In this document: positions 1-64,000 of the stretch, piece by piece
Layout: every line of letters begins with the position of its first letter
Position numbering within the stretch: position 1 is the stretch's first letter
Origin: Veillonella seminalis
GTDB lineage: Bacteria > Bacillota > Negativicutes > Veillonellales > Veillonellaceae
Direction: 5' to 3'
DNA length: 64,000 nucleotides
Assembly: GCF_003992065.1 (NCBI RefSeq)
Contig: NZ_RQUZ01000001.1
Span: 124,001-188,000 of the forward strand
The notes under the pieces: generated by a model
Told to the model about the DNA's origin: nothing
Database searches by the model: none
The model's input: only the letters and a program-made list of their open reading frames with translations
Translations under genes and position numbers: made by a program

Positions 1-98
1 TCGTTCCTTTTCAATATACTATATATCTCTATTGTATCACAATTAGTGATATGTCGTTATTTTATTTTGATACGTCATACGAAATTTATTGTATGAAA

Positions 99-139
99 AA
101 CCCCTTACTGTTAGGTTTAAAATCTAACAATAAGGGGTT
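99..139 (-). terminator. Rho-independent terminator
   Basis: A 16-bp stem (AACCCCTTACTGTTAG pairing with CTAACAATAAGGGGTT, one G-T pair) is followed on the minus strand by a run of T. It lies about 90 bp beyond the stop codon of the secreted beta-helix gene and is its likely transcription end. Confidence 0.8.
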
Positions 140-225
140 ATCCGATGAGTTAGGACACTGATTCGAGATGAACTGATTCGGGATGATGTGTAATTTTTGG
201 TTCTATGCCACCGGATTCATGACGG

Positions 226-1647
226 TTATTTCAATATTTTCACCGTATGACCATTGGTATGAATATTGCTATTCGTTGCATCGTCATTGTTGAGTTCGGT
301 TAAATACGAGTCGCCGGTTACATTCCAAACCGAGTCCTTGCTAAGACTGAGCGAGGACTGTTTGGCACTGTTATTTGGATTAATGGCACCGGTGAAAGTC
401 GAGTTTTGTGCAAGCTTAATATCTAATTTACTGCCGCGGTCGGCTAAGATATCGCCGTTAATGGCTTGTTGGTTAGCCTGCAGTTTCACTTGGCTGTTAG
501 TGTTTCCTGTATTGTTGATAGCCGCCGGTGCAAAGGTTAGGTCGGATGAATCGCCCGCACCGGATAGAACCTGCATGAGTGGGGCATTGCTGGATTTATT
601 AATTGTATTACCTTGCAACTTTAGCTGTGCTTTAGTACCGATAACGATGAAAAGTGGTGCTGTGCCGGTTTCCGTAATTTGGCTTTGATTGATGGTTAGC
701 TTCGAAGTACCTTTTTCAGCTGTGCCTAAATCTGTCTGATATAGGTAAAAACCATTGGCTGCTTTTAATTGGGAATTAGTGAAGGTTACATCCGTATTAC
801 CTTCCAAAAGTCCTAAGGTTCCGTTCGTAGCTTCGCCGTTAACAGCATTTAACTTCATCGTGCCGGTAGAGCTGATGAGGGGGCTGTTTTTGCCATAGGT
901 GCGTAACGTTACATTATCCGCGGTGAGAATGCTGTTAGTCTTCGTAGCCGTGGCAATGGCCGGACTTTGGAAGCCGTAGGTACTGATACTACTTTGTTTT
1001 AAGTTGATTTCGGCACCGTAAGCGGCACCGATACCTTGGGAGACACGGTTATTTGTGTGAACCGTTAAATCTTTGGCGGTGATTTTTACCTTTTTGCCGC
1101 TGCCGACTACGCCTGACGCACCATCGCCGGTGGTGGTAATCGTGCTGCTTTCAATCGTTGCTTCACTGTAAGGTGCGACTAAGAGAGCCGCGTTTTGACC
1201 GCGCCAAAGGCTGAGACCTTCGCTGTCGCTATTACCGGTTTTGATGAGTTCGGCTTTTTTCAACTTTGCTTTGCCGGTTTTCTGAACCAAGATTACATTT
1301 TGGTTATTCTGATTGTTGCTGAGGGACTTTTTAAAAGTCTGATTACCGTTGGCTGTTTTAGTGGCTTTAAACTTATAGTTGCTGTCTACTTTTTTGCCTT
1401 TTTTCACCGCATCGTCGGAATCACTTACAAGTCCGAGCAGTTGACCGGCCGCTTTAATCGGGTTGAGTGACGGTAACGAGAAGGACGGGATGATTTTTGC
1501 GGCGATATAAGCACTAAGCGGATCGGCCGCGTGTGCGGTGCTAACCGGATAGGCTGATGCGGAAAACGCCAAAGTAACGGTCATTATGGCCGTTAATGTG
1601 ATGCGTTTAGTGGATTTACGGGATTTGTTTCTATTTAAATGTTTCAT
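226..1647 (-). CDS. Secreted beta-helix (autotransporter passenger-like) protein
   Basis: The 473-residue product starts with a long basic region and a signal peptide (about residues 1-41, ending AHA-AD), so it should be exported. The rest is rich in T, N, S and G and reads as repeated short beta-strands with phrases such as 'SSTITTTGDGASGVVGSG', typical of the right-handed beta-helix passengers of autotransporter adhesins. The end, with WNVTGDSYLTELNN and NIHTNGHTVKI, resembles the last passenger rungs of that family. No C-terminal outer-membrane beta-barrel follows: the protein stops right after the passenger-like end. An AAGGAGT ribosome site precedes the ATG. It has its own terminator and no operon partner in view. 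It may be a released or truncated passenger, or rely on a barrel encoded elsewhere. Family assignment is by motif style only. Confidence 0.6.
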   Translation of the reverse strand: MKHLNRNKSRKSTKRITLTAIMTVTLAFSASAYPVSTAHAADPLSAYIAAKIIPSFSLPSLNPIKAAGQLLGLVSDSDDAVKKGKKVDSNYKFKATKTANGNQTFKKSLSNNQNNQNVILVQKTGKAKLKKAELIKTGNSDSEGLSLWRGQNAALLVAPYSEATIESSTITTTGDGASGVVGSGKKVKITAKDLTVHTNNRVSQGIGAAYGAEINLKQSSISTYGFQSPAIATATKTNSILTADNVTLRTYGKNSPLISSTGTMKLNAVNGEATNGTLGLLEGNTDVTFTNSQLKAANGFYLYQTDLGTAEKGTSKLTINQSQITETGTAPLFIVIGTKAQLKLQGNTINKSSNAPLMQVLSGAGDSSDLTFAPAAINNTGNTNSQVKLQANQQAINGDILADRGSKLDIKLAQNSTFTGAINPNNSAKQSSLSLSKDSVWNVTGDSYLTELNNDDATNSNIHTNGHTVKILK

Positions 1648-1885
1648 GGTACTCCTTTATAGTTTGAGTGGCTGTATATTATTTGTATTAATCTCGCAAG
1701 TTATTTCGCGAGACACTATGTTCATTATAACGTAGTGGGTGAGTGAGTACAAAAGAAAGTTTGATGAAGTCGGCTGTATAGCCGGATAGAGACTGTGATT
1801 TACGGAGCTTTTCGGAGGAAAGTTTGGCTAAGGGCTTGATTTGTTGGACAAAACACGGTAATATATTAAGGTAATAGTTTAATTT

Positions 1886-1974
1886 GGAGAGGTGTCCGAG
1901 TGGTTTAAGGAGCTGGTCTTGAAAACCAGTGACTCCGCAAGGGGCCGTGGGTTCGAATCCCACCCTCTCCGCCA
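1886..1974 (+). tRNA. tRNA-Ser(UGA)
   Basis: The acceptor stem GGAGAGG pairs with CCTCTCC, followed by G and an encoded CCA. The anticodon loop is CTTGAAA, giving anticodon TGA. The long variable arm (GACTCCGCAAGGGGCC) and the GGTTCGAATCC T-arm fit a class II serine tRNA. A hairpin terminator follows within 10 bp. Confidence 0.95.
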
Positions 1975-1980
1975 TGCTAA

Positions 1981-2010
1981 AAAGCGACTTTTCGTAATGA
2001 AAAGTCGCTT
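1981..2010 (+). terminator. Terminator behind tRNA-Ser(UGA)
   Basis: A 13-bp stem, AAAGCGACTTTTC with GAAAAGTCGCTTT around a GTAAT loop, ends in a T-run (CTTTTTTATTA). It can also serve the converging pab operon from the other strand. Confidence 0.85.
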
Positions 2011-2070
2011 TTTTATTAGTATTTTCTACTTTCCGTGTTTATTTGGAGTTTATTTGAGGGCTGATTTAAT

Positions 2071-2814
2071 TTAAGTCGGAAAAGGACGGAGTCTGTCTTT
2101 TAGGTAGTTTTGGAAAAATTCTTCTGTTTTGGTATTTTCTGAAACAGGAAATTCGTGAGTCCCAAACTTGAGAACCGGCATGATGCCCATGAGAGAATTA
2201 GTAATAAAGCACTCATCGAAGGTGTCGATTTCATTAGGTATAATTGGTTTTTCGACAACATTATAGCGATGACAGAGGTAGGCGCGGATAACACCCGGTA
2301 AGAGTCCGGCTTCGATGGGCGGCGTATAAAGCTGCCCGTTTTTTATAAAGAACAGATTACTCACGGCCCCTTCGGTCAGTTCACCACGGCTGTTGCAAAA
2401 AATCGGTTCATCGATGCCGTTCTTAGCAGCTTGTCGTTTGGCTAAGATGGAGTCGCCGTAATTAAAGGTCTTATGACGGACAAAGGGTGAAGACTCGTTA
2501 CGGCGAATGTCGGATAAGCCCAGGACGAAGCTCGGTCTTGACTCTAAAGTTTCATAGGGATTGGGGCGGGCGGTGAAGCTTAGATTGTTAGCGGATGCCA
2601 AGATTTTGACAACGCCCATGCCCTCACCATTCCGGTCTATATAGGTTTGAAAACGGTTTTTCCAGTCAGCCGGCAGTGTGATACCAAGCCAATCAAGCGT
2701 TTGCCGCATTCTGGCTTCATGGGCTTCTAACCAGATAGGCTGACCGTTTACGAGGGCCAAAGTTTCAAAGGCACCGAGGCCAAATTGATAGCCGTCATCA
2801 AAGGTAAGGTTCAT
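2071..2814 (-). CDS. pabC: Aminodeoxychorismate lyase, class IV aminotransferase fold
   Basis: PLP enzyme that splits 4-amino-4-deoxychorismate into p-aminobenzoate and pyruvate for folate synthesis. The 247-residue chain has the class IV hallmarks: N-terminal DGYQFGLGAFET, the lysine region YGDSILAKRQAAKNG, and GELTEGAVSNLFFIKNG before a TPPIEAGLLPGVIR segment. It is the third gene of pabA-pabB-pabC; its ATG lies inside the last codons of pabB, so translation is probably coupled. I chose ATG at 2814 over a TTG two codons upstream. A branched-chain or D-amino-acid transaminase would be the alternative for the fold, but the neighbours make PabC clearly better. Confidence 0.85.
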   Translation of the reverse strand: MNLTFDDGYQFGLGAFETLALVNGQPIWLEAHEARMRQTLDWLGITLPADWKNRFQTYIDRNGEGMGVVKILASANNLSFTARPNPYETLESRPSFVLGLSDIRRNESSPFVRHKTFNYGDSILAKRQAAKNGIDEPIFCNSRGELTEGAVSNLFFIKNGQLYTPPIEAGLLPGVIRAYLCHRYNVVEKPIIPNEIDTFDECFITNSLMGIMPVLKFGTHEFPVSENTKTEEFFQNYLKDRLRPFPT

Positions 2815-4267
2815 AGTCAAAAATGTCTCCTTTCAATGCGGTGAGCAAGGCTTTAGCCTTTTGCCAAATTTCTTCGTATTCAAAGTTTCGGTCGGATTCG
2901 GCGGTAATACCGCCACCGAGGCCGATATAGTATTTGTTATCTTGGTGGACAGCGGTGCGGATGACGATGTTGAAATCACAGTTACCGTCCAGCGATAAAT
3001 AACCGATGGTGCCTGTATAGAGCTGGCGACGGCTCGATTCCAGTTCGTCGATGATTTCCATGGCGCGCTGTTTTGGGGCCCCGGTAATGGAACCGCCGGG
3101 GAAGAGCGCCGTCAGTGCGTCTATGGCCGTTTGTTCCGGACGGAGCGTGCCGGTTACAGCGGACACCAGGTGGAAGACTGAGGCGTAATCCTCTACTGAA
3201 AAGAGGTTAGGAACGGCGACACTGCCGGGCTCACAGATTTTATTAAGGTCATTTCGTTCAAGATCAACAATCATCAACAATTCGCTGCGGTCTTTTTGCG
3301 ATGCTGCCAATTCAGCACGAAGAGCTGCATCTTCGGCAGGCGTCTTACCACGACGACGCGTCCCTTTGATAGGCCTTGTTTCAATGTGCCGATTGTCGAT
3401 ACGGAGCAGGCGTTCCATGGAGGCACTGATGATTTGATAGAATCCGTACTGCAGGTAAGCTCCGAATGGTGACGGATTGTCTCGGCGCAGACGGCTGAAG
3501 AAGGTGTAAGCGGGGCAGGCACAGTCGACAGTCAAGGTACCGGTAAAATTGGTAACGTAAACATCGCCGGCTATAAGATAGGCTATTAATTTCTGAAGTG
3601 CCGAGGTATACTCATCAGGCGTGCAGTCCGGGCGAATCGTGAGCAGATAAGTTTCTGTTAATGCCGGTGCTTGAAAGTTCGCCATTCTTTGAGCGATAAG
3701 GTCCTCCATTTTTTTCAAAAGAATGGGAGCAGGTTCAGTATGTCCGTTTGCAATGAACCAAAGGGTGTGCTCTTTTAAATCTTCAATGATAAAGAAATCG
3801 TAGAAAATCCACTTCATATCGGGCATGATGATTTTCGTTTCGTGACGCGAGGTAAGGCCCGTTTCCACCATGCCGTAGTCATAGGTAACATAGCCGATGG
3901 CCCCGTCTGTCAAAGGCAGATTCGTATCGTTTTTTCGTTGATGATTCTGTAAATAGGTTTTAAGATAAGTTTCAGGTTTTTCCGGATGGTATTGACCATT
4001 CACGTAGAGACGTCCTTTTTCGACATTCACCTCATGATAGGGCACGAGCCCGATGATGGAATATTGACCGAGGTTGTTTTCTAAGGAAGAGTCGAGAAAG
4101 GCTGCATTCTGTTCTTCCGCAAAAAGAGCAAAAATTTCAGCGGCCGTATAAGGCAAAGTAGAACGGCGAACGCAAGGTTCAGATATTGTTTCAGTTATAG
4201 TAATAACCGTAGATTTGGACATTGTTGCTGCTATAGCATCAGTAGTTTTAATCATGGTTTCAGTCAT
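2798..4267 (-). CDS. pabB: Aminodeoxychorismate synthase component I
   Basis: Chorismate-using subunit that, with PabA supplying ammonia, makes 4-amino-4-deoxychorismate. The C-terminal half carries the chorismate-binding signature: IKGTRRRGKTPAED, LLMIVDLERNDL, and FPGGSITGAPKQRAMEIIDELE. An N-terminal anthranilate synthase I-type domain precedes it. The ATG at 4267 overlaps the last 8 bases of pabA and has AAGGAG nine bases upstream; the first 30 or so residues are T/I-rich and poorly conserved in character. TrpE is the main alternative, but the pabC neighbour and a separate (decayed) trp operon at 16.5 kb argue for PabB. Confidence 0.88.
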   Translation of the reverse strand: MTETMIKTTDAIAATMSKSTVITITETISEPCVRRSTLPYTAAEIFALFAEEQNAAFLDSSLENNLGQYSIIGLVPYHEVNVEKGRLYVNGQYHPEKPETYLKTYLQNHQRKNDTNLPLTDGAIGYVTYDYGMVETGLTSRHETKIIMPDMKWIFYDFFIIEDLKEHTLWFIANGHTEPAPILLKKMEDLIAQRMANFQAPALTETYLLTIRPDCTPDEYTSALQKLIAYLIAGDVYVTNFTGTLTVDCACPAYTFFSRLRRDNPSPFGAYLQYGFYQIISASMERLLRIDNRHIETRPIKGTRRRGKTPAEDAALRAELAASQKDRSELLMIVDLERNDLNKICEPGSVAVPNLFSVEDYASVFHLVSAVTGTLRPEQTAIDALTALFPGGSITGAPKQRAMEIIDELESSRRQLYTGTIGYLSLDGNCDFNIVIRTAVHQDNKYYIGLGGGITAESDRNFEYEEIWQKAKALLTALKGDIFDYEPYL

Positions 4268-4850
4268 GGACACGGACTCCTTCTTCGGCGTGACGACAAA
4301 AGGCTTGGATTAAATCAGAGCCGTACTCGGATAGTAAGGCTTCGGGGTGAAACTGCAATCCGAAGAGCGGTAATGTTTGATGTGACATAGCCATGACGGC
4401 ACCATCGTCGCTGACGGCATCTACCTGATAGTGAGGTGGCAAAGTGCTCTTTTTGATGACAAGTGAATGATAGCGAGTCACCGCAAAAGTTTTGGGCAGA
4501 TCTTTGAATAAGCCCTGCCCTTCGTGATGAATTGGCGTTATCTTACCGTGCATCGGCTTTTCACCGCGAATCACGGACGCGCCGGCGTCGTGGGCCATGA
4601 TTTGCATGCCGAGGCAGACGCCGAGAATAGGCAGAGTCTCTTTAAATTCACGAACAATGGCCAAAGACTCTTTGGCATCGGCCGGTCCTTTGGGACCGGG
4701 TGAGATGATGAGGCCTTCGGGCTTCATAGCGGCAATTTCATCGAGGCTGATGGTATCGCAGGGACGAACCATAACGTCGCGTCCTGTTTCGGCAACCAAG
4801 TTGGCCAGATTATAGGTGAAGGAATCGTAATTATCGACGATGAGATACAT
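4260..4850 (-). CDS. pabA: Aminodeoxychorismate synthase glutamine amidotransferase
   Basis: Class I glutaminase that releases ammonia for PabB. The 196-residue chain has the oxyanion segment SPGPKGP near residues 50-56, the nucleophile Cys79 in LGVCLGMQ, and the His168/Glu170 pair in FHPEA. It begins the pab operon, has a GGAGG ribosome site, and is preceded by a leader terminator that probably attenuates the operon. Enzymes of this family often serve both PabB and TrpE. Because the local trp operon has lost its trpG, this subunit would in any case be the one left. Confidence 0.88.
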   Translation of the reverse strand: MYLIVDNYDSFTYNLANLVAETGRDVMVRPCDTISLDEIAAMKPEGLIISPGPKGPADAKESLAIVREFKETLPILGVCLGMQIMAHDAGASVIRGEKPMHGKITPIHHEGQGLFKDLPKTFAVTRYHSLVIKKSTLPPHYQVDAVSDDGAVMAMSHQTLPLFGLQFHPEALLSEYGSDLIQAFCRHAEEGVRVHD

Positions 4851-4871
4851 AATACCTCCTTATATGAAAAA

Positions 4872-4915
4872 AAGGATAACGATGGCAGCAAAAAAACTGC
4901 ACAGTCGTTATCCTT
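4872..4915 (-). terminator. Leader terminator/attenuator of pabABC
   Basis: Read on the minus strand, an 11-bp perfect stem (AAGGATAACGA with TCGTTATCCTT) encloses a smaller GCAG/CTGC stem and runs straight into TTTTTTT. It stands only about 15 bases before the GGAGG of pabA, where a plain end-of-gene terminator would make no sense, so conditional readthrough is inferred. A smaller hairpin (GTGAGGAA/TTCCTCAC, 4936-4953) lies upstream. No known folate or tryptophan aptamer was recognised. Confidence 0.7.
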
Positions 4916-5022
4916 AAAGGTCCGTAAACTGTATGTGAGGAAGATTCCTCACGATGGGAGAAATTCTCTTGTTATTAGTATAGCATAATTTAAGTTTTTA
5001 TCTAACGTTTTGGATAGAAAAA

Positions 5023-5060
5023 ATCCCCAAAGAATCCAGTAAAACCAGGCTCTTTGGGGT
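5023..5060 (-). terminator. Terminator behind tRNA-Ser(GCU)
   Basis: CCCCAAAGA and TCTTTGGGG pair, with an inner CCTGG/CTGG stem, and a TTTTTT tract follows on the minus strand. It sits 12 bp past the tRNA 3' end. Confidence 0.85.
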
Positions 5061-5071
5061 TGTAATCTAAC

Positions 5072-5162
5072 TGGCGGAGGATTAGGGATTCGAACCCTAG
5101 CGACGGTAACCCGCCCTAACGATTTAGCAAACCGTCCTCTTCAGCCTCTTGAGTAATCCTCC
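5072..5162 (-). tRNA. tRNA-Ser(GCU)
   Basis: On the minus strand the acceptor stem GGAGGAT pairs with ATCCTCC, followed by G and an encoded CCA. The anticodon loop TTGCTAA gives anticodon GCT. A long variable arm (TAGGGCGGGTTACCGTCGC) and GGGTTCGAATCCC T-arm confirm a class II serine tRNA. This is the second tRNA-Ser in the window. Confidence 0.95.
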
Positions 5163-5255
5163 ATATCTAATTACTAAAATATCATATCATTAGTAGAAGG
5201 CACTTGTCAAGATTTTGTAAATATTAGTTGTAAATTTTATTTAAGTAAAAGGCAC

Positions 5256-5915
5256 TTAAACACCTTTGGCATCGGGATCCCAGATAAACTTATGTATTTG
5301 GAGTTGGATGCGGATTTGCTGCAAGTTATTGGTGAGCAAATAATCTACAATTTCCTTCGGGGCGATTTTGCCGAAAACCGGGGACACGAAGATGTGGCCT
5401 TTTGGTTGTTTGGTAAGTACTATTTCTTTCATACGCTGCAAATCACCGAAGGAGCTGACTACAAATTTTAACACGTCTTTGTCGGTTAAAGCTTCGCACA
5501 GGTGAGGATGCATAGACTCTTCGGCACTCGAATCGGGACATTTGTAATCATAGGTATAGAACACATTATCCCGTTGGAAGGGAGCGATAATACTGCCATT
5601 CGTTTCGATGTTGAATTCATAAGGGCCGAACGGTGTTGTTTCACGGCTCAAAATATCGATGAGCTGCTCTACTTCGGCGGCCTGTAATAAAGGTTCGCCG
5701 CCCGTGATGGTTATGTAGCGGTTGCCCATTTCTTTTAAAGCATCCGCTACTTCTTCTACAGACTGGATTTCAAAGTCTACTTCATCACCGTAACTGTACG
5801 TTGTGTCACAGTAGACGCATCGTAAATTACAGTCATAAAGTCGTAAAAAAGAGCAGGGGAAACCTTGGCGTGTGCCTTCACCTTCGATGGAACTGAAACG
5901 CTCAATCACGTTCAT
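5256..5915 (-). CDS. queE: 7-carboxy-7-deazaguanine synthase
   Basis: Radical SAM enzyme converting 6-carboxytetrahydropterin to 7-carboxy-7-deazaguanine on the way to queuosine. The cluster cysteines are Cys29, Cys33 and Cys36 (CNLRCVYC), preceded by SIEGEGTRQGFPC, and TGGEPLLQ provides the SAM-binding GGEP motif. The length (219) is normal. It overlaps the end of queD by 14 bp and forms the last gene of dapL-queD-queE. queC is not in the window. Confidence 0.92.
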   Translation of the reverse strand: MNVIERFSSIEGEGTRQGFPCSFLRLYDCNLRCVYCDTTYSYGDEVDFEIQSVEEVADALKEMGNRYITITGGEPLLQAAEVEQLIDILSRETTPFGPYEFNIETNGSIIAPFQRDNVFYTYDYKCPDSSAEESMHPHLCEALTDKDVLKFVVSSFGDLQRMKEIVLTKQPKGHIFVSPVFGKIAPKEIVDYLLTNNLQQIRIQLQIHKFIWDPDAKGV

Positions 5916-6240
5916 AAATGGCTACATTCCCTTCCGATTCCTGTACAACAACTTTGAAACATTTTTCACCTAATTGGTCGGCAATCCATTTTGCCATGTT
6001 TTCGGCAGTGGGATTGATGTCACCCATAATATCGTTCACGTGTTTGTGGTCGAGACGACCGTGAATGGCTTCTTTGATGTGACCGAAGTCGATAACCATA
6101 CCGTTCTCGTCAAGCTCGGCGGAGCGTGCATGAATATGCACAATCCAGTTGTGACCGTGCAAGTTTTGACACTTGCTCTTGTAGGTCAATTTCAGCTGAT
6201 GAGAGGCGCTGATTTCTAGTTTTTTTACTACTGTAAACAT
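5902..6240 (-). CDS. queD: 6-carboxy-5,6,7,8-tetrahydropterin synthase
   Basis: Converts dihydroneopterin triphosphate to 6-carboxytetrahydropterin, the step before QueE. The zinc ligands His14 (SASHQL), His28 and His30 (LHGHNW) and the active-site Cys24 are present, and the 112-residue length fits the family. It starts 12 bp after dapL with a GAGG ribosome site, and its end overlaps queE. Regulation is presumably shared with dapL; no preQ1 riboswitch was seen upstream. Confidence 0.92.
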   Translation of the reverse strand: MFTVVKKLEISASHQLKLTYKSKCQNLHGHNWIVHIHARSAELDENGMVIDFGHIKEAIHGRLDHKHVNDIMGDINPTAENMAKWIADQLGEKCFKVVVQESEGNVAIYERD

Positions 6241-6252
6241 GTATACCTCACT

Positions 6253-7482
6253 TTAAAATTTTAATGTTTTAATTCGCTCAATGGCACGCAACGTGTTTTC
6301 ACGACTGCCGAAGGAGGTGAGACGTAAGTAACCTTCGCCGCATGGGCCGAAACCGGCACCCGGGGTGCTTACGATATTTACTTTTTCCAATAACAGGTCG
6401 AAAAAATCCCAGCTTGTCATACCGGCCGGCACTTTAAGCCAAATGTAAGGTGCATCAACACCGCCGAATACGGTAAGACCGATAGCGGTAAGGCCTTCGC
6501 GGATGATGCGGGCATTTTCTTTGTAGTACGCAATAGCTTCGCGCGTTTGACGATGGCCGTCTTCAGAATAAACCGCTTCGGCAGCACGCTGAATAATGTA
6601 AGGAACACCGTTGAATTTGGTGCATTGGCGACGGTTCCACATAGGATTTAAGGCCTGTTTTTGGCCATCTGCGGTATTGACCGTTAATTCCTTCGGTACC
6701 ACTGTATAGGCACATCGGGTGCCGGTAAAACCTGCTGTTTTTGAGAAGGAACGGAATTCAATGGCTACTTCACGAGCCCCTTCGATTTCGTAAATGCTGT
6801 GAACCGTGTCTTCGCTGCTGATGAAGGCTTCGTAAGCGGAGTCAAACATAAGCACCGTTTCATTGGCTTTGCACCAGTCAACCCACTCTTTGAGACGTTT
6901 GCGGCTCAACACGGTACCGGTCGGATTATTCGGGCAGCAGAGGTAGACGATATCTACGCGACGGTCCGGGAATTCAGGGGAAAAGTTATTTTCCGCATTG
7001 GTCGGTAAGTAAACGATGTTTTCAAAACGGTCGCCTTTAAATTTACCGGAACGACCGCCCATAACATTGCTGTCGAGATACACCGGATACACCGGATCGG
7101 TGATGGCGATTATATTATCGGCACTGAACAACTCCTGAATATTACCTACATCGGATTTGGCACCGTCGGAGATAAAAACTTCGTCAATGTCGAGATTGAT
7201 ATTTAGTGGTTTGTAATCATGGTCTACAACAGCTTGGCGTAAAAATTCATAGCCCTGTTCCGGACCGTAGCCGCGGAAGGTTTCGGCATGCCCCATTTCG
7301 TCAACCGCTTTATGCATAGCTTCAATTACTGCCGGAGCTAAGGGTTGGGTAACGTCACCGATGCCTAAACGAATAATATCGGCATCCGGATGCGTTTTTT
7401 GAAATTCTGCCACTTTGCGAGCAATATTAGCAAATAAATAGGAACTTTGTAGATTGGCATAATTTTCATTAATTAGGGTCAT
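6253..7482 (-). CDS. dapL: LL-diaminopimelate aminotransferase
   Basis: PLP class I aminotransferase that makes LL-diaminopimelate directly from tetrahydrodipicolinate, feeding lysine and peptidoglycan synthesis. Landmarks are the opening [20 protein letters not shown], the DPVYPVYLD segment, CPNNPTGTV, and the PLP lysine in [12 protein letters not shown]. The start at 7482 is preferred because AAGGAGG sits 6 bases upstream; a further ATG nine codons upstream (7509) lacks one. Length 409 is normal. A TATAAT-like box lies just upstream in AT-rich DNA, so the operon dapL-queD-queE likely has its own promoter. Confidence 0.92.
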
Positions 7483-7651
7483 GATAACCTCCTTGAAGTT
7501 TGGGTACAACTAGTCTTGAAATTTATAAAATCTATATTATATAGAAAAATATAAATTTAATAGTAACATTTTACTATATAAAAGCGGTCTCTGGCAAATT
7601 GCGGACTGTAAAGAGTTCGTAATAATTGGCTAAGACATCTAAAAATAAAGA
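7483..7651. other. AT-rich leader upstream of dapL
   Basis: Contains the dapL ribosome site (7487-7493) and an A/T-rich stretch with a TATAAT-like -10 for the minus strand around 7530-7545. I see no other gene or folded element between here and the terminator at 7653. Confidence 0.4.
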
Positions 7652-7652
7652 A

Positions 7653-7682
7653 AAACAGGAATCCGGGGAGGGATTCCTGTTT
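7653..7682 (-). terminator. Strong hairpin terminator
   Basis: A perfect 12-bp stem AAACAGGAATCC/GGATTCCTGTTT with a six-base loop. The minus strand has the better U-tract (GTTTTTCTTTATTTTT), so it most likely ends transcripts of the two-component operon or of the structured RNA just upstream on that strand. Confidence 0.85.
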
Positions 7683-7708
7683 TCTTTGTAAGGGGAGTGT
7701 TAGTGTTA

Positions 7709-7831
7709 ATCAAATGAAATCTTGATCACCTATATTGGCTGAACAGGGAGGGTTCAGTATCAATATAGTTCCCTGTAATCAATGATAGAGGTAATTCGAA
7801 TGGGGTATCGAAATTACCATTCATTTGATGA
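7709..7831 (-). ncRNA. Candidate structured RNA: three-way junction with pseudoknot
   Basis: Nested complementary segments span this gene-free stretch. The closing stem is TCAAATGAA (7710-7718) with TTCATTTGA (7822-7830). One inner arm is CTATATTG/CAATATAG (7730-7737, 7761-7768) topped by CTGAAC/GTTCAG, and the other is GGTAATT..CGA/TCG.AATTACC (7790-7820). The loop AGGGA (7745-7749) matches TCCCT (7770-7774) just outside the arm, as in a pseudoknot. On the minus strand the terminator at 7653-7682 follows directly, so it could be a small RNA or the 3' UTR of the upstream two-component operon. Strand and function are inferred. Confidence 0.5.
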
Positions 7832-7854
7832 TATAACTATAAGCCATCAATATG

Positions 7855-7879
7855 AACACAAAATGAACGTTTTTGTGTT
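7855..7879. repeat. Short perfect inverted repeat
   Basis: AACACAAAA and TTTTGTGTT form a 9-bp perfect inverted repeat separated by 7 bases, between the PepSY-protein gene and the structured RNA. No T-tract follows, so an operator or RNA hairpin is likelier than a terminator. Confidence 0.4.
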
Positions 7880-7976
7880 TTAATGACTTTTTTTGATAAA
7901 ATTTTCGCACTAAAATTAATATCTATAATTAGTGGTAAAACATATAGTATATGCGGTTCTAAATAATCCTAGAATC

Positions 7977-8732
7977 TTAGTGGACAATAGATTTTATTAT
8001 ATGTCCATTAACCCCGTCAATAATTAACTCATAAGTCAGGCCGGCACGCGTAGCTATAATTTTATACAGCGGATGCTTCAAGAATTCTTTCGGCGGAGTG
8101 CGTGTGAAATCATTAACCTGTACACCTTTGGCTAATTCGTCGATTGGCGGATGGAAATGATCGGTATTGTTCTCATCCGGCTCGATAAGTTGCTTTTCCC
8201 CGTTTACCGGCGGTGTTGGCGGCGGCACTCTTAGGGGTGGCAATGATGCTACATTACTGTTTTCCGCGGTGGTCGGTAAATTAAGATTAGGGTGATTATT
8301 GGCAACGTCATTAGTCTGAGCTTGGCTATTAGTTGGACCGTTAGCTTGCGGTCCCGGATTTTTGTCATTAGGCATCATGTCTTGTCCCATCGGAGCTCCC
8401 GGCGGGAACGGCAAATCATCAAAGGTGATTAAGGTGAGCTGTTTAAATGTTAATTCATTGAGTGGTACGCCGGTGTTGATAGACGTTAATTCTTTGATTC
8501 TATCTTCGCTTAAGACTGTTAAGTTGTTGGCTTTAGCTTGAGCTTTAATCATTTCAGTGCGGGCTGCATTTACTCGATTAGCTTCTTGCTGTGCTATATA
8601 GTCGTGAATGGCATATACACAGCCGCCTATGACAAAAGCGGTGACAAATAACAATATTATACGGCGTAGCGATCGTCGGGGCGGTTCCGAAGCATTTACT
8701 TCAACCGCAGATGGTCGCAGGAATGGTTTCAT
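7977..8732 (-). CDS. Membrane-anchored PepSY-like protein
   Basis: A 251-residue protein with a short basic cytoplasmic start, one membrane segment (about residues 24-44, IILLFVTAFVIGGCVYAI), a long P/N-rich linker (residues ~115-180), and a C-terminal segment YKIIATRAGLTYELIIDGVNGHIIK that looks like a PepSY half-domain. It begins one base into the stop of the histidine kinase gene (TAATG), so it belongs to the same operon. PepSY proteins are common partners of two-component systems and are thought to restrain proteases or sense envelope state; here a sensing or accessory role is inference. Confidence 0.6.
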   Translation of the reverse strand: MKPFLRPSAVEVNASEPPRRSLRRIILLFVTAFVIGGCVYAIHDYIAQQEANRVNAARTEMIKAQAKANNLTVLSEDRIKELTSINTGVPLNELTFKQLTLITFDDLPFPPGAPMGQDMMPNDKNPGPQANGPTNSQAQTNDVANNHPNLNLPTTAENSNVASLPPLRVPPPTPPVNGEKQLIEPDENNTDHFHPPIDELAKGVQVNDFTRTPPKEFLKHPLYKIIATRAGLTYELIIDGVNGHIIKSIVH

Positions 8733-10132
8733 TATATTTCCTCTCCAAGGGCTTCATCAGTTATAATAGGAAATTCTAAAATAAAGCTTGTTGCTACATG
8801 GGGGTCACTAATAGCATAAGCTTTTGCCTTGTGCAAATTAATGACATTTTTTACAAAATAAAGACCTAATCCCAAACCTTGATTGGATTTTTTGGTACGA
8901 GCCTGATCAACCTGATACATGCGATTCCAAATTTTATCAAGGTCGTCTTGATTAATCCCATCGCCGTTATCTTTAATGGTAATACGAATGGTATTGTTTA
9001 GTTTTACGACCTGAATTGAGATAGTATCTTTAGTGAATTTTATGGCGTTATCAATCAAGTTGCCTACGGCTCGTTTTAAAAACGGCAGATTGCCGACCAT
9101 GGAAAGGTTAGGTTCAATGGATGCGGAAAGGGTAATATTTCTCTCTTTGCAAATACGTTGGTAACTGTCTACAACTTCTTGCATCATTTGGCTTATGCTG
9201 AGCGGATTTTTTTGAATGCTGTCCATATTATCCAAGCGGGCAATGTCCAAAAGTTGAGTAACCATGGCTGTCATAAATCGGCTCTGCTGGAAAATATGTT
9301 CAAAGCTTTCTTTGGCTTCGTCGATATTGTCGATATAAGCACGACCGTAGTCACTTTCTGCCTGAATAACGGCAATCGGTGTACGTAGCTCATGAGATAC
9401 GTCGGAACTGAACTGTTTCTCACGCTGTGAGGAATTTTCCAAACTATCCAACATGGTGTTAAATGTTTTTGACAGAGCCGAGATTTCGTCATGGCTGTCT
9501 ACAAGTTGTTCGATACGCTGTGATAAGTCTCGTTCCTGGCCGATGGCTGCAGCGGTTTGTGTCATATTGCGAATCGGGCCGAGACCTCGCTTAATAATCC
9601 AATACCCGCCGCTGGTGCCGATGACCAGGAATATAACGCCGCCCAGAATTAAGGATAGCAACATTATGTTGGCTGCCCGACTGGCCGTGGTTGCAGGCAT
9701 TACGCCACGAACCCAACCGTGGAAGGCCGGGTCGGCAACCGGAGCGTCATAATAATAAAATGTAGTGTTCTTAACAGTTACTTCTTGAATGTGGTGGGGA
9801 GAAATTATGCTTTCCGGTGGAAATCTGTCAGGAATGGCCCCTTTAACCGCGACCCCGTTATCTGTATAAAGGACGGTGAATACACCTTCTTGGAACGGAC
9901 GGAATCGGGTAAGATTGTCGGCGGTATTAATAACTCTCGATTGTAAGGTGCTGCGCATTTCTGAAGTTTCCCATAACTGGGTGAACTGCAAGATGAATAC
10001 GGACAACATGAGTAACATCAATAAGAGAAAGATGGAATACCAACCGGTAATCTTAAGGGTCAAGGGTAAACGGCTGAAGGGGGTTACCCAATGACCATCG
10101 GTTTTGAATTTATTCTTCCACTTTGAAAACAT
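8732..10132 (-). CDS. Sensor histidine kinase (HAMP, HisKA, HATPase)
   Basis: Inner-membrane kinase of 466 residues. Two membrane segments (about 30-55 and 155-180) flank an extracytoplasmic sensor of roughly 100 residues, followed by a HAMP linker, the phosphoacceptor His247 in FSSDVSHELRTPIAV, an N-box around GNLIDNAIKF, and G-boxes IKDNGDGI and NQGLGLGLYFV. I chose ATG 10132, which has GAGG eight bases upstream, over GTG 10141. It overlaps the end of the response regulator gene. The pairing with an OmpR-type regulator is typical of envelope, antibiotic or phosphate sensing; the signal cannot be read from the sequence. Confidence 0.9.
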   Translation of the reverse strand: MFSKWKNKFKTDGHWVTPFSRLPLTLKITGWYSIFLLLMLLMLSVFILQFTQLWETSEMRSTLQSRVINTADNLTRFRPFQEGVFTVLYTDNGVAVKGAIPDRFPPESIISPHHIQEVTVKNTTFYYYDAPVADPAFHGWVRGVMPATTASRAANIMLLSLILGGVIFLVIGTSGGYWIIKRGLGPIRNMTQTAAAIGQERDLSQRIEQLVDSHDEISALSKTFNTMLDSLENSSQREKQFSSDVSHELRTPIAVIQAESDYGRAYIDNIDEAKESFEHIFQQSRFMTAMVTQLLDIARLDNMDSIQKNPLSISQMMQEVVDSYQRICKERNITLSASIEPNLSMVGNLPFLKRAVGNLIDNAIKFTKDTISIQVVKLNNTIRITIKDNGDGINQDDLDKIWNRMYQVDQARTKKSNQGLGLGLYFVKNVINLHKAKAYAISDPHVATSFILEFPIITDEALGEEI

Positions 10133-10784
10133 AGCCCACACCTCGAACTGTGTGAATTAATTTGGCTTCGTTGGCTACATCCAATTTTTTACGTAAGTCT
10201 TTAATATATACATCTATTAAGTTGGAATAACTTTCGTAGTCATATTCCCAAACATGGTCGAGAATCTGCTGACGGGACAATACGATGTTTACATTGCTGG
10301 CTAAATAATATAATAAGTCAAATTCTTTAGCGGTAAGAACTAATTCCTGACCATGCAAGGTAGCGGTACGGCTTTGACTGTTGATGGTTAAAGGACCTGC
10401 TTCCAAATCGTTGTGAGCATGGTTGTAACTGCGACGGGATAAAGCGTAGATACGGGCAATCAATTCTTCGAATTCGAAAGGTTTTACAAGATAATCATCG
10501 CCACCGTGGTTAAGACCTTTTACTTTATCTTGTAAGGTGTCTTTAGCGGTTAAGAATAATACCGGTGTTTTATTGCCTTCTTGGCGTAAATGTTGTACAA
10601 CGGTAAAACCGTCCATTTTAGGAATCATTACGTCCATAACGACTACGTCGTAGCTGGATGTGTTAATGTGATCTAAAGCGGTTTCGCCGTCAAAGCAGCA
10701 GTCTACCGTCATGGATTCAACACGCAAGCGTTTGGCAATGATGTTATTTAGCATTTCTTCGTCTTCAACAAGTAAAACTTTCAT
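10110..10784 (-). CDS. OmpR/PhoB-family response regulator
   Basis: Receiver domain (1-120) with acidic pocket VEDEE, phosphoacceptor Asp51 in VVVMDVMIPKMDG, Thr79 and Lys101 (LVKPFEF), followed by a winged-helix DNA-binding domain ending TVRGVGYVFKVEE. First gene of the operon with the kinase and PepSY protein. Directly repeated TATGAA hexamers 11 bp apart upstream (10949-10965) look like a tandem OmpR-type binding site and suggest autoregulation. Confidence 0.93.
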   Translation of the reverse strand: MKVLLVEDEEMLNNIIAKRLRVESMTVDCCFDGETALDHINTSSYDVVVMDVMIPKMDGFTVVQHLRQEGNKTPVLFLTAKDTLQDKVKGLNHGGDDYLVKPFEFEELIARIYALSRRSYNHAHNDLEAGPLTINSQSRTATLHGQELVLTAKEFDLLYYLASNVNIVLSRQQILDHVWEYDYESYSNLIDVYIKDLRKKLDVANEAKLIHTVRGVGYVFKVEE

Positions 10785-11219
10785 ATAATCGCTCCTGTCT
10801 TACAAAAATAAGCCTGTTTCACAACCTCTTCGGTGTAACAGACTATAAAATAAAAATATTAATCAAATTAAGCATGTCTAAAATTATTATACCATTATTA
10901 TGCGTAAAAATAATTATAGCTTTTATTGAGGTCAGTATAGCCTAAGGGTATGAAATCAGTATGAAGGGATAACGGTTAGGCATTAAATTTATGATAACTA
11001 AATTGTGTACCTTTGTGTTTTATGCATAGATTGGACGTTTTTCGGACGTTATGAGAAAAGTCAAAAAAAAATGTGTGAAAATGATTTTCGATTAAATATT
11101 CCGAATTTCTATCCGGCGGTATAAATAAACTGAATAATATCAGCGTTTATCCAGAAAATAAAATAGTTTATGATAAATAAATGTTTAAATGCACCCTAAA
11201 AATAGGGGAATTTAGGAAA
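10785..11219. promoter_or_regulatory. Divergent intergenic region, regulator operon side
   Basis: Holds an imperfect hairpin CTGTTTCAC/GTGTAACAG (10813-10843) in the regulator leader and the TATGAA-N5-TATGAA direct repeat at 10949-10965. The 11-bp period matches the tandem half-sites bound by OmpR-family dimers. The rest is AT-rich with no ORF that I would support. Confidence 0.35.
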
Positions 11220-11234
11220 TGATAAAAATTATCA
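11220..11234. promoter_or_regulatory. Fur-like 7-1-7 box
   Basis: TGATAAAAATTATCA differs at one position from the Fur consensus TGATAATNATTATCA. It lies about 38 bp upstream of the -35 element of sdhA-sdhB-sdhE, whose products hold several iron-sulfur clusters. Control by a Fur/PerR-type regulator is inference from the match. Confidence 0.45.
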
Positions 11235-11271
11235 ATTATGAGGGCTATTTTCAAGTATGCGTATTTGATTT

Positions 11272-11301
11272 TGGACAAATGCCTTTAAAAGCCGCTATAA
11301 T
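11272..11301 (+). promoter_or_regulatory. Promoter of the sdh operon
   Basis: TGGACA (11272-11277) and TATAAT (11296-11301) are separated by 18 bp. The start codon of sdhA follows about 80 bp later behind AGGAGG. Confidence 0.6.
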
Positions 11302-11387
11302 TAAAGAACAAGCTATAGGAAAGGCATGCCCAGGTACGGCGTGCCGGATAAGTCTGTAGGAAGTAGGTACAAGTTTAGGAGGTTATT

Positions 11388-13106
11388 ATGGAACAGTATG
11401 ATGTTCTAGTAGTAGGTAGCGGCGGAGCCGGTCAACGAGCAGCATTAGAAGCAGCTCATCAAGAAGGTTTGCGCGTAGCACTTATTACCAAGATTTTCCC
11501 AAGTCGTTCTGCAACGGCTATGGCTCAAGGCGGTATTAATGGCGTATTAAACAATGTAGCAAAAGAAGACACTATTGAAGACCACATCTTCGATACCGTT
11601 AAAGGTAGTGACTATCTTGCCGACCAGGATGCTGTTGAATTCTTTATCAACCGTTGTCCTGAATTAATCAAAGAACTTGATTATTTCGGTACCCCATTCT
11701 CCCGTACTAAAGACAATAAAATTGCACAACGTAACTTCGGCGGCCAGGCATACCCTCGTACATGCTACAGTGCCGACAAAACCGGTCATGTAATCTTACA
11801 TACGTTGTATGAACAATGCTTAAAGGAAAATGTACATTTCCTTCAAGATTGGTACTTATTAGATATCGTAAAAGCTGACGACGGTTCCGTAGGCGGCGTT
11901 GTTGCTTGGAACATGAAAGAAGGTCGTGTTGAAAAAATCGCGACTACTGCATTAGTAATTGCAACCGGTGGTGCCGGTCGTATGTACTGGACTCGTACTT
12001 CCAATCCTTACCTTTCCACAGGTGACGGCATGGCAGCATGTTTCCGTGCCGGCTGTGCTTTGAAAGACCCTGAAATGGTTCAGTTCCATCCAACCGGTCT
12101 TGGTAAAAGCGGTATCTTGATGTCCGAAGCTGTTCGTGGTGAAGGCGGTTACCTCTTGAACAATAAAGGGGAACGTTTCATGAAGGACTATGCTCCTAGC
12201 AAAATGGAATTGGCACCTCGTGACGTTGTAGCTAAAGCTATCGAAACCGAAATCGCTGAAGGTCGCGGCTGGGGTACCGGTCTTGACGCTTATGTAGTAG
12301 CTGACGTTCGTCACTTACCAAAAGAAGTTATTCTTGAAAAACTTCATGGTATCCGTGATTTGGCTATTACATTCGAACATGCCGATCCATTAGTTCAACC
12401 TATTCCAATTCGCCCAACTTGTCACTATTCCATGGGCGGTATTGATGTAAAAGACTTTAAAACTTGCGGTACTGTAATCCCTGGTTTGTTTGCTGCCGGC
12501 GAAGCTTCTTGCGTATCTATTCACGGTGCTAATCGTCTTGGCGGTAACTCCTTGGCTGACGCTGTTGTATTCGGTAAAGTAGCCGGTGAAGGCGCTGTAG
12601 CTTACGTTAAAGAAAACCAAGCTAAAGACGCTTCCAAAGCTCTTAACGAAGCAGCTAACGGCTGGGAACAACGTTTCCGCGAAGTAACAGGCCGTACAAC
12701 CGGTCGTCCAATTTCTGAAATTCGTAACGAAATGGCTCTTTCCATGTGGAACAATGTAGGTATTTTCCGCGAAGAAAAGAAAATGGAAGAAGAATTAGAA
12801 ACCTTGAATCGTTTGATTGAAGAATACAAAACTTGCTACGTTGGCGACACTAACCGTACGTTCAATATGGCATTCGTAAACTACGTTGAAGTAGGCAGCC
12901 TTTTAACTGTTGCTAAAGCTGTTACTTTGGGCGCACTTCGTCGTAAAGAAAGTCGTGGTAGTCACCTTCGTGAAGACTTCGCGAAACGTGATGATGCTAA
13001 CTTCTTAAACCATACTTTAATTACCCTTGGAGAAGATGGCGAATACAAAGTTGGTCAGAGTGAAGTTGTAATTACTCGCTTCGAACCAAAAGAAAGGACG
13101 TACTAA
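11388..13106 (+). CDS. sdhA: Succinate dehydrogenase/fumarate reductase flavoprotein
   Basis: FAD subunit interconverting succinate and fumarate. The dinucleotide fold GSGGAGQRAA (10-19), the substrate loop HPTG (234-237), RGEGG (250-254) and CHYSMGGI are present. The site that covalently carries FAD in E. coli SdhA/FrdA (SHT) reads SAT here: residue 42 is Ala, so FAD is probably bound non-covalently. Length 572. The following genes lack a cytochrome b and supply a CCG-domain subunit instead, which places the complex in the class E type. In a propionate/succinate fermenter it likely works as fumarate reductase. AGGAGG precedes the ATG. Confidence 0.92.
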   Translation: MEQYDVLVVGSGGAGQRAALEAAHQEGLRVALITKIFPSRSATAMAQGGINGVLNNVAKEDTIEDHIFDTVKGSDYLADQDAVEFFINRCPELIKELDYFGTPFSRTKDNKIAQRNFGGQAYPRTCYSADKTGHVILHTLYEQCLKENVHFLQDWYLLDIVKADDGSVGGVVAWNMKEGRVEKIATTALVIATGGAGRMYWTRTSNPYLSTGDGMAACFRAGCALKDPEMVQFHPTGLGKSGILMSEAVRGEGGYLLNNKGERFMKDYAPSKMELAPRDVVAKAIETEIAEGRGWGTGLDAYVVADVRHLPKEVILEKLHGIRDLAITFEHADPLVQPIPIRPTCHYSMGGIDVKDFKTCGTVIPGLFAAGEASCVSIHGANRLGGNSLADAVVFGKVAGEGAVAYVKENQAKDASKALNEAANGWEQRFREVTGRTTGRPISEIRNEMALSMWNNVGIFREEKKMEEELETLNRLIEEYKTCYVGDTNRTFNMAFVNYVEVGSLLTVAKAVTLGALRRKESRGSHLREDFAKRDDANFLNHTLITLGEDGEYKVGQSEVVITRFEPKERTY

Positions 13107-13107
13107 G

Positions 13108-14064
13108 ATGAGACAGATTACTTATAAGATTCATCGTTATAATGAAGGTCGCTCCTATGTACAGACCTATTCCTTTGATTATGAACCGGACCGTACAATT
13201 CTTTGGGGCCTTCAAAAAATTAAAGATACTATCGATCCAACCTTAACATTCATCGCTGCTTGCCGTAGTGCTGTTTGTGGTGCTTGCTCCATTAAAGTTA
13301 ATGGTCAGGCTATGCTTGGTTGTGAAAGTAAAATCGACGATATTACCGAACGTTTCGGCAGCGACACTATTGAAATCGCTCCAATCGGTAACTTCGACGT
13401 CATCCGTGACTTGGCAGTTGACTGGGAAGCTAAAGTTAACCGTCTTAAAACTGTTGCTCCATGGATTTTCATGAAACCTGAATTCAACCGCGATACCGGT
13501 TCTCGCCAGACTCCGGAAGATTTCAAAAAATTTGTTACTAACACAGAATGTATCCTTTGCGGTTGCTGTGCTTCCGAATGTAACAAATTGTCCGCTAATC
13601 GCGAAGACTTCTTGGATCCATATGTTTACACCAAAGCTAATCGCTTTGTTCAAGATTCCCGTGATGCCGCTCCTATGGCTCACGTAAATCCTGCTTTTGA
13701 AAATGGTCTTTGGAAATGCGTTCATTGCATGAACTGTATCTCCCGTTGTCCAAAACACTTAAAACCTGCAAAAGATATTTCCGAACTTCGTGCAGTAGCT
13801 ACGAAAGCCGGCTTATCCAATAAAGGTACTCGTCATGCTATCGCCTTCAAACAAGACCTCATGCAGACCGGTCACTTGAACGAAGTAACGATGAGTCTTA
13901 AGACTGACGGTCTTGTAGATTCCGCTAAACAGGGGCTCTACGCTATGCGTCTCTGGGCACATGGTAAGATTAATCCTCTTGAACTCGTAATTCCACATAA
14001 ACCTGTTCAAGGTATTAAGGATGTGCGCACCATTATTAAGGCAGCAGAGGAGGCAGAAAGATAA
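13108..14064 (+). CDS. sdhB: Succinate dehydrogenase/fumarate reductase iron-sulfur subunit
   Basis: Electron-transfer subunit of 318 residues, longer than the usual ~240. The N-terminal plant-type ferredoxin domain has Cys52, Cys57, Cys60 and Cys72 for a 2Fe-2S cluster. The C-terminal domain has CILCGCCASEC (148-158) and CVHCMNCISRC (204-214) for further clusters. About 80 extra residues follow the last cluster site, typical of the versions that pair with a CCG-domain partner. Starts one base after sdhA stops and its stop overlaps the ATG of the next gene, so the three are tightly coupled. Confidence 0.92.
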   Translation: MRQITYKIHRYNEGRSYVQTYSFDYEPDRTILWGLQKIKDTIDPTLTFIAACRSAVCGACSIKVNGQAMLGCESKIDDITERFGSDTIEIAPIGNFDVIRDLAVDWEAKVNRLKTVAPWIFMKPEFNRDTGSRQTPEDFKKFVTNTECILCGCCASECNKLSANREDFLDPYVYTKANRFVQDSRDAAPMAHVNPAFENGLWKCVHCMNCISRCPKHLKPAKDISELRAVATKAGLSNKGTRHAIAFKQDLMQTGHLNEVTMSLKTDGLVDSAKQGLYAMRLWAHGKINPLELVIPHKPVQGIKDVRTIIKAAEEAER

Positions 14065-14942
14065 TGAAATACGCATTTTTCCCTGGTTGTGTACTTGAAG
14101 GTGCAGCCAAAGAAGATTTTATCGCCACTGTTGCGGTTGCTAAAAAGTTAGGCATTCAAATCGAAGAATTGGAAGGTTGGACTTGCTGTGGTGCGTCCCA
14201 CGTTCAGGATATCGATCCATTGGCAATTCTTTCTACTAATGCTCGTAATATTGCCTTAGCTGAAGCACAAGGCGTTAACTTAATGACAGTTTGTAACACT
14301 TGTACTTTAATGCTTCGCGAAGCTAAAAATGAACTCGATCGCGATGAAACTCAACGTGCTCGCGTAAATAACATTTTGGGCCAAGCAGGCTTACGTTATA
14401 AAGGTACCAGCGATGTAACTCATTTCTTATGGGTATTGATTCGCGACTACGGTTTGAACAACCTTAAAGCTAAAGTTGTTAAACCTTTAAGCGGCCTTCG
14501 TGTTGCTGAATACTATGGTTGCCATCTTCTTCGTCCGCAAGAAGAAACAGGCTTTGAAGACTTCCAGATCCCAACCAGCTTGGCTGATGTAATCAAAGCT
14601 ATCGGCGCTACACCAATCGACTTCTCCCGTAAGCTCGACTGCTGTGGTTTCCATGCTGTATATCCTGCACATGATTCCGTAATGCATATGACCGGTTCCA
14701 TCAATGCTGATGCTGCTAAAGAAGGCGCTGACTGTGTTGTTACACCTTGCCCACTTTGCCAGATGCAGCTTGATATGTTCCAAAAAGAAGCAAAACAATA
14801 TGTTCCTAACGACAAAGATATGCCTATTATCCATATGAGCCAGTTAATCGGCTTAGCATTGGGTATCAGCCCTGCTGAACTTGGCATGACTAAACGTCAT
14901 ATGACAAGCACAGCTGCTTTGAATCGTTTTGTAGGTGCATAA
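14064..14942 (+). CDS. sdhE: CCG-domain subunit of class E SDH (HdrB-like)
   Basis: A 292-residue cysteine-rich protein with two CCG repeats: FFPGC...TCCGASHVQ in the first half and YYGCHLLRP...LDCCGFH with CPLCQMQLD in the second. This is the heterodisulfide-reductase-B-like module that replaces the cytochrome b anchor in class E succinate:quinone or fumarate reductases. It probably holds an unusual iron-sulfur cluster and passes electrons between quinone (or another carrier) and SdhB. No membrane segment is present, so membrane attachment must be peripheral. The symbol follows class E usage and is not the unrelated flavinylation factor SdhE. Confidence 0.82.
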   Translation: MKYAFFPGCVLEGAAKEDFIATVAVAKKLGIQIEELEGWTCCGASHVQDIDPLAILSTNARNIALAEAQGVNLMTVCNTCTLMLREAKNELDRDETQRARVNNILGQAGLRYKGTSDVTHFLWVLIRDYGLNNLKAKVVKPLSGLRVAEYYGCHLLRPQEETGFEDFQIPTSLADVIKAIGATPIDFSRKLDCCGFHAVYPAHDSVMHMTGSINADAAKEGADCVVTPCPLCQMQLDMFQKEAKQYVPNDKDMPIIHMSQLIGLALGISPAELGMTKRHMTSTAALNRFVGA

Positions 14943-14994
14943 TCTAAGCTCAATAAGCTATTAAAGGTATTTGATTGTAGCTTGTGCCTATGAA

Positions 14995-15026
14995 GAAAGC
15001 CCCACCCGGTTTCGGGTGGGGCTTTC
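14995..15026. terminator. Terminator between sdh operon and the LUD gene
   Basis: Perfect 14-bp stem GAAAGCCCCACCCG/CGGGTGGGGCTTTC with a GTTT loop and a following CGTTTTATT. It ends the sdh operon and may also serve the convergent gene. Confidence 0.9.
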
Positions 15027-15123
15027 GTTTTATTGTTAAGTTAAGTGCTGTTAAATTTTAAATTGAAATTTATTATATATACTTGGCATTTCTTGTGATT
15101 GATTCCGAGTGATATTCGCCCGT

Positions 15124-15801
15124 TTAGAAACCGAGCTCTTCGTTCACGATGATGATTTCCATTATATCCATATTGCGCATTTTCTTATAGTAAATGGTAA
15201 GGGCATTGCAGATACGATCCGGTGAAGCACAGTCGTAGCAATGATCCTGTTTAATGGCACATGGAGTTTTGGAGAGTTTCTTGTTTTTGACTACGTTTTT
15301 CGGTGCCGCTACATTACGAGCCCGGTAGATGGCCGACGCCAAGTCGGGGGTAATTTTGTTGATACCCAGAACGAAGAATACTTCTTCAGATCCGAATAAG
15401 GAGCAGGCTACGCGGTTACCGGTGCCGTCGATATTAACGAGTTCGCCCGTTTGAGCCAATGCATTGACGGAGGTGAGAAATACATCTTTTTGTATAGTGC
15501 GTAATGCTGTTTGGCGGAAGTTTTCGCCTTCCAAAGGGCGGTGAATATCGGTGATTTCCTTATTATTCGGTTCTAAGGCTTCATAGACCCGAAGCGTTTG
15601 CAAGGTGCGTGAATCGCCCAGAGCAACGCGTTTATTTTGAATACGCTCTTTCAGATAAGCGGTGGCTTCGGTGCCGGTTTCAAAATAATGCACGACAAAA
15701 TTATTGCGCTTCAGATTTCTAATCGTTGCCTCAATGTCGATAGGCGTTTCATTGGCTGCAGGATTGGTTACTGCGTTGATAGTAATGTCCGTGTTGGCCA
15801 T
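15124..15801 (-). CDS. LUD-domain (LutC/YkgG-like) protein
   Basis: The 225-residue product matches the LUD domain fold: ATIRNLKRNNFVVHYFETGTEA at the start, VALGDSRTLQ, then DVFLTSVNALAQTGELVNIDGTGNRVA and the end ICNALTIYYKKMRNMDIMEIIIVNEELGF. LutC-type proteins take part in lactate oxidation with LutA/LutB iron-sulfur proteins, but neither partner is beside it, so the exact role is open. A C-terminal Cys pair region (CYDCASPDRIC) might bind metal. GGAGGG precedes the ATG. It stands alone between a terminator and the trp leader. Confidence 0.75.
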   Translation of the reverse strand: MANTDITINAVTNPAANETPIDIEATIRNLKRNNFVVHYFETGTEATAYLKERIQNKRVALGDSRTLQTLRVYEALEPNNKEITDIHRPLEGENFRQTALRTIQKDVFLTSVNALAQTGELVNIDGTGNRVACSLFGSEEVFFVLGINKITPDLASAIYRARNVAAPKNVVKNKKLSKTPCAIKQDHCYDCASPDRICNALTIYYKKMRNMDIMEIIIVNEELGF

Positions 15802-15974
15802 GGGACTTCCCTCCTGTTATGAGCAATATACATTTGTATTATACCACAGGAAATTAAAAGAATATATAATGTTTCAAGATTTTTGTGTATTAATTAAAAT
15901 GCTGTAGAATCAAGTTTTGAGGGACGCTTTGTAAAATTCAGTCTTTAATTTTATAAAATACTTACAAAAAAATC

Positions 15975-16003
15975 TTGACATTTGAAGGCATTATGTTTAT
16001 TAT
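15975..16003 (+). promoter_or_regulatory. Promoter of the trp T-box leader
   Basis: A consensus TTGACA (15975-15980) and TATTAT (15998-16003) are 17 bp apart. The transcript would start near 16010 and run into the T-box leader. Confidence 0.7.
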
Positions 16004-16059
16004 AAATACAACCTAAGTGGACAGAATTTCTTTTTAAAAGAACAAAATGATATGTTTTG

Positions 16060-16503
16060 TACATCACGAGATAACACTGGGGATTTGAGGGAGCAGAGAG
16101 ACTGAGGAAATGACCGGTCTTGGGATTGATTGGTCATGTGGAGTGAGAGACATTTGTTATTATCGGTTGCGGCGGGGAGCCAAAACCTATATAAATTACA
16201 TAGTGAACCTTAAAACCGTTGAGACGGAGATAAAAATAAGACGTGCACTTACAGAGAGTAAAGTTAGCTGAGATTTTCATAGAACGCAGTTTATTAAATG
16301 GACCGTTGAGGGCGCTGGGAAAGAGGCGATTCTTGGAATGCCTTTAGTATACAGCGACGCGACATTGGCGTTAGTAATGAGGGGTATGTTAGTACCCTGC
16401 GAATGAGGGGACGTTTTATGTATTTAAAGCGTCAATCAAGGTGGTACCGCGAGTATAATTAAATTACCCGTCCTTGGCATATATTTGCCAAGGACTTTTT
16501 TAT
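16060..16503 (+). ncRNA. T-box leader, probably tRNA-Trp responsive
   Basis: The near-invariant T-box AAGGTGGTACCGCG lies at 16438-16451, preceded by a stem III-like hairpin (GACGTTTTA/TTAAAGCGTC, about 16410-16433) and followed by the terminator GTCCTTGGCA/TGCCAAGGAC (16470-16495) with TTTTTT. A TGG followed by A at 16300-16302 is my best candidate for the specifier codon, which fits the trp remnants downstream, but I could not fold stem I by eye with certainty. The leader is long (about 490 bases from the predicted start), so extra domains may exist upstream of 16200. It looks intact although the genes it served are not. Confidence 0.82.
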
Positions 16504-16557
16504 TGGCAAAATTAGATTCCGTTACATTGAGAAATAAGAGAAAAAGGAGTTTCAGTC

Positions 16558-17148
16558 ATGAATCAGTTAACGCTGGACACATTAAAGACTTACGCAGCCG
16601 AGTACCCGATTGTACCGGTGTATAAAGAAATTTTTTCAGACACACGAACCGTAGTCAGCGTGCTAAAAGCTTTAAAGCGAGTAAGTAAAACAGCCTTTTT
16701 ATTGGAAAGTGCCGATAATAAAGAAAACTGGGGACGTTATTCATTCTTAGGTTATAATCCGTTGCTTGAAATCACATGCAAAGCCGGGACGATGACGATT
16801 AAGGGGGCTACGACCCAGACCTATCGGACGGCGAAGCCGAATGAAGAAATCAGGCGCATCATGAAAGAATATTGAAGTCCGCAATTCGATTTTTTACCGA
16901 CGTTTACGGGTGGGTTGGTCGGTTACTTCGGCTATGAATATATGACTTATGCCGAACCGCATTTGGATCGCGGTTTTCAGAATCAGCGCATGAAATTGAT
17001 GAGCACCGGTCCTTACGATATACCGATTTTCAATGATGTGGATTTACTCCTTTTTGATAAGGGGGTTGCCTTAGATCATTACAAGAAAAAGATTATTTTA
17101 ATTGCCAATATTCGCACCGATGAATTGGAAACCAATTATAACAAGGCT
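16558..17148 (+). pseudogene. trpE: trpE, N-terminal part, with premature stop
   Basis: The first 105 codons read as the start of anthranilate synthase component I (NWGRYSFLGYNPLLEI). A TGA at 16873 interrupts it, but the same frame continues at once with typical TrpE sequence (FDFLPTFTGGLVGYFGYEYMTYAEP, then FNDVDLLLFDK). Around 17148 the frame passes without a break into trpD sequence, so the catalytic C-terminal half of TrpE, all of trpG and the start of trpD are missing. The joint lies in a run matching both genes (AAGGCTCAAGT), suggesting deletion at microhomology. Clearly non-functional. Confidence 0.85.
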
Positions 17149-17552
17149 CAAGTAGTGGCTAATTTGGGCGTAAAATGGGGTGCCGTGGTTCACGGTTTTG
17201 ACGGCCTCGATGAAATTACGGCTTGTGATAAGACCTATGTTTGTGAAATTAACGATGGTAAGCTTACTTCTTATGTATTGGATCCGGTTGAATTTGGTCT
17301 GGCTTACGCCAAACCGGCAGAGCTCGTAGGCGGTGACGGTCCTGTGAATGCGGATATTACGCGTTCCGTCTTGACCGGGGAAAAGGTTCTCGTCGGAATG
17401 CGGTGCTTCTCAATGCAGGCATGAGTTTCCATTTGGCTGAAGCAAATACAAGCTTGGCCGACGGCATCGCCAAAGCGGCCCGTCTTATTGATGAAGGCAA
17501 AGCGTTGACCGTGCTTGAAGATTTGATCGCCGCTACGAATGAGGTGGCCTAA
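17149..17552 (+). pseudogene. trpD: trpD, C-terminal part, frameshifted
   Basis: Carries the end of anthranilate phosphoribosyltransferase: GAVVHGFDGLDEIT, TYVCEINDGK, VLDPVEFGLAYAKP and GGDGPVNADITRSVLTGEK. At about 17388 one base has been lost; restoring a G would give GEKGSRRNAVLLNAG, and the other frame indeed continues with NAGMSFHLAEANTSLADGIAKAA to a normal end at 17552. The stop overlaps the trpC ATG (TAATG), so the original operon spacing is preserved. Fused at its front to trpE. Confidence 0.85.
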
Positions 17553-17838
17553 TGATTCTTGATACGATTGTGGCGGCTACCAAAGAACGGGTAGCGGTAT
17601 TAAAGGCAACGACGCCACTTGAAGTTGTGAAAGCACAGGCAGAGCAGGCGGCTAAAGAAGAACTGGCGGCTAACGGTGGTCAATTTCCCTTTGCTTTTGA
17701 AAAAGCACTTCGCGCAGGGTCGATGAATTTTATCTGTGAGGTAAAAAAAGCCTCCCCCTCTAAGGGCGTAATTGCTGAAGATTTCCCGTATTTGGAAATT
17801 GCCAAGGATTATGAAAAAGCCGGTGCAGCCGTATATTA
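17552..17838 (+). pseudogene. trpC: trpC, N-terminal third, cut by phage DNA
   Basis: Reads as indole-3-glycerol phosphate synthase to about residue 94: [44 protein letters not shown], and [16 protein letters not shown]. The next expected residues of the barrel are absent; sequence after 17838 belongs to a phage-type gene in another frame and gives an immediate stop. trpF, trpB and trpA are not found at the other side of the phage DNA. Confidence 0.88.
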
Positions 17839-18941
17839 ACGATTTAATTGCCGTTAGAAATGACCCTATGGCAACAGCACAGGTTTTAAAAAACAACGGT
17901 TATTATACTGATACGGTTGAAAACTATGGCGGCGGTTTAAGCCGTTTCTATAAAGAATTTGGCGGTATTTCCGTTCCTTATCAAATGTACAATACGCAAG
18001 GTAGTCCTAGTCAGTCATTTAATACTCAGTTGCGTATGGATAACCCGAACGAACCATTAGATGTTCAAGGTATGATTTCTGCCATGAACTTACCTTACGT
18101 TAATGGAGCAAAACGACAAGAACAAGCATTAAGCCGTGAACTAGGCTATCAAACAGATTTAATCGGTGCTGTAGGTAGTGATGTATTTGAGAGGTTTAGT
18201 GGACAAGCAAACCAATTAGCTAAGGCAGCAATGGCAGCCGCACAAGAAGGGGCTGACCTAGAAAACCAACAACATAAGTTGACAGGGGTAGGTAAATTAG
18301 CACAGATGATTGCTAATAGTAATAATAGTTCTAATTCTAAGATGTATGCCGCTATGGGGCAAATGTTAGGTGTAAACTTAAATCCTATGGACGACCGATA
18401 CATCAATAGTCAAAAAATGGCGTTAGACCAAATGCAACGCAATCAAGCTATTCAAGACGAACAGCGTAAAATGCAGCAACAAAAAGAGTTATCTGATTAC
18501 AAGATGCAACAAGAAATTGCCGCCAAGAAAGAATTGGCTACTTGGGAAGGTGAGCATAATCTTGAATTGGCTAAGAAATATGCAGAAGCAGGGGTTAGCC
18601 AAAAAGGTAAAGGTGGTAGTTCCGGTGATTTAACAACCTCACAGAAGGTAAAAATGAACAACGATATTATTAAGTTAGGAGATAATTATAGAAAACTATA
18701 TCAAGAAACAGCCGATAAAGTCTATGCCGGATTAGTTAGCGAAGACGCTTTACGACAAATCAGTATGGACGCAGCAAGTCAATTAGCTAATTATGACGGA
18801 CTTGGATTAGACGCTTATAAACACGTTGAAGGTATGATTGTCGGAGACGCCGCCTATACAGAAAAACAATTACTTAAGACCTATGGTGCTAAGAAGGAAG
18901 ACGGAACTCGACCTAATGCTTATGTAGGTTGGAAGGAATAA
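17836..18941 (+). pseudogene. Phage virion protein, 5'-truncated
   Basis: From [16 protein letters not shown] onward about 368 codons form one reading frame; the true start is lost at the trpC junction, although ATG codons at 17772 (inside trpC, other frame) and 17868 could be used. The front part (ALNLPYVNGA.., NNGYYTDTVENYGGGLSRFYKEFGG) faintly recalls the ends of peptidoglycan-cleaving virion proteins; the middle is Q/A/M-rich coiled-coil sequence (MQRNQAIQDEQRKMQQQKELSDY). It directly precedes the giant gene with AAGGAGAG overlapping its stop, as expected of neighbouring internal virion or ejection proteins. Function not firmly recognised. Confidence 0.6.
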
Positions 18942-18956
18942 GGAGAGTGATATAGA

Positions 18957-21900
18957 TTGAGTTGGTTACAAGATTATTTGTCGCAGTCCAATAAAGCGTG
19001 GGATGAAGAAAATCAACGGATTGGTGATAGTTATGTGCCAGACGAACATACCAACTTTATAGACAGCTTTCAATCCAACGTATGGGGTTCACTATCAGGT
19101 TATGCAGGTTTCCTCGCAGCAGGTGCAGAAAAAGCAGGGTTTACAGGTTTGCGTGATTGGGCTGAAAACGAGGCTTCTTATGCAGGAAAGAGAGCCTATG
19201 CCAACGCCGATAAGACAGAGTATGACGATTTAGGGTGGTATGACCCTCGATATTACATTAATGGACACGCTTTAAATGCTACCGCACAAATGCTTGGCGG
19301 TAGCCTTGTTGACATTGGTCTTGTAGCTGGCTCTCTCCTTGCTGCTCCCGAAACAGGTGGTGCGTCTTTAGCGGGTATCGCTGCTGTAGGTGCCGCTAGA
19401 ACTGGCGGTCGTATCATGGGTGAAAAATTACTTGGTAACGTGTTAACTAAGTACGCCCTCGAAAAAGGGGCTACTATGGGCTTAGAGGCAGGTGCTAAAT
19501 TAGCATCTCGTCAAGTCCTTGGTGAGGCTGCTTTAGGTACGGCTAAAGGATTAGTTAATGACATTCCATTTATCCTAACAAAAGGGGCATCAGAATCGGC
19601 AATTAACGCAGGCGACGTATACATGGAATCCTTGCAGATGGGCAACGACCGTGATACAGCGTCTAGTCAGTCTATGCAAGCCTTTGGTGAGGGTTACATT
19701 CCTGCTATGGCTGAATTTTATGCTGATAAAATGGCTATTGGAGGTACGTTAGCCGGATTCGCAACAAAGGGTGGTAAAGTTCTTTCTAAAGCTGTTCGTA
19801 GTGCTGTTGCTAATGGTGTAGTATCTGGGCAAGTGGAAGGTGCTGTGGAAGCATGGCAAACCATGGTACAAGATAGGGCATTAGGCAAGGAAGATGCATT
19901 AAACGCCCGTATCTATGACCCTACTTCGTGGTCGGACAACATGGCAGACTCATACGGGCAAGCCGTTGGTCCTGCTATGTTACTTGGCGGTATTGGTGGT
20001 GCTAGAGCAGGTATCAGTTCTGCCATGAACAACCCTAACCCAAACGTTAAAGTTACTCCAGAAGTAGCTGAACAACCCGTGTCTATCGAAGGCGACATTA
20101 CCCCAGTTACAGATAGTATTACACCTATCGAAGAGGGGGTTGCTCCAATCGAAGGCGAAATTTCCTCCGCTCCTGTTGTAGATTTGGGCGGTATGGACTC
20201 TACAAGCCCACGGCAAGGCTTGTATGACGAAATGCGTAATACGTTTATTCGGAATAACCCAAAAAGCCCAGATATTGTCGAGACTAAATCACAGGCTACA
20301 AATGATAAGATTGAAGACATCGTTAGTCTTTGGGATAATTCCTCTCCAGAAGAAATCCAAAACTTAGCCCCAAATACATTTGTGGAAGACTTTAAGCAGG
20401 CAGGACTTACGGATGCGGAAGCAGGAAGAGCATCTAATGGGTTAGTTAAACACATGAAAGAGCAAAAACCGTTACCGAAGGTTGACGGTAGGGCTTTAAT
20501 TGAAGAAGCTAGTAAAGTTGGTGTGCAACTAGACCCTAAACAAGCAGAGAACTTAGTATCTGACAATCCTTCTCCTGCTTTAGTTAAACAAGTGCAAAAC
20601 AAAATTAACAAGGTTCGACCTATTGTGGAAAAACAACAAGCAAAACTTGACAAAAAAAGAGAGCAAGAGGCAATAGCCCAACAACAGAAAGAATACCTAG
20701 AAAATGAAAAACGAAATTACGTTAATAACAACTATGAAAATTCAACGAACAAACAGTTCTTTGACCGTGTAATTGGGAATACAGAAAACGAGCCAAATAA
20801 AGCGGCTGAAACCGCTTATAAATTTAAACGTGCTATGAAAGAACGTAACGAAGACATTAAAAACGGAAAGCCTAAAGCAAAGAATGTTCGTAATTATTTA
20901 ACTAAACAAGGGCTTACAGAAGAAAAGTACGGAAAAAACCCGGTGCAAGCAATGGTGGATTATGCAAAATCCATGGATCAAGAGAGGATTAATGCTCGAC
21001 AATCCGCCCGCACTTCTGACGAATATAGAAGCTCGCTCAAAGAAAGTGCAAGAAATGTTACTAATGTAATGGCTGTAAATAAAATGCATGACGATGCATT
21101 AAAAAATGCACATGGCGACCAAATTAAATCGGTAGAACGTGATATTGACAATAGCTTAATTCAGTTAGGACAAAATGGTTTTGATATTACTAAGCTAAAG
21201 CACTATAAACGCTTAGAAAACGCTGCCAAAGGTTTTCATAAACAAGCTATAGATAGATTACAGCGTATCAACGAATCCGTTGGTTTGGCAGAAAAAGTTA
21301 AACCAGTCGAAAATACGCCAATTGAAACAAAGACTATTGAAGGAAATAAACCAGTAGAAGAAGCTAAACCGATAGAGGAAAAACCTCCTGTAGAAGAAAA
21401 ACCTGCAAAACCTAAACGTACTCGCACCAATAAACCTAAAACGTATAAAGGACATACAGAAGCTCGTCAGTTTTTCTCCGGTGAAAAATCCATTTCCGAT
21501 ACAGTAACAACTCTTAATCAGATGGAGAAAGATGAAACTCTCAAACCAAAAGAAAGAGAAGAAGTTGCTAATATCAGAAAATTATTAAATAACGTTCGTG
21601 ATGAAGAAGGCAATTTAGAACAAAAAGAATTAACAGAGACAGGTAATACCGAATACAATAATATTATGAAAGAACACAAGGATTTAAAGGATAAAGCGAA
21701 AGCTAATAATATCGGTATTCAAGAGTTTACTAAACAAGCTGATAGCTTAAAACGTCGTGCAGAGAAGTTATTCCGTAGTTTCCCGAATGCTAAAACTCTT
21801 GATTTAGTTGTTGGTTCTAACTTAGTATTCAAAGTTCCTAGTCAAAACGCTATTGCTAAAGCAATTCGTGAAGACGTTGTTAAACCTAACAGAACACTTA

Positions 21901-24900
21901 TTAATACATTTATGAGCAAGCCTGGCAACTTTAACGATGCTGTGTTAGGATTTGTAGAAAGTGCCTTTGGTTCTAAGTTATCAACTTTACCTACTAATAT
22001 CCGTAATGCAGTTGTAGAAAAGATTTTACAAAACGAATACAATAACTTAATCAAAAAGTATGGAGATAATGAAGGTATCCTAAAAGCAAACCCTAGTAAT
22101 TTAAAACAGTTAGCTGCACGAATTGCCGGCTCATTCCCTACACAGGATTTCCCTAGTATTGGTAAAGAAGCAGCCGAATCTACCACAGCTATTTTTGGAG
22201 AACGCTCTAAAGGGTTAGCTAATATCGCTAATGATAATCAAGGTATGATTGGACTTGCCAGAGAATACTACCAAAAAGAAGAAGAAAAAATAAAGCCAAA
22301 AGAAAAGGTCGAGCCAAAGGCTAGAACAACCAAACATCAGACCAAAGCAGGGTATACTGTAAATAAAGAAGGTGTGAAAGCCTCAATATCCATAGGTTAT
22401 AACGAAGATGAATATTACCCTATAACAATTACCGTCAAATTTGATAATCCGGAACTATCAACCGACCAAAATATTCAAGATATTATAGGCGAGATTTATT
22501 CAGATTTATTCTTTGATGCCGATGATATAGATGTTGTATCTAACGAAAATGGGGTAGCCGAGTTAACGGCTCGACCTGTACTAAGTTATACAAATATGTC
22601 AAATAAAGTTAGTCAAGAAGGAATTTTAAAGGCTCGTGAAGAAGCTATTAAGGCGGCTATTGGAATATCGCCAGACAAAGAAGTAGCTTTTGTGGTGGAC
22701 GCAAACGCAGACATTTCTGCCTTACAAGACGTACTTAACAAAATTTACGGCGAAGATAAGTATAAAGTAAAAACCGAAGTGGTATCCGATAGAAAGAACA
22801 TCTACATAATGAAAGAAGAGTCTCCTGTAAACGACGAAATAAAAGGAAGAATTATCGATAACTCTTTGTTTAGTACGGGTTCTTCGAGTGCTGATAACTC
22901 TAACGTGCCAAATAAAGAGATTTATAATCAAGATAACATGGAACGGCACGAAGGAGAGAACCGCAATTTCAGCAAAAATATTTCTTTAGAACTTATCCCT
23001 AAAATAAAACAAGCTATTGTAGATTATTTAGGAGATGCAGAGTTACTAGAGAAAATTTTCAGAGAATCGCCACACTTATTAATTAGATTTAGACTGTTTG
23101 AAGATAATCCAAAATTGATGGGACTTCACGTTTACGAAAGAGGAACTATTGATTTTAAGTATAATCAAAATGACATAGAAGAAAATATAAGAAATGGAGT
23201 TCCAATTCACGAACTTGTTCACGAGTTGGTCTCTAATTTAGAGGTGAAAGAGAAGGGAAAAGGGAAAAATAACGTAGTAGAAAAACATAAGTTCGTAAAT
23301 CGGCTGATTAACCATGTAATTAACAGTGTATTGGAGGATTTGTATAAAAATGACAATGGAAGAACGCTTGCGGAATTGGGGCTTTCACGAGGAAGATATA
23401 CCAGAAATGTTGGAGGAATTGGCAAAACTTCCGAGTATAGAGAAGGAAGAAGAAATTCTGATAGCGGAAGCGGCGTTTCAAGCCCTAGCAAAGGTGAAGG
23501 TACCAGGATACAACTATCATCAAGACTTCTTGTTAAGAGCGAAAAGTCTAGTCCACGGAATGGAGGACGAAGTGGAGTTGACATATACCTTGACGATTCC
23601 GATGTTAAAGAGGCGACTGGCTCGCTGGAAATGATTAAAAATTCTATCTTTGACGGCATGAAAGACGATGATTGGGTGGCTATCACAAGAACAGCCCAAG
23701 TATTTATCAAAGACGTTATTGGTGCAAAAGCCCAGGACGGAGAGAATTTACACCCTCAAAAGAAAATTAATCTTGTGATTTCGTATCTTGCAGGATTAAG
23801 GAAGATAAGTCAAGAGGCGTTCAATAGAGTTCTTACTGATTATGAAATTCGCCAAGAAATTTTGGGTTACGGCTCTATGTCAGGCTTTATTTCTCAATCG
23901 GAATTGCAAAATTTAGCGAACATTTCATTAAGCGAACTTAAAAAGAATGGGGATTTGAGGTTACGGGAACAAACTGAATTTATTGAAAAGGGAGGCAAGG
24001 ACAGACAAGGAAACGCCTCCACTAACCGGAATCCAGACTCTAACGACATGCAATCCAACCCAGCCGAAGCTAGTGTTAACATGGCAGAAAAGCTCATAGA
24101 GAAAGAAATTAAAAAAGAAACAGACAGAATAGAGGTTCACCGAAGGGCAGACAACAAAGATAATATTCCTATGTACGCTTTGTTAAAAGAAGTAAGGTCT
24201 CCGTCTAGCTTATCTAGGAAACACTTCCCAGAACTCGTTAAGTTTATTAAAGAGGCACAACAGGTTGCTAGAAAAACTGATAGGGATTTAAAAAAATACC
24301 GAGCTAAAATGGACGCAGTATATAAACAGTTAAAAAACGAGGACAGCCAAAAATCATTTGAGAAACTTAAAGTCGAAATTTCCGACCGCCGTATGGAGTT
24401 TGCACAGGTAATCCCTATTACAATGCAGGACGGAACTAATAAATACACCATTATTAAAGAGGGTGATATTTTTGAAGAATTTGAAGACGAATCAGATGCA
24501 TTACAAAAGAAAGTGGAATTAGAAAATGCAGGCTATAAAGTAGCCAAAGATTACAAAAATCAAAGACACCGTATTTTTGCTAGTAAAGACATGGTCCGTG
24601 GATACAATTCCTTGGAGCAGGCTAACCAAATTGCTATTAAGGAATCGGGAGAAATCGCTAAGTCTAAAGGATATAATGATACAGTATGGAAAGCCTATGT
24701 TGAGTATCGTAAAACTCTTGACGAACTTATGATTAAGGCGGCTAATGCTAATGAACGTATAGGGAATCCTGATAAGCAGAAATACTCGTGGGGTTATTCT
24801 CCATTTGAACATTCTCGTTTTGGTGTATACGAGGAACAAAAGGGTACAGATGAAAACGGTAAAGAAATGGTTACTCGTAATGTTATTGCGTCTTTTAGAA

Positions 24901-26948
24901 CAGAGAAAGCTGCTCGAAAATGGGTAGAAAAAAACCTATTAAACAACCCTCAATTCGCACAGTCTAAGTTTGCTATTGTAGAACAAGAACGAAATTACAA
25001 CAATCCTCGCAATGACTTTGATAGCCATTATTCAACGATTGATAATGACTACTTCAAAGACCATGTTGTTGAAGATTATATGACAGCAGAACAGAAAGAG
25101 GCAGAGTTTAAACGCTTAACTGGTTTGTATCCAGAAATGAAAAAGTTGGTTGATTCTGGCTTTATCAACAAGCCATTAACGCAACAAGAATTCTTAAATT
25201 TAGTCAATGATAAAGCAACAATGGAAAAAATCGGGATTGATGCCAAAGCCCTTCAAAACGAAATGAAACATGCTAATGGTTTTGAATTGTTTAAGCGTAA
25301 CGGCAAAGTTACTAAGAAGTCTTTGATTGAACATTTCTATACCAACACGGGCGATTTTGCAAAGAACAAACATAATATGACTCGTGTTATGGGGGCCAAG
25401 GGTTCTAACCCTAACTTGCAACGTGCTGATTATGACTACATCGTTTCTATGGTTAAGCATATCAATAATGCAGAATGGTATCACAAAGCAACGACAGCCT
25501 ATGAACATTGGTTTAAAGATAAATACAAAGCAAATAGAAGCACAGGCAGTATGTCAAACAAACAGGAAATGATGCACACCTTAATCCGTACCGTTATGGG
25601 TGTTCCTAATCATTTTGATACGAGATTAAATGAAGTTATGAATGAGATTCCTGGTCTCGGTAGTTTTATGACTAAGAACTACGGTGAAACATGGTTTACT
25701 GACTTAATGAAACGTGGCATGGAAGTTACAGCATTAGTTAAGTTGGGCTTGTTGCGACCTACCGCTATGATTGCACAGCTAGGCGTTATGGCTAATATCT
25801 TTACTATGACAGGGTTTAATCAAAACTTCTGGGCAGCACAGGAGGAAGCTTTGAAAGGAAATAAAAACCCTAAGTATAAAGATTTATTTAGTTATATTGG
25901 TATTGGTGAAGATTATCAAGGTGTTGAATCTGACGTATTCAACGACTCTAAATCAATTGTTCACACTACTAAAATTGGTAAGTTATTGGCTAAAGCAATG
26001 CTACCATTTGAAGTGGGTGATAATTTTACTCGTCGTGTTGCTGCTATTTACGCATACGAGAAAGCATTAGCACAGGGCAAAACAAAAGAAGAAGCAATGA
26101 GTATAGCTAATGATTTTACATACATGACCAACTTTGACTATACCGAGATTGACAGTCCTGGTATTTTCCAAAGAGCCGGTGTTGTTGGCAAAATGTTATT
26201 ACAGTTCAAAAAGTACCCTGTAAAACAAATTGAATTCATTCATGACATCTGTAATCTTATGGATTTACCGGAAAACCCTTCTGTAGCTGACATTGAAAAA
26301 GCTAAGAAAGAACGGAAAATGCGATTAATTCGCTTTATGGGTTCGTATGTAGCTATGGCAGGTATGCTCGGTATGCCAATGGTAGGAGCAGTCGACGAAT
26401 TAGCTGCGTGGATTATGGGTACTAAGCCTACAGAAGCCGTTAAAGAGTTGATGTATGAATGGGCGGGCAAGGATCCAGTTAAACAAGCTTTAGCGAGAGG
26501 TGCTATCTACGGTGTGCCTGGTATGGCTGGTGTAGACTTTACTCGTAACATCGGTTTAGGCGACGTTATTCCTTCTGATGCTAGTGAATTAGCAGGCCCA
26601 ACATTTGGTACTATCGCTTCTATGTACAATGCATTTAAGTACGACCAAAGTCCTGGCAATAAGATTTTGGCAGAAGTACACGCTATCGCTCCATTCTACA
26701 CAAATCTGTATCAAGCACTTGGTACTGGGAAGATGAGAGATTGGAAAGCAGGAATGGATACACGCCCTTATACACCAATGGAACGTACATTAAAAGCTTT
26801 AGGGTTTCGATCAATCAGAGAGTCTACCGATTCTGATTTGGCTAATATTTTATACAATAAAATTAAAGAAACAAAAGATGCTAAGAAAGCGTCTATTTAC
26901 AAGTACCTCGATAATCCATCGGCAGAAAACCTTAAAAACATGGTATAA
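18957..26948 (+). CDS. Giant phage polyvalent/ejection-type virion protein
   Basis: A 2,663-residue frame from a TTG start with AAGGAGAG nine bases upstream. Order: a hydrophobic, A/G-rich region (about 75-350) with possible membrane-active helices; a charged, K/E-rich coiled region with a P/K/E linker (about 480-860); an HExxH metalloprotease-type motif HELVH at 1418-1422; a strange S/G/R-rich stretch (about 1465-1558) overlying a nested ORF; and a C-terminal third with EIPGLGSFMTKNYGETWF and FDYTEIDSPGIFQRAG...MLLQFKKYP, resembling the C-terminal domain of large PLxRFG/polyvalent proteins of podovirus-like phages. Such proteins are injected with the DNA. It could also be a fusion of two genes around the nested ORF. 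Confidence 0.6.
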   Translation: MSWLQDYLSQSNKAWDEENQRIGDSYVPDEHTNFIDSFQSNVWGSLSGYAGFLAAGAEKAGFTGLRDWAENEASYAGKRAYANADKTEYDDLGWYDPRYYINGHALNATAQMLGGSLVDIGLVAGSLLAAPETGGASLAGIAAVGAARTGGRIMGEKLLGNVLTKYALEKGATMGLEAGAKLASRQVLGEAALGTAKGLVNDIPFILTKGASESAINAGDVYMESLQMGNDRDTASSQSMQAFGEGYIPAMAEFYADKMAIGGTLAGFATKGGKVLSKAVRSAVANGVVSGQVEGAVEAWQTMVQDRALGKEDALNARIYDPTSWSDNMADSYGQAVGPAMLLGGIGGARAGISSAMNNPNPNVKVTPEVAEQPVSIEGDITPVTDSITPIEEGVAPIEGEISSAPVVDLGGMDSTSPRQGLYDEMRNTFIRNNPKSPDIVETKSQATNDKIEDIVSLWDNSSPEEIQNLAPNTFVEDFKQAGLTDAEAGRASNGLVKHMKEQKPLPKVDGRALIEEASKVGVQLDPKQAENLVSDNPSPALVKQVQNKINKVRPIVEKQQAKLDKKREQEAIAQQQKEYLENEKRNYVNNNYENSTNKQFFDRVIGNTENEPNKAAETAYKFKRAMKERNEDIKNGKPKAKNVRNYLTKQGLTEEKYGKNPVQAMVDYAKSMDQERINARQSARTSDEYRSSLKESARNVTNVMAVNKMHDDALKNAHGDQIKSVERDIDNSLIQLGQNGFDITKLKHYKRLENAAKGFHKQAIDRLQRINESVGLAEKVKPVENTPIETKTIEGNKPVEEAKPIEEKPPVEEKPAKPKRTRTNKPKTYKGHTEARQFFSGEKSISDTVTTLNQMEKDETLKPKEREEVANIRKLLNNVRDEEGNLEQKELTETGNTEYNNIMKEHKDLKDKAKANNIGIQEFTKQADSLKRRAEKLFRSFPNAKTLDLVVGSNLVFKVPSQNAIAKAIREDVVKPNRTLINTFMSKPGNFNDAVLGFVESAFGSKLSTLPTNIRNAVVEKILQNEYNNLIKKYGDNEGILKANPSNLKQLAARIAGSFPTQDFPSIGKEAAESTTAIFGERSKGLANIANDNQGMIGLAREYYQKEEEKIKPKEKVEPKARTTKHQTKAGYTVNKEGVKASISIGYNEDEYYPITITVKFDNPELSTDQNIQDIIGEIYSDLFFDADDIDVVSNENGVAELTARPVLSYTNMSNKVSQEGILKAREEAIKAAIGISPDKEVAFVVDANADISALQDVLNKIYGEDKYKVKTEVVSDRKNIYIMKEESPVNDEIKGRIIDNSLFSTGSSSADNSNVPNKEIYNQDNMERHEGENRNFSKNISLELIPKIKQAIVDYLGDAELLEKIFRESPHLLIRFRLFEDNPKLMGLHVYERGTIDFKYNQNDIEENIRNGVPIHELVHELVSNLEVKEKGKGKNNVVEKHKFVNRLINHVINSVLEDLYKNDNGRTLAELGLSRGRYTRNVGGIGKTSEYREGRRNSDSGSGVSSPSKGEGTRIQLSSRLLVKSEKSSPRNGGRSGVDIYLDDSDVKEATGSLEMIKNSIFDGMKDDDWVAITRTAQVFIKDVIGAKAQDGENLHPQKKINLVISYLAGLRKISQEAFNRVLTDYEIRQEILGYGSMSGFISQSELQNLANISLSELKKNGDLRLREQTEFIEKGGKDRQGNASTNRNPDSNDMQSNPAEASVNMAEKLIEKEIKKETDRIEVHRRADNKDNIPMYALLKEVRSPSSLSRKHFPELVKFIKEAQQVARKTDRDLKKYRAKMDAVYKQLKNEDSQKSFEKLKVEISDRRMEFAQVIPITMQDGTNKYTIIKEGDIFEEFEDESDALQKKVELENAGYKVAKDYKNQRHRIFASKDMVRGYNSLEQANQIAIKESGEIAKSKGYNDTVWKAYVEYRKTLDELMIKAANANERIGNPDKQKYSWGYSPFEHSRFGVYEEQKGTDENGKEMVTRNVIASFRTEKAARKWVEKNLLNNPQFAQSKFAIVEQERNYNNPRNDFDSHYSTIDNDYFKDHVVEDYMTAEQKEAEFKRLTGLYPEMKKLVDSGFINKPLTQQEFLNLVNDKATMEKIGIDAKALQNEMKHANGFELFKRNGKVTKKSLIEHFYTNTGDFAKNKHNMTRVMGAKGSNPNLQRADYDYIVSMVKHINNAEWYHKATTAYEHWFKDKYKANRSTGSMSNKQEMMHTLIRTVMGVPNHFDTRLNEVMNEIPGLGSFMTKNYGETWFTDLMKRGMEVTALVKLGLLRPTAMIAQLGVMANIFTMTGFNQNFWAAQEEALKGNKNPKYKDLFSYIGIGEDYQGVESDVFNDSKSIVHTTKIGKLLAKAMLPFEVGDNFTRRVAAIYAYEKALAQGKTKEEAMSIANDFTYMTNFDYTEIDSPGIFQRAGVVGKMLLQFKKYPVKQIEFIHDICNLMDLPENPSVADIEKAKKERKMRLIRFMGSYVAMAGMLGMPMVGAVDELAAWIMGTKPTEAVKELMYEWAGKDPVKQALARGAIYGVPGMAGVDFTRNIGLGDVIPSDASELAGPTFGTIASMYNAFKYDQSPGNKILAEVHAIAPFYTNLYQALGTGKMRDWKAGMDTRPYTPMERTLKALGFRSIRESTDSDLANILYNKIKETKDAKKASIYKYLDNPSAENLKNMV
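23350..23634 (+). CDS. Nested small ORF inside the giant phage gene
   Basis: In the +1 frame relative to the giant gene, an ATG with GGAGG 12 bases upstream opens a 94-codon frame (a second ATG follows at 23356). The product is a plausible soluble helical protein (MEERLRNWGFHEEDIPEMLEE, then YNYHQDFLLRAKSL), whereas the giant frame over the same bases is low-complexity S/G/R-rich. Its TGA overlaps an ATG in the giant frame at 23631 (ATGA), the usual arrangement of coupled phage genes. It may be a real overprinted gene, or the middle gene of three whose outer two now read as one. No homolog recognised. Confidence 0.5.
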   Translation: MTMEERLRNWGFHEEDIPEMLEELAKLPSIEKEEEILIAEAAFQALAKVKVPGYNYHQDFLLRAKSLVHGMEDEVELTYTLTIPMLKRRLARWK

Positions 26949-26982
26949 TATTGATGAATTTAAAGAAATAAGGAGAATGACC

Positions 26983-27906
26983 ATGAATTGGAGAAAAGCT
27001 TTATTGGTAGCCGGTTTATGTACTGTTTGCACTGTTGGTGTGAGCCAGGCAGATAATCGCTTGGCCGATGTGAAACCATCGGATTGGGCGTATCAAGCCT
27101 TAATGATACTCGAAAAGCATGGTGCTCTTACTGATACACAGGGCTTAAATTTAGGTACTCAAGTATATACACGTTATGAATTGACGCCACTCGTGGCTGA
27201 CGTGGTGGATCGTCGTGAAACGATGAATGATACGGATAAAAATATTGCTATTCGTTTGTATAGCGAATTCCGCGATGATTTGATGCAATATAACCGCGAT
27301 CAGGAAATTCGCGAAGGAAAACGCGGTGAAGACGCTATTTCACAAGGTCAGCAACCGGCCTTAACGCGTGAAGAAATCGAAGAAAAAATGAAGCATTTTG
27401 AAGTCGATAGCAGCAAGGTGCAAAACGGCGGCGATGTGCGACTCCGTTTTGATAATCACGGCAAGAATGATATGCGTACGCGTGTAGGTGTTGTGATTTC
27501 GAGTAACGGTGTGGCAGCACCGGATGCTTTATATGACAAAGTAGGTAAACAGGCGATTGCGAAAGCTGATGAAGAAGCGGCTAAGTCGCGTGAAAAGTTT
27601 AAAGAAAACCGTGCCCGCATAGAAGCGGAAGAAGCGGCAGAAAAAGCTAAGAGCGATAAAGAAGCCGCTAAAGCACAGGCTAAGGCTGATAAAGAAGCCG
27701 CTAAAACTCAAGCACAAGGCGATAAAGCTGCGGCTAAGTCCGGTGCGGAAGGTGCTGATGTGCAGACGAAGTCAGGTCAACCGGCACAGGAAGCTCCTAA
27801 GGACAATGGAGCCGGGGCTAATAATGGGCAAGCTGATGGCAATACCGGTGAAAAGACGGTAGATCCAAACGGCACTTTAGCTGAAAATACGCCTAACGCA
27901 CAATAA
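26983..27906 (+). CDS. SLH-like domain protein with K/A/E-rich tail
   Basis: A 307-residue exported protein: signal peptide to about residue 24 (VSQA-DN), then one SLH-type domain (LADVKPSDWAYQALMILEKHGALTD, residues ~26-75) as in OmpM-type proteins of Negativicutes that bind peptidoglycan polyamines. The middle has a short beta-like stretch (GGDVRLRFDNHG), and the last 130 residues are a repeated A/K/E/D helix (AEKAKSDKEAAKAQ) and a disordered G/N/Q tail. No outer-membrane barrel follows, so it may be a periplasmic tether. It begins 35 bp after the phage gene, with AAGGAG upstream, and may have lost its own promoter. Confidence 0.7.
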   Translation: MNWRKALLVAGLCTVCTVGVSQADNRLADVKPSDWAYQALMILEKHGALTDTQGLNLGTQVYTRYELTPLVADVVDRRETMNDTDKNIAIRLYSEFRDDLMQYNRDQEIREGKRGEDAISQGQQPALTREEIEEKMKHFEVDSSKVQNGGDVRLRFDNHGKNDMRTRVGVVISSNGVAAPDALYDKVGKQAIAKADEEAAKSREKFKENRARIEAEEAAEKAKSDKEAAKAQAKADKEAAKTQAQGDKAAAKSGAEGADVQTKSGQPAQEAPKDNGAGANNGQADGNTGEKTVDPNGTLAENTPNAQ

Positions 27907-28006
27907 GAGTTTGGAGTGTGACAGGAAGGGGACCCTTGCTGAAATCCAAGCCGTTATTAATGAGTGTATGTGAATCGGTAGAGTTGGATTCTGAAAAAGA
28001 TAGGGA

Positions 28007-29272
28007 ATGGTGAAGGGTATGTTTTTGTCACGTATTAAAGAAAAATTAAATACGGTCCACAAACAGGGAGTTTCGGAAGTATTCCGTTACATCGGACCGG
28101 GTATAATCGTAACGGTCGGCTTTATCGACCCGGGGAACTGGGCCGCCAATTTAGCGGCCGGTGCTATGTTCGGTTACAATTTGTTATGGGTTGTTACGCT
28201 TTCAACAATCATGCTCATATTATTGCAACATAATGTGGCTCATTTGGGGATTGTTACAGGGCGTTGTTTATCGGAATGTGCGTATGAAATATTGCCGCAC
28301 TGGTTGTCTCGTATTCTTTTGAGTACGGCCGGTTTGGCTGCGGCGGCGACAGCACTGGCCGAATTTATCGGCGCGGCCATTGCCTTAAAAATGCTGTTCG
28401 GTATTCCGCTTTTTATCGGTTCGATTTTGACAGCCGTCATCTGTACAGTTATGCTGTTGACAAACTCGTACAGCAAACTTGAAAAGGTAATTGCCGGCTT
28501 TGTGTCGCTCATTGCCTTGGCCTACTTAGCGGAACTTTCCATGGTTGATGTGGATTGGGCGGCGTCGGGCCTCGGTTGGGTGAATCCCACATTGCCGAAT
28601 GAGTCGATGATCGTTATCCTGAGTATTTTGGGCGCCGTTATTATGCCGCACAATTTATTCTTGCATTCGGAAATTATTCAGAGCCGTGAATTTAACAAAA
28701 AAGATCCGGAAGTCATGAAAAAGCGCCTGCGCTATGAGTTCTTGGATACGCTTCTTTCCATGGGTATCGGTTGGGCTATTAACTCCGCCATGATTATCTT
28801 GGCGGCCGCTACATTTTTCAACCAAGGCGTCGTGGTCGAAGAATTGGAACAGGCACAGGAATTGTTGGTACCTTTAATAGGACCGGCAGCCGGCGTAATA
28901 TTTGCCGTAGCCTTGCTTTTTGCTGGTTTTGCTTCATCGGCTACAGCCGGTATGGCAGGTGCCAGTATTTTTGCCGGTATGTTTGGTGAATCCTATGATA
29001 TGAAAGACTTACACAGCCGTATAGGCCTCGCATTGACCTATATTCCGGCACTCGTATTGATCTTATTTATTCAAGATTCCTTCAAAGCACTGTTGGTTTC
29101 GCAAATGTTCCTCAGCTTGCAGTTACCGTTCACGATTTTCTTGCAGCTCTATTTGACCGGATCGGCGAAGGTTATGGGGGAATACAAAAACAAACCGTCT
29201 ACGGCTGTTATGTTATGGCTTATCGGTATCGTTGTAACGGGGATGAATATTTACCTGTTGATTGAAGCGTAA
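28007..29272 (+). CDS. mntH: Nramp-family divalent metal transporter
   Basis: Proton-coupled importer of Mn2+/Fe2+ in the inner membrane, with about 11 membrane segments over 421 residues. The metal-site motif DPGNW (helix 1, residues ~42-46) and MPHNLFLHS (helix 6) are intact. An in-frame ATG four codons later is a possible alternative start. The upstream 100 bp hold an inverted repeat AATCCAA/TTGGATT (about 27940-27992), but no clear MntR box. A hairpin terminator follows, so it is monocistronic. Confidence 0.85.
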   Translation: MVKGMFLSRIKEKLNTVHKQGVSEVFRYIGPGIIVTVGFIDPGNWAANLAAGAMFGYNLLWVVTLSTIMLILLQHNVAHLGIVTGRCLSECAYEILPHWLSRILLSTAGLAAAATALAEFIGAAIALKMLFGIPLFIGSILTAVICTVMLLTNSYSKLEKVIAGFVSLIALAYLAELSMVDVDWAASGLGWVNPTLPNESMIVILSILGAVIMPHNLFLHSEIIQSREFNKKDPEVMKKRLRYEFLDTLLSMGIGWAINSAMIILAAATFFNQGVVVEELEQAQELLVPLIGPAAGVIFAVALLFAGFASSATAGMAGASIFAGMFGESYDMKDLHSRIGLALTYIPALVLILFIQDSFKALLVSQMFLSLQLPFTIFLQLYLTGSAKVMGEYKNKPSTAVMLWLIGIVVTGMNIYLLIEA

Positions 29273-29340
29273 TTAATACAGGGCGATTTAGCGTGGTTTA
29301 TAAACCGGTGCCCGTAAATCAGGTTATAAATGTTAATTAA

Positions 29341-29376
29341 AAAGGACTTTCGCAAATATGGCGGAGGTCTTTTTTG
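29341..29376 (+). terminator. Terminator of the Nramp gene
   Basis: GACTTTCGC pairs with GCGGAGGTC (G-U pairs included), extended by flanking AAAAG/CTTTT, and ends in TTTTTT. Confidence 0.7.
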
Positions 29377-29528
29377 ATTTTTGAAGCAATACAATGAAAA
29401 ACATATTATGCTGTATTGTCCACTGAAGATATAGAAAATTTTAGGTAAAAATGCTATAATTATATGGTTAGAATAGAAAAGAAGCTTGACTGTTTCAATT
29501 CGGTGTTTTGATGTAGGAGGATCGCATA

Positions 29529-30131
29529 ATGACAGAGGTTAAACATTCCGATTATGAAGAAGTGGTAGAAGACGTAGCGGTTCAGTTGTCAGCACAGTTG
29601 AAAACGGCCGAATCAGGCTCCGTTATAGATATGTTTTTGAGTGATACCTTGGATCCGGCAGAACAATTTTTGTTCTACGGTGCTTTGGAACAAGCTCTTT
29701 TAGAATACCGTAAGGGTCATAATCAGAAGACTGTATTTATTCGTTTACAGCCGGAAGGACTGGCTACCAATGCACCGGTTTCTACACCGGCCAGTGCCTT
29801 ATTAGACCGTATTTTATTACGTCGTATGGATGAATTCATGCACGATAAATTGTTTGTTGAAGAAATTTTTTACAACGGCGAGCATATGGTATATTCCGGC
29901 CTTGATTTAAAGAATCGCCATGTTGTTATTTTGACGGATGGCGTGGATGAAGGCTCGCCATATTTGGCCGAAGCCATTTCCATGTGTAAGGAAATGAAGG
30001 CCAAATACGTTGTCGGCTTGCCGATGATGATTTGGAGTAAAGATTTGCAGGCTCATTTAGCTGAAGAAGATGAAGCTATGCATGAAGATGTCAAGGGTAT
30101 GAGTGGTCATGAAAATACTCCTGTCTCCTAG
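29529..30131 (+). CDS. Phosphoribosyltransferase-like protein of unknown role
   Basis: Not a family I can name with confidence. The 200-residue protein has HVVILTDGVDEGSPYLAEAISMCKEMKAKYVVGLPM near residues 130-165, arranged like the PRPP loop of type I phosphoribosyltransferases (hydrophobic strand, two acidic residues, small residues, helix, strand). One acidic residue of the usual DD/DE pair is shifted, so it may be a regulatory or degenerate member. The front half (DEFMHDKLFVEEIFYNGEHMVYSG) gives the usual flanking sheet. GGAGG precedes the ATG, and the end overlaps yaaA by 23 bp, indicating one transcript. Confidence 0.45.
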   Translation: MTEVKHSDYEEVVEDVAVQLSAQLKTAESGSVIDMFLSDTLDPAEQFLFYGALEQALLEYRKGHNQKTVFIRLQPEGLATNAPVSTPASALLDRILLRRMDEFMHDKLFVEEIFYNGEHMVYSGLDLKNRHVVILTDGVDEGSPYLAEAISMCKEMKAKYVVGLPMMIWSKDLQAHLAEEDEAMHEDVKGMSGHENTPVS

Positions 30132-30873
30132 CAAAACGAAAAAACTGCAGGGAAAACCGACGGCCCCCGTCTTTGACAAAGTCATGACCGATGCTATTGT
30201 AGGGCATATGAAGACATTGACAGCTGAAGTTATTGTAAAGGCACTTAAAGTTAAGCCTGACATGGCGGCTGAGTTGGTTGCTTTTTATCAAAACCACGAT
30301 GACGCTCCGGTGGGGGCGGCGGCTTTCAGCTATTCGGGTCTCGCTTTTAAAAATCTGGCATGGTCTGAATTATCTGAAAAAGCTCAGGCTTTTGGGAATG
30401 ACCATGTATGTATTTTGTCCGGTCTGTACGGTATCGTGACACCTGAGAGCCCGATTACCGATTATCGGCTTGATTTGGTTGATCGGATTTTTGCCAAAAA
30501 CATCATTAATAAGTCGGTAATCGACGGTTTACTTCAAGATGTTAAAACATTGTATGATTGCTGGACCGAGAAGGTAACAGCCTATTTTCAAGCGGAAGAC
30601 TGGCTTCTTAACTTGGCATCCAAAGAGTATGCCAAATTGGTGAGTCATCCCCGTATGGTGACCGTTGAATTTTTAGAATTAAAAGAGGGCGTATGGAAAC
30701 AGCTTAGCACATCGTCAAAACAGATGCGCGGCCGCCTCGCTCATTATATGATTGCTCATGAATTGACCGAATGGACCGATTTGCCGGCTGAGCTTGACGG
30801 TTTTGTAAAAGACACCGACTTGCCGGCCACATTGACCGAGCCGCTTACAGTGGCTTATCGTCGTTCGGAATAA
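30109..30873 (+). CDS. yaaA: YaaA-family peroxide stress protein
   Basis: Starts MKILLSPSKTKKLQGKPTAP, the family's conserved opening, with AFSYSGLAFKNL, LSGLYGIVTPESPITDYRLDL and the end YYMIAHELTEW-type region (AHYMIAHEL). YaaA/DUF328 proteins bind DNA and limit iron-driven damage during peroxide stress. Length 254 is normal. ATG 30109 is used because the conserved MKILLSP begins there; a GTG two codons before is unlikely. Overlaps the PRTase-like gene and is followed after 10 bp by hydE. Confidence 0.85.
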   Translation: MKILLSPSKTKKLQGKPTAPVFDKVMTDAIVGHMKTLTAEVIVKALKVKPDMAAELVAFYQNHDDAPVGAAAFSYSGLAFKNLAWSELSEKAQAFGNDHVCILSGLYGIVTPESPITDYRLDLVDRIFAKNIINKSVIDGLLQDVKTLYDCWTEKVTAYFQAEDWLLNLASKEYAKLVSHPRMVTVEFLELKEGVWKQLSTSSKQMRGRLAHYMIAHELTEWTDLPAELDGFVKDTDLPATLTEPLTVAYRRSE

Positions 30874-30883
30874 GTGGAGGAAT

Positions 30884-32002
30884 ATGACAGTACAAGATAT
30901 ACTTAAGAAAGATTTGGTCGGCAATGATACGTTGACCGTCGATGAATTGCGCTTTTTGATGAGCGTTACCGACGAAGATGATTTGCAGGCCATTTATAAA
31001 AAAGCCTATGAAGTAAAGGCAAAATATGTAGATAAAATGGCGTATTACCGCGGTTTGATTGAATTTTCCAATCGCTGTGTGAAAAACTGTGAATACTGCG
31101 GGATTCGTCGTGATAACGATAAGACGGAACGCTTTGATATGAAGCGTGAAGATATTATCAAAATGGCACAATGGGCCTATGACCATGAGTACGGTTCCAT
31201 TACTTTGCAGTCCGGAGAACGCAGTGATGCGGCCTTCGTTGACTATGTGGTGGATTTGATTCGTGAAATTAAATCTATCGGGGACGGGTCGTTGGGCATC
31301 ACCATGTGTGTAGGTGAACAGACCGAAGAATCATATCGCCGCATGGTGGAAGCCGGTGCCAGCCGTTATTTGCTTCGTATTGAAACCAGTAATCCGGAAT
31401 TATACAAGAAAATCCATCCGAATGATGAATTGCATTCCTTTGAAACGCGCGTAAACTGCTTGAAGAGCCTCCGCAAGGTTGGTTTCCAGGTGGGGACCGG
31501 TGTTATGATCGGTTTGCCTCATCAGACGGAAGAGGATTTGGTCAACGATATTCTTTTCTATCGTGATATGGATATCGACATGATCGGTATGGGGCCTTAT
31601 GTGGTGCATCATGATACACCGCTCGGGCAGGAAGCCCTCGCCATGGGGATCGATGATGAAGCGGGTAAAAAACGCCGTATTCAGCTCGGTCTTAAGATGA
31701 TTGCATTGACCCGTTTATTCTTAAAAGACGTGAACATTGCGGCGACTACGGCACTTCAGGCTCTTGATAAATTGGGTCGTGAAAAGGGTCTGGCTGCCGG
31801 GGCCAATATTTTAATGCCGATTATCACGATTCCGGAACACCGTGCGAAGTATTTGTTATACGATAACAAACCTTGCGTCGATGATAATGCGGATAAATGT
31901 AAGGATTGTTTGACTCGTCGCGTTATGTCCATCGGTGACATGGTGGGCTGGAAACAAAACGGTGACTCCAAGCATTATGGTAAACGAACAGGCTTATTCT
32001 AA
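30884..32002 (+). CDS. hydE: [FeFe]-hydrogenase maturase-type radical SAM protein
   Basis: Radical SAM enzyme with the cluster motif Cys65-Cys69-Cys72 (CVKNCEYC), the HydE-type LQSGERSD, the MVEAGASRYLLRIETSN strand and a C-terminal cysteine group (CVDDNADKCKDC) as in HydE, where it binds a second cluster. HydE helps build the dithiomethylamine ligand of the H-cluster. hydF, hydG and the hydrogenase itself are not in the window. A PylB- or BioB-like role is the alternative, but motif spacing favours HydE. GGAGG precedes the ATG. Confidence 0.85.
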   Translation: MTVQDILKKDLVGNDTLTVDELRFLMSVTDEDDLQAIYKKAYEVKAKYVDKMAYYRGLIEFSNRCVKNCEYCGIRRDNDKTERFDMKREDIIKMAQWAYDHEYGSITLQSGERSDAAFVDYVVDLIREIKSIGDGSLGITMCVGEQTEESYRRMVEAGASRYLLRIETSNPELYKKIHPNDELHSFETRVNCLKSLRKVGFQVGTGVMIGLPHQTEEDLVNDILFYRDMDIDMIGMGPYVVHHDTPLGQEALAMGIDDEAGKKRRIQLGLKMIALTRLFLKDVNIAATTALQALDKLGREKGLAAGANILMPIITIPEHRAKYLLYDNKPCVDDNADKCKDCLTRRVMSIGDMVGWKQNGDSKHYGKRTGLF

Positions 32003-32141
32003 CACGTAAGCCTAACGCTCAAAGGTTAAATTTAATTGGTTTGAAATTCAAACTTAAATTATTCTGAAACCTGAATATCATAGAAAATATATAGGGTAAG
32101 GAGTATTTTGAATTTTAGTCATTAAAAAATAAATTAATCAA

Positions 32142-32178
32142 AAAACAGGCAATTGCACAAGATGCAATTGCCTGTTTT
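32142..32178 (+). terminator. Terminator downstream of hydE
   Basis: Perfect stem AAAACAGGCAATTGCA/TGCAATTGCCTGTTTT with a short loop and T-run, about 140 bp after hydE. The AT-rich stretch to 32297 contains a TATAAT (32240-32245) that may serve the next operon. Confidence 0.9.
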
Positions 32179-32297
32179 TATTTGCATATTTATCAATTAG
32201 CATTACAAAATAATATAAGCCAAAATATGATTTATGGCGTATAATTGGCGTATGTAAATTTTGAGTGCATTTATGTTTAATGGTGGAGGGCAAGATT

Positions 32298-33086
32298 ATG
32301 GGATTACTAAAAAACTGGAAGATTCATCTGCTGTGTTTACTGATTACGTTACTCGCGGAGGGGATAGGAATTCAAAAATTCGGCATTATTGTCTTCTTGC
32401 CATTATTGTATTCATTGGTATTCGGCCTTATTATTTCAATTCCTAAATTTAAAATTGTTACCGAAGAGCAAATGGTAGCGGCTACCGATTATCTCAACAT
32501 TTCGATTATGCTTTTGATGACTAAGATTGGTCTTGGTATCGGCCCGAATTTACACATTATCATGAATTCCGGCTGGGCCCTTATTTTACAGGAATTAGGC
32601 CATTTCCTTGGTACCATCGTGCTGGGCTTACCGATTGCGCTCTTGGTTGGTATGCGTCGCGAAGCGATTGGCGCTTGTTACTCTATCGACCGTGAAGCTA
32701 ATGTGGCTATTATCATCGATCGTTACGGCTTCCATTCACCGGAAGGTCGCGGTGTTATGGGTATGTATATTTGCGGTACCTTATTCGGTGCTATGTGGAT
32801 TTCCGTATTAGCCGGTATGATTGCTCAATTGGGTTGGTTCCATCCGATTGCTCTCGCTATGGGGGCCGGTATCGGCAGTGCCAGTATGATGGCGGCTGCT
32901 ACAGGCTCAATCATAGCGGTACATCCTGAATTCGAACGTGAAATTATGGCCATGTCCGGTGCGGCGAACTTATTGACCAGTGTTGTTGGCGTATACTTCA
33001 GTTTGTTCGTATCATTACCGATTATGGAACGCTTATACGGCTTCTGTGCCCGTGTATCACGTCATGAATCTGAGGAGGTGCGCTAA
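32298..33086 (+). CDS. DUF3100-type membrane protein
   Basis: A 262-residue integral membrane protein with about six or seven helices and the conserved central stretch YSIDREANVAIIIDRYGFHSPEGRGVMGMYICGTLFGA seen in DUF3100 proteins, presumed transporters often linked to M20 amidohydrolases. The ATG at 32298 has GGAGGG seven bases upstream; codons before it are not counted. Its stop overlaps the next ATG. Substrate unknown; the neighbouring amidohydrolase suggests uptake of an N-acyl amino acid or small peptide. Confidence 0.65.
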   Translation: MGLLKNWKIHLLCLLITLLAEGIGIQKFGIIVFLPLLYSLVFGLIISIPKFKIVTEEQMVAATDYLNISIMLLMTKIGLGIGPNLHIIMNSGWALILQELGHFLGTIVLGLPIALLVGMRREAIGACYSIDREANVAIIIDRYGFHSPEGRGVMGMYICGTLFGAMWISVLAGMIAQLGWFHPIALAMGAGIGSASMMAAATGSIIAVHPEFEREIMAMSGAANLLTSVVGVYFSLFVSLPIMERLYGFCARVSRHESEEVR

Positions 33087-33565
33087 TGAGTACGGAAAAG
33101 ACTATGACCTTACAGGAAAAAATAATTCAATTTTTAGTCGTTGTTATTATAGCGGCTGTCATCACGGCTGTAGGTAATATTTTGGATGGTAAACATGCCT
33201 TCGGACCAAGCTTGGTAGGTTGTTTAGTATTGGCAGCGATTGCTTTTGCCGGTGCCGTAATTTCTTATTTACCGGGTTTCAAAAAACTTCCGATGGTATT
33301 CTGGGTATCTATTTTAGGCGTTATTTTATCAATTCCGGGAGTACCCGGCAGTGAATGGATTACTAAACAAGCGGCCAATGTTACTTTCTTGGCTACTACC
33401 ACCCCGGTATTGGCTTACGCCGGGTTATCGCTCGGTAAAGATTTAGGCGCCTTCAAACAATTGTCATGGCGTATTATTCCGGTTGCTTTAGCCGTTGCGG
33501 CCGGTACATTCTTCTGTGCCGCTTTGGTAGCACAAGTAGTATTACATTGGGAGGGCGTAATTTAA
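33086..33565 (+). CDS. Small membrane protein partner of the DUF3100 protein
   Basis: 159 residues with four or five hydrophobic helices (IIQFLVVVIIAAVITAVG, LVGCLVLAAIAFAGAVISYL, VFWVSILGVILSIPGVPG, VALAVAAGTFFCAAL). No catalytic motif. Overlap with the preceding gene and one-base spacing to the next suggest a two-part transporter translated together with the amidohydrolase. Family not recognised beyond that arrangement. Confidence 0.6.
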   Translation: MSTEKTMTLQEKIIQFLVVVIIAAVITAVGNILDGKHAFGPSLVGCLVLAAIAFAGAVISYLPGFKKLPMVFWVSILGVILSIPGVPGSEWITKQAANVTFLATTTPVLAYAGLSLGKDLGAFKQLSWRIIPVALAVAAGTFFCAALVAQVVLHWEGVI

Positions 33566-33566
33566 T

Positions 33567-34544
33567 ATGAGTTTAACAAAAACAGAAGTAAAAGAACGAG
33601 TCTGTGCAGCTATTGAAAAGGCAATGCCAAAATTAATGGAAGTGGCTGAAACAATTATGGCGGCACCGGAATTGGGGTATAAAGAAAATAAAACAACTGC
33701 CTTTGTGCAACAGTTATTTACGGAATTAAATATTCCGTTCACTACCGGCCATGCCGTAACCGGTGTTAAAGGTCGTTTAAAAGGTAAGAGCGATGCGTAT
33801 CGCGTAGCCATGATCGGTGAGTTGGATGCCATTATTTGTCCGAAACATCCGCGGGCCGATGCTGTAACCGGCGCGGCTCATTGCTGTGGTCATAATGTGC
33901 AGATTGCCAATATGTTGGCCGTTGCCATCGGTTTACAGGCGGAAGGTGTGTTGCTGGAATTGAATGGTGAAGTAGTTATCTTTGCCGTGCCGGCCGAAGA
34001 ATATGTGGAAATCGACTACCGCAATAAACTTCGTGAAGAAGGTAAAATTAAGTATTTAGGCGGTAAACAGCAGCTTATTTATGAAGGAGCCTTTGATGAT
34101 ATTGATATGGCCATGCAGATGCATGTGGAAACGGCTAAGGCAGAAACGGGCGAAATGGGGCTCGGTTCTACTTCGAACGGCTTTATCGGGAAGTTAATTA
34201 ATTACCACGGCAAAGCGGCCCATGCAGCCGGTGCACCTCATGAAGGTGTTAATGCATTGCAAGCAGCTATGATGGGAGTAATGGGGGTTAACGCAATTCG
34301 CGATACCTTTAAAGAAAGTGATTATGTGCGTTTCCATCCGATCATTAATAGCGGCGGCAGTTTAGTCAATGTAGTGCCTGAAGTAGCCTATACCAAAACG
34401 GCGCAAGCTTTGGCTATGACCATTGTTGATCTGTTATATGGTGATGCTGAAGGTGCTAAAGAAGTACAGGCTAATTATAAACCTGTATTTACTAAAGACG
34501 AATACATTAAGCTGATGGATAGCATTAGTGAAGGCGAAAAGTAA
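33567..34544 (+). CDS. M20 amidohydrolase, internally shortened
   Basis: The start resembles AbgB/HipO-type amidohydrolases (IMAAPELGYKENKTTAF, GELDAI, CCGHNVQ, VPAEEYVEID) and the lid domain is present (HGKAAHAAGAPHEGVNALQAAM). After GGSLVNVVPEVAYT, however, the chain jumps straight to a typical C-terminal end (FTKDEYIKLMDSI). At 325 residues it is about 100 short of the usual ~430, and the second part of the catalytic domain with its last metal ligand is missing. Reading frame is open, so this is probably a decayed or non-catalytic form. Last gene of the three-gene operon. Confidence 0.7.
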   Translation: MSLTKTEVKERVCAAIEKAMPKLMEVAETIMAAPELGYKENKTTAFVQQLFTELNIPFTTGHAVTGVKGRLKGKSDAYRVAMIGELDAIICPKHPRADAVTGAAHCCGHNVQIANMLAVAIGLQAEGVLLELNGEVVIFAVPAEEYVEIDYRNKLREEGKIKYLGGKQQLIYEGAFDDIDMAMQMHVETAKAETGEMGLGSTSNGFIGKLINYHGKAAHAAGAPHEGVNALQAAMMGVMGVNAIRDTFKESDYVRFHPIINSGGSLVNVVPEVAYTKTAQALAMTIVDLLYGDAEGAKEVQANYKPVFTKDEYIKLMDSISEGEK

Positions 34545-34588
34545 ATTTTGGGTTATAGGATTAACATGTTAGAGCCGATATAAAAAGA

Positions 34589-34628
34589 GTGAGGGAAATG
34601 CATTATATGCATTTCCCTCACCTTTTTG
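34589..34628 (+). terminator. Terminator of the DUF3100/amidohydrolase operon
   Basis: GTGAGGGAAATGCAT and ATGCATTTCCCTCAC form a 15-bp perfect stem followed by CTTTTTG. It sits between convergent operons. Confidence 0.9.
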
Positions 34629-34680
34629 TCCATTACCGGGGCAAGACCCGCCAATAAGTGGGAGTATTTAATTTAGCGTA

Positions 34681-35139
34681 TTAGCTCGCTTTCTTTTCTG
34701 GAACTAATTCGGATGTACAATGTGGGCAACGAGTAGCTTCTTCGTCCACGTCTTGTTTACAGAATGGGCAAGTACGCATAGGTTTTACCGGAGCTTCTTT
34801 CTTAGGGTAGAGATTGTTAATCTGTTTAATTACCAAATAGATAGCGAAAGCTACGATAAGGAATTGAACTACCGCGTTTAAGAAACTGCCGTAAGCGATA
34901 ACCGGAATACCGGCTGCTTTAGCTTCGGCCAAGGTAGCCGCATGCTGACCGTTAAGGCTGATGAAGAAATCGGAGAAATCGATGCCTCCCAAGAGCAAAC
35001 CGATTGGTGGCATGATGATGTCGCTTACTAAGGAAGAAACAATTTTGCCGAAAGCAGCGCCGATAACAACACCGACAGCCAAGTCAATAACATTGCCGCG
35101 CAATGCGAAGTCTTTAAAACCTCTTAAAAAATCGTTCAT
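34681..35139 (-). CDS. mscL: Large-conductance mechanosensitive channel with zinc ribbon
   Basis: Stretch-gated channel that vents solutes on osmotic downshock. Start [34 protein letters not shown] is the classic first helix; a second helix covers [20 protein letters not shown]. Beyond the usual end, a tail with [18 protein letters not shown] forms a rubredoxin-like zinc ribbon (two CxxC pairs). ATG 35139 follows GAGGAG; upstream in-frame codons are not needed. 152 residues in all. Confidence 0.92.
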
Positions 35140-35434
35140 GAATTTACACTCCTCTAACTGCATTACTGTACACAATATAAATCATGCTTTTTAACAGTTG
35201 TCGGTTACTATGATTGCTAATGAATTAATACCGACTTATTATTCCCAAATTCAGTATAGCATAGATAGAGATTAGTGTATATATAAAATGTCGATTATTT
35301 TAAAACTAATTATAAAAATTCGATATCCGGCTTTATTTGTTTAGATTTTATGATATTTGAAACCCGTAAATAAAGAATTTAAAGTCCATTAGATCTATTA
35401 GAGTTGTTTAAACAAGTAGTTCGGTCAGAAAATA
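35140..35434. other. Intergenic DNA between mscL and cytX
   Basis: AT-rich, with a possible minus-strand -10 (TATACT near 35258) for mscL. No ORF, repeat or folded element that I would support before the terminator at 35435. Confidence 0.4.
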
Positions 35435-35467
35435 AAAGGATCTGAATCACTAAGATTCAGATCCTTT
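35435..35467 (-). terminator. Terminator of thiW-cytX
   Basis: AAAGGATCTGAATC/GATTCAGATCCTTT, a 14-bp perfect stem with ACTAA loop; T-run on the minus strand, 6 bp past the cytX stop. Confidence 0.9.
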
Positions 35468-35473
35468 CGTAAT

Positions 35474-36667
35474 TTAGTTCTGCGGTTTGTTTGTAAAACG
35501 ACCGACGATGTATGTCAGAAGTGCAATGACAATCATAACCGGGAATGTGGTCCCCAACGGAGTTTCATAAGTCATCACATTTCTGTATAAGATAAACCCG
35601 ACTAACCAAAGAATCAAGTTTGGAAGGTAAAATTTACGCCCAGATGCATCCTGCTTAAGGAGAAAGTATTGGGTAAAGAGAATCGCGATCATGGGCGTGA
35701 AAACCGAACCGATGAGAAACAGGAAGTTCTCATATTCTGTCATAGGTACTAAAATTGCTAAGATAATGCCTAAAACTGTGAGGCTGATAGCCGTTGCTTT
35801 TTCAGATAAGTTAGGGAAGATGCTGACAAAGCTGACCCCGGCGGAAAACGCGTCGAGGTACGTCGTCGTTACCGTAGCAAAGATAATGATTAATAAAGGC
35901 CAGAGGCCGAGACCGGTTTTTAACATAACGGCGGCAATATCCGTTTCACCGGCATAGATAGCGGAACCGAGACCAATCACATACATCCAGATGCTGACTA
36001 CCGAGTAAATCAAGGTACTTACTACGGTGGCGGCTACCGGGCGTTTAGCGGTACGCGTATAATCGGATACGAGCGGTAACCAGGATAACGGCATGGCGGC
36101 CGCCAATTCAACGGCAGCACCGAAGGAGAGTCCTTGGTCGTCCGTTAATTGTAAGGCACCGACCACAGCCGAAGAAGGGTCAAAGATAATAAAGCTGAGC
36201 CAAATGGTAAGGCAGAACAAGAGGCCTACGGCCACGAGGTTTAAACGGGTCAGATTGCTGTACCCCAATACGAGCCAGAGAATGATGAGGCCGCCGATAA
36301 TTAAGGACCAAGTGATGGTGCCCCAAGGTAAAATGGCATCTGTTGCGGCAGCACCGGTGATAATCATGACGGTAGTCCAGCCGATTAATTGCAGTACGTT
36401 GGCTAAGGCAAAGCCGGATGCTCCTTGGTGACCAAAGCCGATACGTACGGTTTCCATGGCACTGCGGCGCGTATTGGCACCGATGAGGCCGGCTAAGAAG
36501 AAAAGCAGTCCGCCGATAATGTGGCCCAAGAGAATGGCGATGACACCTTGTTCAAACCCGAGTGGGGCAAATAATGTGCCCGTAAAGATTTCGGCTATGG
36601 ATAAGGCGGCGCCGAACCATAAAAGACCGTGAGATAATAATTTTGTTTCAGAAGTAGTTGTACTCAT
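35474..36667 (-). CDS. cytX: NCS1-family transporter, likely hydroxymethylpyrimidine (CytX)
   Basis: 397-residue permease with about 12 hydrophobic helices. The opening GLLWFGAALSIAEIFTGTLFAPLG and the AAAMPLSWLPLVSDYTR helix are typical of the CytX branch of cytosine/purine/thiamine permeases. It follows thiW by 43 bp in an operon headed by a TPP riboswitch, so uptake of the thiamine pyrimidine precursor is much likelier than cytosine. AAAGGG stands before the ATG. Confidence 0.82.
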   Translation of the reverse strand: MSTTTSETKLLSHGLLWFGAALSIAEIFTGTLFAPLGFEQGVIAILLGHIIGGLLFFLAGLIGANTRRSAMETVRIGFGHQGASGFALANVLQLIGWTTVMIITGAAATDAILPWGTITWSLIIGGLIILWLVLGYSNLTRLNLVAVGLLFCLTIWLSFIIFDPSSAVVGALQLTDDQGLSFGAAVELAAAMPLSWLPLVSDYTRTAKRPVAATVVSTLIYSVVSIWMYVIGLGSAIYAGETDIAAVMLKTGLGLWPLLIIIFATVTTTYLDAFSAGVSFVSIFPNLSEKATAISLTVLGIILAILVPMTEYENFLFLIGSVFTPMIAILFTQYFLLKQDASGRKFYLPNLILWLVGFILYRNVMTYETPLGTTFPVMIVIALLTYIVGRFTNKPQN

Positions 36668-36710
36668 AGAATACCCTTTCCGGCATCGCGTGTAGGGTAA
36701 TACATTACGC

Positions 36711-37229
36711 CTACTGATGCTGTTTTATTTGTTGCAAGGCTCCGGTGCTGCGTAATGCATAGAGTAAAATCCCTGCCAATAGGGAGCCGCCTATGGTAGA
36801 AATCAAAAAAGGAACCACATAGGTGTAGAAGGCGATTTGGCCGGCTGATTTGCCCAAGACTAAAATGGCAAGTGGGTAAGCGGAAAGACCGCCGAGAATG
36901 CCGGTGCCGAATACTTCGGCTAAGAGCGTCAAGAGCAGATTACCGGTCCGATGGTACACAATCCCCGATAAGAGGGCGCCCCACATGCTGCCCGGAAAGG
37001 CAAGGATACTGCCAAGGCCCAAAACAAGGCGCAAGGTACTGGCACAAAAAGCAACGCCTACCCCATAATAGCGGCCGAGTAAGACGGCACAAAGGATATT
37101 AATCATATGTTGTACGGGGGCACAGCGACTGATGCCAACGGGAAATGAAAAGGTACTGCCTACTACGGCAACGGCTACTAAAACGCCGGCTATGGTTACT
37201 TTTTTTACATTACTGGTAGAATCGTTCAT
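36711..37229 (-). CDS. thiW: ThiW, ECF S-component for thiazole precursor
   Basis: 172 residues with five or six membrane helices and the family stretch FSFPVGISRCAPVQHMINILCAVLLGRYYG. ThiW binds the hydroxyethylthiazole precursor and works with the shared ECF energizing module, not encoded here. First gene after the TPP riboswitch; AGGAG is six bases before the ATG. Confidence 0.85.
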   Translation of the reverse strand: MNDSTSNVKKVTIAGVLVAVAVVGSTFSFPVGISRCAPVQHMINILCAVLLGRYYGVGVAFCASTLRLVLGLGSILAFPGSMWGALLSGIVYHRTGNLLLTLLAEVFGTGILGGLSAYPLAILVLGKSAGQIAFYTYVVPFLISTIGGSLLAGILLYALRSTGALQQIKQHQ

Positions 37230-37249
37230 TACAAACTCCTATTGCGGTC

Positions 37250-37347
37250 GAGACTTAATGGTCTCCTCTCACGCCGGAACACGGCTTCCCTTCGCTGTAA
37301 TGACAACTGTCGGGCGCTCCCCCGCCAGTCGGTCTGTTTTGACAGAC
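37250..37347 (-). ncRNA. Ladder of small hairpins between the TPP terminator and thiW
   Basis: On the minus strand, after the terminator, several short hairpins follow one another: GTCTGT/ACAGAC (37332-37347), ACTGGCGGG/CCCGACAGT (about 37304-37328), GCCG/CGGC (about 37274-37286) and GAGAC/GTCTC just before the ribosome site. They could be antiterminator parts or an extra leader structure. No known motif recognised. Confidence 0.3.
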
Positions 37348-37352
37348 AACAT

Positions 37353-37383
37353 AAAAAAACAGAGGCACCATACGGTGCCGCTG
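37353..37383 (-). terminator. Riboswitch-controlled terminator
   Basis: Minus strand: CAG-C-GGCACC GTAT GGTGCC-T-CTG followed by TTTTTTT. It lies about 20 bases downstream of the TPP aptamer and is its likely expression platform. Confidence 0.85.
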
Positions 37384-37402
37384 TGAGAAAGTCGCTATAA
37401 CA

Positions 37403-37486
37403 TCTTCCTACGACGGCATTATCCGTACAGGTATAAGGGTCGAAGTTGGATGACTTCCTCTCAGCCTACGTTCATAAGCTCCCCTG
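37403..37486 (-). ncRNA. TPP (THI-box) riboswitch
   Basis: Minus strand carries the conserved pieces in order: AGGGGAGC, GGCTGAGAGGA, GACCCTTATACCTG, GGATAATGCC and GTAGGAAG. Binding of thiamine pyrophosphate would favour the terminator at 37353-37383 and shut off thiW-cytX. Confidence 0.93.
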
Positions 37487-37618
37487 AAATTTCTAACGTG
37501 ATTATAGCACAGGCGGCGGATGCTTGCAACGTTTTATTAACGGGCGGTTTGAAAAAGCGATGAGAATGTTTTATAATAAAGCGAATATAATGCGTTTGAA
37601 AAAGGAATTGGTGAGACA

Positions 37619-38164
37619 GTGAAAACTGGTATTATAAAGATTGGGGCTTCAGATGTAAAAACTTTACGCGATTTGGCAATGAGAACATTTTCAGAAACAT
37701 TTTGCAATGAATATACGGATGAAGAGTTTAAAACTTATTTTGACACGGCTTTATCGGAAACAACATTGCGGCAGGAATTGAGTGATCCCGAATCGCAACA
37801 CTATTTCGTTACGGTGGATGGTAAGCCGGTAGGATTTTTAAAGGTGAATATAGGGAGTGCCCAAACGGAACAGGAGTTACCGACCGGCTTTGAAGTGCAG
37901 CGCATTTACGTATTGGCCGATAATCAAGGGATGGGCCTTGGCAAAGTATTGTTTGAAAAAGCGTTGCAGTTGGCTGCCGAAACCGCTTGTGATTATGTTT
38001 GGCTCGGCGTTTGGGAACATAATTATAAAGCCCAGAAATTCTATGCCAAATATGGTTTTGAAAAGTTCAGTGAGCATACTTTTATCGTAGGCGACCCTCA
38101 TGATACCGATTGGCTGTTGCGTCGTTCGGTTGCAAGCATTCGCGAAGAAGCGGCCAAGCAGTGA
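37619..38164 (+). CDS. paiA: GNAT acetyltransferase, PaiA-like
   Basis: 181-residue N-acetyltransferase close in character to B. subtilis PaiA (spermidine/spermine acetyltransferase): GFLKVNIGSAQTEQELP, FEVQRIYVLADNQGMGLGKVLFEKAL (acetyl-CoA loop Q/RxxGxG as NQGMGLG) and VWLGVWEHNYKAQKFYAKYGF. It starts with GTG; AAGGA lies 12 bases upstream. PaiB is not adjacent. Polyamine as substrate is inferred from that likeness. Confidence 0.78.
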   Translation: MKTGIIKIGASDVKTLRDLAMRTFSETFCNEYTDEEFKTYFDTALSETTLRQELSDPESQHYFVTVDGKPVGFLKVNIGSAQTEQELPTGFEVQRIYVLADNQGMGLGKVLFEKALQLAAETACDYVWLGVWEHNYKAQKFYAKYGFEKFSEHTFIVGDPHDTDWLLRRSVASIREEAAKQ

Positions 38165-38263
38165 TTAAAAAAAGTCGGATAAGGATTGAAGAAGTTGGAC
38201 GGAACTGAATAGTACTGAAAAGAAGTTAAAAAATTTAAGAAATTTAAGAAGACTAAAAAGCGA

Positions 38264-38305
38264 TACCCCTGAATTCGAGGTTTAAAACTCGGATTCAGGG
38301 GTATT
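38264..38305. terminator. Bidirectional terminator
   Basis: ATACCCCTGAATTCGAG and CTCGGATTCAGGGGTAT pair (one mismatch) around GTTTAAAA; followed by TTTTAT. Serves the acetyltransferase gene and, from the other strand, fruA. Confidence 0.85.
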
Positions 38306-38421
38306 TTATAGGGTATTAAGCTTTAAGTGTAAAATTTTTATGCATCAAGGATTTACTGCCACATTAGTCTTACAAGTTGATAGGCTGACGTATGCAGTGG
38401 TTCAATTGAAATCAAAGACAG

Positions 38422-40404
38422 TTAGTCTTTTAAAGGGTTTTTCAATACAGCCAATAACAAAGCGGTTACAACGGAACCGACTAAGATTGCCAATAAGTAC
38501 ATGAGCGGGTTACCGATAGTCGGTACAACGAAGATACCGCCGTGTGGAGCACGCAAAGTACATTCGAAGGCCATCGATAAGGCACCGGCTACGCCTGCAC
38601 CAACGATACAGGATGGAATTACACGAACCGGATCGGCAGCGGCAAACGGAATAGCACCTTCGGTGATGAAGGAGAAACCCATAACATAGTTGGTAATACC
38701 GGATTTACGTTCAGCCGGGGTAAAACGATTAGGGAAGAACGTAGTACAAAGAGCAATAGCTAAAGGAGGTACCATACCACCGGCCATAACAGCCGCCATT
38801 ACGCCATATTCACCGGTTGCCAAGAGACCGGTACTGATTACATACGCTGCTTTATTTACAGGGCCGCCCATGTCAACGGCCATCATACCGGCAAAGATAA
38901 TACCGATAACGATACGGCTGCTGGTATCCATGCTCTTTAAGGCATTCATTAAGCCTTCGTTAAGAGCACCAACCGGCGGGTTAATAATAAAGGTAATAAT
39001 GATACCCATGAAGAGTACGCCTAATACAGGGTAGAGTAATACCGGTTTGATCCCTTCCAAGGATTGCGGCAATACGGAGAAAGCTCGTTTTAGTAAGAGC
39101 ATGAGGTAACCGGCTACAAAACCTGCCAAGAGGGCGCCGAGGAAACCGGAACCGCCTGCATTGGCAAGATAACCGCCGACGAAACCAACGGCCAGGCCCG
39201 GACGGTCGGCAATACTCATGCCGATGAAACCGGCTAATACCGGTAACATAAAGCTAAAGGAAGCACCGCCGATCTTCATGAAGAAAGCGGCCAGTTCTGT
39301 ACCTGAACCGAATTTACTTGGATCGGCCGGGTTAAAATCGTCGAATAAGAAGGCGAGGGCAATAAGGATACCGCCACCGATAACGAACGGTAACATATGA
39401 GATACGCCGTTCATCAAATGCTTGTAAATCTGGCGACCAAAGCTGTCTTTGGCGGAAATCGCATTTTTATTGGCTTTTTCTTCGCCGGCTTCATAGATAG
39501 GCGCTTTGCCGGAGGTGGCTTCTTCCAATAATTCTTTGGCTTTGTTGATGCCGTCCGCTACTTTAACTTGGATGAGCGGTTTGCCGTTAAAGCGAGCCAT
39601 CGGTACGCTCTTGTCAGCGGCTACGATGATGCAGTCCGCGTTGGCAATATCTTGAGCTGTTAAAGCATCTTTAACGCCGCTGGCGCCGTTTTGTTCAACT
39701 TTAATGGTGATGCCCATATCCGCAGCGGTGCGTGTTAAGGCTTCGGCTGCCATGGCTGTATGGGCGATACCGGTCGGGCAAGCTGTTACACCCAGTACGC
39801 GGTAGGAACCGTCGCCTGCTTTAGCCGGAGTTGCTTCAGTCGGTTTTTGTTCCGGCTGTTCAGCGTTAGGTGCTGCAGTGCCGGCCGTGGTTACGTTCTG
39901 TTCGACGATGGCTAAGGCTTCGGTTTCCGTCATTTTAGGCTCGAATAAATCAGCTTCTTTTACGTCGATTAAAGCGAGGAAGCCTTCAACGGTTTGTGCT
40001 TTAATAAGGGCTTCCTTGAATTCGGGATCCATGATGAGGGTCGCTAAGTTAGCCAATACTTGTACATGCATGTCGGCTTGGCCTTCAGGAGCGGCAATCA
40101 TGAAAAAGAGGCGGGTCGGTTCGCCGTCGAGGCTTTCGAAGTTCATGCCTTCAGGTACGGTCATAGCCGCGAGGCCCGGTGTTTTTACGCCGATACTTTT
40201 GGCATGCGGCGTAGCAAGGCCCATGCCGAGACAGGTGGAGCCGGATTCTTCACGAATCAGCACATCTTTGATGTACTGTTCTTTGTTTTTCAAATTACCG
40301 CTTGCATCCATTAATTCGGCCAGTTGGCGAATGGCGATATCTTTAGTGGTCGGATGGGCTTGCAATTGAATAGATTGCTTTTGTAATAGATCCGTAATTT
40401 TCAT
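38422..40404 (-). CDS. fruA: PTS fructose transporter subunit IIABC
   Basis: Imports fructose and phosphorylates it to fructose 1-phosphate. Single 660-residue chain: EIIA (1-150) with His67 in GLATPHAKS; a P/A/E/T linker; EIIB (about 200-300) with Cys209 in VTACPTGIAHTAM; and EIIC (about 325-660) with eight or more membrane helices and PHGGIF near the end. Third gene of fruR-fruK-fruA, starting 4 bp after fruK with GGAG. Confidence 0.93.
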   Translation of the reverse strand: MKITDLLQKQSIQLQAHPTTKDIAIRQLAELMDASGNLKNKEQYIKDVLIREESGSTCLGMGLATPHAKSIGVKTPGLAAMTVPEGMNFESLDGEPTRLFFMIAAPEGQADMHVQVLANLATLIMDPEFKEALIKAQTVEGFLALIDVKEADLFEPKMTETEALAIVEQNVTTAGTAAPNAEQPEQKPTEATPAKAGDGSYRVLGVTACPTGIAHTAMAAEALTRTAADMGITIKVEQNGASGVKDALTAQDIANADCIIVAADKSVPMARFNGKPLIQVKVADGINKAKELLEEATSGKAPIYEAGEEKANKNAISAKDSFGRQIYKHLMNGVSHMLPFVIGGGILIALAFLFDDFNPADPSKFGSGTELAAFFMKIGGASFSFMLPVLAGFIGMSIADRPGLAVGFVGGYLANAGGSGFLGALLAGFVAGYLMLLLKRAFSVLPQSLEGIKPVLLYPVLGVLFMGIIITFIINPPVGALNEGLMNALKSMDTSSRIVIGIIFAGMMAVDMGGPVNKAAYVISTGLLATGEYGVMAAVMAGGMVPPLAIALCTTFFPNRFTPAERKSGITNYVMGFSFITEGAIPFAAADPVRVIPSCIVGAGVAGALSMAFECTLRAPHGGIFVVPTIGNPLMYLLAILVGSVVTALLLAVLKNPLKD

Positions 40405-40408
40405 GATA

Positions 40409-41314
40409 TTACTCCTTCTCCAATAATGCTTCTACTTGTTCACGATTTGCCAGCCATTCTTCAAAGGCGGACGCTGAACCGGCGGCTACGCCCATGGCGA
40501 GAGCTTTGTCATATTGACCGTCCGATTCGATATAGCCGGCTAAGAACCCGGCCACCATGGAATCACCGGAACCTACGGAATTGACAAGTTTGCCTTTCGG
40601 CACGGCACTTGTTCGTACATCGCCGTTGGCATCCACTAAAACGGCACCGTCACCGGCTCTCGATACGAGTACATTTTGGGCTCCTTTGGCTTGCAATTGG
40701 CGAGCTGCGTCGATAATGTCTGACTCCGTTGTAAATTTTGTATTAAATACACTTTCTAATTCGTGATGATTCGGCTTAATTAGGAATGGCTTTAAATCAA
40801 GTACATTCATGAGTAAATCTTGGGTAGCATCTACTATGATACGTATGTCACGACCTTTGAGGCGCTCCATAATATCGCGGTAGGTTGTTTCGGGAAGTCC
40901 CTTCGGTATGCTGCCGGAGAGCACTAACGTGTCACTGTTTTTGAGTGCATCGAGTTGTTTGTAGAGTTGGGACATGGCTGTGTCGGTAATGACAGGACCT
41001 TGGGCGTTGATTTCGGTTTCGCCGTTGCTCTTTAATTTTACATTGATGCGTGAATAGCCTTTTTCAAGACGAACGAATGATTCGTGGCAACCTTCTTCAC
41101 GCAATTGACGAACAATTTCGTCACCGGTAAAACCGGCAATAAAGCCCAATGCTGTATTTTCATGGCCTAAATGGCGTAACATGATGGATACATTAACCCC
41201 TTTGCCGCCGGCTACAATGAAGTCCTCATAGGTACGATTAACGCCGTTGGCTTCAAAGCCTTTAACGCGCATAACGTAGTCGAGCGAAGGATTAAAAGTA
41301 ACCGTGTAAATCAT
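40409..41314 (-). CDS. fruK: 1-phosphofructokinase
   Basis: PfkB-family kinase that phosphorylates fructose 1-phosphate to fructose 1,6-bisphosphate. Start MIYTVTFNPSLDYVMRV, GGKGVNVSIMLRHLG and the catalytic NSVGSGDSMVAGFLAG are conserved; length 301. Overlaps the end of fruR (ATGA) with AAGGAGG upstream. Confidence 0.93.
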   Translation of the reverse strand: MIYTVTFNPSLDYVMRVKGFEANGVNRTYEDFIVAGGKGVNVSIMLRHLGHENTALGFIAGFTGDEIVRQLREEGCHESFVRLEKGYSRINVKLKSNGETEINAQGPVITDTAMSQLYKQLDALKNSDTLVLSGSIPKGLPETTYRDIMERLKGRDIRIIVDATQDLLMNVLDLKPFLIKPNHHELESVFNTKFTTESDIIDAARQLQAKGAQNVLVSRAGDGAVLVDANGDVRTSAVPKGKLVNSVGSGDSMVAGFLAGYIESDGQYDKALAMGVAAGSASAFEEWLANREQVEALLEKE

Positions 41315-42057
41315 GACTCTACCTCCTTGATTTCAGTGTAGTTATGATAGGCACCTTTTACTTTGGTAGTAATAATCGTGGCACTTTCCAACGGGGCAAA
41401 GGTGACCGACGATATTTTATCAAATTTTGACGAATCACAGAGTATATACGGATGATGGCATTTTTGGATGGCTTTCGCTTTGATGGCTGCTTCGGCCGGA
41501 TCCGGCGTGCTGAAACCGCCTTTAATGCTGACACCGTTGGTACCGAAAAATCCTTTGGTAAAGTTAAATACATCTAATTGTTGTAAGGCTGTATCGCCGA
41601 TGATGGCGCCGGTAACAGCTTTCACCTGACCGCCTAAGAGTATGACACGACGATAACGGGCTGCTAAGGCTGCCGCATGCGAGGTGCCGTTGGTAACAAA
41701 GGTTACATTTTTGGCGTTTACAAAGGGGAGCATCATTTCCGTGGTAGTACCGGCATCGATAAAAACAAAGTCATGATCTTCAATGAGTTCGGCGGCTGCT
41801 TTGGCGATGGCCGTTTTTTCATCAGTGAATAAATTGGCTTTGGTTGAAATATCCGGTTCGGTTGTAAAATAGTCTACATCACAACTTACGGCACCGCCGT
41901 GTACTTTTTGCAGTAGCCCTTTGGCATGTAGTTCCGTTAAATCGCGGCGAATCGTGGCCGCCGAGGAGTCGAGGTCTTGGACCAACTCTTGTACGGTAAC
42001 GGCTCGTTTAGTCCGTAACCGCTCTAAAATTAATGACTGCCGTTCTTCTGATAACAT
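41311..42057 (-). CDS. fruR: DeoR-family fructose operon regulator
   Basis: N-terminal helix-turn-helix (RQSLILERLRTKRAVTVQELVQDLDSSAATIRRDLTEL) and a C-terminal sugar-phosphate sensor domain with DAGTTTEMM, VTNGTSHA and GTNGVSIKGGFSTPDPAEAAIK. Probably represses the operon until fructose 1-phosphate binds. First gene of the operon; a 7-8-7 inverted repeat sits in the promoter region. Confidence 0.88.
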   Translation of the reverse strand: MLSEERQSLILERLRTKRAVTVQELVQDLDSSAATIRRDLTELHAKGLLQKVHGGAVSCDVDYFTTEPDISTKANLFTDEKTAIAKAAAELIEDHDFVFIDAGTTTEMMLPFVNAKNVTFVTNGTSHAAALAARYRRVILLGGQVKAVTGAIIGDTALQQLDVFNFTKGFFGTNGVSIKGGFSTPDPAEAAIKAKAIQKCHHPYILCDSSKFDKISSVTFAPLESATIITTKVKGAYHNYTEIKEVES

Positions 42058-42343
42058 AGGGAATCTCCTCTACTTAACAAGGCGTATATTTTATTAACTA
42101 CATTAGTATGTCACTTAATTATAGTATATCTTAACTATAATATAATCATAATCAATCATATTAGTCAATAATTAATGATTCTTTTTGAGCATTTGTAATC
42201 AATAGTACTAAAAATGATGGTTGAATGCCTTTTAGTTATAAATGAAATGCAATTTTTAGAATTGTGTGCTGATTATAAACCATACTAAAATAGTTAGAGT
42301 TGACAATGGTGTGACGGCGTGGTTAAATAACATTAAAATCAAT
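42058..42343. promoter_or_regulatory. Divergent fruR/bioD intergenic region
   Basis: AT-rich with promoter-like boxes on both strands. TTATAGT-N8-ACTATAA (42119-42140) is a perfect inverted repeat about 60 bp upstream of fruR and is a reasonable FruR operator candidate. No gene seen. Confidence 0.4.
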
Positions 42344-42376
42344 TTGTTAACCACAGTTGATAAAAAGGGTAATAAT
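42344..42376 (+). promoter_or_regulatory. BirA-like operator upstream of bioD
   Basis: TTGTTAACC (42344-42352) is a perfect left half-site of the biotin repressor operator, followed after 15 bp by GGTAATAA, a degraded right half (consensus GGTTAACAA). It lies directly before the bioD ribosome site. A further GGTTAAATAA stands at 42321. Confidence 0.5.
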
Positions 42377-42394
42377 AGAGGAAGGGATGTTATT

Positions 42395-43087
42395 ATGATA
42401 CAACTCGAATCAAAGAGTAAGGGCTTATTTGTATTGGGAACCGGTACGGATATCGGCAAGACATTCATAACCGGTTTATTGGTAAAAACGTTACGTGACG
42501 GTCAATATAAAGCCGGTTATTATAAAGCGGCAGTCAGTGGGGCTCCGTCCATTGCTGAAAGTGATGCAGGCTATGTGAAAAAAGTAGCGGGACTCACCGT
42601 ACCGGATGAAGCATTATTATCCTATTTATATGATCATGCCGTTTCGCCTCATTTGGCGGCTCAATGGGAAGGCCATCCGTTGGAAAAATCCGTGGTGGAA
42701 GCAGCTTTTGCGAAAGCTAAAGAAAACTTCGAATATGTCACCATGGAAGGTAGCGGCGGCATCATGTGTCCTCTGCGTTATGATGAAACGGCTCATATCT
42801 TCTTGGAAGATGTGATTCAGTGGTTTAAATTACCAACCCTCTTGGTAGCCCATGCGGGTCTGGGTACTATTAATGCGACAGTTTTGACGATTGAATATTT
42901 ACGTGCCCGTCATATTCCGGTAAAAGGGGTTATCTTGAACTTTTATACGGATAGTCCGATGGAACGGGATAATAAGGCTATGATTGAAGAATTGACGGGT
43001 GTGCCGGTCATTGCCTGTGTACCGGAAGGCGCCAAAGATTTAGGCGTATCCGCCGATACATTAGCGGCTTTATACGAAGAAGTATAA
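42395..43087 (+). CDS. bioD: Dethiobiotin synthetase
   Basis: ATP-dependent ureido-ring closure of 7,8-diaminopelargonate to dethiobiotin. The P-loop variant GTGTDIGKT spans residues 15-23, with VTMEGSGGIMCPL and GTINATVLTIEYLRAR conserved. Start at 42395 is set by the family opening and GAGGAAGG eight bases upstream. 230 residues. Next to bioA; bioB and bioF are not in the window. Confidence 0.92.
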   Translation: MIQLESKSKGLFVLGTGTDIGKTFITGLLVKTLRDGQYKAGYYKAAVSGAPSIAESDAGYVKKVAGLTVPDEALLSYLYDHAVSPHLAAQWEGHPLEKSVVEAAFAKAKENFEYVTMEGSGGIMCPLRYDETAHIFLEDVIQWFKLPTLLVAHAGLGTINATVLTIEYLRARHIPVKGVILNFYTDSPMERDNKAMIEELTGVPVIACVPEGAKDLGVSADTLAALYEEV

Positions 43088-43225
43088 GCGATATATCAGC
43101 TGCTTTATTTGAAGTGTAAGGGCCTTAGTGGTTACTTCATGATGCACTGTAAGGGTTTAATATAAAGGTATAGAGAATAAGACATTAGATTAGGTATTAG
43201 GCATTTAGGATAAAAGGAGATTATC

Positions 43226-44578
43226 ATGAGTTCACAGGTGTGGGTTGAAAAAGATTTAGCACATATATGGCATCCTTGTTCACAAATGAAGGATTATGAA
43301 ACATTGCCGCCGATTGTTATCGACCATGGTAAAGGCTCTTATTTATATGATGTAGACGGCAATGAATATATCGATATCATCAGTTCGTGGTGGTGTAATT
43401 TGTTGGGTCACTGCAATCCGAAGATTAATGCGTCTGTTAAAAAACAATTAGATACTTTGGAACATGTTATTTTTGCCAATTTGAGTCACAAACCGGCTAT
43501 TACCTTGGCAGAAGAATTGACAAAATTACTGCCAAAAGGACTCAATAAATTGCATTTTAACGATAACGGTTCCGGTGCGGTAGAATGTGCCCTTAAAGTG
43601 GCTTTTCAGTATCAGTATCAGACCGGTCATCCGGAACGTCAGAAATTTATGTGCCTTGCGGAAAGTTATCACGGTGAAACCATGGGTGCGTTAGCCGTTG
43701 GCAGCATGGATTTATTTGCCAAAATGTATCAGCCGATGCTCATGGAAACGATTCATACGGAAGCACCGGATTGTTATCGTTGTCCTTATAACAAAACCCG
43801 TGAAACTTGCGAATGTGAATGTTTCTGCCACATGGAAGAAAACTTCGCCAAACACAGCCATGAATTGGCGGCCGTCATCGTGGAACCGATTGTCCAAGGC
43901 TGTGCCGGTATGCGTATTTATCCGCCTTTGTATTTGAAAAAACTGCGGGCTCTTTGTGATGAATACGGTGTATTGCTTATTGCCGATGAAATTGCCACAG
44001 GATTTGGTCGTACGGGCAAAATGTTTGCCTGCGATCATGCGGGCATTACGCCGGATATTATGACCATATCTAAAGCATTAACCGCCGGTTACATGCCAAT
44101 GTCCATTATGGCCGTAACGGATAAGATTTATGATGCTTTTTATGCCGATTACTTCGAATATAAGGCTTTTATGCACAGTCACACCTATGCCGGTAACCCA
44201 TTAGGCTGTTCGGCTGCTTTAGCGACATTAGATATTTTGCAAAACGACGGCGTTTTAGCTGCCGCTCAAGATAAAGCCGTCTTTTTACACCAAGCTCTGG
44301 AAGATGCTTTAGGCAAACATCCGAATGTAGGTGAAATTCGTCATATCGGCCTCATCAATGCCATTGAATTGGTTAAAGATCCGACTACGAAGGAACCGTT
44401 GCTAAGTAAAGCGCGTACGGGCTATCAGATTTATAAGAAAGCGTTGGACCACGGCTTGTTACTTCGTCCGTTGGGTGATGTACTCTACTTCAATCCACCG
44501 CTTAATACGGACAATAAGACATTGACTGATGCCATCGATCGTACGGTGGAATCTTTTGCCGATGTATTGGGAAAATGA
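43226..44578 (+). CDS. bioA: Adenosylmethionine-8-amino-7-oxononanoate aminotransferase
   Basis: PLP class III aminotransferase making 7,8-diaminopelargonate with SAM as amino donor. Features: AHIWHPCSQMKDYE opening, YLYDVDGNEYIDIISSWWCNLLGH, AESYHGETMGALAVG, DEIATGFGRTGKMFAC, and the PLP lysine in ISKALTAGYMPMS. An inserted Cys-rich stretch (CYRCPYNKTRETCECECFC, about 180-200) fits the BioA versions of Firmicutes. 450 residues; the 138-bp gap after bioD has no terminator, so co-transcription is likely. Confidence 0.93.
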   Translation: MSSQVWVEKDLAHIWHPCSQMKDYETLPPIVIDHGKGSYLYDVDGNEYIDIISSWWCNLLGHCNPKINASVKKQLDTLEHVIFANLSHKPAITLAEELTKLLPKGLNKLHFNDNGSGAVECALKVAFQYQYQTGHPERQKFMCLAESYHGETMGALAVGSMDLFAKMYQPMLMETIHTEAPDCYRCPYNKTRETCECECFCHMEENFAKHSHELAAVIVEPIVQGCAGMRIYPPLYLKKLRALCDEYGVLLIADEIATGFGRTGKMFACDHAGITPDIMTISKALTAGYMPMSIMAVTDKIYDAFYADYFEYKAFMHSHTYAGNPLGCSAALATLDILQNDGVLAAAQDKAVFLHQALEDALGKHPNVGEIRHIGLINAIELVKDPTTKEPLLSKARTGYQIYKKALDHGLLLRPLGDVLYFNPPLNTDNKTLTDAIDRTVESFADVLGK

Positions 44579-44762
44579 GATGCCCACATATTAGGTGAAT
44601 GAGATGCCGATATACTCAAAAAAATGAGATTATATCTCAATATAATATGCATCTTAAAATAGGTTATTATTCGTAATTGGTATTTGTCACGCGAACAAAA
44701 TAAGAGTACTCTATATATAGAAAATATTAGAATTAATATAAATTATCAATAGGAGGACTTTT

Positions 44763-45590
44763 ATGAGCAATGTGCGAGTAACGAATATTCACGAAGATGA
44801 AGCAGCTTGGCGTGCCGAACGTGACGCGTGGAACAATCGCTCCGAATTTTTTGTGGAATTGCATGAAAAACAAGAACGTACTGCGCAGGTTACACATTTT
44901 ATAGACTTTTTGAAAAAACATGATTTATTGCCGGCTCCCGGAGGACGTACGCTTGATGTAGGTTGTGGTGTAGGTGATTACTCCTTGGGGATCGCAAAGT
45001 TGGGCTATCAAGCTACCGGTATCGACTTGTCGAATGGTATGATTGCAGGGGCTCGTTTGATCGCCGAGAAAGAAGATCTCGATTTAGATTTATATGTTGG
45101 CCCTTGGAGTGAAGAAACACGTGCGGAATTAGGCTGGGAGAAACAGTTTGATTTAAGTTACAGCTTCTTCTGCCCGGTTATGTTTGATATGAACAATATC
45201 GAAGCGTTGACTAAAACAAGCCGTAATGCATGTCTGTTTGTAGGCTTTGCCGGTCGTCAGGATACCATCGTTGATGCTTTATATGAGCATTTTTACGGTA
45301 AAAAGGATGATTTTAAATGGCAGGCTAACGTAGATGACGTTATTGCTAAAGTAAATCAGATTGGCCGGGATGTGCAGGTTGAGTATGTAAATGTACCGGA
45401 AACGGAATACTTCACGGAAGAAGAAGCACTTCGTTACTTCACCATGCGCCTTCACTCTGAAGAATGGGGTACGGAAGAAGCGATGAAAGCTGAAATTTTG
45501 CCGTTATTGGCTCCGTATCGCACGGAAGACGGACGCATTCGCAATACATCGGAAGATAAGATTGCGTGGGTGTCTTGGCGCGTTAAATAG
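44763..45590 (+). CDS. Class I SAM-dependent methyltransferase
   Basis: 275-residue Rossmann methyltransferase. SAM motif I is LDVGCGVGDYSLGIAKLG (about residues 60-78), followed by ATGIDLSNGMI and a later FDLSYSFFCPVMFD strand. The C-terminal half has no feature that fixes the substrate. GGAGG precedes the ATG; a terminator pair follows. Promoter region contains a short imperfect direct repeat ATGAGATGCC (about 44575 and 44600). Confidence 0.75.
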   Translation: MSNVRVTNIHEDEAAWRAERDAWNNRSEFFVELHEKQERTAQVTHFIDFLKKHDLLPAPGGRTLDVGCGVGDYSLGIAKLGYQATGIDLSNGMIAGARLIAEKEDLDLDLYVGPWSEETRAELGWEKQFDLSYSFFCPVMFDMNNIEALTKTSRNACLFVGFAGRQDTIVDALYEHFYGKKDDFKWQANVDDVIAKVNQIGRDVQVEYVNVPETEYFTEEEALRYFTMRLHSEEWGTEEAMKAEILPLLAPYRTEDGRIRNTSEDKIAWVSWRVK

Positions 45591-45677
45591 CTTTAATGGC
45601 CATATTATGCTACCTGTATAGGTGTAGTTCTACAGGTATGTTGCCGGTAAACTGTTTTTTACAAATAAATTTAATAA

Positions 45678-45757
45678 GGCTGTGGTGTCCGGCGTTATAA
45701 TTACCGGCTTGCCACAGCCCGTTTATAACGGTTTGAATGACTGACATTCAGGCCGTT
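45678..45757 (+). terminator. Hairpin plus terminator after the methyltransferase
   Basis: GGCTGTGG..CCGG/CCGG..CCACAGCC (45678-45719) is followed by AACGGTTTGAATG/CATTCAGGCCGTT (45727-45757) and TTTTTGC. The second hairpin has terminator form. Confidence 0.75.
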
Positions 45758-45772
45758 TTTGCTATTTTTTGA

Positions 45773-45801
45773 CTTGAAAACTCAGGTCAAGTGCGTATAA
45801 T
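45773..45801 (+). promoter_or_regulatory. Promoter with embedded inverted repeat
   Basis: TTGAAA (45774-45779) and TATAAT (45796-45801) are 16 bp apart. ACTTGA and TCAAGT form an inverted repeat that covers the -35 and spacer, the position expected of a repressor operator. Drives the small secreted protein. Confidence 0.55.
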
Positions 45802-45866
45802 GTTGTGTATGTGAAACAAATCGATATAATAAACAATTACGGAATTATGGTAATTACGAATTTTAG

Positions 45867-45906
45867 CAATTACAGTAATGATAGATTATGGGAGTTACTG
45901 TAATTG
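45867..45906. repeat. Perfect 12-bp inverted repeat in a leader
   Basis: CAATTACAGTAA and TTACTGTAATTG lie 16 bp apart, between the promoter and the start codon of the small secreted protein. The stretch before it contains further GTAATTAC copies. It could be an operator or a leader hairpin. Confidence 0.5.
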
Positions 45907-45941
45907 TTTCGTTTATACAAAGTATAGAAAGAAGGCGAATT

Positions 45942-46334
45942 ATGAGATTAATACATAAAATATTGGCCGTGCTCGGCCTTGTAAGTGCCTTGAGCCTGTC
46001 CTTTTTCGGACCGGTTGAGGCCCAGGATTATTGGTACTATGTGGGAGCTGATATTCATGATAATACAACTTCCATCGACAACAGCAGTGTTGATAAGGAT
46101 GCGGATGTAGCGCAGCTTTGGATCCGTGTGATTCAGCCGGGTGGCGACTACTATTTTGAAAAAATGGAAATCAAGAAAAACGAACGATCTATTCAAACCT
46201 TGGACATGCAGTATTTTCATGCGACCGGTGTAGCGTATGATAAGAGTGAATATACCTATGACACGAAACCGGCTGCGGTAAAGCCGGGGACTATCGGCGA
46301 GTCTTTATATAATTTAGTGTGGGGAGCTCAATAA
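45942..46334 (+). CDS. Small secreted protein, surface-adhesin-E-like
   Basis: 130 residues with signal peptide (residues 1-25, ending VEA-QD). The mature part, YYVGADIHDNTTSIDNSSV and the later LDMQYFHATGVAYD, has the pattern of short 'surface-adhesin protein E'-type domains (small beta proteins found repeatedly in Gram-negative-walled bacteria). Start 45942 has AGAAGG upstream. Function beyond secretion is not known. Followed after 4 bp by the AEC transporter. Confidence 0.6.
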   Translation: MRLIHKILAVLGLVSALSLSFFGPVEAQDYWYYVGADIHDNTTSIDNSSVDKDADVAQLWIRVIQPGGDYYFEKMEIKKNERSIQTLDMQYFHATGVAYDKSEYTYDTKPAAVKPGTIGESLYNLVWGAQ

Positions 46335-46338
46335 GCAT

Positions 46339-47295
46339 ATGATATTGCATATTTTTATGACTACGGTCGCACCTATTTTACTTCTTGTTCTCATCGGTTA
46401 CTTTATGGATAAAAAATTCCATATGGACCTTGATACACTGAGCAAAATCAATTTCTATGTTGTGTCACCGGCCTTTTTGTTTACCAACACATACAGCTAT
46501 ACGGTGTCGGGTGAAAGTGCACAAGTAGTGTGGCTAACCATTATCGGCTTTGCGGCGACTTGGATTGCCAGTATGATTTTTGAAAAAGCACTGGGCCTAT
46601 CCCGTGAAAAATCCGGTATTTTTCGTAATGCCGTGTTATTTAACAACTGTGGTAACATTGGGGTGCCGCTTATTGTGTTTATCTACTCCAATGAGCCGTT
46701 TTTGCAAAACGGTTCACCTGTATGGTTACAGGCGGCTATCGCCATTCAGATTGTCGTATTCGTTTGGCAAAATATTGTAACCAACAGCTTTGGTTTTTAC
46801 TTTGCCGGACAGGGCAAAATGAGTCGTACCGATGCGATTAAGTTAGTATTTAAAATGCCGATTATCTATGCTGTAGCAGGTGCGGCTCTCTGTAGTTTCG
46901 GAAATATCCCTATTGATGAAACATTCTTCTGGCCGGTTCTGACCAACGTAAGTAATGCCCTCGTTATGGTCGCTTTATTTACGCTGGGGGTTCAATTGGC
47001 AAGAACACCGTTCAACTTCTTTACGCGAGAAGTAATTTGGGGCAGTTCCGTTCGCCTTATTGTAGGTCCTTTGGTGGCGTGGCTGGTAATTTGGCCTTAT
47101 GAACTTGTGGCAGGTCCCGTTTCGGAACTCGTTATGCAAGTTCTCGTCATTTCGGCAGCTGTTCCGAGTGGTGTCACCACAGCACTCATTGCAGGCGTCT
47201 TAAAAACAGAAACAGAATATGCTACCCAACTCGTTGTGGCGAGCACCGTATTCGCGGCTATAACACTGCCAATAGTAATTATGTTAGTTAAGTAA
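46339..47295 (+). CDS. AEC-family transporter
   Basis: 318-residue permease with about ten helices. RNAVLFNNCGNIGVPLI (helix 4) and the end VLVISAAVPSGVTTALIAG are characteristic of the auxin-efflux-carrier family, whose bacterial members mostly move malate or other dicarboxylates. Near an SDH-type metabolism this would suit, but no substrate evidence is local. It ends inside the first palindrome at 47294. Confidence 0.8.
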   Translation: MILHIFMTTVAPILLLVLIGYFMDKKFHMDLDTLSKINFYVVSPAFLFTNTYSYTVSGESAQVVWLTIIGFAATWIASMIFEKALGLSREKSGIFRNAVLFNNCGNIGVPLIVFIYSNEPFLQNGSPVWLQAAIAIQIVVFVWQNIVTNSFGFYFAGQGKMSRTDAIKLVFKMPIIYAVAGAALCSFGNIPIDETFFWPVLTNVSNALVMVALFTLGVQLARTPFNFFTREVIWGSSVRLIVGPLVAWLVIWPYELVAGPVSELVMQVLVISAAVPSGVTTALIAGVLKTETEYATQLVVASTVFAAITLPIVIMLVK

Positions 47296-47459
47296 GCCGG
47301 CTTCAAAGATGCAATCGGTTTTAACAATGAAATAAGAAAAGAAATGGCTCCTCACAAGGCTTGGTTTTGCGCAGCAAAAAGACCCTTGTGAGGAGCCATT
47401 TTCTTTCCATTTGATTATCATCTCAATTCAAACCGTTGTATACCTTTGAAAGCCGGCTT
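47294..47459. repeat. Giant palindrome 1
   Basis: Nested inverted repeats about 166 bp long. Outer arms AAGCCGGCTTCAAAG (47294-47308) and CTTTGAAAGCCGGCTT (47444-47459); inner arms AAATGGCTCCTCACAAGG (47342-47359) and its perfect complement (47384-47401). The 24-base apical part (47360-47383) contains TTTTGCGCAGCAAAA. The left arm starts in the stop codon of the AEC gene. Confidence 0.85.
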
Positions 47460-47479
47460 TAACTAGCGAGGGGGGAAGG

Positions 47480-47506
47480 GGAGGTTTCTGCGTTGCAGAA
47501 ACCTCC
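47480..47506. repeat. Hairpin between the two giant palindromes
   Basis: GGAGGTTTCTGC and GCAGAAACCTCC form a perfect 12-bp stem with a GTT loop, flanked by further partly complementary GGGGAAGG/CCTTCCTCC tracts. Confidence 0.8.
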
Positions 47507-47523
47507 TTCCTCCCTCCAACGCC

Positions 47524-47772
47524 GGTAAGAACAGGCATAAAGTTCTTTGCGCAAAGTTCCTGATGGGACTTATTATGCCGCTAAAAACAGTCATAAAGTA
47601 CTCTGGGTAAAAGAAACGGAGAGGTCCACATCTAAGGGTCTTTTTACTGCGCAAAACCAAGCCTTAGATGTGGAGCCTCTCCGTTCTTTATAACCTATAC
47701 CTTTATACTGTTTTTAGCTCTAATGTAGCCCCCATTAGGGGCTTAAGGACGAACCTTATGCCTGTTCTTACC
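47524..47772. repeat. Giant palindrome 2
   Basis: Nested inverted repeats about 249 bp long: GGTAAGAACAGGCATAA (47524-47540) with TTATGCCTGTTCTTACC (47756-47772), GCTAAAAACAGT (47580-47591) with ACTGTTTTTAGC (47707-47718), and CCACATCTAAGG (47626-47637) with CCTTAGATGTGG (47662-47673). The apical 24 bases (47638-47661) are the reverse complement of the apex of palindrome 1 with one mismatch. The right arm runs into the gltS stop codon. Confidence 0.85.
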
Positions 47773-49051
47773 AAGTCCCCATCCACGTAATAATAATGGC
47801 ATTGACGAAGTCAATCAGGAACGCACCAACGAGTGATACGATGAGCCATGCTTTAGGCGATGGACCGTATTTTTCAGCCAAGGACTGCATGTTGGCGAGA
47901 CCGTTGGCAGTAGCACCCATGGCAAAACCGATACCGCCTACGCCGAGCATAACGCCGTCGTAGTTTTTGCCGAAGAGTAAGAAGTAACCGAGCCATGCAA
48001 AGACAATCATGAGAAGTGTCTGAGCAATCAAGATTACTACGAGTGGTAAAGCCAAATGAATCAATTCGTATAGTTTCAAGCTGTTAATAGCCATAGTAAC
48101 ATATACGGTTAATGCTACTTCGGATACTACATTGAGGCCGCCGCCCTGTACGCGATACATACCGGAGAAGTCACCGATATTACGAATGACAGCTGCTACG
48201 AGCATGGCACCGATGTAAGCCGGTAAGGTAATGAATGTGTTGAGGTAAGCACTGAGTACGGCACCGAGACCTACAGCTACGAATACGAAACCGGCTGCTT
48301 TTAATACGCCGTTTACGTCGGTTGTTTCTTCTTCTTCAAGAATAGACATATCGAATACATGTGGTTCTAATTGAGCAGCTGCCGGATTATCAGCTTCTGA
48401 TTCAGGAATGTTTTTAGTTGCATTCGGAGTTGTTTTAGGATCAATATGTTGCGAACCGGGAGTTTTAATTTTGTAGTGTTTAATTAAGAATTCACCGAAA
48501 GGTCCGCCAAGTACGAGCGCTACTACCATACCGAAGGTAGCGGCTGTAATAGCTACGGTTGTAGCACCTTGAATACCATATGTGGTTTCAAAGTACGGGC
48601 CGAAAGCCGCCGAGGTACCGAGACCACCCATGAGGGAAACGGCACCGGCCAAGATGCCGTAGTGAGGGTCAATTCCCATGGCACCGGCAATAGACATACC
48701 CAACAAGTTCTGGATGAAACCGAGAATCGAGGATACGATTAAGTATAAGATAAGTGCGATACCACCGTATTTGATAAGTTTTAAGCTGGCCATCATACCG
48801 ATGGTAGTAAAGAATACCAAGAGGGCTACGGTAGATAAAGTATTGTCAAAATCGACTTGTAAAATTCCGTATACACGTAATCCGGATAAAATGAAGGCAA
48901 ACGGCAGACCACCGATTACCGCAGCCGGTAAGCTGAGCTTTTGGAATACGGGAACTCGGTTTTTGATCCATAAACCGATGAAATACGTCACAAATGCGAG
49001 TGCGACCGCTTGTACGCTACTGATTTTGACTGTCAAGACTTCTGCGCCCAT
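47768..49051 (-). CDS. gltS: Sodium/glutamate symporter
   Basis: 427-residue ESS-family permease: two sets of helices with the paired pore loops GGLGTSAAFGPYFE and GVGGIGFAMGATANGLANM, separated by a charged loop (about 225-260). Start 49051 has AAGGAGG upstream; a further ATG 12 codons earlier does not. Likely imports glutamate or a related dicarboxylate with Na+. Convergent with the AEC gene across the palindromes. Confidence 0.85.
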   Translation of the reverse strand: MGAEVLTVKISSVQAVALAFVTYFIGLWIKNRVPVFQKLSLPAAVIGGLPFAFILSGLRVYGILQVDFDNTLSTVALLVFFTTIGMMASLKLIKYGGIALILYLIVSSILGFIQNLLGMSIAGAMGIDPHYGILAGAVSLMGGLGTSAAFGPYFETTYGIQGATTVAITAATFGMVVALVLGGPFGEFLIKHYKIKTPGSQHIDPKTTPNATKNIPESEADNPAAAQLEPHVFDMSILEEEETTDVNGVLKAAGFVFVAVGLGAVLSAYLNTFITLPAYIGAMLVAAVIRNIGDFSGMYRVQGGGLNVVSEVALTVYVTMAINSLKLYELIHLALPLVVILIAQTLLMIVFAWLGYFLLFGKNYDGVMLGVGGIGFAMGATANGLANMQSLAEKYGPSPKAWLIVSLVGAFLIDFVNAIIITWMGTW

Positions 49052-49606
49052 AAACAACGCCTCCTTTGAGCAAGCTGACTCCCTCATAATACTGATAAGC
49101 AGGCGTTTATAACTTCGATTGCCGATAGACGGTAAGCCGTTCGCTTGTATTTAACGTACAAGCAGTCATAGCAAATAGGAAGTGAAATGACATTATTGCG
49201 CCGGACATTAACTATATTATAAGAGGCTTCATAATACAGATGATTTAACCGTGTAGTTGAATTAATGGGAAGAAAATTATGGCAACCGGTATTATGAAAC
49301 TAAAAAATGATGAGTGCGGAAGGTGAGTTTCATGAACGAAACAGACCTTCTTTTAATAAATATTTCAACTTGATAATATTATACTATGCGAGTGCGTAAA
49401 AATACAATAAAAATATGTAAAATTCTATGTATACAAAAATCATGAGAATGCATTTAAGCTGATAAACAATAGGTTATGTGGTCTGATGATTATAAAATCA
49501 ACTGAATTATAAATTCTATAAATTGTTTATTTGTGCATAAAATAAGATTAATTATACATATAAAAACAAATGTAGTTACCTTAAAAATATAATAAAATAA
49601 ACAAAA
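49052..49606. other. Long AT-rich intergenic region
   Basis: Upstream of gltS lie two small inverted repeats, ACGG/CCGT and GCTTGTA/TACAAGC (49143-49163), probably in the gltS leader. The rest, to 49606, is strongly AT-rich without a supportable ORF or folded element. Confidence 0.4.
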
Positions 49607-49640
49607 GTAGAGTATATAAGGACATTTTTATATACTCTAC
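49607..49640 (-). terminator. Terminator of the amidohydrolase gene
   Basis: GTAGAGTATATAA and TTATATACTCTAC form a 13-bp stem; the minus strand continues TTTTGTTTATTTTATT. It lies 33 bp after the stop. Confidence 0.75.
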
Positions 49641-49672
49641 AAAATGCATAAATGTATAGAAAATTTTGCATG

Positions 49673-50908
49673 TTACTGTTTATCTAAATGAAGGATAATG
49701 TCTTTCAAAAATTCTGTCCCGGTTACTAAATCATCGATATTAATGGCTTCGGCCGGATTGTGACTTACCCCTTCGCGGCATGGGATGAAAATCATACCCA
49801 CATCGGTGTAATCCCCCCAATTCATAGCGTCATGGCCGGCACCGCTTGGCAGTGTCATATAATTATACGGTTTATTTTTAGCAACCGTTTCCATGGCCTC
49901 AATCATAGTATTTTTTACCATGAGGGGCATTTCATCGGCAATTAATGAGGTGTCGATAGGAATATCGCGTTTGTGACCGATTTCCGCAATGGCATGAAGT
50001 ATGGACCGAGTGGCACGATCTTTAGCTTCGGCAGAAATGCTGCGGATATCGAGACCTAAGGTTACTTCACCGGGAATGACGTTCATAACGCCCGGTGTGG
50101 CTTCGATAACACCTACCGTAGCTACGACCGGAATAGGTTCACTGTTTTGTGCAATTTGTTCTGCAGCCAATATGATTTCAGCGGCTGCGCAAAGTCCGTC
50201 ATGACGATGATTCATCGGCGTGGCGCCACTGTGGCTGGCGGTACCGTGAATATGAATTTTATAACGGGTCGATGCGGCAATGCCGGTGACGATACCGATG
50301 GTGTGGTTTGTTTTTTCAAGTACGATACCTTGTTCAATATGGAGTTCCAGGAAGGCTTTAAGAGGTGTGGTGAACTTAGATTGCGGTATAATATCCGGAT
50401 TGAAGCCTCGTTCTTTTAGAACATCATAAAGACTGAGCCCTTTTTTGTCGCACAAGGTTTGTAAACGTTCGCGACTCAATTGACCGCGCATGGCTTGACT
50501 CCCCAAAGTAGCACTGCCGAAGCGGCTCGATTCTTCGCACATGAAGAGCACAATATCTAGGGGATGATTGAGATGTGTATTCGTTTCTTTTAAATCGGTA
50601 ATGACTTCGAGTGCGGCTGCGATACCGGCGAGTCCGTCGTAATTACCGCCTTGCGGTACGCTGTCTGTGTGAGAGCCGGTCATAATAGCGGGTACATCCG
50701 GATTTTTTCCTTCATAACGGCCGATTACATTACCGAATTCATCATAACGTAGAGTAAGATTCAGCTCTTTAAGCTGTTTGATGAGATAGTCACGGCCCGC
50801 CCAATCCTGATCGGTAAAGGCAATACGATTAATACCGGGTACATCGTCGATGGTACTTATGGTTTGCATGGCGTTTAAATGTTTTAAAAGTCGCTCTTTA
50901 TTTATCAT
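49673..50908 (-). CDS. M20 N-carbamoyl-amino-acid/allantoate amidohydrolase
   Basis: 411-residue zinc hydrolase of the HyuC/AmaB/AllC group: TGSHTDSVPQGGNYDGLAGI (metal His and bridging Asp), MCEESSRFGSATLGSQAMRG (catalytic Glu), ELHIEQGIVLE, and the lid region GTASHSGATPMNHRHDG. The metal ligands and length are normal, in contrast to the shortened M20 protein at 33.6 kb. Substrate within the group (carbamoyl amino acid, allantoate, ureidoglycine) cannot be read from sequence. GGAG precedes the ATG; monocistronic. Confidence 0.82.
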   Translation of the reverse strand: MINKERLLKHLNAMQTISTIDDVPGINRIAFTDQDWAGRDYLIKQLKELNLTLRYDEFGNVIGRYEGKNPDVPAIMTGSHTDSVPQGGNYDGLAGIAAALEVITDLKETNTHLNHPLDIVLFMCEESSRFGSATLGSQAMRGQLSRERLQTLCDKKGLSLYDVLKERGFNPDIIPQSKFTTPLKAFLELHIEQGIVLEKTNHTIGIVTGIAASTRYKIHIHGTASHSGATPMNHRHDGLCAAAEIILAAEQIAQNSEPIPVVATVGVIEATPGVMNVIPGEVTLGLDIRSISAEAKDRATRSILHAIAEIGHKRDIPIDTSLIADEMPLMVKNTMIEAMETVAKNKPYNYMTLPSGAGHDAMNWGDYTDVGMIFIPCREGVSHNPAEAINIDDLVTGTEFLKDIILHLDKQ

Positions 50909-51048
50909 AGGAATCTCCTTGCTGTTCGGCGTAATATAAAATTTAACAGTAAAAGTTTATAAGTTTAGCAAAAAAAGCAGTATTTAATTCAATTGTTGAG
51001 TTAAATACTGCTTTTGTATTTGTTAAAAAATAATTGTTAAAAGCTATT

Positions 51049-51936
51049 TTAATATCTGTATTTACGACGGTAAGAATGCGGCGTTTCCGAAGTGGCTTCT
51101 TTAAAGACTTTACAGAAGTAGCTAGTCCGATTATAGCCCAGATTGCGGGCGATAGATTCAATGGACGAATCAGAGCCGCGAAGCATTAATTTAGCTTGTT
51201 CCAATTTGCGGTCGTTAATGTATTGTACGAGCGACGTCCCCGTTTCCTGTTTGAAAATTTTGGACAAATAGGACTCACTTAAATAAACGTGACCGGCAAT
51301 GTCGCGTAAGGATGGATTGGAACTTAAATGCTTGTCGATATAAACAAGGGCCCGTTTAATTTCAGGACGATAGGCCGTCTTCATCTGGCTGTGTATATCG
51401 GACTTACCGCTTTGTAATTCCGGTATATCCAGCGATGTATTTAAAATATCCGGGAAATAATGACCGGCCATAAGATTCAGTACTTTAGACGCACTGTTTA
51501 TTTCTTCGGTGGAATAAATAGGTAATTGTCTATAGAATTTTTTGGCCGTTGAATCGTTTTGCCAATCACTACGCGCTGAAATTTGTGACAATTGCGGATC
51601 GGTTACGGCTGTTTGGCCGGCACAAATAAAACCGAGCAAGTGACCTTCATGAATGACCGGTACGGAAAAATCTACGATGCCGGCGTGACAGCGATAGGCG
51701 GATGGACAATGTCCTTTGGAGGCCTCAAGGCCACCATACGCATCACAATAGGCACATAGCCTCGATAAGGTTGGATGACTGCGAATGTACTTGCAAAAAT
51801 TACTGAAGTTGTATTTGCACGAAAGAACACGGCCGCGCAAATCTACATATACGGCTGCCAGTTCCGTAATGTTAGTAAAATCACGCATGATCTCATTAAT
51901 CATGGTTGTTTCTGTCTTGAAATTACCGGTTGGCAT
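51049..51936 (-). CDS. pocR: PocR-domain AraC-family activator of the pdu locus
   Basis: 295 residues: an N-terminal PocR sensor domain (SNFCKYIRSHPTLSRLCAYCDAYGG ... CPSAYRCHAGIVDFSVPVI) and a C-terminal double helix-turn-helix of AraC type (LRDIAGHVYLSESYLSKIFKQETGTSLVQYI; IESIARNLGYNRTSYFCKVFKEATSETP). In Salmonella PocR answers to 1,2-propanediol and switches on pdu and cob genes. Divergent from pduA with a 304-bp gap that carries repeated sequence. Start 51936 follows GAGAGGGG; ATG 14 codons upstream is weaker. Confidence 0.88.
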   Translation of the reverse strand: MPTGNFKTETTMINEIMRDFTNITELAAVYVDLRGRVLSCKYNFSNFCKYIRSHPTLSRLCAYCDAYGGLEASKGHCPSAYRCHAGIVDFSVPVIHEGHLLGFICAGQTAVTDPQLSQISARSDWQNDSTAKKFYRQLPIYSTEEINSASKVLNLMAGHYFPDILNTSLDIPELQSGKSDIHSQMKTAYRPEIKRALVYIDKHLSSNPSLRDIAGHVYLSESYLSKIFKQETGTSLVQYINDRKLEQAKLMLRGSDSSIESIARNLGYNRTSYFCKVFKEATSETPHSYRRKYRY

Positions 51937-52240
51937 CGTTGCCACCCCTCTCTCATTTCTTTTTGTATGGGCGTACAAAACAAAAGGATTAAAAAATAGT
52001 AATACAACAAATAACTAGAACTCATGATAAACACAGAATTTACTGAGGTTTTATGATTAATCGTTATACCAATTATAACAAAAAATTGTTAAAAGTAGAA
52101 CAAAAAATTAAAATTTCGTAAAAATGTGTTAAAAAATGAAATACTGTTATTTTGTATAATAATCGTACACATAAACGATGAAATGTGGTGAATATTTGAT
52201 TTTTATTTTTATTGTGCGCCCAAGATAGGAGATGAATTGT
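51937..52240. promoter_or_regulatory. Divergent pocR/pduA control region
   Basis: AACAAAAAATT occurs at 52077-52087 and again at 52099-52109, exactly 22 bp apart (two helical turns), with a weaker TTAAAAAAT copy about 22 bp further. TATAAT lies at 52155-52160 without a good -35, as in activator-dependent promoters. AGGAG (52226-52230) precedes the pduA ATG. PocR binding to the repeats is inference. Confidence 0.5.
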
Positions 52241-52528
52241 ATGTCGCAAGAAGCACTAGGTATGGTTGAAACAAAAGGCCTGGTTGGCGCTATCGAAGCA
52301 GCCGATGCCATGGTTAAGGCCGCCAATGTGGCCCTCGTCGGCACCGAAAAGATCGGATCCGGTCTCGTAACCGTTATGGTTCGAGGTGACGTAGGGGCTG
52401 TTAAAGCATCTGTAGATGCCGGTGCAGCAGCTGCCGAACGAGTTGGTCAAGTTGTCTCGACGCATGTAATTCCACGGCCCCACAAAGATGTGGAAAGCCT
52501 TATCTTAAAGGAAAAAGGTGATGCGTAA
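52241..52528 (+). CDS. pduA: BMC shell hexamer PduA
   Basis: 95-residue single BMC-domain protein: [27 protein letters not shown] and [13 protein letters not shown]. Forms flat shell tiles with a central pore for propanediol. The start at 52241 gives the family N-terminus and fits AGGAG spacing; an ATG at 52232 is too close to it. The stop overlaps the pduB ATG. Confidence 0.95.
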
Positions 52529-53343
52529 TGAGTACTACAGATCAAATGGTAGATGAGATTTTGAAACGCGTATTAAGCAAAGCTGACAATTTGTCGGCAG
52601 CCACCCCGAATCAAAGTGAAAGCAAAGGAGCGGAACAGATTATGGCGAACAGTTGTAGTTTAACAGAATTTATCGGTACAGCAAAATTTGGTGATACTAT
52701 CGGCTTAGTAATTGCTAACGTGGATCAACAAGTATTGGATGCCATGAAATTAACTAAAAAATATCGTTCTATCGGTGTTGTAGGTGATCGTACCGGTGCC
52801 GGCCCTCATATTATGGCGGCTGATGAAGCAGTTAAAGCTACCAACACTGAAATCGTAAGTATCGAACTCGCACGCGACACTAAAGGCGGTGCCGGTCACG
52901 GTTCCTTAATCGTATTCGGTGGCGACGATGTATCCGACGTTAAACGCGCCGTTGAAGTTACGCTTAAAGAAGTAGAACGCACTTTCGGCGATGTATATGG
53001 TAACGAAGCGGGCCACATTGAATTACAATACACAGCTCGTGCCAGCCATGCTATCAACACGGCATTCGGCGCTCCTGAAGGTAAAGCGTTCGGTCTTATC
53101 GTAGGTGCTCCGGCAGCTATCGGCGTTGTAATGGCCGATGTAGCTGTAAAAGCAGCTAACGTTGATGTTATCGGTTATGCATCTCCGGGTAACGGCACAA
53201 GCTTCTCCAACGAAGTTATTTTACAAATCTCTGGTGACTCCGGTGCCGTACGTCAGGCTGTTATCACAGCTCGTGAAATCGGTAAAGAATTATTAGGCAC
53301 ATTAGGCAGCGAACCTAAAAACGATGCTCCTTCTTACATTTAA
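52528..53343 (+). CDS. pduB: BMC shell trimer PduB
   Basis: 271 residues: two BMC domains in tandem (EFIGTAKFGDTIGLVIANVD... and FGAPEGKAFGLIVGAPAAIG...). The first ~38 residues (MVDEILKRVLSKA helix) are an extension that in Salmonella links shell to cargo. An internal ATG at codon 39 (52642) with AAAGGAG 13 bases before it fits the known short form PduB'. Confidence 0.95.
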   Translation: MSTTDQMVDEILKRVLSKADNLSAATPNQSESKGAEQIMANSCSLTEFIGTAKFGDTIGLVIANVDQQVLDAMKLTKKYRSIGVVGDRTGAGPHIMAADEAVKATNTEIVSIELARDTKGGAGHGSLIVFGGDDVSDVKRAVEVTLKEVERTFGDVYGNEAGHIELQYTARASHAINTAFGAPEGKAFGLIVGAPAAIGVVMADVAVKAANVDVIGYASPGNGTSFSNEVILQISGDSGAVRQAVITAREIGKELLGTLGSEPKNDAPSYI

Positions 53344-53368
53344 CTTCGATAGAAAGGAAGCTTGACAT

Positions 53369-55030
53369 ATGAGATCAAAACGTTTTGAAGTATTAAGTAA
53401 ACGCCCTGTTAACCAGGATGGTTATGTAAAAGAATGGGTGGAAGAAGGCTTTATTGCCATGGAATCGCCGCAGGATCCTAAACCTAGCATCCGCATTGAA
53501 AACGGCAAAATCGTAGAACTTGACGGCAAACGTCGTGAAGATTTCGACTTGATTGATACATTTATTGCTAACTATGCAATTCGCTTGGAACGTGCTGAAG
53601 AAGTTATGGCTATGGATTCCCGCAAAATCGCCAACATGATTTTGACACCGACCGTACCTCGCAGTGAAATCGCAAGCCTTGCCAAATCTATGACTCCGGC
53701 CAAAATGGTTGAAGTTGTAAGTAATTTCAACGTTGTTGAAATGATGCAGTCCATGCAGAAAATGCGTGCTCGTCGCACCATGGCTAACCAGGCTCACGTA
53801 ACCAACGTTAACGATAACCCGGTTCAAATCGCAGCTGATGCCGCTGAAGGCGCACTTCGCGGTTTTGCCGAAGAAGAAACAACTGTAGCGGTTGCCCGTT
53901 ATGCTCCGCTTAACGCTATCAGTATTTTGGTAGGTTCCCAAGCCGGTCGTCCGGGCGTATTGACTCAATGCTCCTTGGAAGAAGCTACTGAATTGGAACT
54001 CGGTATGCGCGGTTTTACAGCTTATGCCGAAACAATTTCCGTATACGGTACTGAAGACGTTTTCACCGACGGTGACGACACTCCTTGGTCCAAAGCATTC
54101 TTAGCATCCGCTTATGCATCCCGTGGTTTGAAAATGCGTTTTACTTCCGGTACAGGCTCCGAAGTTCAGATGGGCCAGGCCGAAGGTAAATCCATGTTAT
54201 ACCTCGAAACTCGTTGCCTCTATATCACTAAAGGCGCCGGCGTACAAGGTATTCAGAACGGTTCCGTAAGCTGTATCGGTATTCCGGCTGCTGTACCATC
54301 CGGTATTCGTGCCGTTTTAGCAGAAAACTTGATCGCAGCTATGCTTGACCTTGAATGTGCATCCAGTAATGACCAGACATTCAGTCATTCCGATTTACGT
54401 CGTACGGCTCGTACACTCATGCAGTTCTGTCCTGGTACTGACTTCATTTGTTCCGGTTACAGCTCCACACCAAACTATGACAACATGTTTGCCGGATCCA
54501 ACTGGGATGCTGAAGATTATGATGACTGGACAATCATTCAGCGTGACCTTAAAGTTAACGGCGGTTTGAAACCGGCTACTGAAGACGCTGTTGTAGCTGT
54601 TCGTAACAAAGCAGCGCGAGCTTTACAAGGTTTATTCGCAGAACTCGGCTTACCGGCTATTACCGATAAAGAAGTAGAAGCCGCTACATATGCCAACGGT
54701 TCTAAAGATATGCCGCCTCGTGATAAAGTAGCTGATATCAAAGCAGCTGCCGACCTTATGAACCGCGGTGTAACCGGCATCGACTTTGTTAAAGGTCTTG
54801 CTAAACGCGGTTTCAATGATTTGGCCCAAAGCGTTCTTAATTTGTTGAAACAGAAAATCGCCGGTGACTATTTACAGACATCCGCTATTTTTGACGATAA
54901 ATTCAATGTAATTTCAGCAATTAACAATCCTAACGATTATGCCGGCGTAGGTACAGGCTATCGTTTGGAAGGCGAAGATTGGGAAGTAATCAAGAATATT
55001 CCTAACGCAATCGATCCGCGTGATATTTAA
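53369..55030 (+). CDS. pduC: Propanediol dehydratase large subunit
   Basis: Catalytic TIM-barrel subunit of the adenosylcobalamin-dependent diol dehydratase, turning 1,2-propanediol into propionaldehyde. 553 residues; conserved stretches include RSKRFEVLSKRPVNQDGYVKEW, SSNDQTFSHSDLRRTAR and FICSGYSSTPNYDNMFAGSNWDAED. Codon use turns clearly more biased here (GGC, CGT, GCT), fitting a highly expressed enzyme. GGAAGC lies 9 bases before the ATG. Confidence 0.95.
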   Translation: MRSKRFEVLSKRPVNQDGYVKEWVEEGFIAMESPQDPKPSIRIENGKIVELDGKRREDFDLIDTFIANYAIRLERAEEVMAMDSRKIANMILTPTVPRSEIASLAKSMTPAKMVEVVSNFNVVEMMQSMQKMRARRTMANQAHVTNVNDNPVQIAADAAEGALRGFAEEETTVAVARYAPLNAISILVGSQAGRPGVLTQCSLEEATELELGMRGFTAYAETISVYGTEDVFTDGDDTPWSKAFLASAYASRGLKMRFTSGTGSEVQMGQAEGKSMLYLETRCLYITKGAGVQGIQNGSVSCIGIPAAVPSGIRAVLAENLIAAMLDLECASSNDQTFSHSDLRRTARTLMQFCPGTDFICSGYSSTPNYDNMFAGSNWDAEDYDDWTIIQRDLKVNGGLKPATEDAVVAVRNKAARALQGLFAELGLPAITDKEVEAATYANGSKDMPPRDKVADIKAAADLMNRGVTGIDFVKGLAKRGFNDLAQSVLNLLKQKIAGDYLQTSAIFDDKFNVISAINNPNDYAGVGTGYRLEGEDWEVIKNIPNAIDPRDI

Positions 55031-55042
55031 GGGGGCATCAAT

Positions 55043-55729
55043 ATGGCTGAAATTAATGAGCAAGTTTTACGCGCACTAATTATGGAAGTGCTTCAAGAAA
55101 TGGGCAGCGCCAGCAAGCCTGTTACTTTTGCCGGTTCCTCCACTGAAACAGCGGCTCCGGCTCGTCCTAAAGAAGAGGACGTTGATGATACTTGGATTCA
55201 AACCGGTGGTCCGGCTGAATCTCACACATCTCCTGACGAAGTAGTTATTGCTGTAGGCCCTGCATTCGGTCGCAGCCAACGCACTACTATCGTAGGTGTA
55301 CCGCATCGCAATGTAATCCGTCAACTCGTTGCCGGTATTGAAGAAGAAGGCTTAAAAGCTCGTGTAGTTCGTGTATACCGTTCTTCCGACGTAGCAGCTG
55401 TTGCTGTTGAAGGCGATCACTTATCCGGTTCCGGCGTGTGCATCGGTATTCAATCCAAAGGTACCACTGTAATTCACCAACGTGATTTACAACCGTTATC
55501 CAACTTGGAATTATTCCCACAAGCACCGTTGCTTACGGAAGAAGTATACCGCGCCATCGGTAAAAACGCAGCTAAATACGCTAAGGGTGAATCCCCTAAT
55601 CCGGTAGCTACGCTTAACGATCAAATGGCACGCCCTAAATATCAAGCGTTGTCAGCCCTTTTACACATTAAGGAAACAAAACGAGTGGTTAAAGGTAAAC
55701 CGGCTGATGAATGCCGCGTAAGCCTATAA
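55043..55729 (+). CDS. pduD: Propanediol dehydratase medium subunit
   Basis: 228 residues. An N-terminal amphipathic helix ([18 protein letters not shown]) is the encapsulation signal; the body ([22 protein letters not shown]... [24 protein letters not shown]) is the B12-binding subunit. Follows pduC by 12 bp. Confidence 0.94.
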
Positions 55730-55739
55730 GGAGGCCTTT

Positions 55740-56255
55740 ATGAGCACAGATATGGAAGCGATGATTCGCAAAATTTTAGAAGATATGCAAAAGGGAACGC
55801 CCGCACCCGTAAGTGCTGCGACTCAGACGAGCACAAACGAACGCGTTGCAACGACTGCGGATTACCCGATTGCTCAAAAACATCCTGATTGGATTCGCGT
55901 AGGCAACAAAGGTTTGGATGATATCACTTTGGATGCTGTTATGAGCGGTCAGGTTTCGATGGATGATATGCGTATCAGCCCTGATATCTTAAAAGCACAG
56001 GGCCAAATCGCCAAAGCCGGCGGTCGCGATCAAATCGAATTTAACTTCTCGCGCGCTGCCGAAATGACTAAAGTAGGCGATAAACGCTTATTGGAAATGT
56101 ACAATGCACTTCGTCCGTACCGTTCTTCCAAACAGGAATTATTGGCTATGGCTGATGAACTTGAACATGAATACGGTGCTGTTATTTGTGCCGAATTTGT
56201 TCGTGAAGCAGCTGAAAACTATGAAAAACGTAAGAAATTGAAAGGCGATAACTAA
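55740..56255 (+). CDS. pduE: Propanediol dehydratase small subunit
   Basis: 171 residues; again an amphipathic start (MEAMIRKILEDMQKG), then YPIAQKHPDWIRVGNKGLDDITLDAVMSG and GRDQIEFNFSRAAEMTKV. Completes the diol dehydratase with PduC and PduD. GGAGG ribosome site. Confidence 0.94.
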   Translation: MSTDMEAMIRKILEDMQKGTPAPVSAATQTSTNERVATTADYPIAQKHPDWIRVGNKGLDDITLDAVMSGQVSMDDMRISPDILKAQGQIAKAGGRDQIEFNFSRAAEMTKVGDKRLLEMYNALRPYRSSKQELLAMADELEHEYGAVICAEFVREAAENYEKRKKLKGDN

Positions 56256-56273
56256 GAGTTAGGAGTTTTGTGT

Positions 56274-58100
56274 ATGAAGCGAGTCGTTGGTATTGATATA
56301 GGTAATTCCACAACAGAATCAGCGTTAGCGGAAATCCACGAGTCCGGTGAAGTTCGTTTTCTCGGTTCGGCCATTGCCAATACAACAGGGATTAAAGGGA
56401 CTAAGGATAATATTCAAGGGCTCTTTGAATCGCTTCGTCAATTGGTTGCTAAAACGGGCCTGTCCTTAAAGGACATCGATTTAATCCGTATCAATGAAGC
56501 TACCCCGGTTATTGGGGATGTAGCGATGGAGACGATTACTGAAACGATTATTACCGAATCAACCATGATTGGGCATAATCCGAAAACTCCGGGCGGTCTT
56601 GGTATCGGTGTGGGCCAAACGGCTCATATCCTGCAATTGCTCGATAAACCTATGGATGAGGACTACATCGTCGTAGTACCGAAAGAAATAGATTTTCAGC
56701 TTGTGGCCGAACTGATTAATGCGTATGTAACAAAAGGCTTTCGCATCAAGGGGGCTATCTTACAGGCCGATGACGGCGTGCTCGTAGCGAACCGTTTGCA
56801 ACAGCCGATTCCTATTATTGATGAAGTGGCGTATGTCGATAAAGTACCGCTTGGTATGCTCGCCGCCGTTGAAGTTGTTGAACCGGGTAAAGTCATTTCC
56901 CAATTGTCTAATCCTTATGGCATTGCTACGGTTTTCAAATTATCGGCTGAAGAAACCAAGAATATCGTACCTATCGCCAGAGCTCTCATCGGCAACCGTT
57001 CGGCGGTGGTTATTAAAACCCCGGCCGGCGATGTAAAAGAACGTGTAATTCCGGCAGGTTCGATTGTAGCCACCGGTGACGGACGAACTGTTTCAATTGA
57101 CATTTCAGCCGGTGCCGAACAGATTATGAGCACCCTCGGTCAGGTATCCCACATCGACAATGTATGCGGTGAAGCGGGTACTAACGTAGGAGGCATGCTG
57201 GAAAGAGTACGTCAGACCATGGCGGACTTAACGAATAAATCACCGAACGATGTATACATTGAAGATTTACTCGCTGTCGATACATCGGTACCGATTAACG
57301 TAAAGGGCGGCCTTGCCGGTGAATTCTCGATGGAACAGGCTGTAGGCATAGCTTCTATGGTTAAGTCGGATCACTTGCAAATGGAAATCATCGCCAAAGA
57401 AGTGGAACGGGAGCTTAAGATTCCCGTTGAAATCGGTGGCCAGGAAGCTGAATCAGCTATTCTCGGGGCTTTGACAACACCGGGTACGGAAACGCCGTTG
57501 GCGATTTTGGACCTGGGCGCAGGTTCCACGGATGCATCGATTATGTCACCTGACGGACGAGTAACGGCTATTCATTTAGCCGGGGCCGGTAATATGGTTA
57601 CCATGTTGATTAACTCTGAATTGGGCCTTGAAGATATTCACTTAGCGGAAAGCATTAAGAAATTCCCATTAGCCAAAGTTATCAGCGTCTATCATATTCG
57701 CCACGAAGACGGCAATGTACAGTTTTTCAAAGATCCGTTACCGGCGGAACTGTTTGCCAAAACGGTTATCGTAACCGATGAAGGGCTTGTGCCGATTGAC
57801 GGCGAACAGTCCATGGAAAAGATTAAAATTGTACGTCAAACTGCTAAAGAACGTGTTTTCGTAACAAACTCGCTGCGTGCTTTGCGGGCCGTAAGTCCTA
57901 CACATAATGTGCGTGACATTCCGTTCGTGGTTATTGTCGGCGGTTCGGCATTGGATTTCGAAGTACCGCAACTTGTTACCGATGCGTTATCCCATTACAA
58001 TCTCGTGGCCGGGCGCGGGAATGTGCGCGGCACGGAAGGGGCACGTAATGCGGTGGCAACCGGTTTGATTTTATCGTATGCGAAAGAGCGGAGGGGATAA
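56274..58100 (+). CDS. pduG: Diol dehydratase reactivase large subunit
   Basis: 608-residue ATPase with the actin-like opening KRVVGIDIGNSTTESALAEI and LDLGAGSTDASIMSPDG. Swaps damaged cobalamin out of the dehydratase. ATG 56274 follows AGGAG by eight bases; the TTG two codons upstream is too close. Confidence 0.94.
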   Translation: MKRVVGIDIGNSTTESALAEIHESGEVRFLGSAIANTTGIKGTKDNIQGLFESLRQLVAKTGLSLKDIDLIRINEATPVIGDVAMETITETIITESTMIGHNPKTPGGLGIGVGQTAHILQLLDKPMDEDYIVVVPKEIDFQLVAELINAYVTKGFRIKGAILQADDGVLVANRLQQPIPIIDEVAYVDKVPLGMLAAVEVVEPGKVISQLSNPYGIATVFKLSAEETKNIVPIARALIGNRSAVVIKTPAGDVKERVIPAGSIVATGDGRTVSIDISAGAEQIMSTLGQVSHIDNVCGEAGTNVGGMLERVRQTMADLTNKSPNDVYIEDLLAVDTSVPINVKGGLAGEFSMEQAVGIASMVKSDHLQMEIIAKEVERELKIPVEIGGQEAESAILGALTTPGTETPLAILDLGAGSTDASIMSPDGRVTAIHLAGAGNMVTMLINSELGLEDIHLAESIKKFPLAKVISVYHIRHEDGNVQFFKDPLPAELFAKTVIVTDEGLVPIDGEQSMEKIKIVRQTAKERVFVTNSLRALRAVSPTHNVRDIPFVVIVGGSALDFEVPQLVTDALSHYNLVAGRGNVRGTEGARNAVATGLILSYAKERRG

Positions 58101-58103
58101 GGT

Positions 58104-58481
58104 ATGGAGGTTATAATTGCACCTAAACCGACTATCATAATTTATCACCATCCGAATGTATCTCAGGAGGCCATTCAGGATCTCTTGTTCGGTATTGAAG
58201 AAGAAGGTATACCGTTTAGCCTTGAAACGCGCGGCACCGATGAAGATATCTTGCGCATGGCCGATGAAGCTTCACATGCATCGGCACTGTCCGTAGGCGT
58301 CGGCTGCACGGCAGATACCTTGGTGTTAAGTTATCAAAACTTACCGCCACATCAATTTATCTATCGTTTACGTAATTATAAACAAGCACAACAAGCTATG
58401 CGAGCGCTGGGGGCTAATGCAGCTCGCCTGGTGAAGGGCAATCCTTTTAAAACCGACCCCGGATTGGAGGTGGCATTTTGA
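58104..58481 (+). CDS. pduH: Diol dehydratase reactivase small subunit
   Basis: 125 residues resembling the beta-type fold of PduD, as in all PduH/DdrB: VGVGCTADTLVLSYQNLPP and FIYRLRNYKQAQQAMRALGANAARLVKG. Works with PduG. The end overlaps the TTG start of pduK. Confidence 0.92.
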   Translation: MEVIIAPKPTIIIYHHPNVSQEAIQDLLFGIEEEGIPFSLETRGTDEDILRMADEASHASALSVGVGCTADTLVLSYQNLPPHQFIYRLRNYKQAQQAMRALGANAARLVKGNPFKTDPGLEVAF

Positions 58482-59206
58482 AAGAAGCATTAGGACTCTT
58501 GGAAGTAGCAGGTCTTGCAGCGGCCATAAAAGCAGCCGATGTAATGGTAAAAGCAGCCAATGTACGAATTATCGATGTGGAAAAAGCACGCGGTAACGGT
58601 TGGATGATGGTTAAAGTTTCCGGTGATGTAGGTGCCGTACAGGCGGCCGTACAAGCCGGAGTGGCACAAGCCAAACATGATCGTCATTATATTGCGCAAA
58701 AAGTAATCCCAAGACCGGCTGAAGGCATTGATAAAATGCTCTTGGGCGGTGGCGGTAAGCCGGTATTAAATCCGGAAGTAGCCAAAGCTGAAATTGTAAC
58801 AGAACCGCCTGTACAATCGGAAGTGAAACCTGCGACAACAGCTAAAGCAACGGCACCTGCGAAAGCGACTGCCGTTAAAGCCGCACCGGCTAAGGTGGAA
58901 GCTAAAGCAGCTGCTTCAACGACTAAGACGACGAAGACGACATCGGCTAAGGCAACGGAACCGGTTAAACAGGCTGAAACGGTTAAAGCAACAACTGCTA
59001 CGGCGGCTAAAACATCGACAGCAACTAAACAGGCGGAACCTGTGAAAACAGAACCGGCAAAAGCAACTGAAGCACCTGAAACAACGGCTTCGGGAGATGC
59101 CGAATCTGTTGTGGACACGACAAAAGAAGCGTTGCTGAAGGTAGTAAAACCGGCCCCTAAGAAACGGCCGAGTCGAGCAAAAACAACAACAAAACCGAAA
59201 GCGTAA
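58478..59206 (+). CDS. pduK: BMC shell protein PduK with basic A/K/T-rich tail
   Basis: Begins at TTG (58478) with GGAGG seven bases upstream. Residues 1-90 are a BMC domain (EALGLLEVAGLAAAIKAADVMVKAANV, then KVIPRPAEGIDKML). The remaining ~150 residues are repeats of A, K, T, P and E (KATAPAKATAVKAAPAKVEAK) ending KKRPSRAKTTTKPKA, like a histone H1 tail. Salmonella PduK also has an extension, but with a cysteine cluster region; none is seen here. May bind nucleic acid or other acidic partners, or serve as a spacer. Confidence 0.85.
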   Translation: MKEALGLLEVAGLAAAIKAADVMVKAANVRIIDVEKARGNGWMMVKVSGDVGAVQAAVQAGVAQAKHDRHYIAQKVIPRPAEGIDKMLLGGGGKPVLNPEVAKAEIVTEPPVQSEVKPATTAKATAPAKATAVKAAPAKVEAKAAASTTKTTKTTSAKATEPVKQAETVKATTATAAKTSTATKQAEPVKTEPAKATEAPETTASGDAESVVDTTKEALLKVVKPAPKKRPSRAKTTTKPKA

Positions 59207-59272
59207 GTAAAGATAAGCAAAACGCTTAGGTAATACAAACAGTATGATGTAATGACTTAAGGAGGATTTATA

Positions 59273-59542
59273 ATGAATAACGCATTAGGCATGGTAGAAA
59301 CAAAAGGTTTAGTAGGCGCTATCGAAGCAGCCGATGCTATGGTAAAAGCAGCTAACGTAACATTGACAGGCTATGAAAAAATCGGTTCCGGTTTGGTAAC
59401 TGTAATGGTTCGCGGTGATGTAGGTGCTGTTAAAGCCGCTGTTGACGCAGGTTGTGCTGCAGCCGCTAAAGTAGGCGAAGTGGTATCCACTCACGTTATT
59501 CCACGCCCTCATAGCGATGTAGAAAGCATTTTGGTTAAATAA
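59273..59542 (+). CDS. pduJ: BMC shell hexamer PduJ
   Basis: 89 residues, nearly the same as PduA over the BMC core ([33 protein letters not shown]). The two genes' likeness points to an old duplication. GGAGG precedes the ATG. Confidence 0.94.
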
Positions 59543-59610
59543 GACCGGCTTATCGGAAGTAAGATACCTTAGAAACACTGATTACAGAATCTATTAGCAA
59601 AGGATAACTT

Positions 59611-60234
59611 ATGATGGATAGAGATGCTTTAAAAGAGCTGATTCGCCATATTATCCAAGACGTACAGACGCCGGAAATCCCAATCGGGATTTCCAATCGT
59701 CACATTCATCTCCGTCAGGCCGATTATGATCGACTTTTCCCTCATGTGACATTGCAGTCCAAGAAGGTATTGAAACAGCCCGGTGAGTTTGCTGCCGAAC
59801 AAATGGTGACGCTGGTGGGACCAAAAAATGAAATTACTAAAGTTCGTTTATTGGGACCGCTTCGCAAAGCATCGCAAGTGGAAATTTCACAAACCGATGC
59901 CCGTATGTTAGGAGTCAAACCTCCGATTGTGTTGTCCGGTCAGCTTGACAAAGCCGTACCGATTACGTTAAAAACGGAATTTGCCCAAGTTACTATCCCA
60001 TGCTGCATCGTAGCTAAGCGTCATATTCATGTAAATGCCGACGATGCTACGAAACTGGGCGTAACCGATGGTGAAACCGTAAAGGTACGCGTGGTTACAC
60101 CTGAACGAACAACGGTGTTCGAAGATGTGATTATTCGCGTTTCACCTAATTATGTAACGGAAATGCATCTTGATACGGATGAGGCGAATGCGGCGCAAGT
60201 AGGTAATGATACGGTGGCGAAAATAGTACGGTAG
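59611..60234 (+). CDS. pduL: Phosphate propanoyltransferase
   Basis: Converts propionyl-CoA and phosphate to propionyl phosphate. 207 residues; N-terminal encapsulation helix (DALKELIRHIIQDVQ), then VPIGISNRHIHL-like start (IPIGISNRHIHLRQADYD) and CCIVAKRHIHVNADDATKLG, both holding the zinc-binding HxH pairs of the PduL fold. ATG ATG doublet at the start. Confidence 0.94.
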   Translation: MMDRDALKELIRHIIQDVQTPEIPIGISNRHIHLRQADYDRLFPHVTLQSKKVLKQPGEFAAEQMVTLVGPKNEITKVRLLGPLRKASQVEISQTDARMLGVKPPIVLSGQLDKAVPITLKTEFAQVTIPCCIVAKRHIHVNADDATKLGVTDGETVKVRVVTPERTTVFEDVIIRVSPNYVTEMHLDTDEANAAQVGNDTVAKIVR

Positions 60235-60243
60235 GAGGCAAAT

Positions 60244-61086
60244 ATGCGCAGTATTGAAGAAGTAAATCAACTATTGGCCGCCTTTAATCAATGCGTTGAG
60301 GAAGGGGCGACACGTACAATTTCAGAAAAGGAAGCCGATACTTTACGGGTCGGCGTGGATTTGGGAACATCGTCCATCGTCCTTGCCGTAGTTGATGCCG
60401 AAGGGGAACCGGTTTATGGTGCTTTTGAATACGCGCAGGCAGTAAGAGACGGCTTAGTAGTAGATTATGTCGGTGCGGTAACCATTACAAGACGCTTAAA
60501 AGCAAAGGCGGAAGCAGCTTTAGGATGCTCCTTGTCAAAAGCGGCAGCGGCTGTACCGCCGGGAACTATGGGCAAGAATAAAGACGTGGTCGGCCATGTA
60601 CTGGAAGGTGCTGATTTTACGGTAACCGCCATATATGATGAACCGACGGCGGCAGCCTTGGTACTTGACTTGGTAAATGGTGCCGTAGTTGATGTTGGCG
60701 GCGGAACGACCGGGATTACCGTGATTAAACGGCGCAAGGTAAGTTATACCGCCGATGAACCGACCGGCGGCTCACATATGACGCTTGTGTTGAGCGGTAA
60801 TTACGGGATTTCCCAAGCGGATGCGGAACTTCTCAAGCGAGATCATTCAAGAGAACGGGAAGTGTATCCGGTGATTCGCCCGGTGGTTGAAAAAATGGCT
60901 ACTATTACAAATAAAGCCTTGGCGGACGGGGCCTATCGCAAGAATGGTCCGGTATACGTCGTAGGCGGTGCCACTAATTTTACGGATTTTGCCGATACCT
61001 TTGAGAAAGTCATCGGACGCGAGGTAATAAAGCCTCTATATCCGGAATTTGTAACCCCTTTAGGAATTGCCTTAGGCAGTATGTAA
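60244..61086 (+). CDS. eutJ: EutJ-type Hsp70-fold chaperone
   Basis: 280 residues with ATPase signatures RVGVDLGTSSIVLAVVD, YDEPTAAALVLDL, VVDVGGGTTGITV and VYVVGGATNFTDF. Known mainly from eut loci, but found in several pdu-type clusters. Likely helps assembly or cobalamin enzyme handling. Lies between pduL and pduM. Confidence 0.88.
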   Translation: MRSIEEVNQLLAAFNQCVEEGATRTISEKEADTLRVGVDLGTSSIVLAVVDAEGEPVYGAFEYAQAVRDGLVVDYVGAVTITRRLKAKAEAALGCSLSKAAAAVPPGTMGKNKDVVGHVLEGADFTVTAIYDEPTAAALVLDLVNGAVVDVGGGTTGITVIKRRKVSYTADEPTGGSHMTLVLSGNYGISQADAELLKRDHSREREVYPVIRPVVEKMATITNKALADGAYRKNGPVYVVGGATNFTDFADTFEKVIGREVIKPLYPEFVTPLGIALGSM

Positions 61087-61114
61087 GGCCAATTTTACAG
61101 GGAATGAGGTAGTT

Positions 61115-61606
61115 ATGGACGAAATTATTGCAGCAGTACTCAAACGCTTGCAGGCGCGAATGGATAGCCGAGGACAGGTGGATTTGGCTCACGACGGCAA
61201 GCTTGAGGAACGAACCTTGCTGCATCATCAAAGGGTAACGGTGACGGGCGTAACCCAAGCACAACTGGATGAACTGACAAAGCGAGCTGAAGGACCTTTG
61301 GTAGCCTGGCTTGATAAGGCAGTCGCCTACGGTTGTGATATGACGCTGGTTACCGCCATGTGTGCCAACGGGCAATGGGATCCGGCGATGATATTAAACT
61401 GGCCGGTTACCTTTACGGATAAACAAGGCCGCAGGGTATACAGTTTCAAAGAGCGCATCATTAGTGCGTCGGCGATTCGTACTTGCAACAATGGGTCCGT
61501 TATACTTATATTTCGTGGTCAGCGATTTACCGCTCTCGGGCTTGATGAGTTGCGTGACCGCCACCTTGTATGTATAGAAGGGACGAAGCGATATGCAGAC
61601 TGGTAG
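61115..61606 (+). CDS. pduM: Microcompartment assembly protein PduM
   Basis: 163 residues; MDEIIAAVLKRLQARM start (again an amphipathic helix) and VTAMCANGQWDPAMIL, VISASAIRTCNNG-type middle. PduM is needed for shell assembly in Salmonella, function otherwise unclear. Its end overlaps pduN. Confidence 0.82.
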   Translation: MDEIIAAVLKRLQARMDSRGQVDLAHDGKLEERTLLHHQRVTVTGVTQAQLDELTKRAEGPLVAWLDKAVAYGCDMTLVTAMCANGQWDPAMILNWPVTFTDKQGRRVYSFKERIISASAIRTCNNGSVILIFRGQRFTALGLDELRDRHLVCIEGTKRYADW

Positions 61607-61865
61607 AGTAATAGGCAGTATTGTATCAACGCAAAAGCATGAGTCCTTAGTGGGCTTGAAATTGATGATTATACAATACGTAGACGGCAATCAGGAACCG
61701 TTACCTTCGTATGAAGTGGCGGCCGACACGGTGAGTGCCGGGATTGGCGAATATGTATTGTTGACTCGCGGTTCTTCCGCCCGCCATGTGTTCGGCGACG
61801 GACAGGATATCAACAGCGCTGTTGATTGCGCTATCGTAGGTATTATAGACAGTTTTGATAAATAG
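61593..61865 (+). CDS. pduN: BMC vertex pentamer PduN
   Basis: 90 residues of the EutN/CcmL family: MQTGRVIGSIVSTQKHESLVGLKLMIIQ and GEYVLLTRGSSARHVFGD. Caps the shell's corners. Confidence 0.93.
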   Translation: MQTGRVIGSIVSTQKHESLVGLKLMIIQYVDGNQEPLPSYEVAADTVSAGIGEYVLLTRGSSARHVFGDGQDINSAVDCAIVGIIDSFDK

Positions 61866-61875
61866 GAGGCCGGCC

Positions 61876-62916
61876 ATGGCTATTTACACAAAGACGGGCG
61901 ATAAAGGCATGACGGGGCTATTCGATGGTACCCGCGTTGCTAAAAACTCGGAACGGGTCAACACCTATGGCACCCTTGATGAGTTGAATGCGCACTTAAG
62001 TGTGTGTGAAAAATTGGTGCGGTATCCGGAAACAAAACAGATTTTACATAATTTACAGGGCCTGTTATTTAGACTTTGCGCGGAAGTAGCGACGATGGAC
62101 CAAGCTAAATTAACACAGCATAGCACGCTTATCAGCGAAGCGGATATTAAAGAGCTGGAATCAATCATCGATCGTTATACGCAATTGTTGCCACCGCTTA
62201 CAAGTTTTATATATCAAGGCAATAACTTAGCAGCCGCAGAGCTTCATGTAGCCCGTACTGTTTGCCGACGGGCGGAACGAAAACTCAACGGCTTGCGGCA
62301 GGGCGAACCGGTAAGACCGACAGCGTTGGCGTTTGTCAACCGGTTATCTGACTGCATTTATACATTGGCACGTATGGAAGATTTCATTTTCTATGTTGAC
62401 GAAGTAGCGTCAAAAGTTATGGCTAAATTGGATGGGGCTGCCGAATCGGTCCCGTCTGCAGAAGGCCATACAGAAAATGAAGCAGCCCCTGTGGATGAGG
62501 ACCAACGCCTGCGCCGTATGGCCATGTGTTTACTCGAAGGGGCGACTGCCAAGAGCGAAGCTATGGGCGTACCGGTAGTTATCACCGTAGTGGATGTACA
62601 CGGTAATCCGGTGCTCACGTATCGCATGGCGGATGCTTTACTGGTAAGTACCGATATTTCGGCCGGTAAAGCCTATACGGCTGTAGCACTTAAATGTAAG
62701 ACCGAAGCTTTGAAAGAAATCACTCAGCCCGGGGCTGATTTATATCAAATTGAATCCATGGTATCCAGGCCTTTAGTTACGTTTGGCGGCGGTTTTCCGC
62801 TGACTCAAAGAGGTAAGCTCATAGGTGGCTTAGGTATTAGTGGGGGGACAGTCGCAGAAGATGTGGCTATCGGAGAATATGCAATGGATTATATGGAGGC
62901 AAAGTATGGAAAATAA
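61876..62916 (+). CDS. pduO: Cob(I)alamin adenosyltransferase with GlcG domain
   Basis: 346 residues. N-terminal PduO-type transferase (MAIYTKTGDKGMTGLFDGTRVAKNSERVNTYGTLDELNA, VCRRAERKLN) makes adenosylcobalamin; C-terminal GlcG/HbpS-like domain (EGATAKSEAMGVPVVITVVDVHGNPVLTYRMADAL... GGFPL) may bind haem. ATG 61876 follows AGGAGG. The end overlaps pduP by 11 bp. Confidence 0.93.
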   Translation: MAIYTKTGDKGMTGLFDGTRVAKNSERVNTYGTLDELNAHLSVCEKLVRYPETKQILHNLQGLLFRLCAEVATMDQAKLTQHSTLISEADIKELESIIDRYTQLLPPLTSFIYQGNNLAAAELHVARTVCRRAERKLNGLRQGEPVRPTALAFVNRLSDCIYTLARMEDFIFYVDEVASKVMAKLDGAAESVPSAEGHTENEAAPVDEDQRLRRMAMCLLEGATAKSEAMGVPVVITVVDVHGNPVLTYRMADALLVSTDISAGKAYTAVALKCKTEALKEITQPGADLYQIESMVSRPLVTFGGGFPLTQRGKLIGGLGISGGTVAEDVAIGEYAMDYMEAKYGK

Positions 62917-64000
62917 ACAAGAGTTGGAACGCATGATTCGCTCTATGGTTATGAATATTATGAATGGTACCGACACGGGAGCCGCAACGGTTTCGGAAGG
63001 TGCCTTACCTGATGAACCGGGCGTATTCAGTACTGTAAATGCTGCCGTAGCGGCTGCTAAACAGGCACAAATTAAATTTGAAGAATGCGCGTTGGCTACG
63101 CGTGGTAAAGCTATCGAAGCCATTCGTCAGAGTATGCGTCCGTTGGTTAATAAATTGGCTCAGATGACCTATGATGAAACCGGTATGGGTCGTGTGGCAG
63201 ATAAGATTATTAAATTGAATCTTACTCTTGATAAAACACCGGGTGTGGAAGACTTGGTAACGGAATGTGAAACCGGCGATAACGGGATGACGCTATACGA
63301 ATTATCCCCTTACGGCGTAATCGGTGCCGTAACACCTAGTACGAACCCGAGTGAAACACTTATTTGTAATGCTATCGGCATGTTGGCCGCCGGTAACGCT
63401 ATTTTCTTCAGCGTACATCCCGGTGCCAAAAAACTGTCTCGTTGGCTCGTAAGTCAATTGAATCGTATCGTAGCCGATGCCATCGGTATTGATAACTTGA
63501 TTGTTACTATCGCTGAACCTTCCATTGAAGCGGCTCAGGAAATGATGGTACATCCGGATGTTCCTTTATTGGTTGTAACCGGTGGCCCGGGCGTTGTACA
63601 TCAAGCTTTGTGCAGCGGTAAAAAAGTAATCGGTGCCGGAGCCGGTAATCCGCCTGCATTCGTTGATGAAACGGCTAACATTCGTCAGGCTGCTCAGGAT
63701 ATCGTAATGGGTGCCAGCTTTGATAATAATATTCTCTGCATTGCTGAAAAAAGCGTGGTTGCTGTTCGTTTCATCGCCGACGAATTAATTGAAGAAATGA
63801 AAAAAGCCGGTGCGGTTCTTATAGAACGTGATGATCAAATCCAAAAATTATTGGACATCACCTTACAGAAAAACTGTACTCCTAGTCGTAAATATGTAGG
63901 TCGCAATGCTAACGTAATCTTGCGTGATGCCGGTATCGAAGTGGAAGGCGATCCTCGTCTTATCATCATGCGAACCGACAAACATCATCCGTTTGCCACA
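62906..64000 (+). CDS. pduP: Propionaldehyde dehydrogenase, partial
   Basis: CoA-acylating aldehyde dehydrogenase; 365 codons visible, open at the window end. The N-terminal helix NKQELERMIRSMVMNIMNG is the classic PduP encapsulation signal. Body: YELSPYGVIGAVTPSTNPSETLICNAIGMLAAGN, VVTGGPGVVHQAL, and the catalytic Cys at residue 278 (FDNNILCIAEKS). Ribosome site GGAGG lies 7 bases upstream, inside pduO. Confidence 0.95.
   Translation, partial: MENKQELERMIRSMVMNIMNGTDTGAATVSEGALPDEPGVFSTVNAAVAAAKQAQIKFEECALATRGKAIEAIRQSMRPLVNKLAQMTYDETGMGRVADKIIKLNLTLDKTPGVEDLVTECETGDNGMTLYELSPYGVIGAVTPSTNPSETLICNAIGMLAAGNAIFFSVHPGAKKLSRWLVSQLNRIVADAIGIDNLIVTIAEPSIEAAQEMMVHPDVPLLVVTGGPGVVHQALCSGKKVIGAGAGNPPAFVDETANIRQAAQDIVMGASFDNNILCIAEKSVVAVRFIADELIEEMKKAGAVLIERDDQIQKLLDITLQKNCTPSRKYVGRNANVILRDAGIEVEGDPRLIIMRTDKHHPFAT

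Follow-up and report, generated by a model that had tools for sequence, protein, structure and literature searches.

Mobile palindromic repeats of organelle genomes insert into older copies, and IS1272-type insertion reportedly replaces an inverted repeat. The organelle repeats spread within their genome (e.g. PMC2670323, PMC4478555), template switching is documented as creating and maintaining RNA hairpins (PMC8794818), and bacterial REPs, 20–40 bp long and present in high copy number, carry a single terminal tag, either GTAG or CGTC (PMC3733652). Here, we describe in Veillonella a family of extragenic palindromic repeats that is conserved inside rather than at its ends.

Bidirectional terminators and the organelle repeats are the nearest analogies. 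As with intrinsic, including bidirectional, terminators, several elements of the Veillonella family lie between convergent genes, several loci carry inner arms that look like an A-tract, a GC stem and a T-tract, and a plain hairpin occupies two orthologous sites in non-carriers; unlike terminators, the Veillonella arms reach ~200 bp, are nested and enclose an apical internal loop that is conserved across unrelated loci. The organelle repeats are likewise palindromes that spread within a genome, whereas the present family is bacterial and combines variable arms with a conserved apical internal loop. IS1272-type insertion also takes a stem-loop as its target, but the Veillonella elements contain no transposase gene. 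Template-switch hairpins (PMC8794818) also show compensatory stem changes made in one step, although that mechanism alone gives no reason to expect the same apex to be conserved at unrelated loci. Finally, REP/RAYT repeats are extragenic palindromes that are often found downstream of genes and are probably transcribed, as here; in contrast, the Veillonella elements are about ten times larger, few in number, conserved inside instead of at the ends, and unaccompanied by a RAYT.

Two nested palindromes between convergent transporter genes

The starting point was an intergene, locus A, within the window, that is, the whole 64-kb stretch of V. seminalis DNA that was analyzed. An AEC-type transporter gene and a glutamate symporter gene converge there, and the palindromes A1 and A2, together with a third hairpin, fill the space between them (Table 1). 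The first-pass annotation had reported two giant nested palindromes plus a third hairpin between convergent transporter genes, and both its coordinates and its description were correct. Its statement that the arms reach the flanking stop codons was borne out as well, with the first arm beginning inside 47293–47295 and the last arm spanning 47768–47770. So was the apical motif shared in opposite orientation, which extends over 32 nt, 31/32 of them alike after reversal (97% complementary).

Each apex is sense to its own upstream gene, that of A1 to the AEC-type gene and that of A2 to the glutamate symporter gene. The predicted fold energy of the complete intergene is −241 kcal/mol vs −132 ± 6 kcal/mol for shuffled sequence (z = −17), and A1, the third hairpin and A2 are the top three 90-nt hairpins by stability within the window. 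A 25-nt form of the apical motif, searched with up to three mismatches, occurs twice in the window against an expectation of 0.00. Rfam gave only weak microRNA-hairpin matches in the window, far below the gathering score. The core of the third hairpin is identical in Veillonella sp. KGMB01456; in V. ratti, this hairpin was not seen. Inversion by a DNA invertase at the two oppositely oriented apices was also weighed but dropped, both because the arms would no longer pair afterwards and because three species share the A1+/A2− order.

Table 1. Features of locus A, with window coordinates, and gene context of the family loci; gene names at loci B–F were read from the sequences, not from a domain search.
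Feature	Position	Strand	Description
AEC-type transporter gene (auxin-efflux-carrier-type)	46339-47295	+	Mem_trans PF03547; upstream gene of A1
Palindrome A1	47294-47460	+	~167 bp; outer arms 47294-~47323 / ~47429-47460 enclose the inner hairpin
A1 inner hairpin	47336-47407	+	arms 47336-47359/47384-47407, 24 bp, 92% complementary
Family 1 apical motif in A1	47356-47387	+	32 nt; AAGGCTTGGTTTTGCGCAGCAAAAAGACCCTT
Third hairpin	47467-47517	.	purine-rich; core 47480-47506; tip GAGGTTTCTGCGTTGCAGAAACCTCC
Palindrome A2	47524-47772	-	249 bp; outer arms 47524-47545/47751-47772, 95% complementary
A2 inner hairpin	47610-47689	-	arms 47610-47637/47662-47689, 75% complementary ungapped
Second family 1 apical motif copy, in A2	47634-47665	-	opposite orientation to the A1 copy
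Sodium/glutamate symporter gene	47768-49087	-	Glt_symporter PF03616; upstream gene of A2
Locus A			AEC/GltS intergene
Locus B			after purB
Locus B3			after an MFS gene
Locus C			ThrE/thioredoxin intergene
Locus D			intergene of a small conserved gene and rpsT
Locus E			upstream of purA
Locus F			between an adhesin-like gene and rpsB

A dispersed family with fixed apices and changing arms

A1 and A2 belong to a small dispersed palindromic repeat family whose members lie mostly at gene ends. With up to three mismatches, the apical motif itself has two copies in the V. seminalis genome and two in that of KGMB01456. A first covariance model, built from five copies, found additional members, and a second, built from 15 copies, confirmed them. 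By these models, five loci are strong in V. seminalis (A1, A2, B, C and D), six or seven in KGMB01456 (including A1, A2, B, C, D and E), and five or six in V. ratti ATCC 17746 (A1, A2, B, C and D, plus partial or weak matches). The strong loci of the three species are largely orthologous, and among the other 25 Veillonellaceae genomes the covariance model gave no family 1 match better than E 0.06. Elements measure ~130–430 bp and number ~5–12 copies, counts that rest on model searches and on samples of V. seminalis (864 kb), V. ratti (400 kb) and the non-carrier G001 (400 kb).

A palindrome scan covered 464 kb of V. seminalis and 400 kb of V. ratti, both picked to include known loci, and the 400 kb of G001. 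Giant palindromes bearing family apices were confined to the carriers; a rescan of G001 without N runs showed a single arm pair, of 70 bp, whose centre differs. Another 400 kb of V. seminalis, unselected for known loci, contained one more large palindrome, without family apices, and the family is thus low-copy.

These searches bear on the proposal, made in the first-pass annotation, of a repeat family with a conserved apex over varying but still paired arms, for which the alternative was one local duplication and inversion. The motif and its paired arms recur at other loci and in congeners, and the local duplication was accordingly rejected. The further expectation that copies sit between convergent genes held in part: most are at gene 3′ ends, several of them between convergent genes, but E, F, P2 and L252 are not so placed.

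The family is apparently undescribed and is found in a few related species, V. ratti and its closest relatives. Nothing relevant was found in the literature on Veillonella palindromes and nested palindromes, and Rfam gave no gathering-score match in 12 loci. Outside Veillonella, the family 1 apex pattern has matches in other phyla, which we attribute to chance because paired arms are absent there. An origin from phages or plasmids was rejected, as neither the phage nor the plasmid collection searched contained DNA similar to the elements and the two viral contigs that match the apex pattern lack paired arms.

The arms of family 1 covary strongly, with a score of 0.466 vs 0.162 ± 0.021 when shuffled and at most 0.11 when slid, and with 41 double-change cells vs 13 ± 3 when shuffled and at most 12 when slid. 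While the arms vary, the apex columns AGGCTTGG..AAGACCCT are nearly invariant and form a conserved internal loop, CTTGG / AGAC, below a short tip stem. Three apex classes are known, namely family 1, class F (GCTCC[TA]GG..AAAAGTCG) and class P (GC-ACAC..CTAAG-GC). A class F pattern that leaves the tip free has seven matches, which are confined to the three carriers, four non-carriers having none; the tips are paired in 7/7, and most differ in sequence. Class P covaries similarly, in four sequences only, and its inner tip varies among CAC/GTG, CTC/GAG and CTT/AAG; diverged relatives occur in genomes G003 and G005, equally placed upstream of a cggR-like gene. Since both arms and tips vary yet stay paired in classes F and P, the internal loop sits between two freely changing helices. 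In the outer arms, however, pairing is preserved less strictly, because pairwise comparison of whole arms between orthologs revealed many one-sided changes besides the double changes; compensation counts on MFE pairs were noisy in this comparison.

Several individual elements deserve mention. Immediately outside the inner 3′ arm, in the right arms of several elements (e.g. window 47417–47427), there is another short stretch of conserved sequence resembling TATCATCTCAA; it is present in A1, P1 and P2 and weaker in C and F. The longest palindrome found, a class F element of ~430 bp, follows the malic enzyme gene of V. seminalis (L104:13123-13560); its V. ratti ortholog has different arms and a different tip, both still paired. 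Downstream of it, a UvrA-like frame is split into two ORFs (L104:13647-14957), possibly by a frameshift. In V. seminalis, a carboxymuconolactone-decarboxylase-like gene has a class P palindrome on either side (L111:5608-6695); in V. ratti (L150:16337-16756), this gene is absent and the second palindrome is inverted. A palindrome located after the element at the purB end and before the MFS gene (L012:1200-1330, L019:1040-1200) contains GGTGGTATCGCGG, which resembles a T-box leader motif, and also bears the family 1 apex AAAGGCTTGAAGGAAGACCC. Finally, a 270-bp palindrome of V. seminalis, Q (L099:7386-7656; L099:7525 in the palindrome scan), has the unclassified apex GTGACCAAAAAGCCTTTTTCCAGCTTTTGGGGCGC; it is 1.8 kb away from locus B, with a rarA-like gene on one side and an MFS gene on the other.

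Gene ends and the terminator reading

In eleven elements, a stop codon immediately precedes the palindrome: A1, A2, B, B3, C, D, P1, the P2 of V. seminalis, F2 after malic enzyme, F2 in V. ratti (after a dCMP-deaminase-like gene), and L251 (after an aldo/keto-reductase-like gene). In 11/11 of these, the apex has the sense orientation relative to the preceding gene, a split that was drawn after seeing the data and for which C and D, lying between convergent genes, were scored against the nearer gene and class P was oriented by a common right-arm motif. In the remaining 4/15 distinct elements (E, F, L252 and, in most species, P2), no stop codon immediately precedes the palindrome, and three are antisense to their neighbours; over all 15 elements, the orientation bias is 11:4 and not significant (p about 0.12).

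The inner arms at C and D bear A-tracts and T-tracts and end in T runs. In oriented stems, G–T mismatches number 24 vs 12 for A–C (p about 0.07), a weak sign of RNA rather than DNA pairing. A simple terminator scan at the window locus gave nothing above chance. Taken together, gene-end position, orientation, tracts and G–T excess favor, but do not prove, transcribed 3′-end hairpins with a terminator function. That function enters the likeliest reading because several inner arms resemble the terminator layout and because non-carriers have a single ordinary hairpin each at the orthologous loci A (AEC/GltS) and C (ThrE/thioredoxin). The remark of the first-pass annotation that a simple terminator would not need such a structure is fair as to size, but does not do justice to the terminator-like inner arms or to the plain hairpins of non-carriers.

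We give a probability of roughly 0.5 to the reading that the family consists of transcribed, terminator-like 3′-end palindromes, in which pairing is kept by template switching or conversion together with selection and the apical loop is recognized. Transcripts of the upstream genes would run into the palindromes, which would thus form the 3′ ends of those mRNAs, and the inner hairpin, with its A/T-rich flanks, would act as an intrinsic, often bidirectional, terminator and form the mRNA end. Template switching during replication within the hairpin would rewrite the arms with complementarity retained, and ectopic conversion between copies could do the same. The apical internal loop, in turn, would be retained because a putative RNA- or hairpin-binding cellular factor recognizes it. 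Against this reading stands the fact that a terminator has no need of 100–200 bp arms, as do the chance-level terminator scan, the one-sided arm changes between orthologs and the non-significant orientation bias over all elements. More tentatively, these may be gene-end elements of a new kind, internal-loop modules shown to a lineage-specific factor, with arms rewritten or re-inserted from the apex outward; the candidate modules, one per class, would be CUUGG/AGAC, UCCWGG/AAAAGUC and ACAC/CUAAG.

Copying of arms and competing explanations

Comparison of the carriers revealed how the elements change. A1 of V. seminalis and A1 of KGMB01456 have nearly identical apices and unrelated inner arms. 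The KGMB01456 A1 arm matches locus B of V. seminalis (84% over 106 bp, E 2e-24), which indicates that arms are copied between loci, and copies at non-orthologous loci are homologous through common arms. A1 of V. ratti is a copy nested within a copy. Locus B holds one full and two half copies in KGMB01456 and one full and one half copy in V. ratti, where the half copy and the KGMB01456 full copy share 98.8% identity over 81 bp. At locus B, the half copies start at the apex, and half-copies breaking at the apex also occur at locus E and in G003, whose locus P2 contains tandem half copies that start there. In V. ratti, the palindrome at locus E is absent, and one of its arms persists as single-copy sequence. 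Upstream of a cggR-like gene (L229:1510-1870), G003 carries three tandem direct copies beside one giant palindrome; the repeat unit, ~165 bp, comprises apex, 3′ arm and flank, and the layout matches that of locus B in KGMB01456 with a different apex class.

A non-autonomous mobile element could account for much of this. A recombinase or transposase encoded elsewhere would recognize folded single-stranded DNA, namely the apical hairpin, and move it; the preferred targets would be the loops of terminators or of older copies, producing nested palindromes. Arms common to different loci, the nested copy in V. ratti, the half-copies broken at the apex and the outermost arms of locus C, which resemble a terminator stem enclosing the element, all accord with such movement. 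We nevertheless regard this explanation as unlikely, since conservation is found inside only. The outer ends differ from locus to locus, without conserved terminal inverted repeats, and visual comparison of sites with and without the element at loci E, A and C showed no target duplication. A linked REP-type transposase, for which the first-pass annotation proposed a test, was not supported: Y1_Tnp (PF01797) is absent from V. seminalis and from the carrier V. ratti, as is reverse transcriptase (PF00078); KGMB01456 has one Y1_Tnp copy. With copy number low and most copies orthologous, any movement of the elements would be rare.

Slightly more doubtful is the explanation that these are ordinary terminators enlarged by template switching and palindrome correction alone, with the apex an unrecognized frozen relic. 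Such a mechanism has been documented (PMC8794818), it is compatible with the double changes, the nesting and the half-copies, and element E of KGMB01456 has its arm remnant in V. ratti. However, it leaves unexplained a near-invariant apex across loci with unrelated arms, the recurrence of distinct internal-loop classes, and a class F internal loop that is kept despite a freely varying tip stem.

Mobilization by RAYT as REP elements, or membership of another known family of extragenic palindromes, is very improbable: the elements are indeed extragenic, palindromic and located at gene ends, but their size and copy number are unlike those of REPs, RAYT is absent from V. seminalis and V. ratti, and REP/RAYT and reverse-transcriptase mobility were both rejected in V. 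seminalis on the absence of PF01797 and PF00078. Although giant palindromes are a classic type of artefact, a foldback introduced by assembly or sequencing has a negligible probability, given orthologous palindromes in three separately assembled species and arms that covary instead of being identical.

In bacteria, SbcCD cleaves long palindromes and so normally makes them unstable, yet the carrier species retain SbcD and hold palindromes of 130–430 bp at gene ends. Loss of SbcCD was rejected as a reason for the long palindromes: SbcD is present in 7/7 congeners, and its absence therefore cannot be what allows the palindromes to persist. That SbcCD cutting of hairpin ends might be a natural source of the apex breaks is only an idea. 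Among close relatives, the pace of evolution differs greatly between arms, tips and apex, and the system therefore permits direct tests of how hairpins are born, how pairing is kept up and how copying proceeds, whether by template switching, selection or transposition. The fixed tip motif amid changing paired arms looks as if something cellular recognizes the tip, and the family thereby points to a putative factor that recognizes the apical internal loop.
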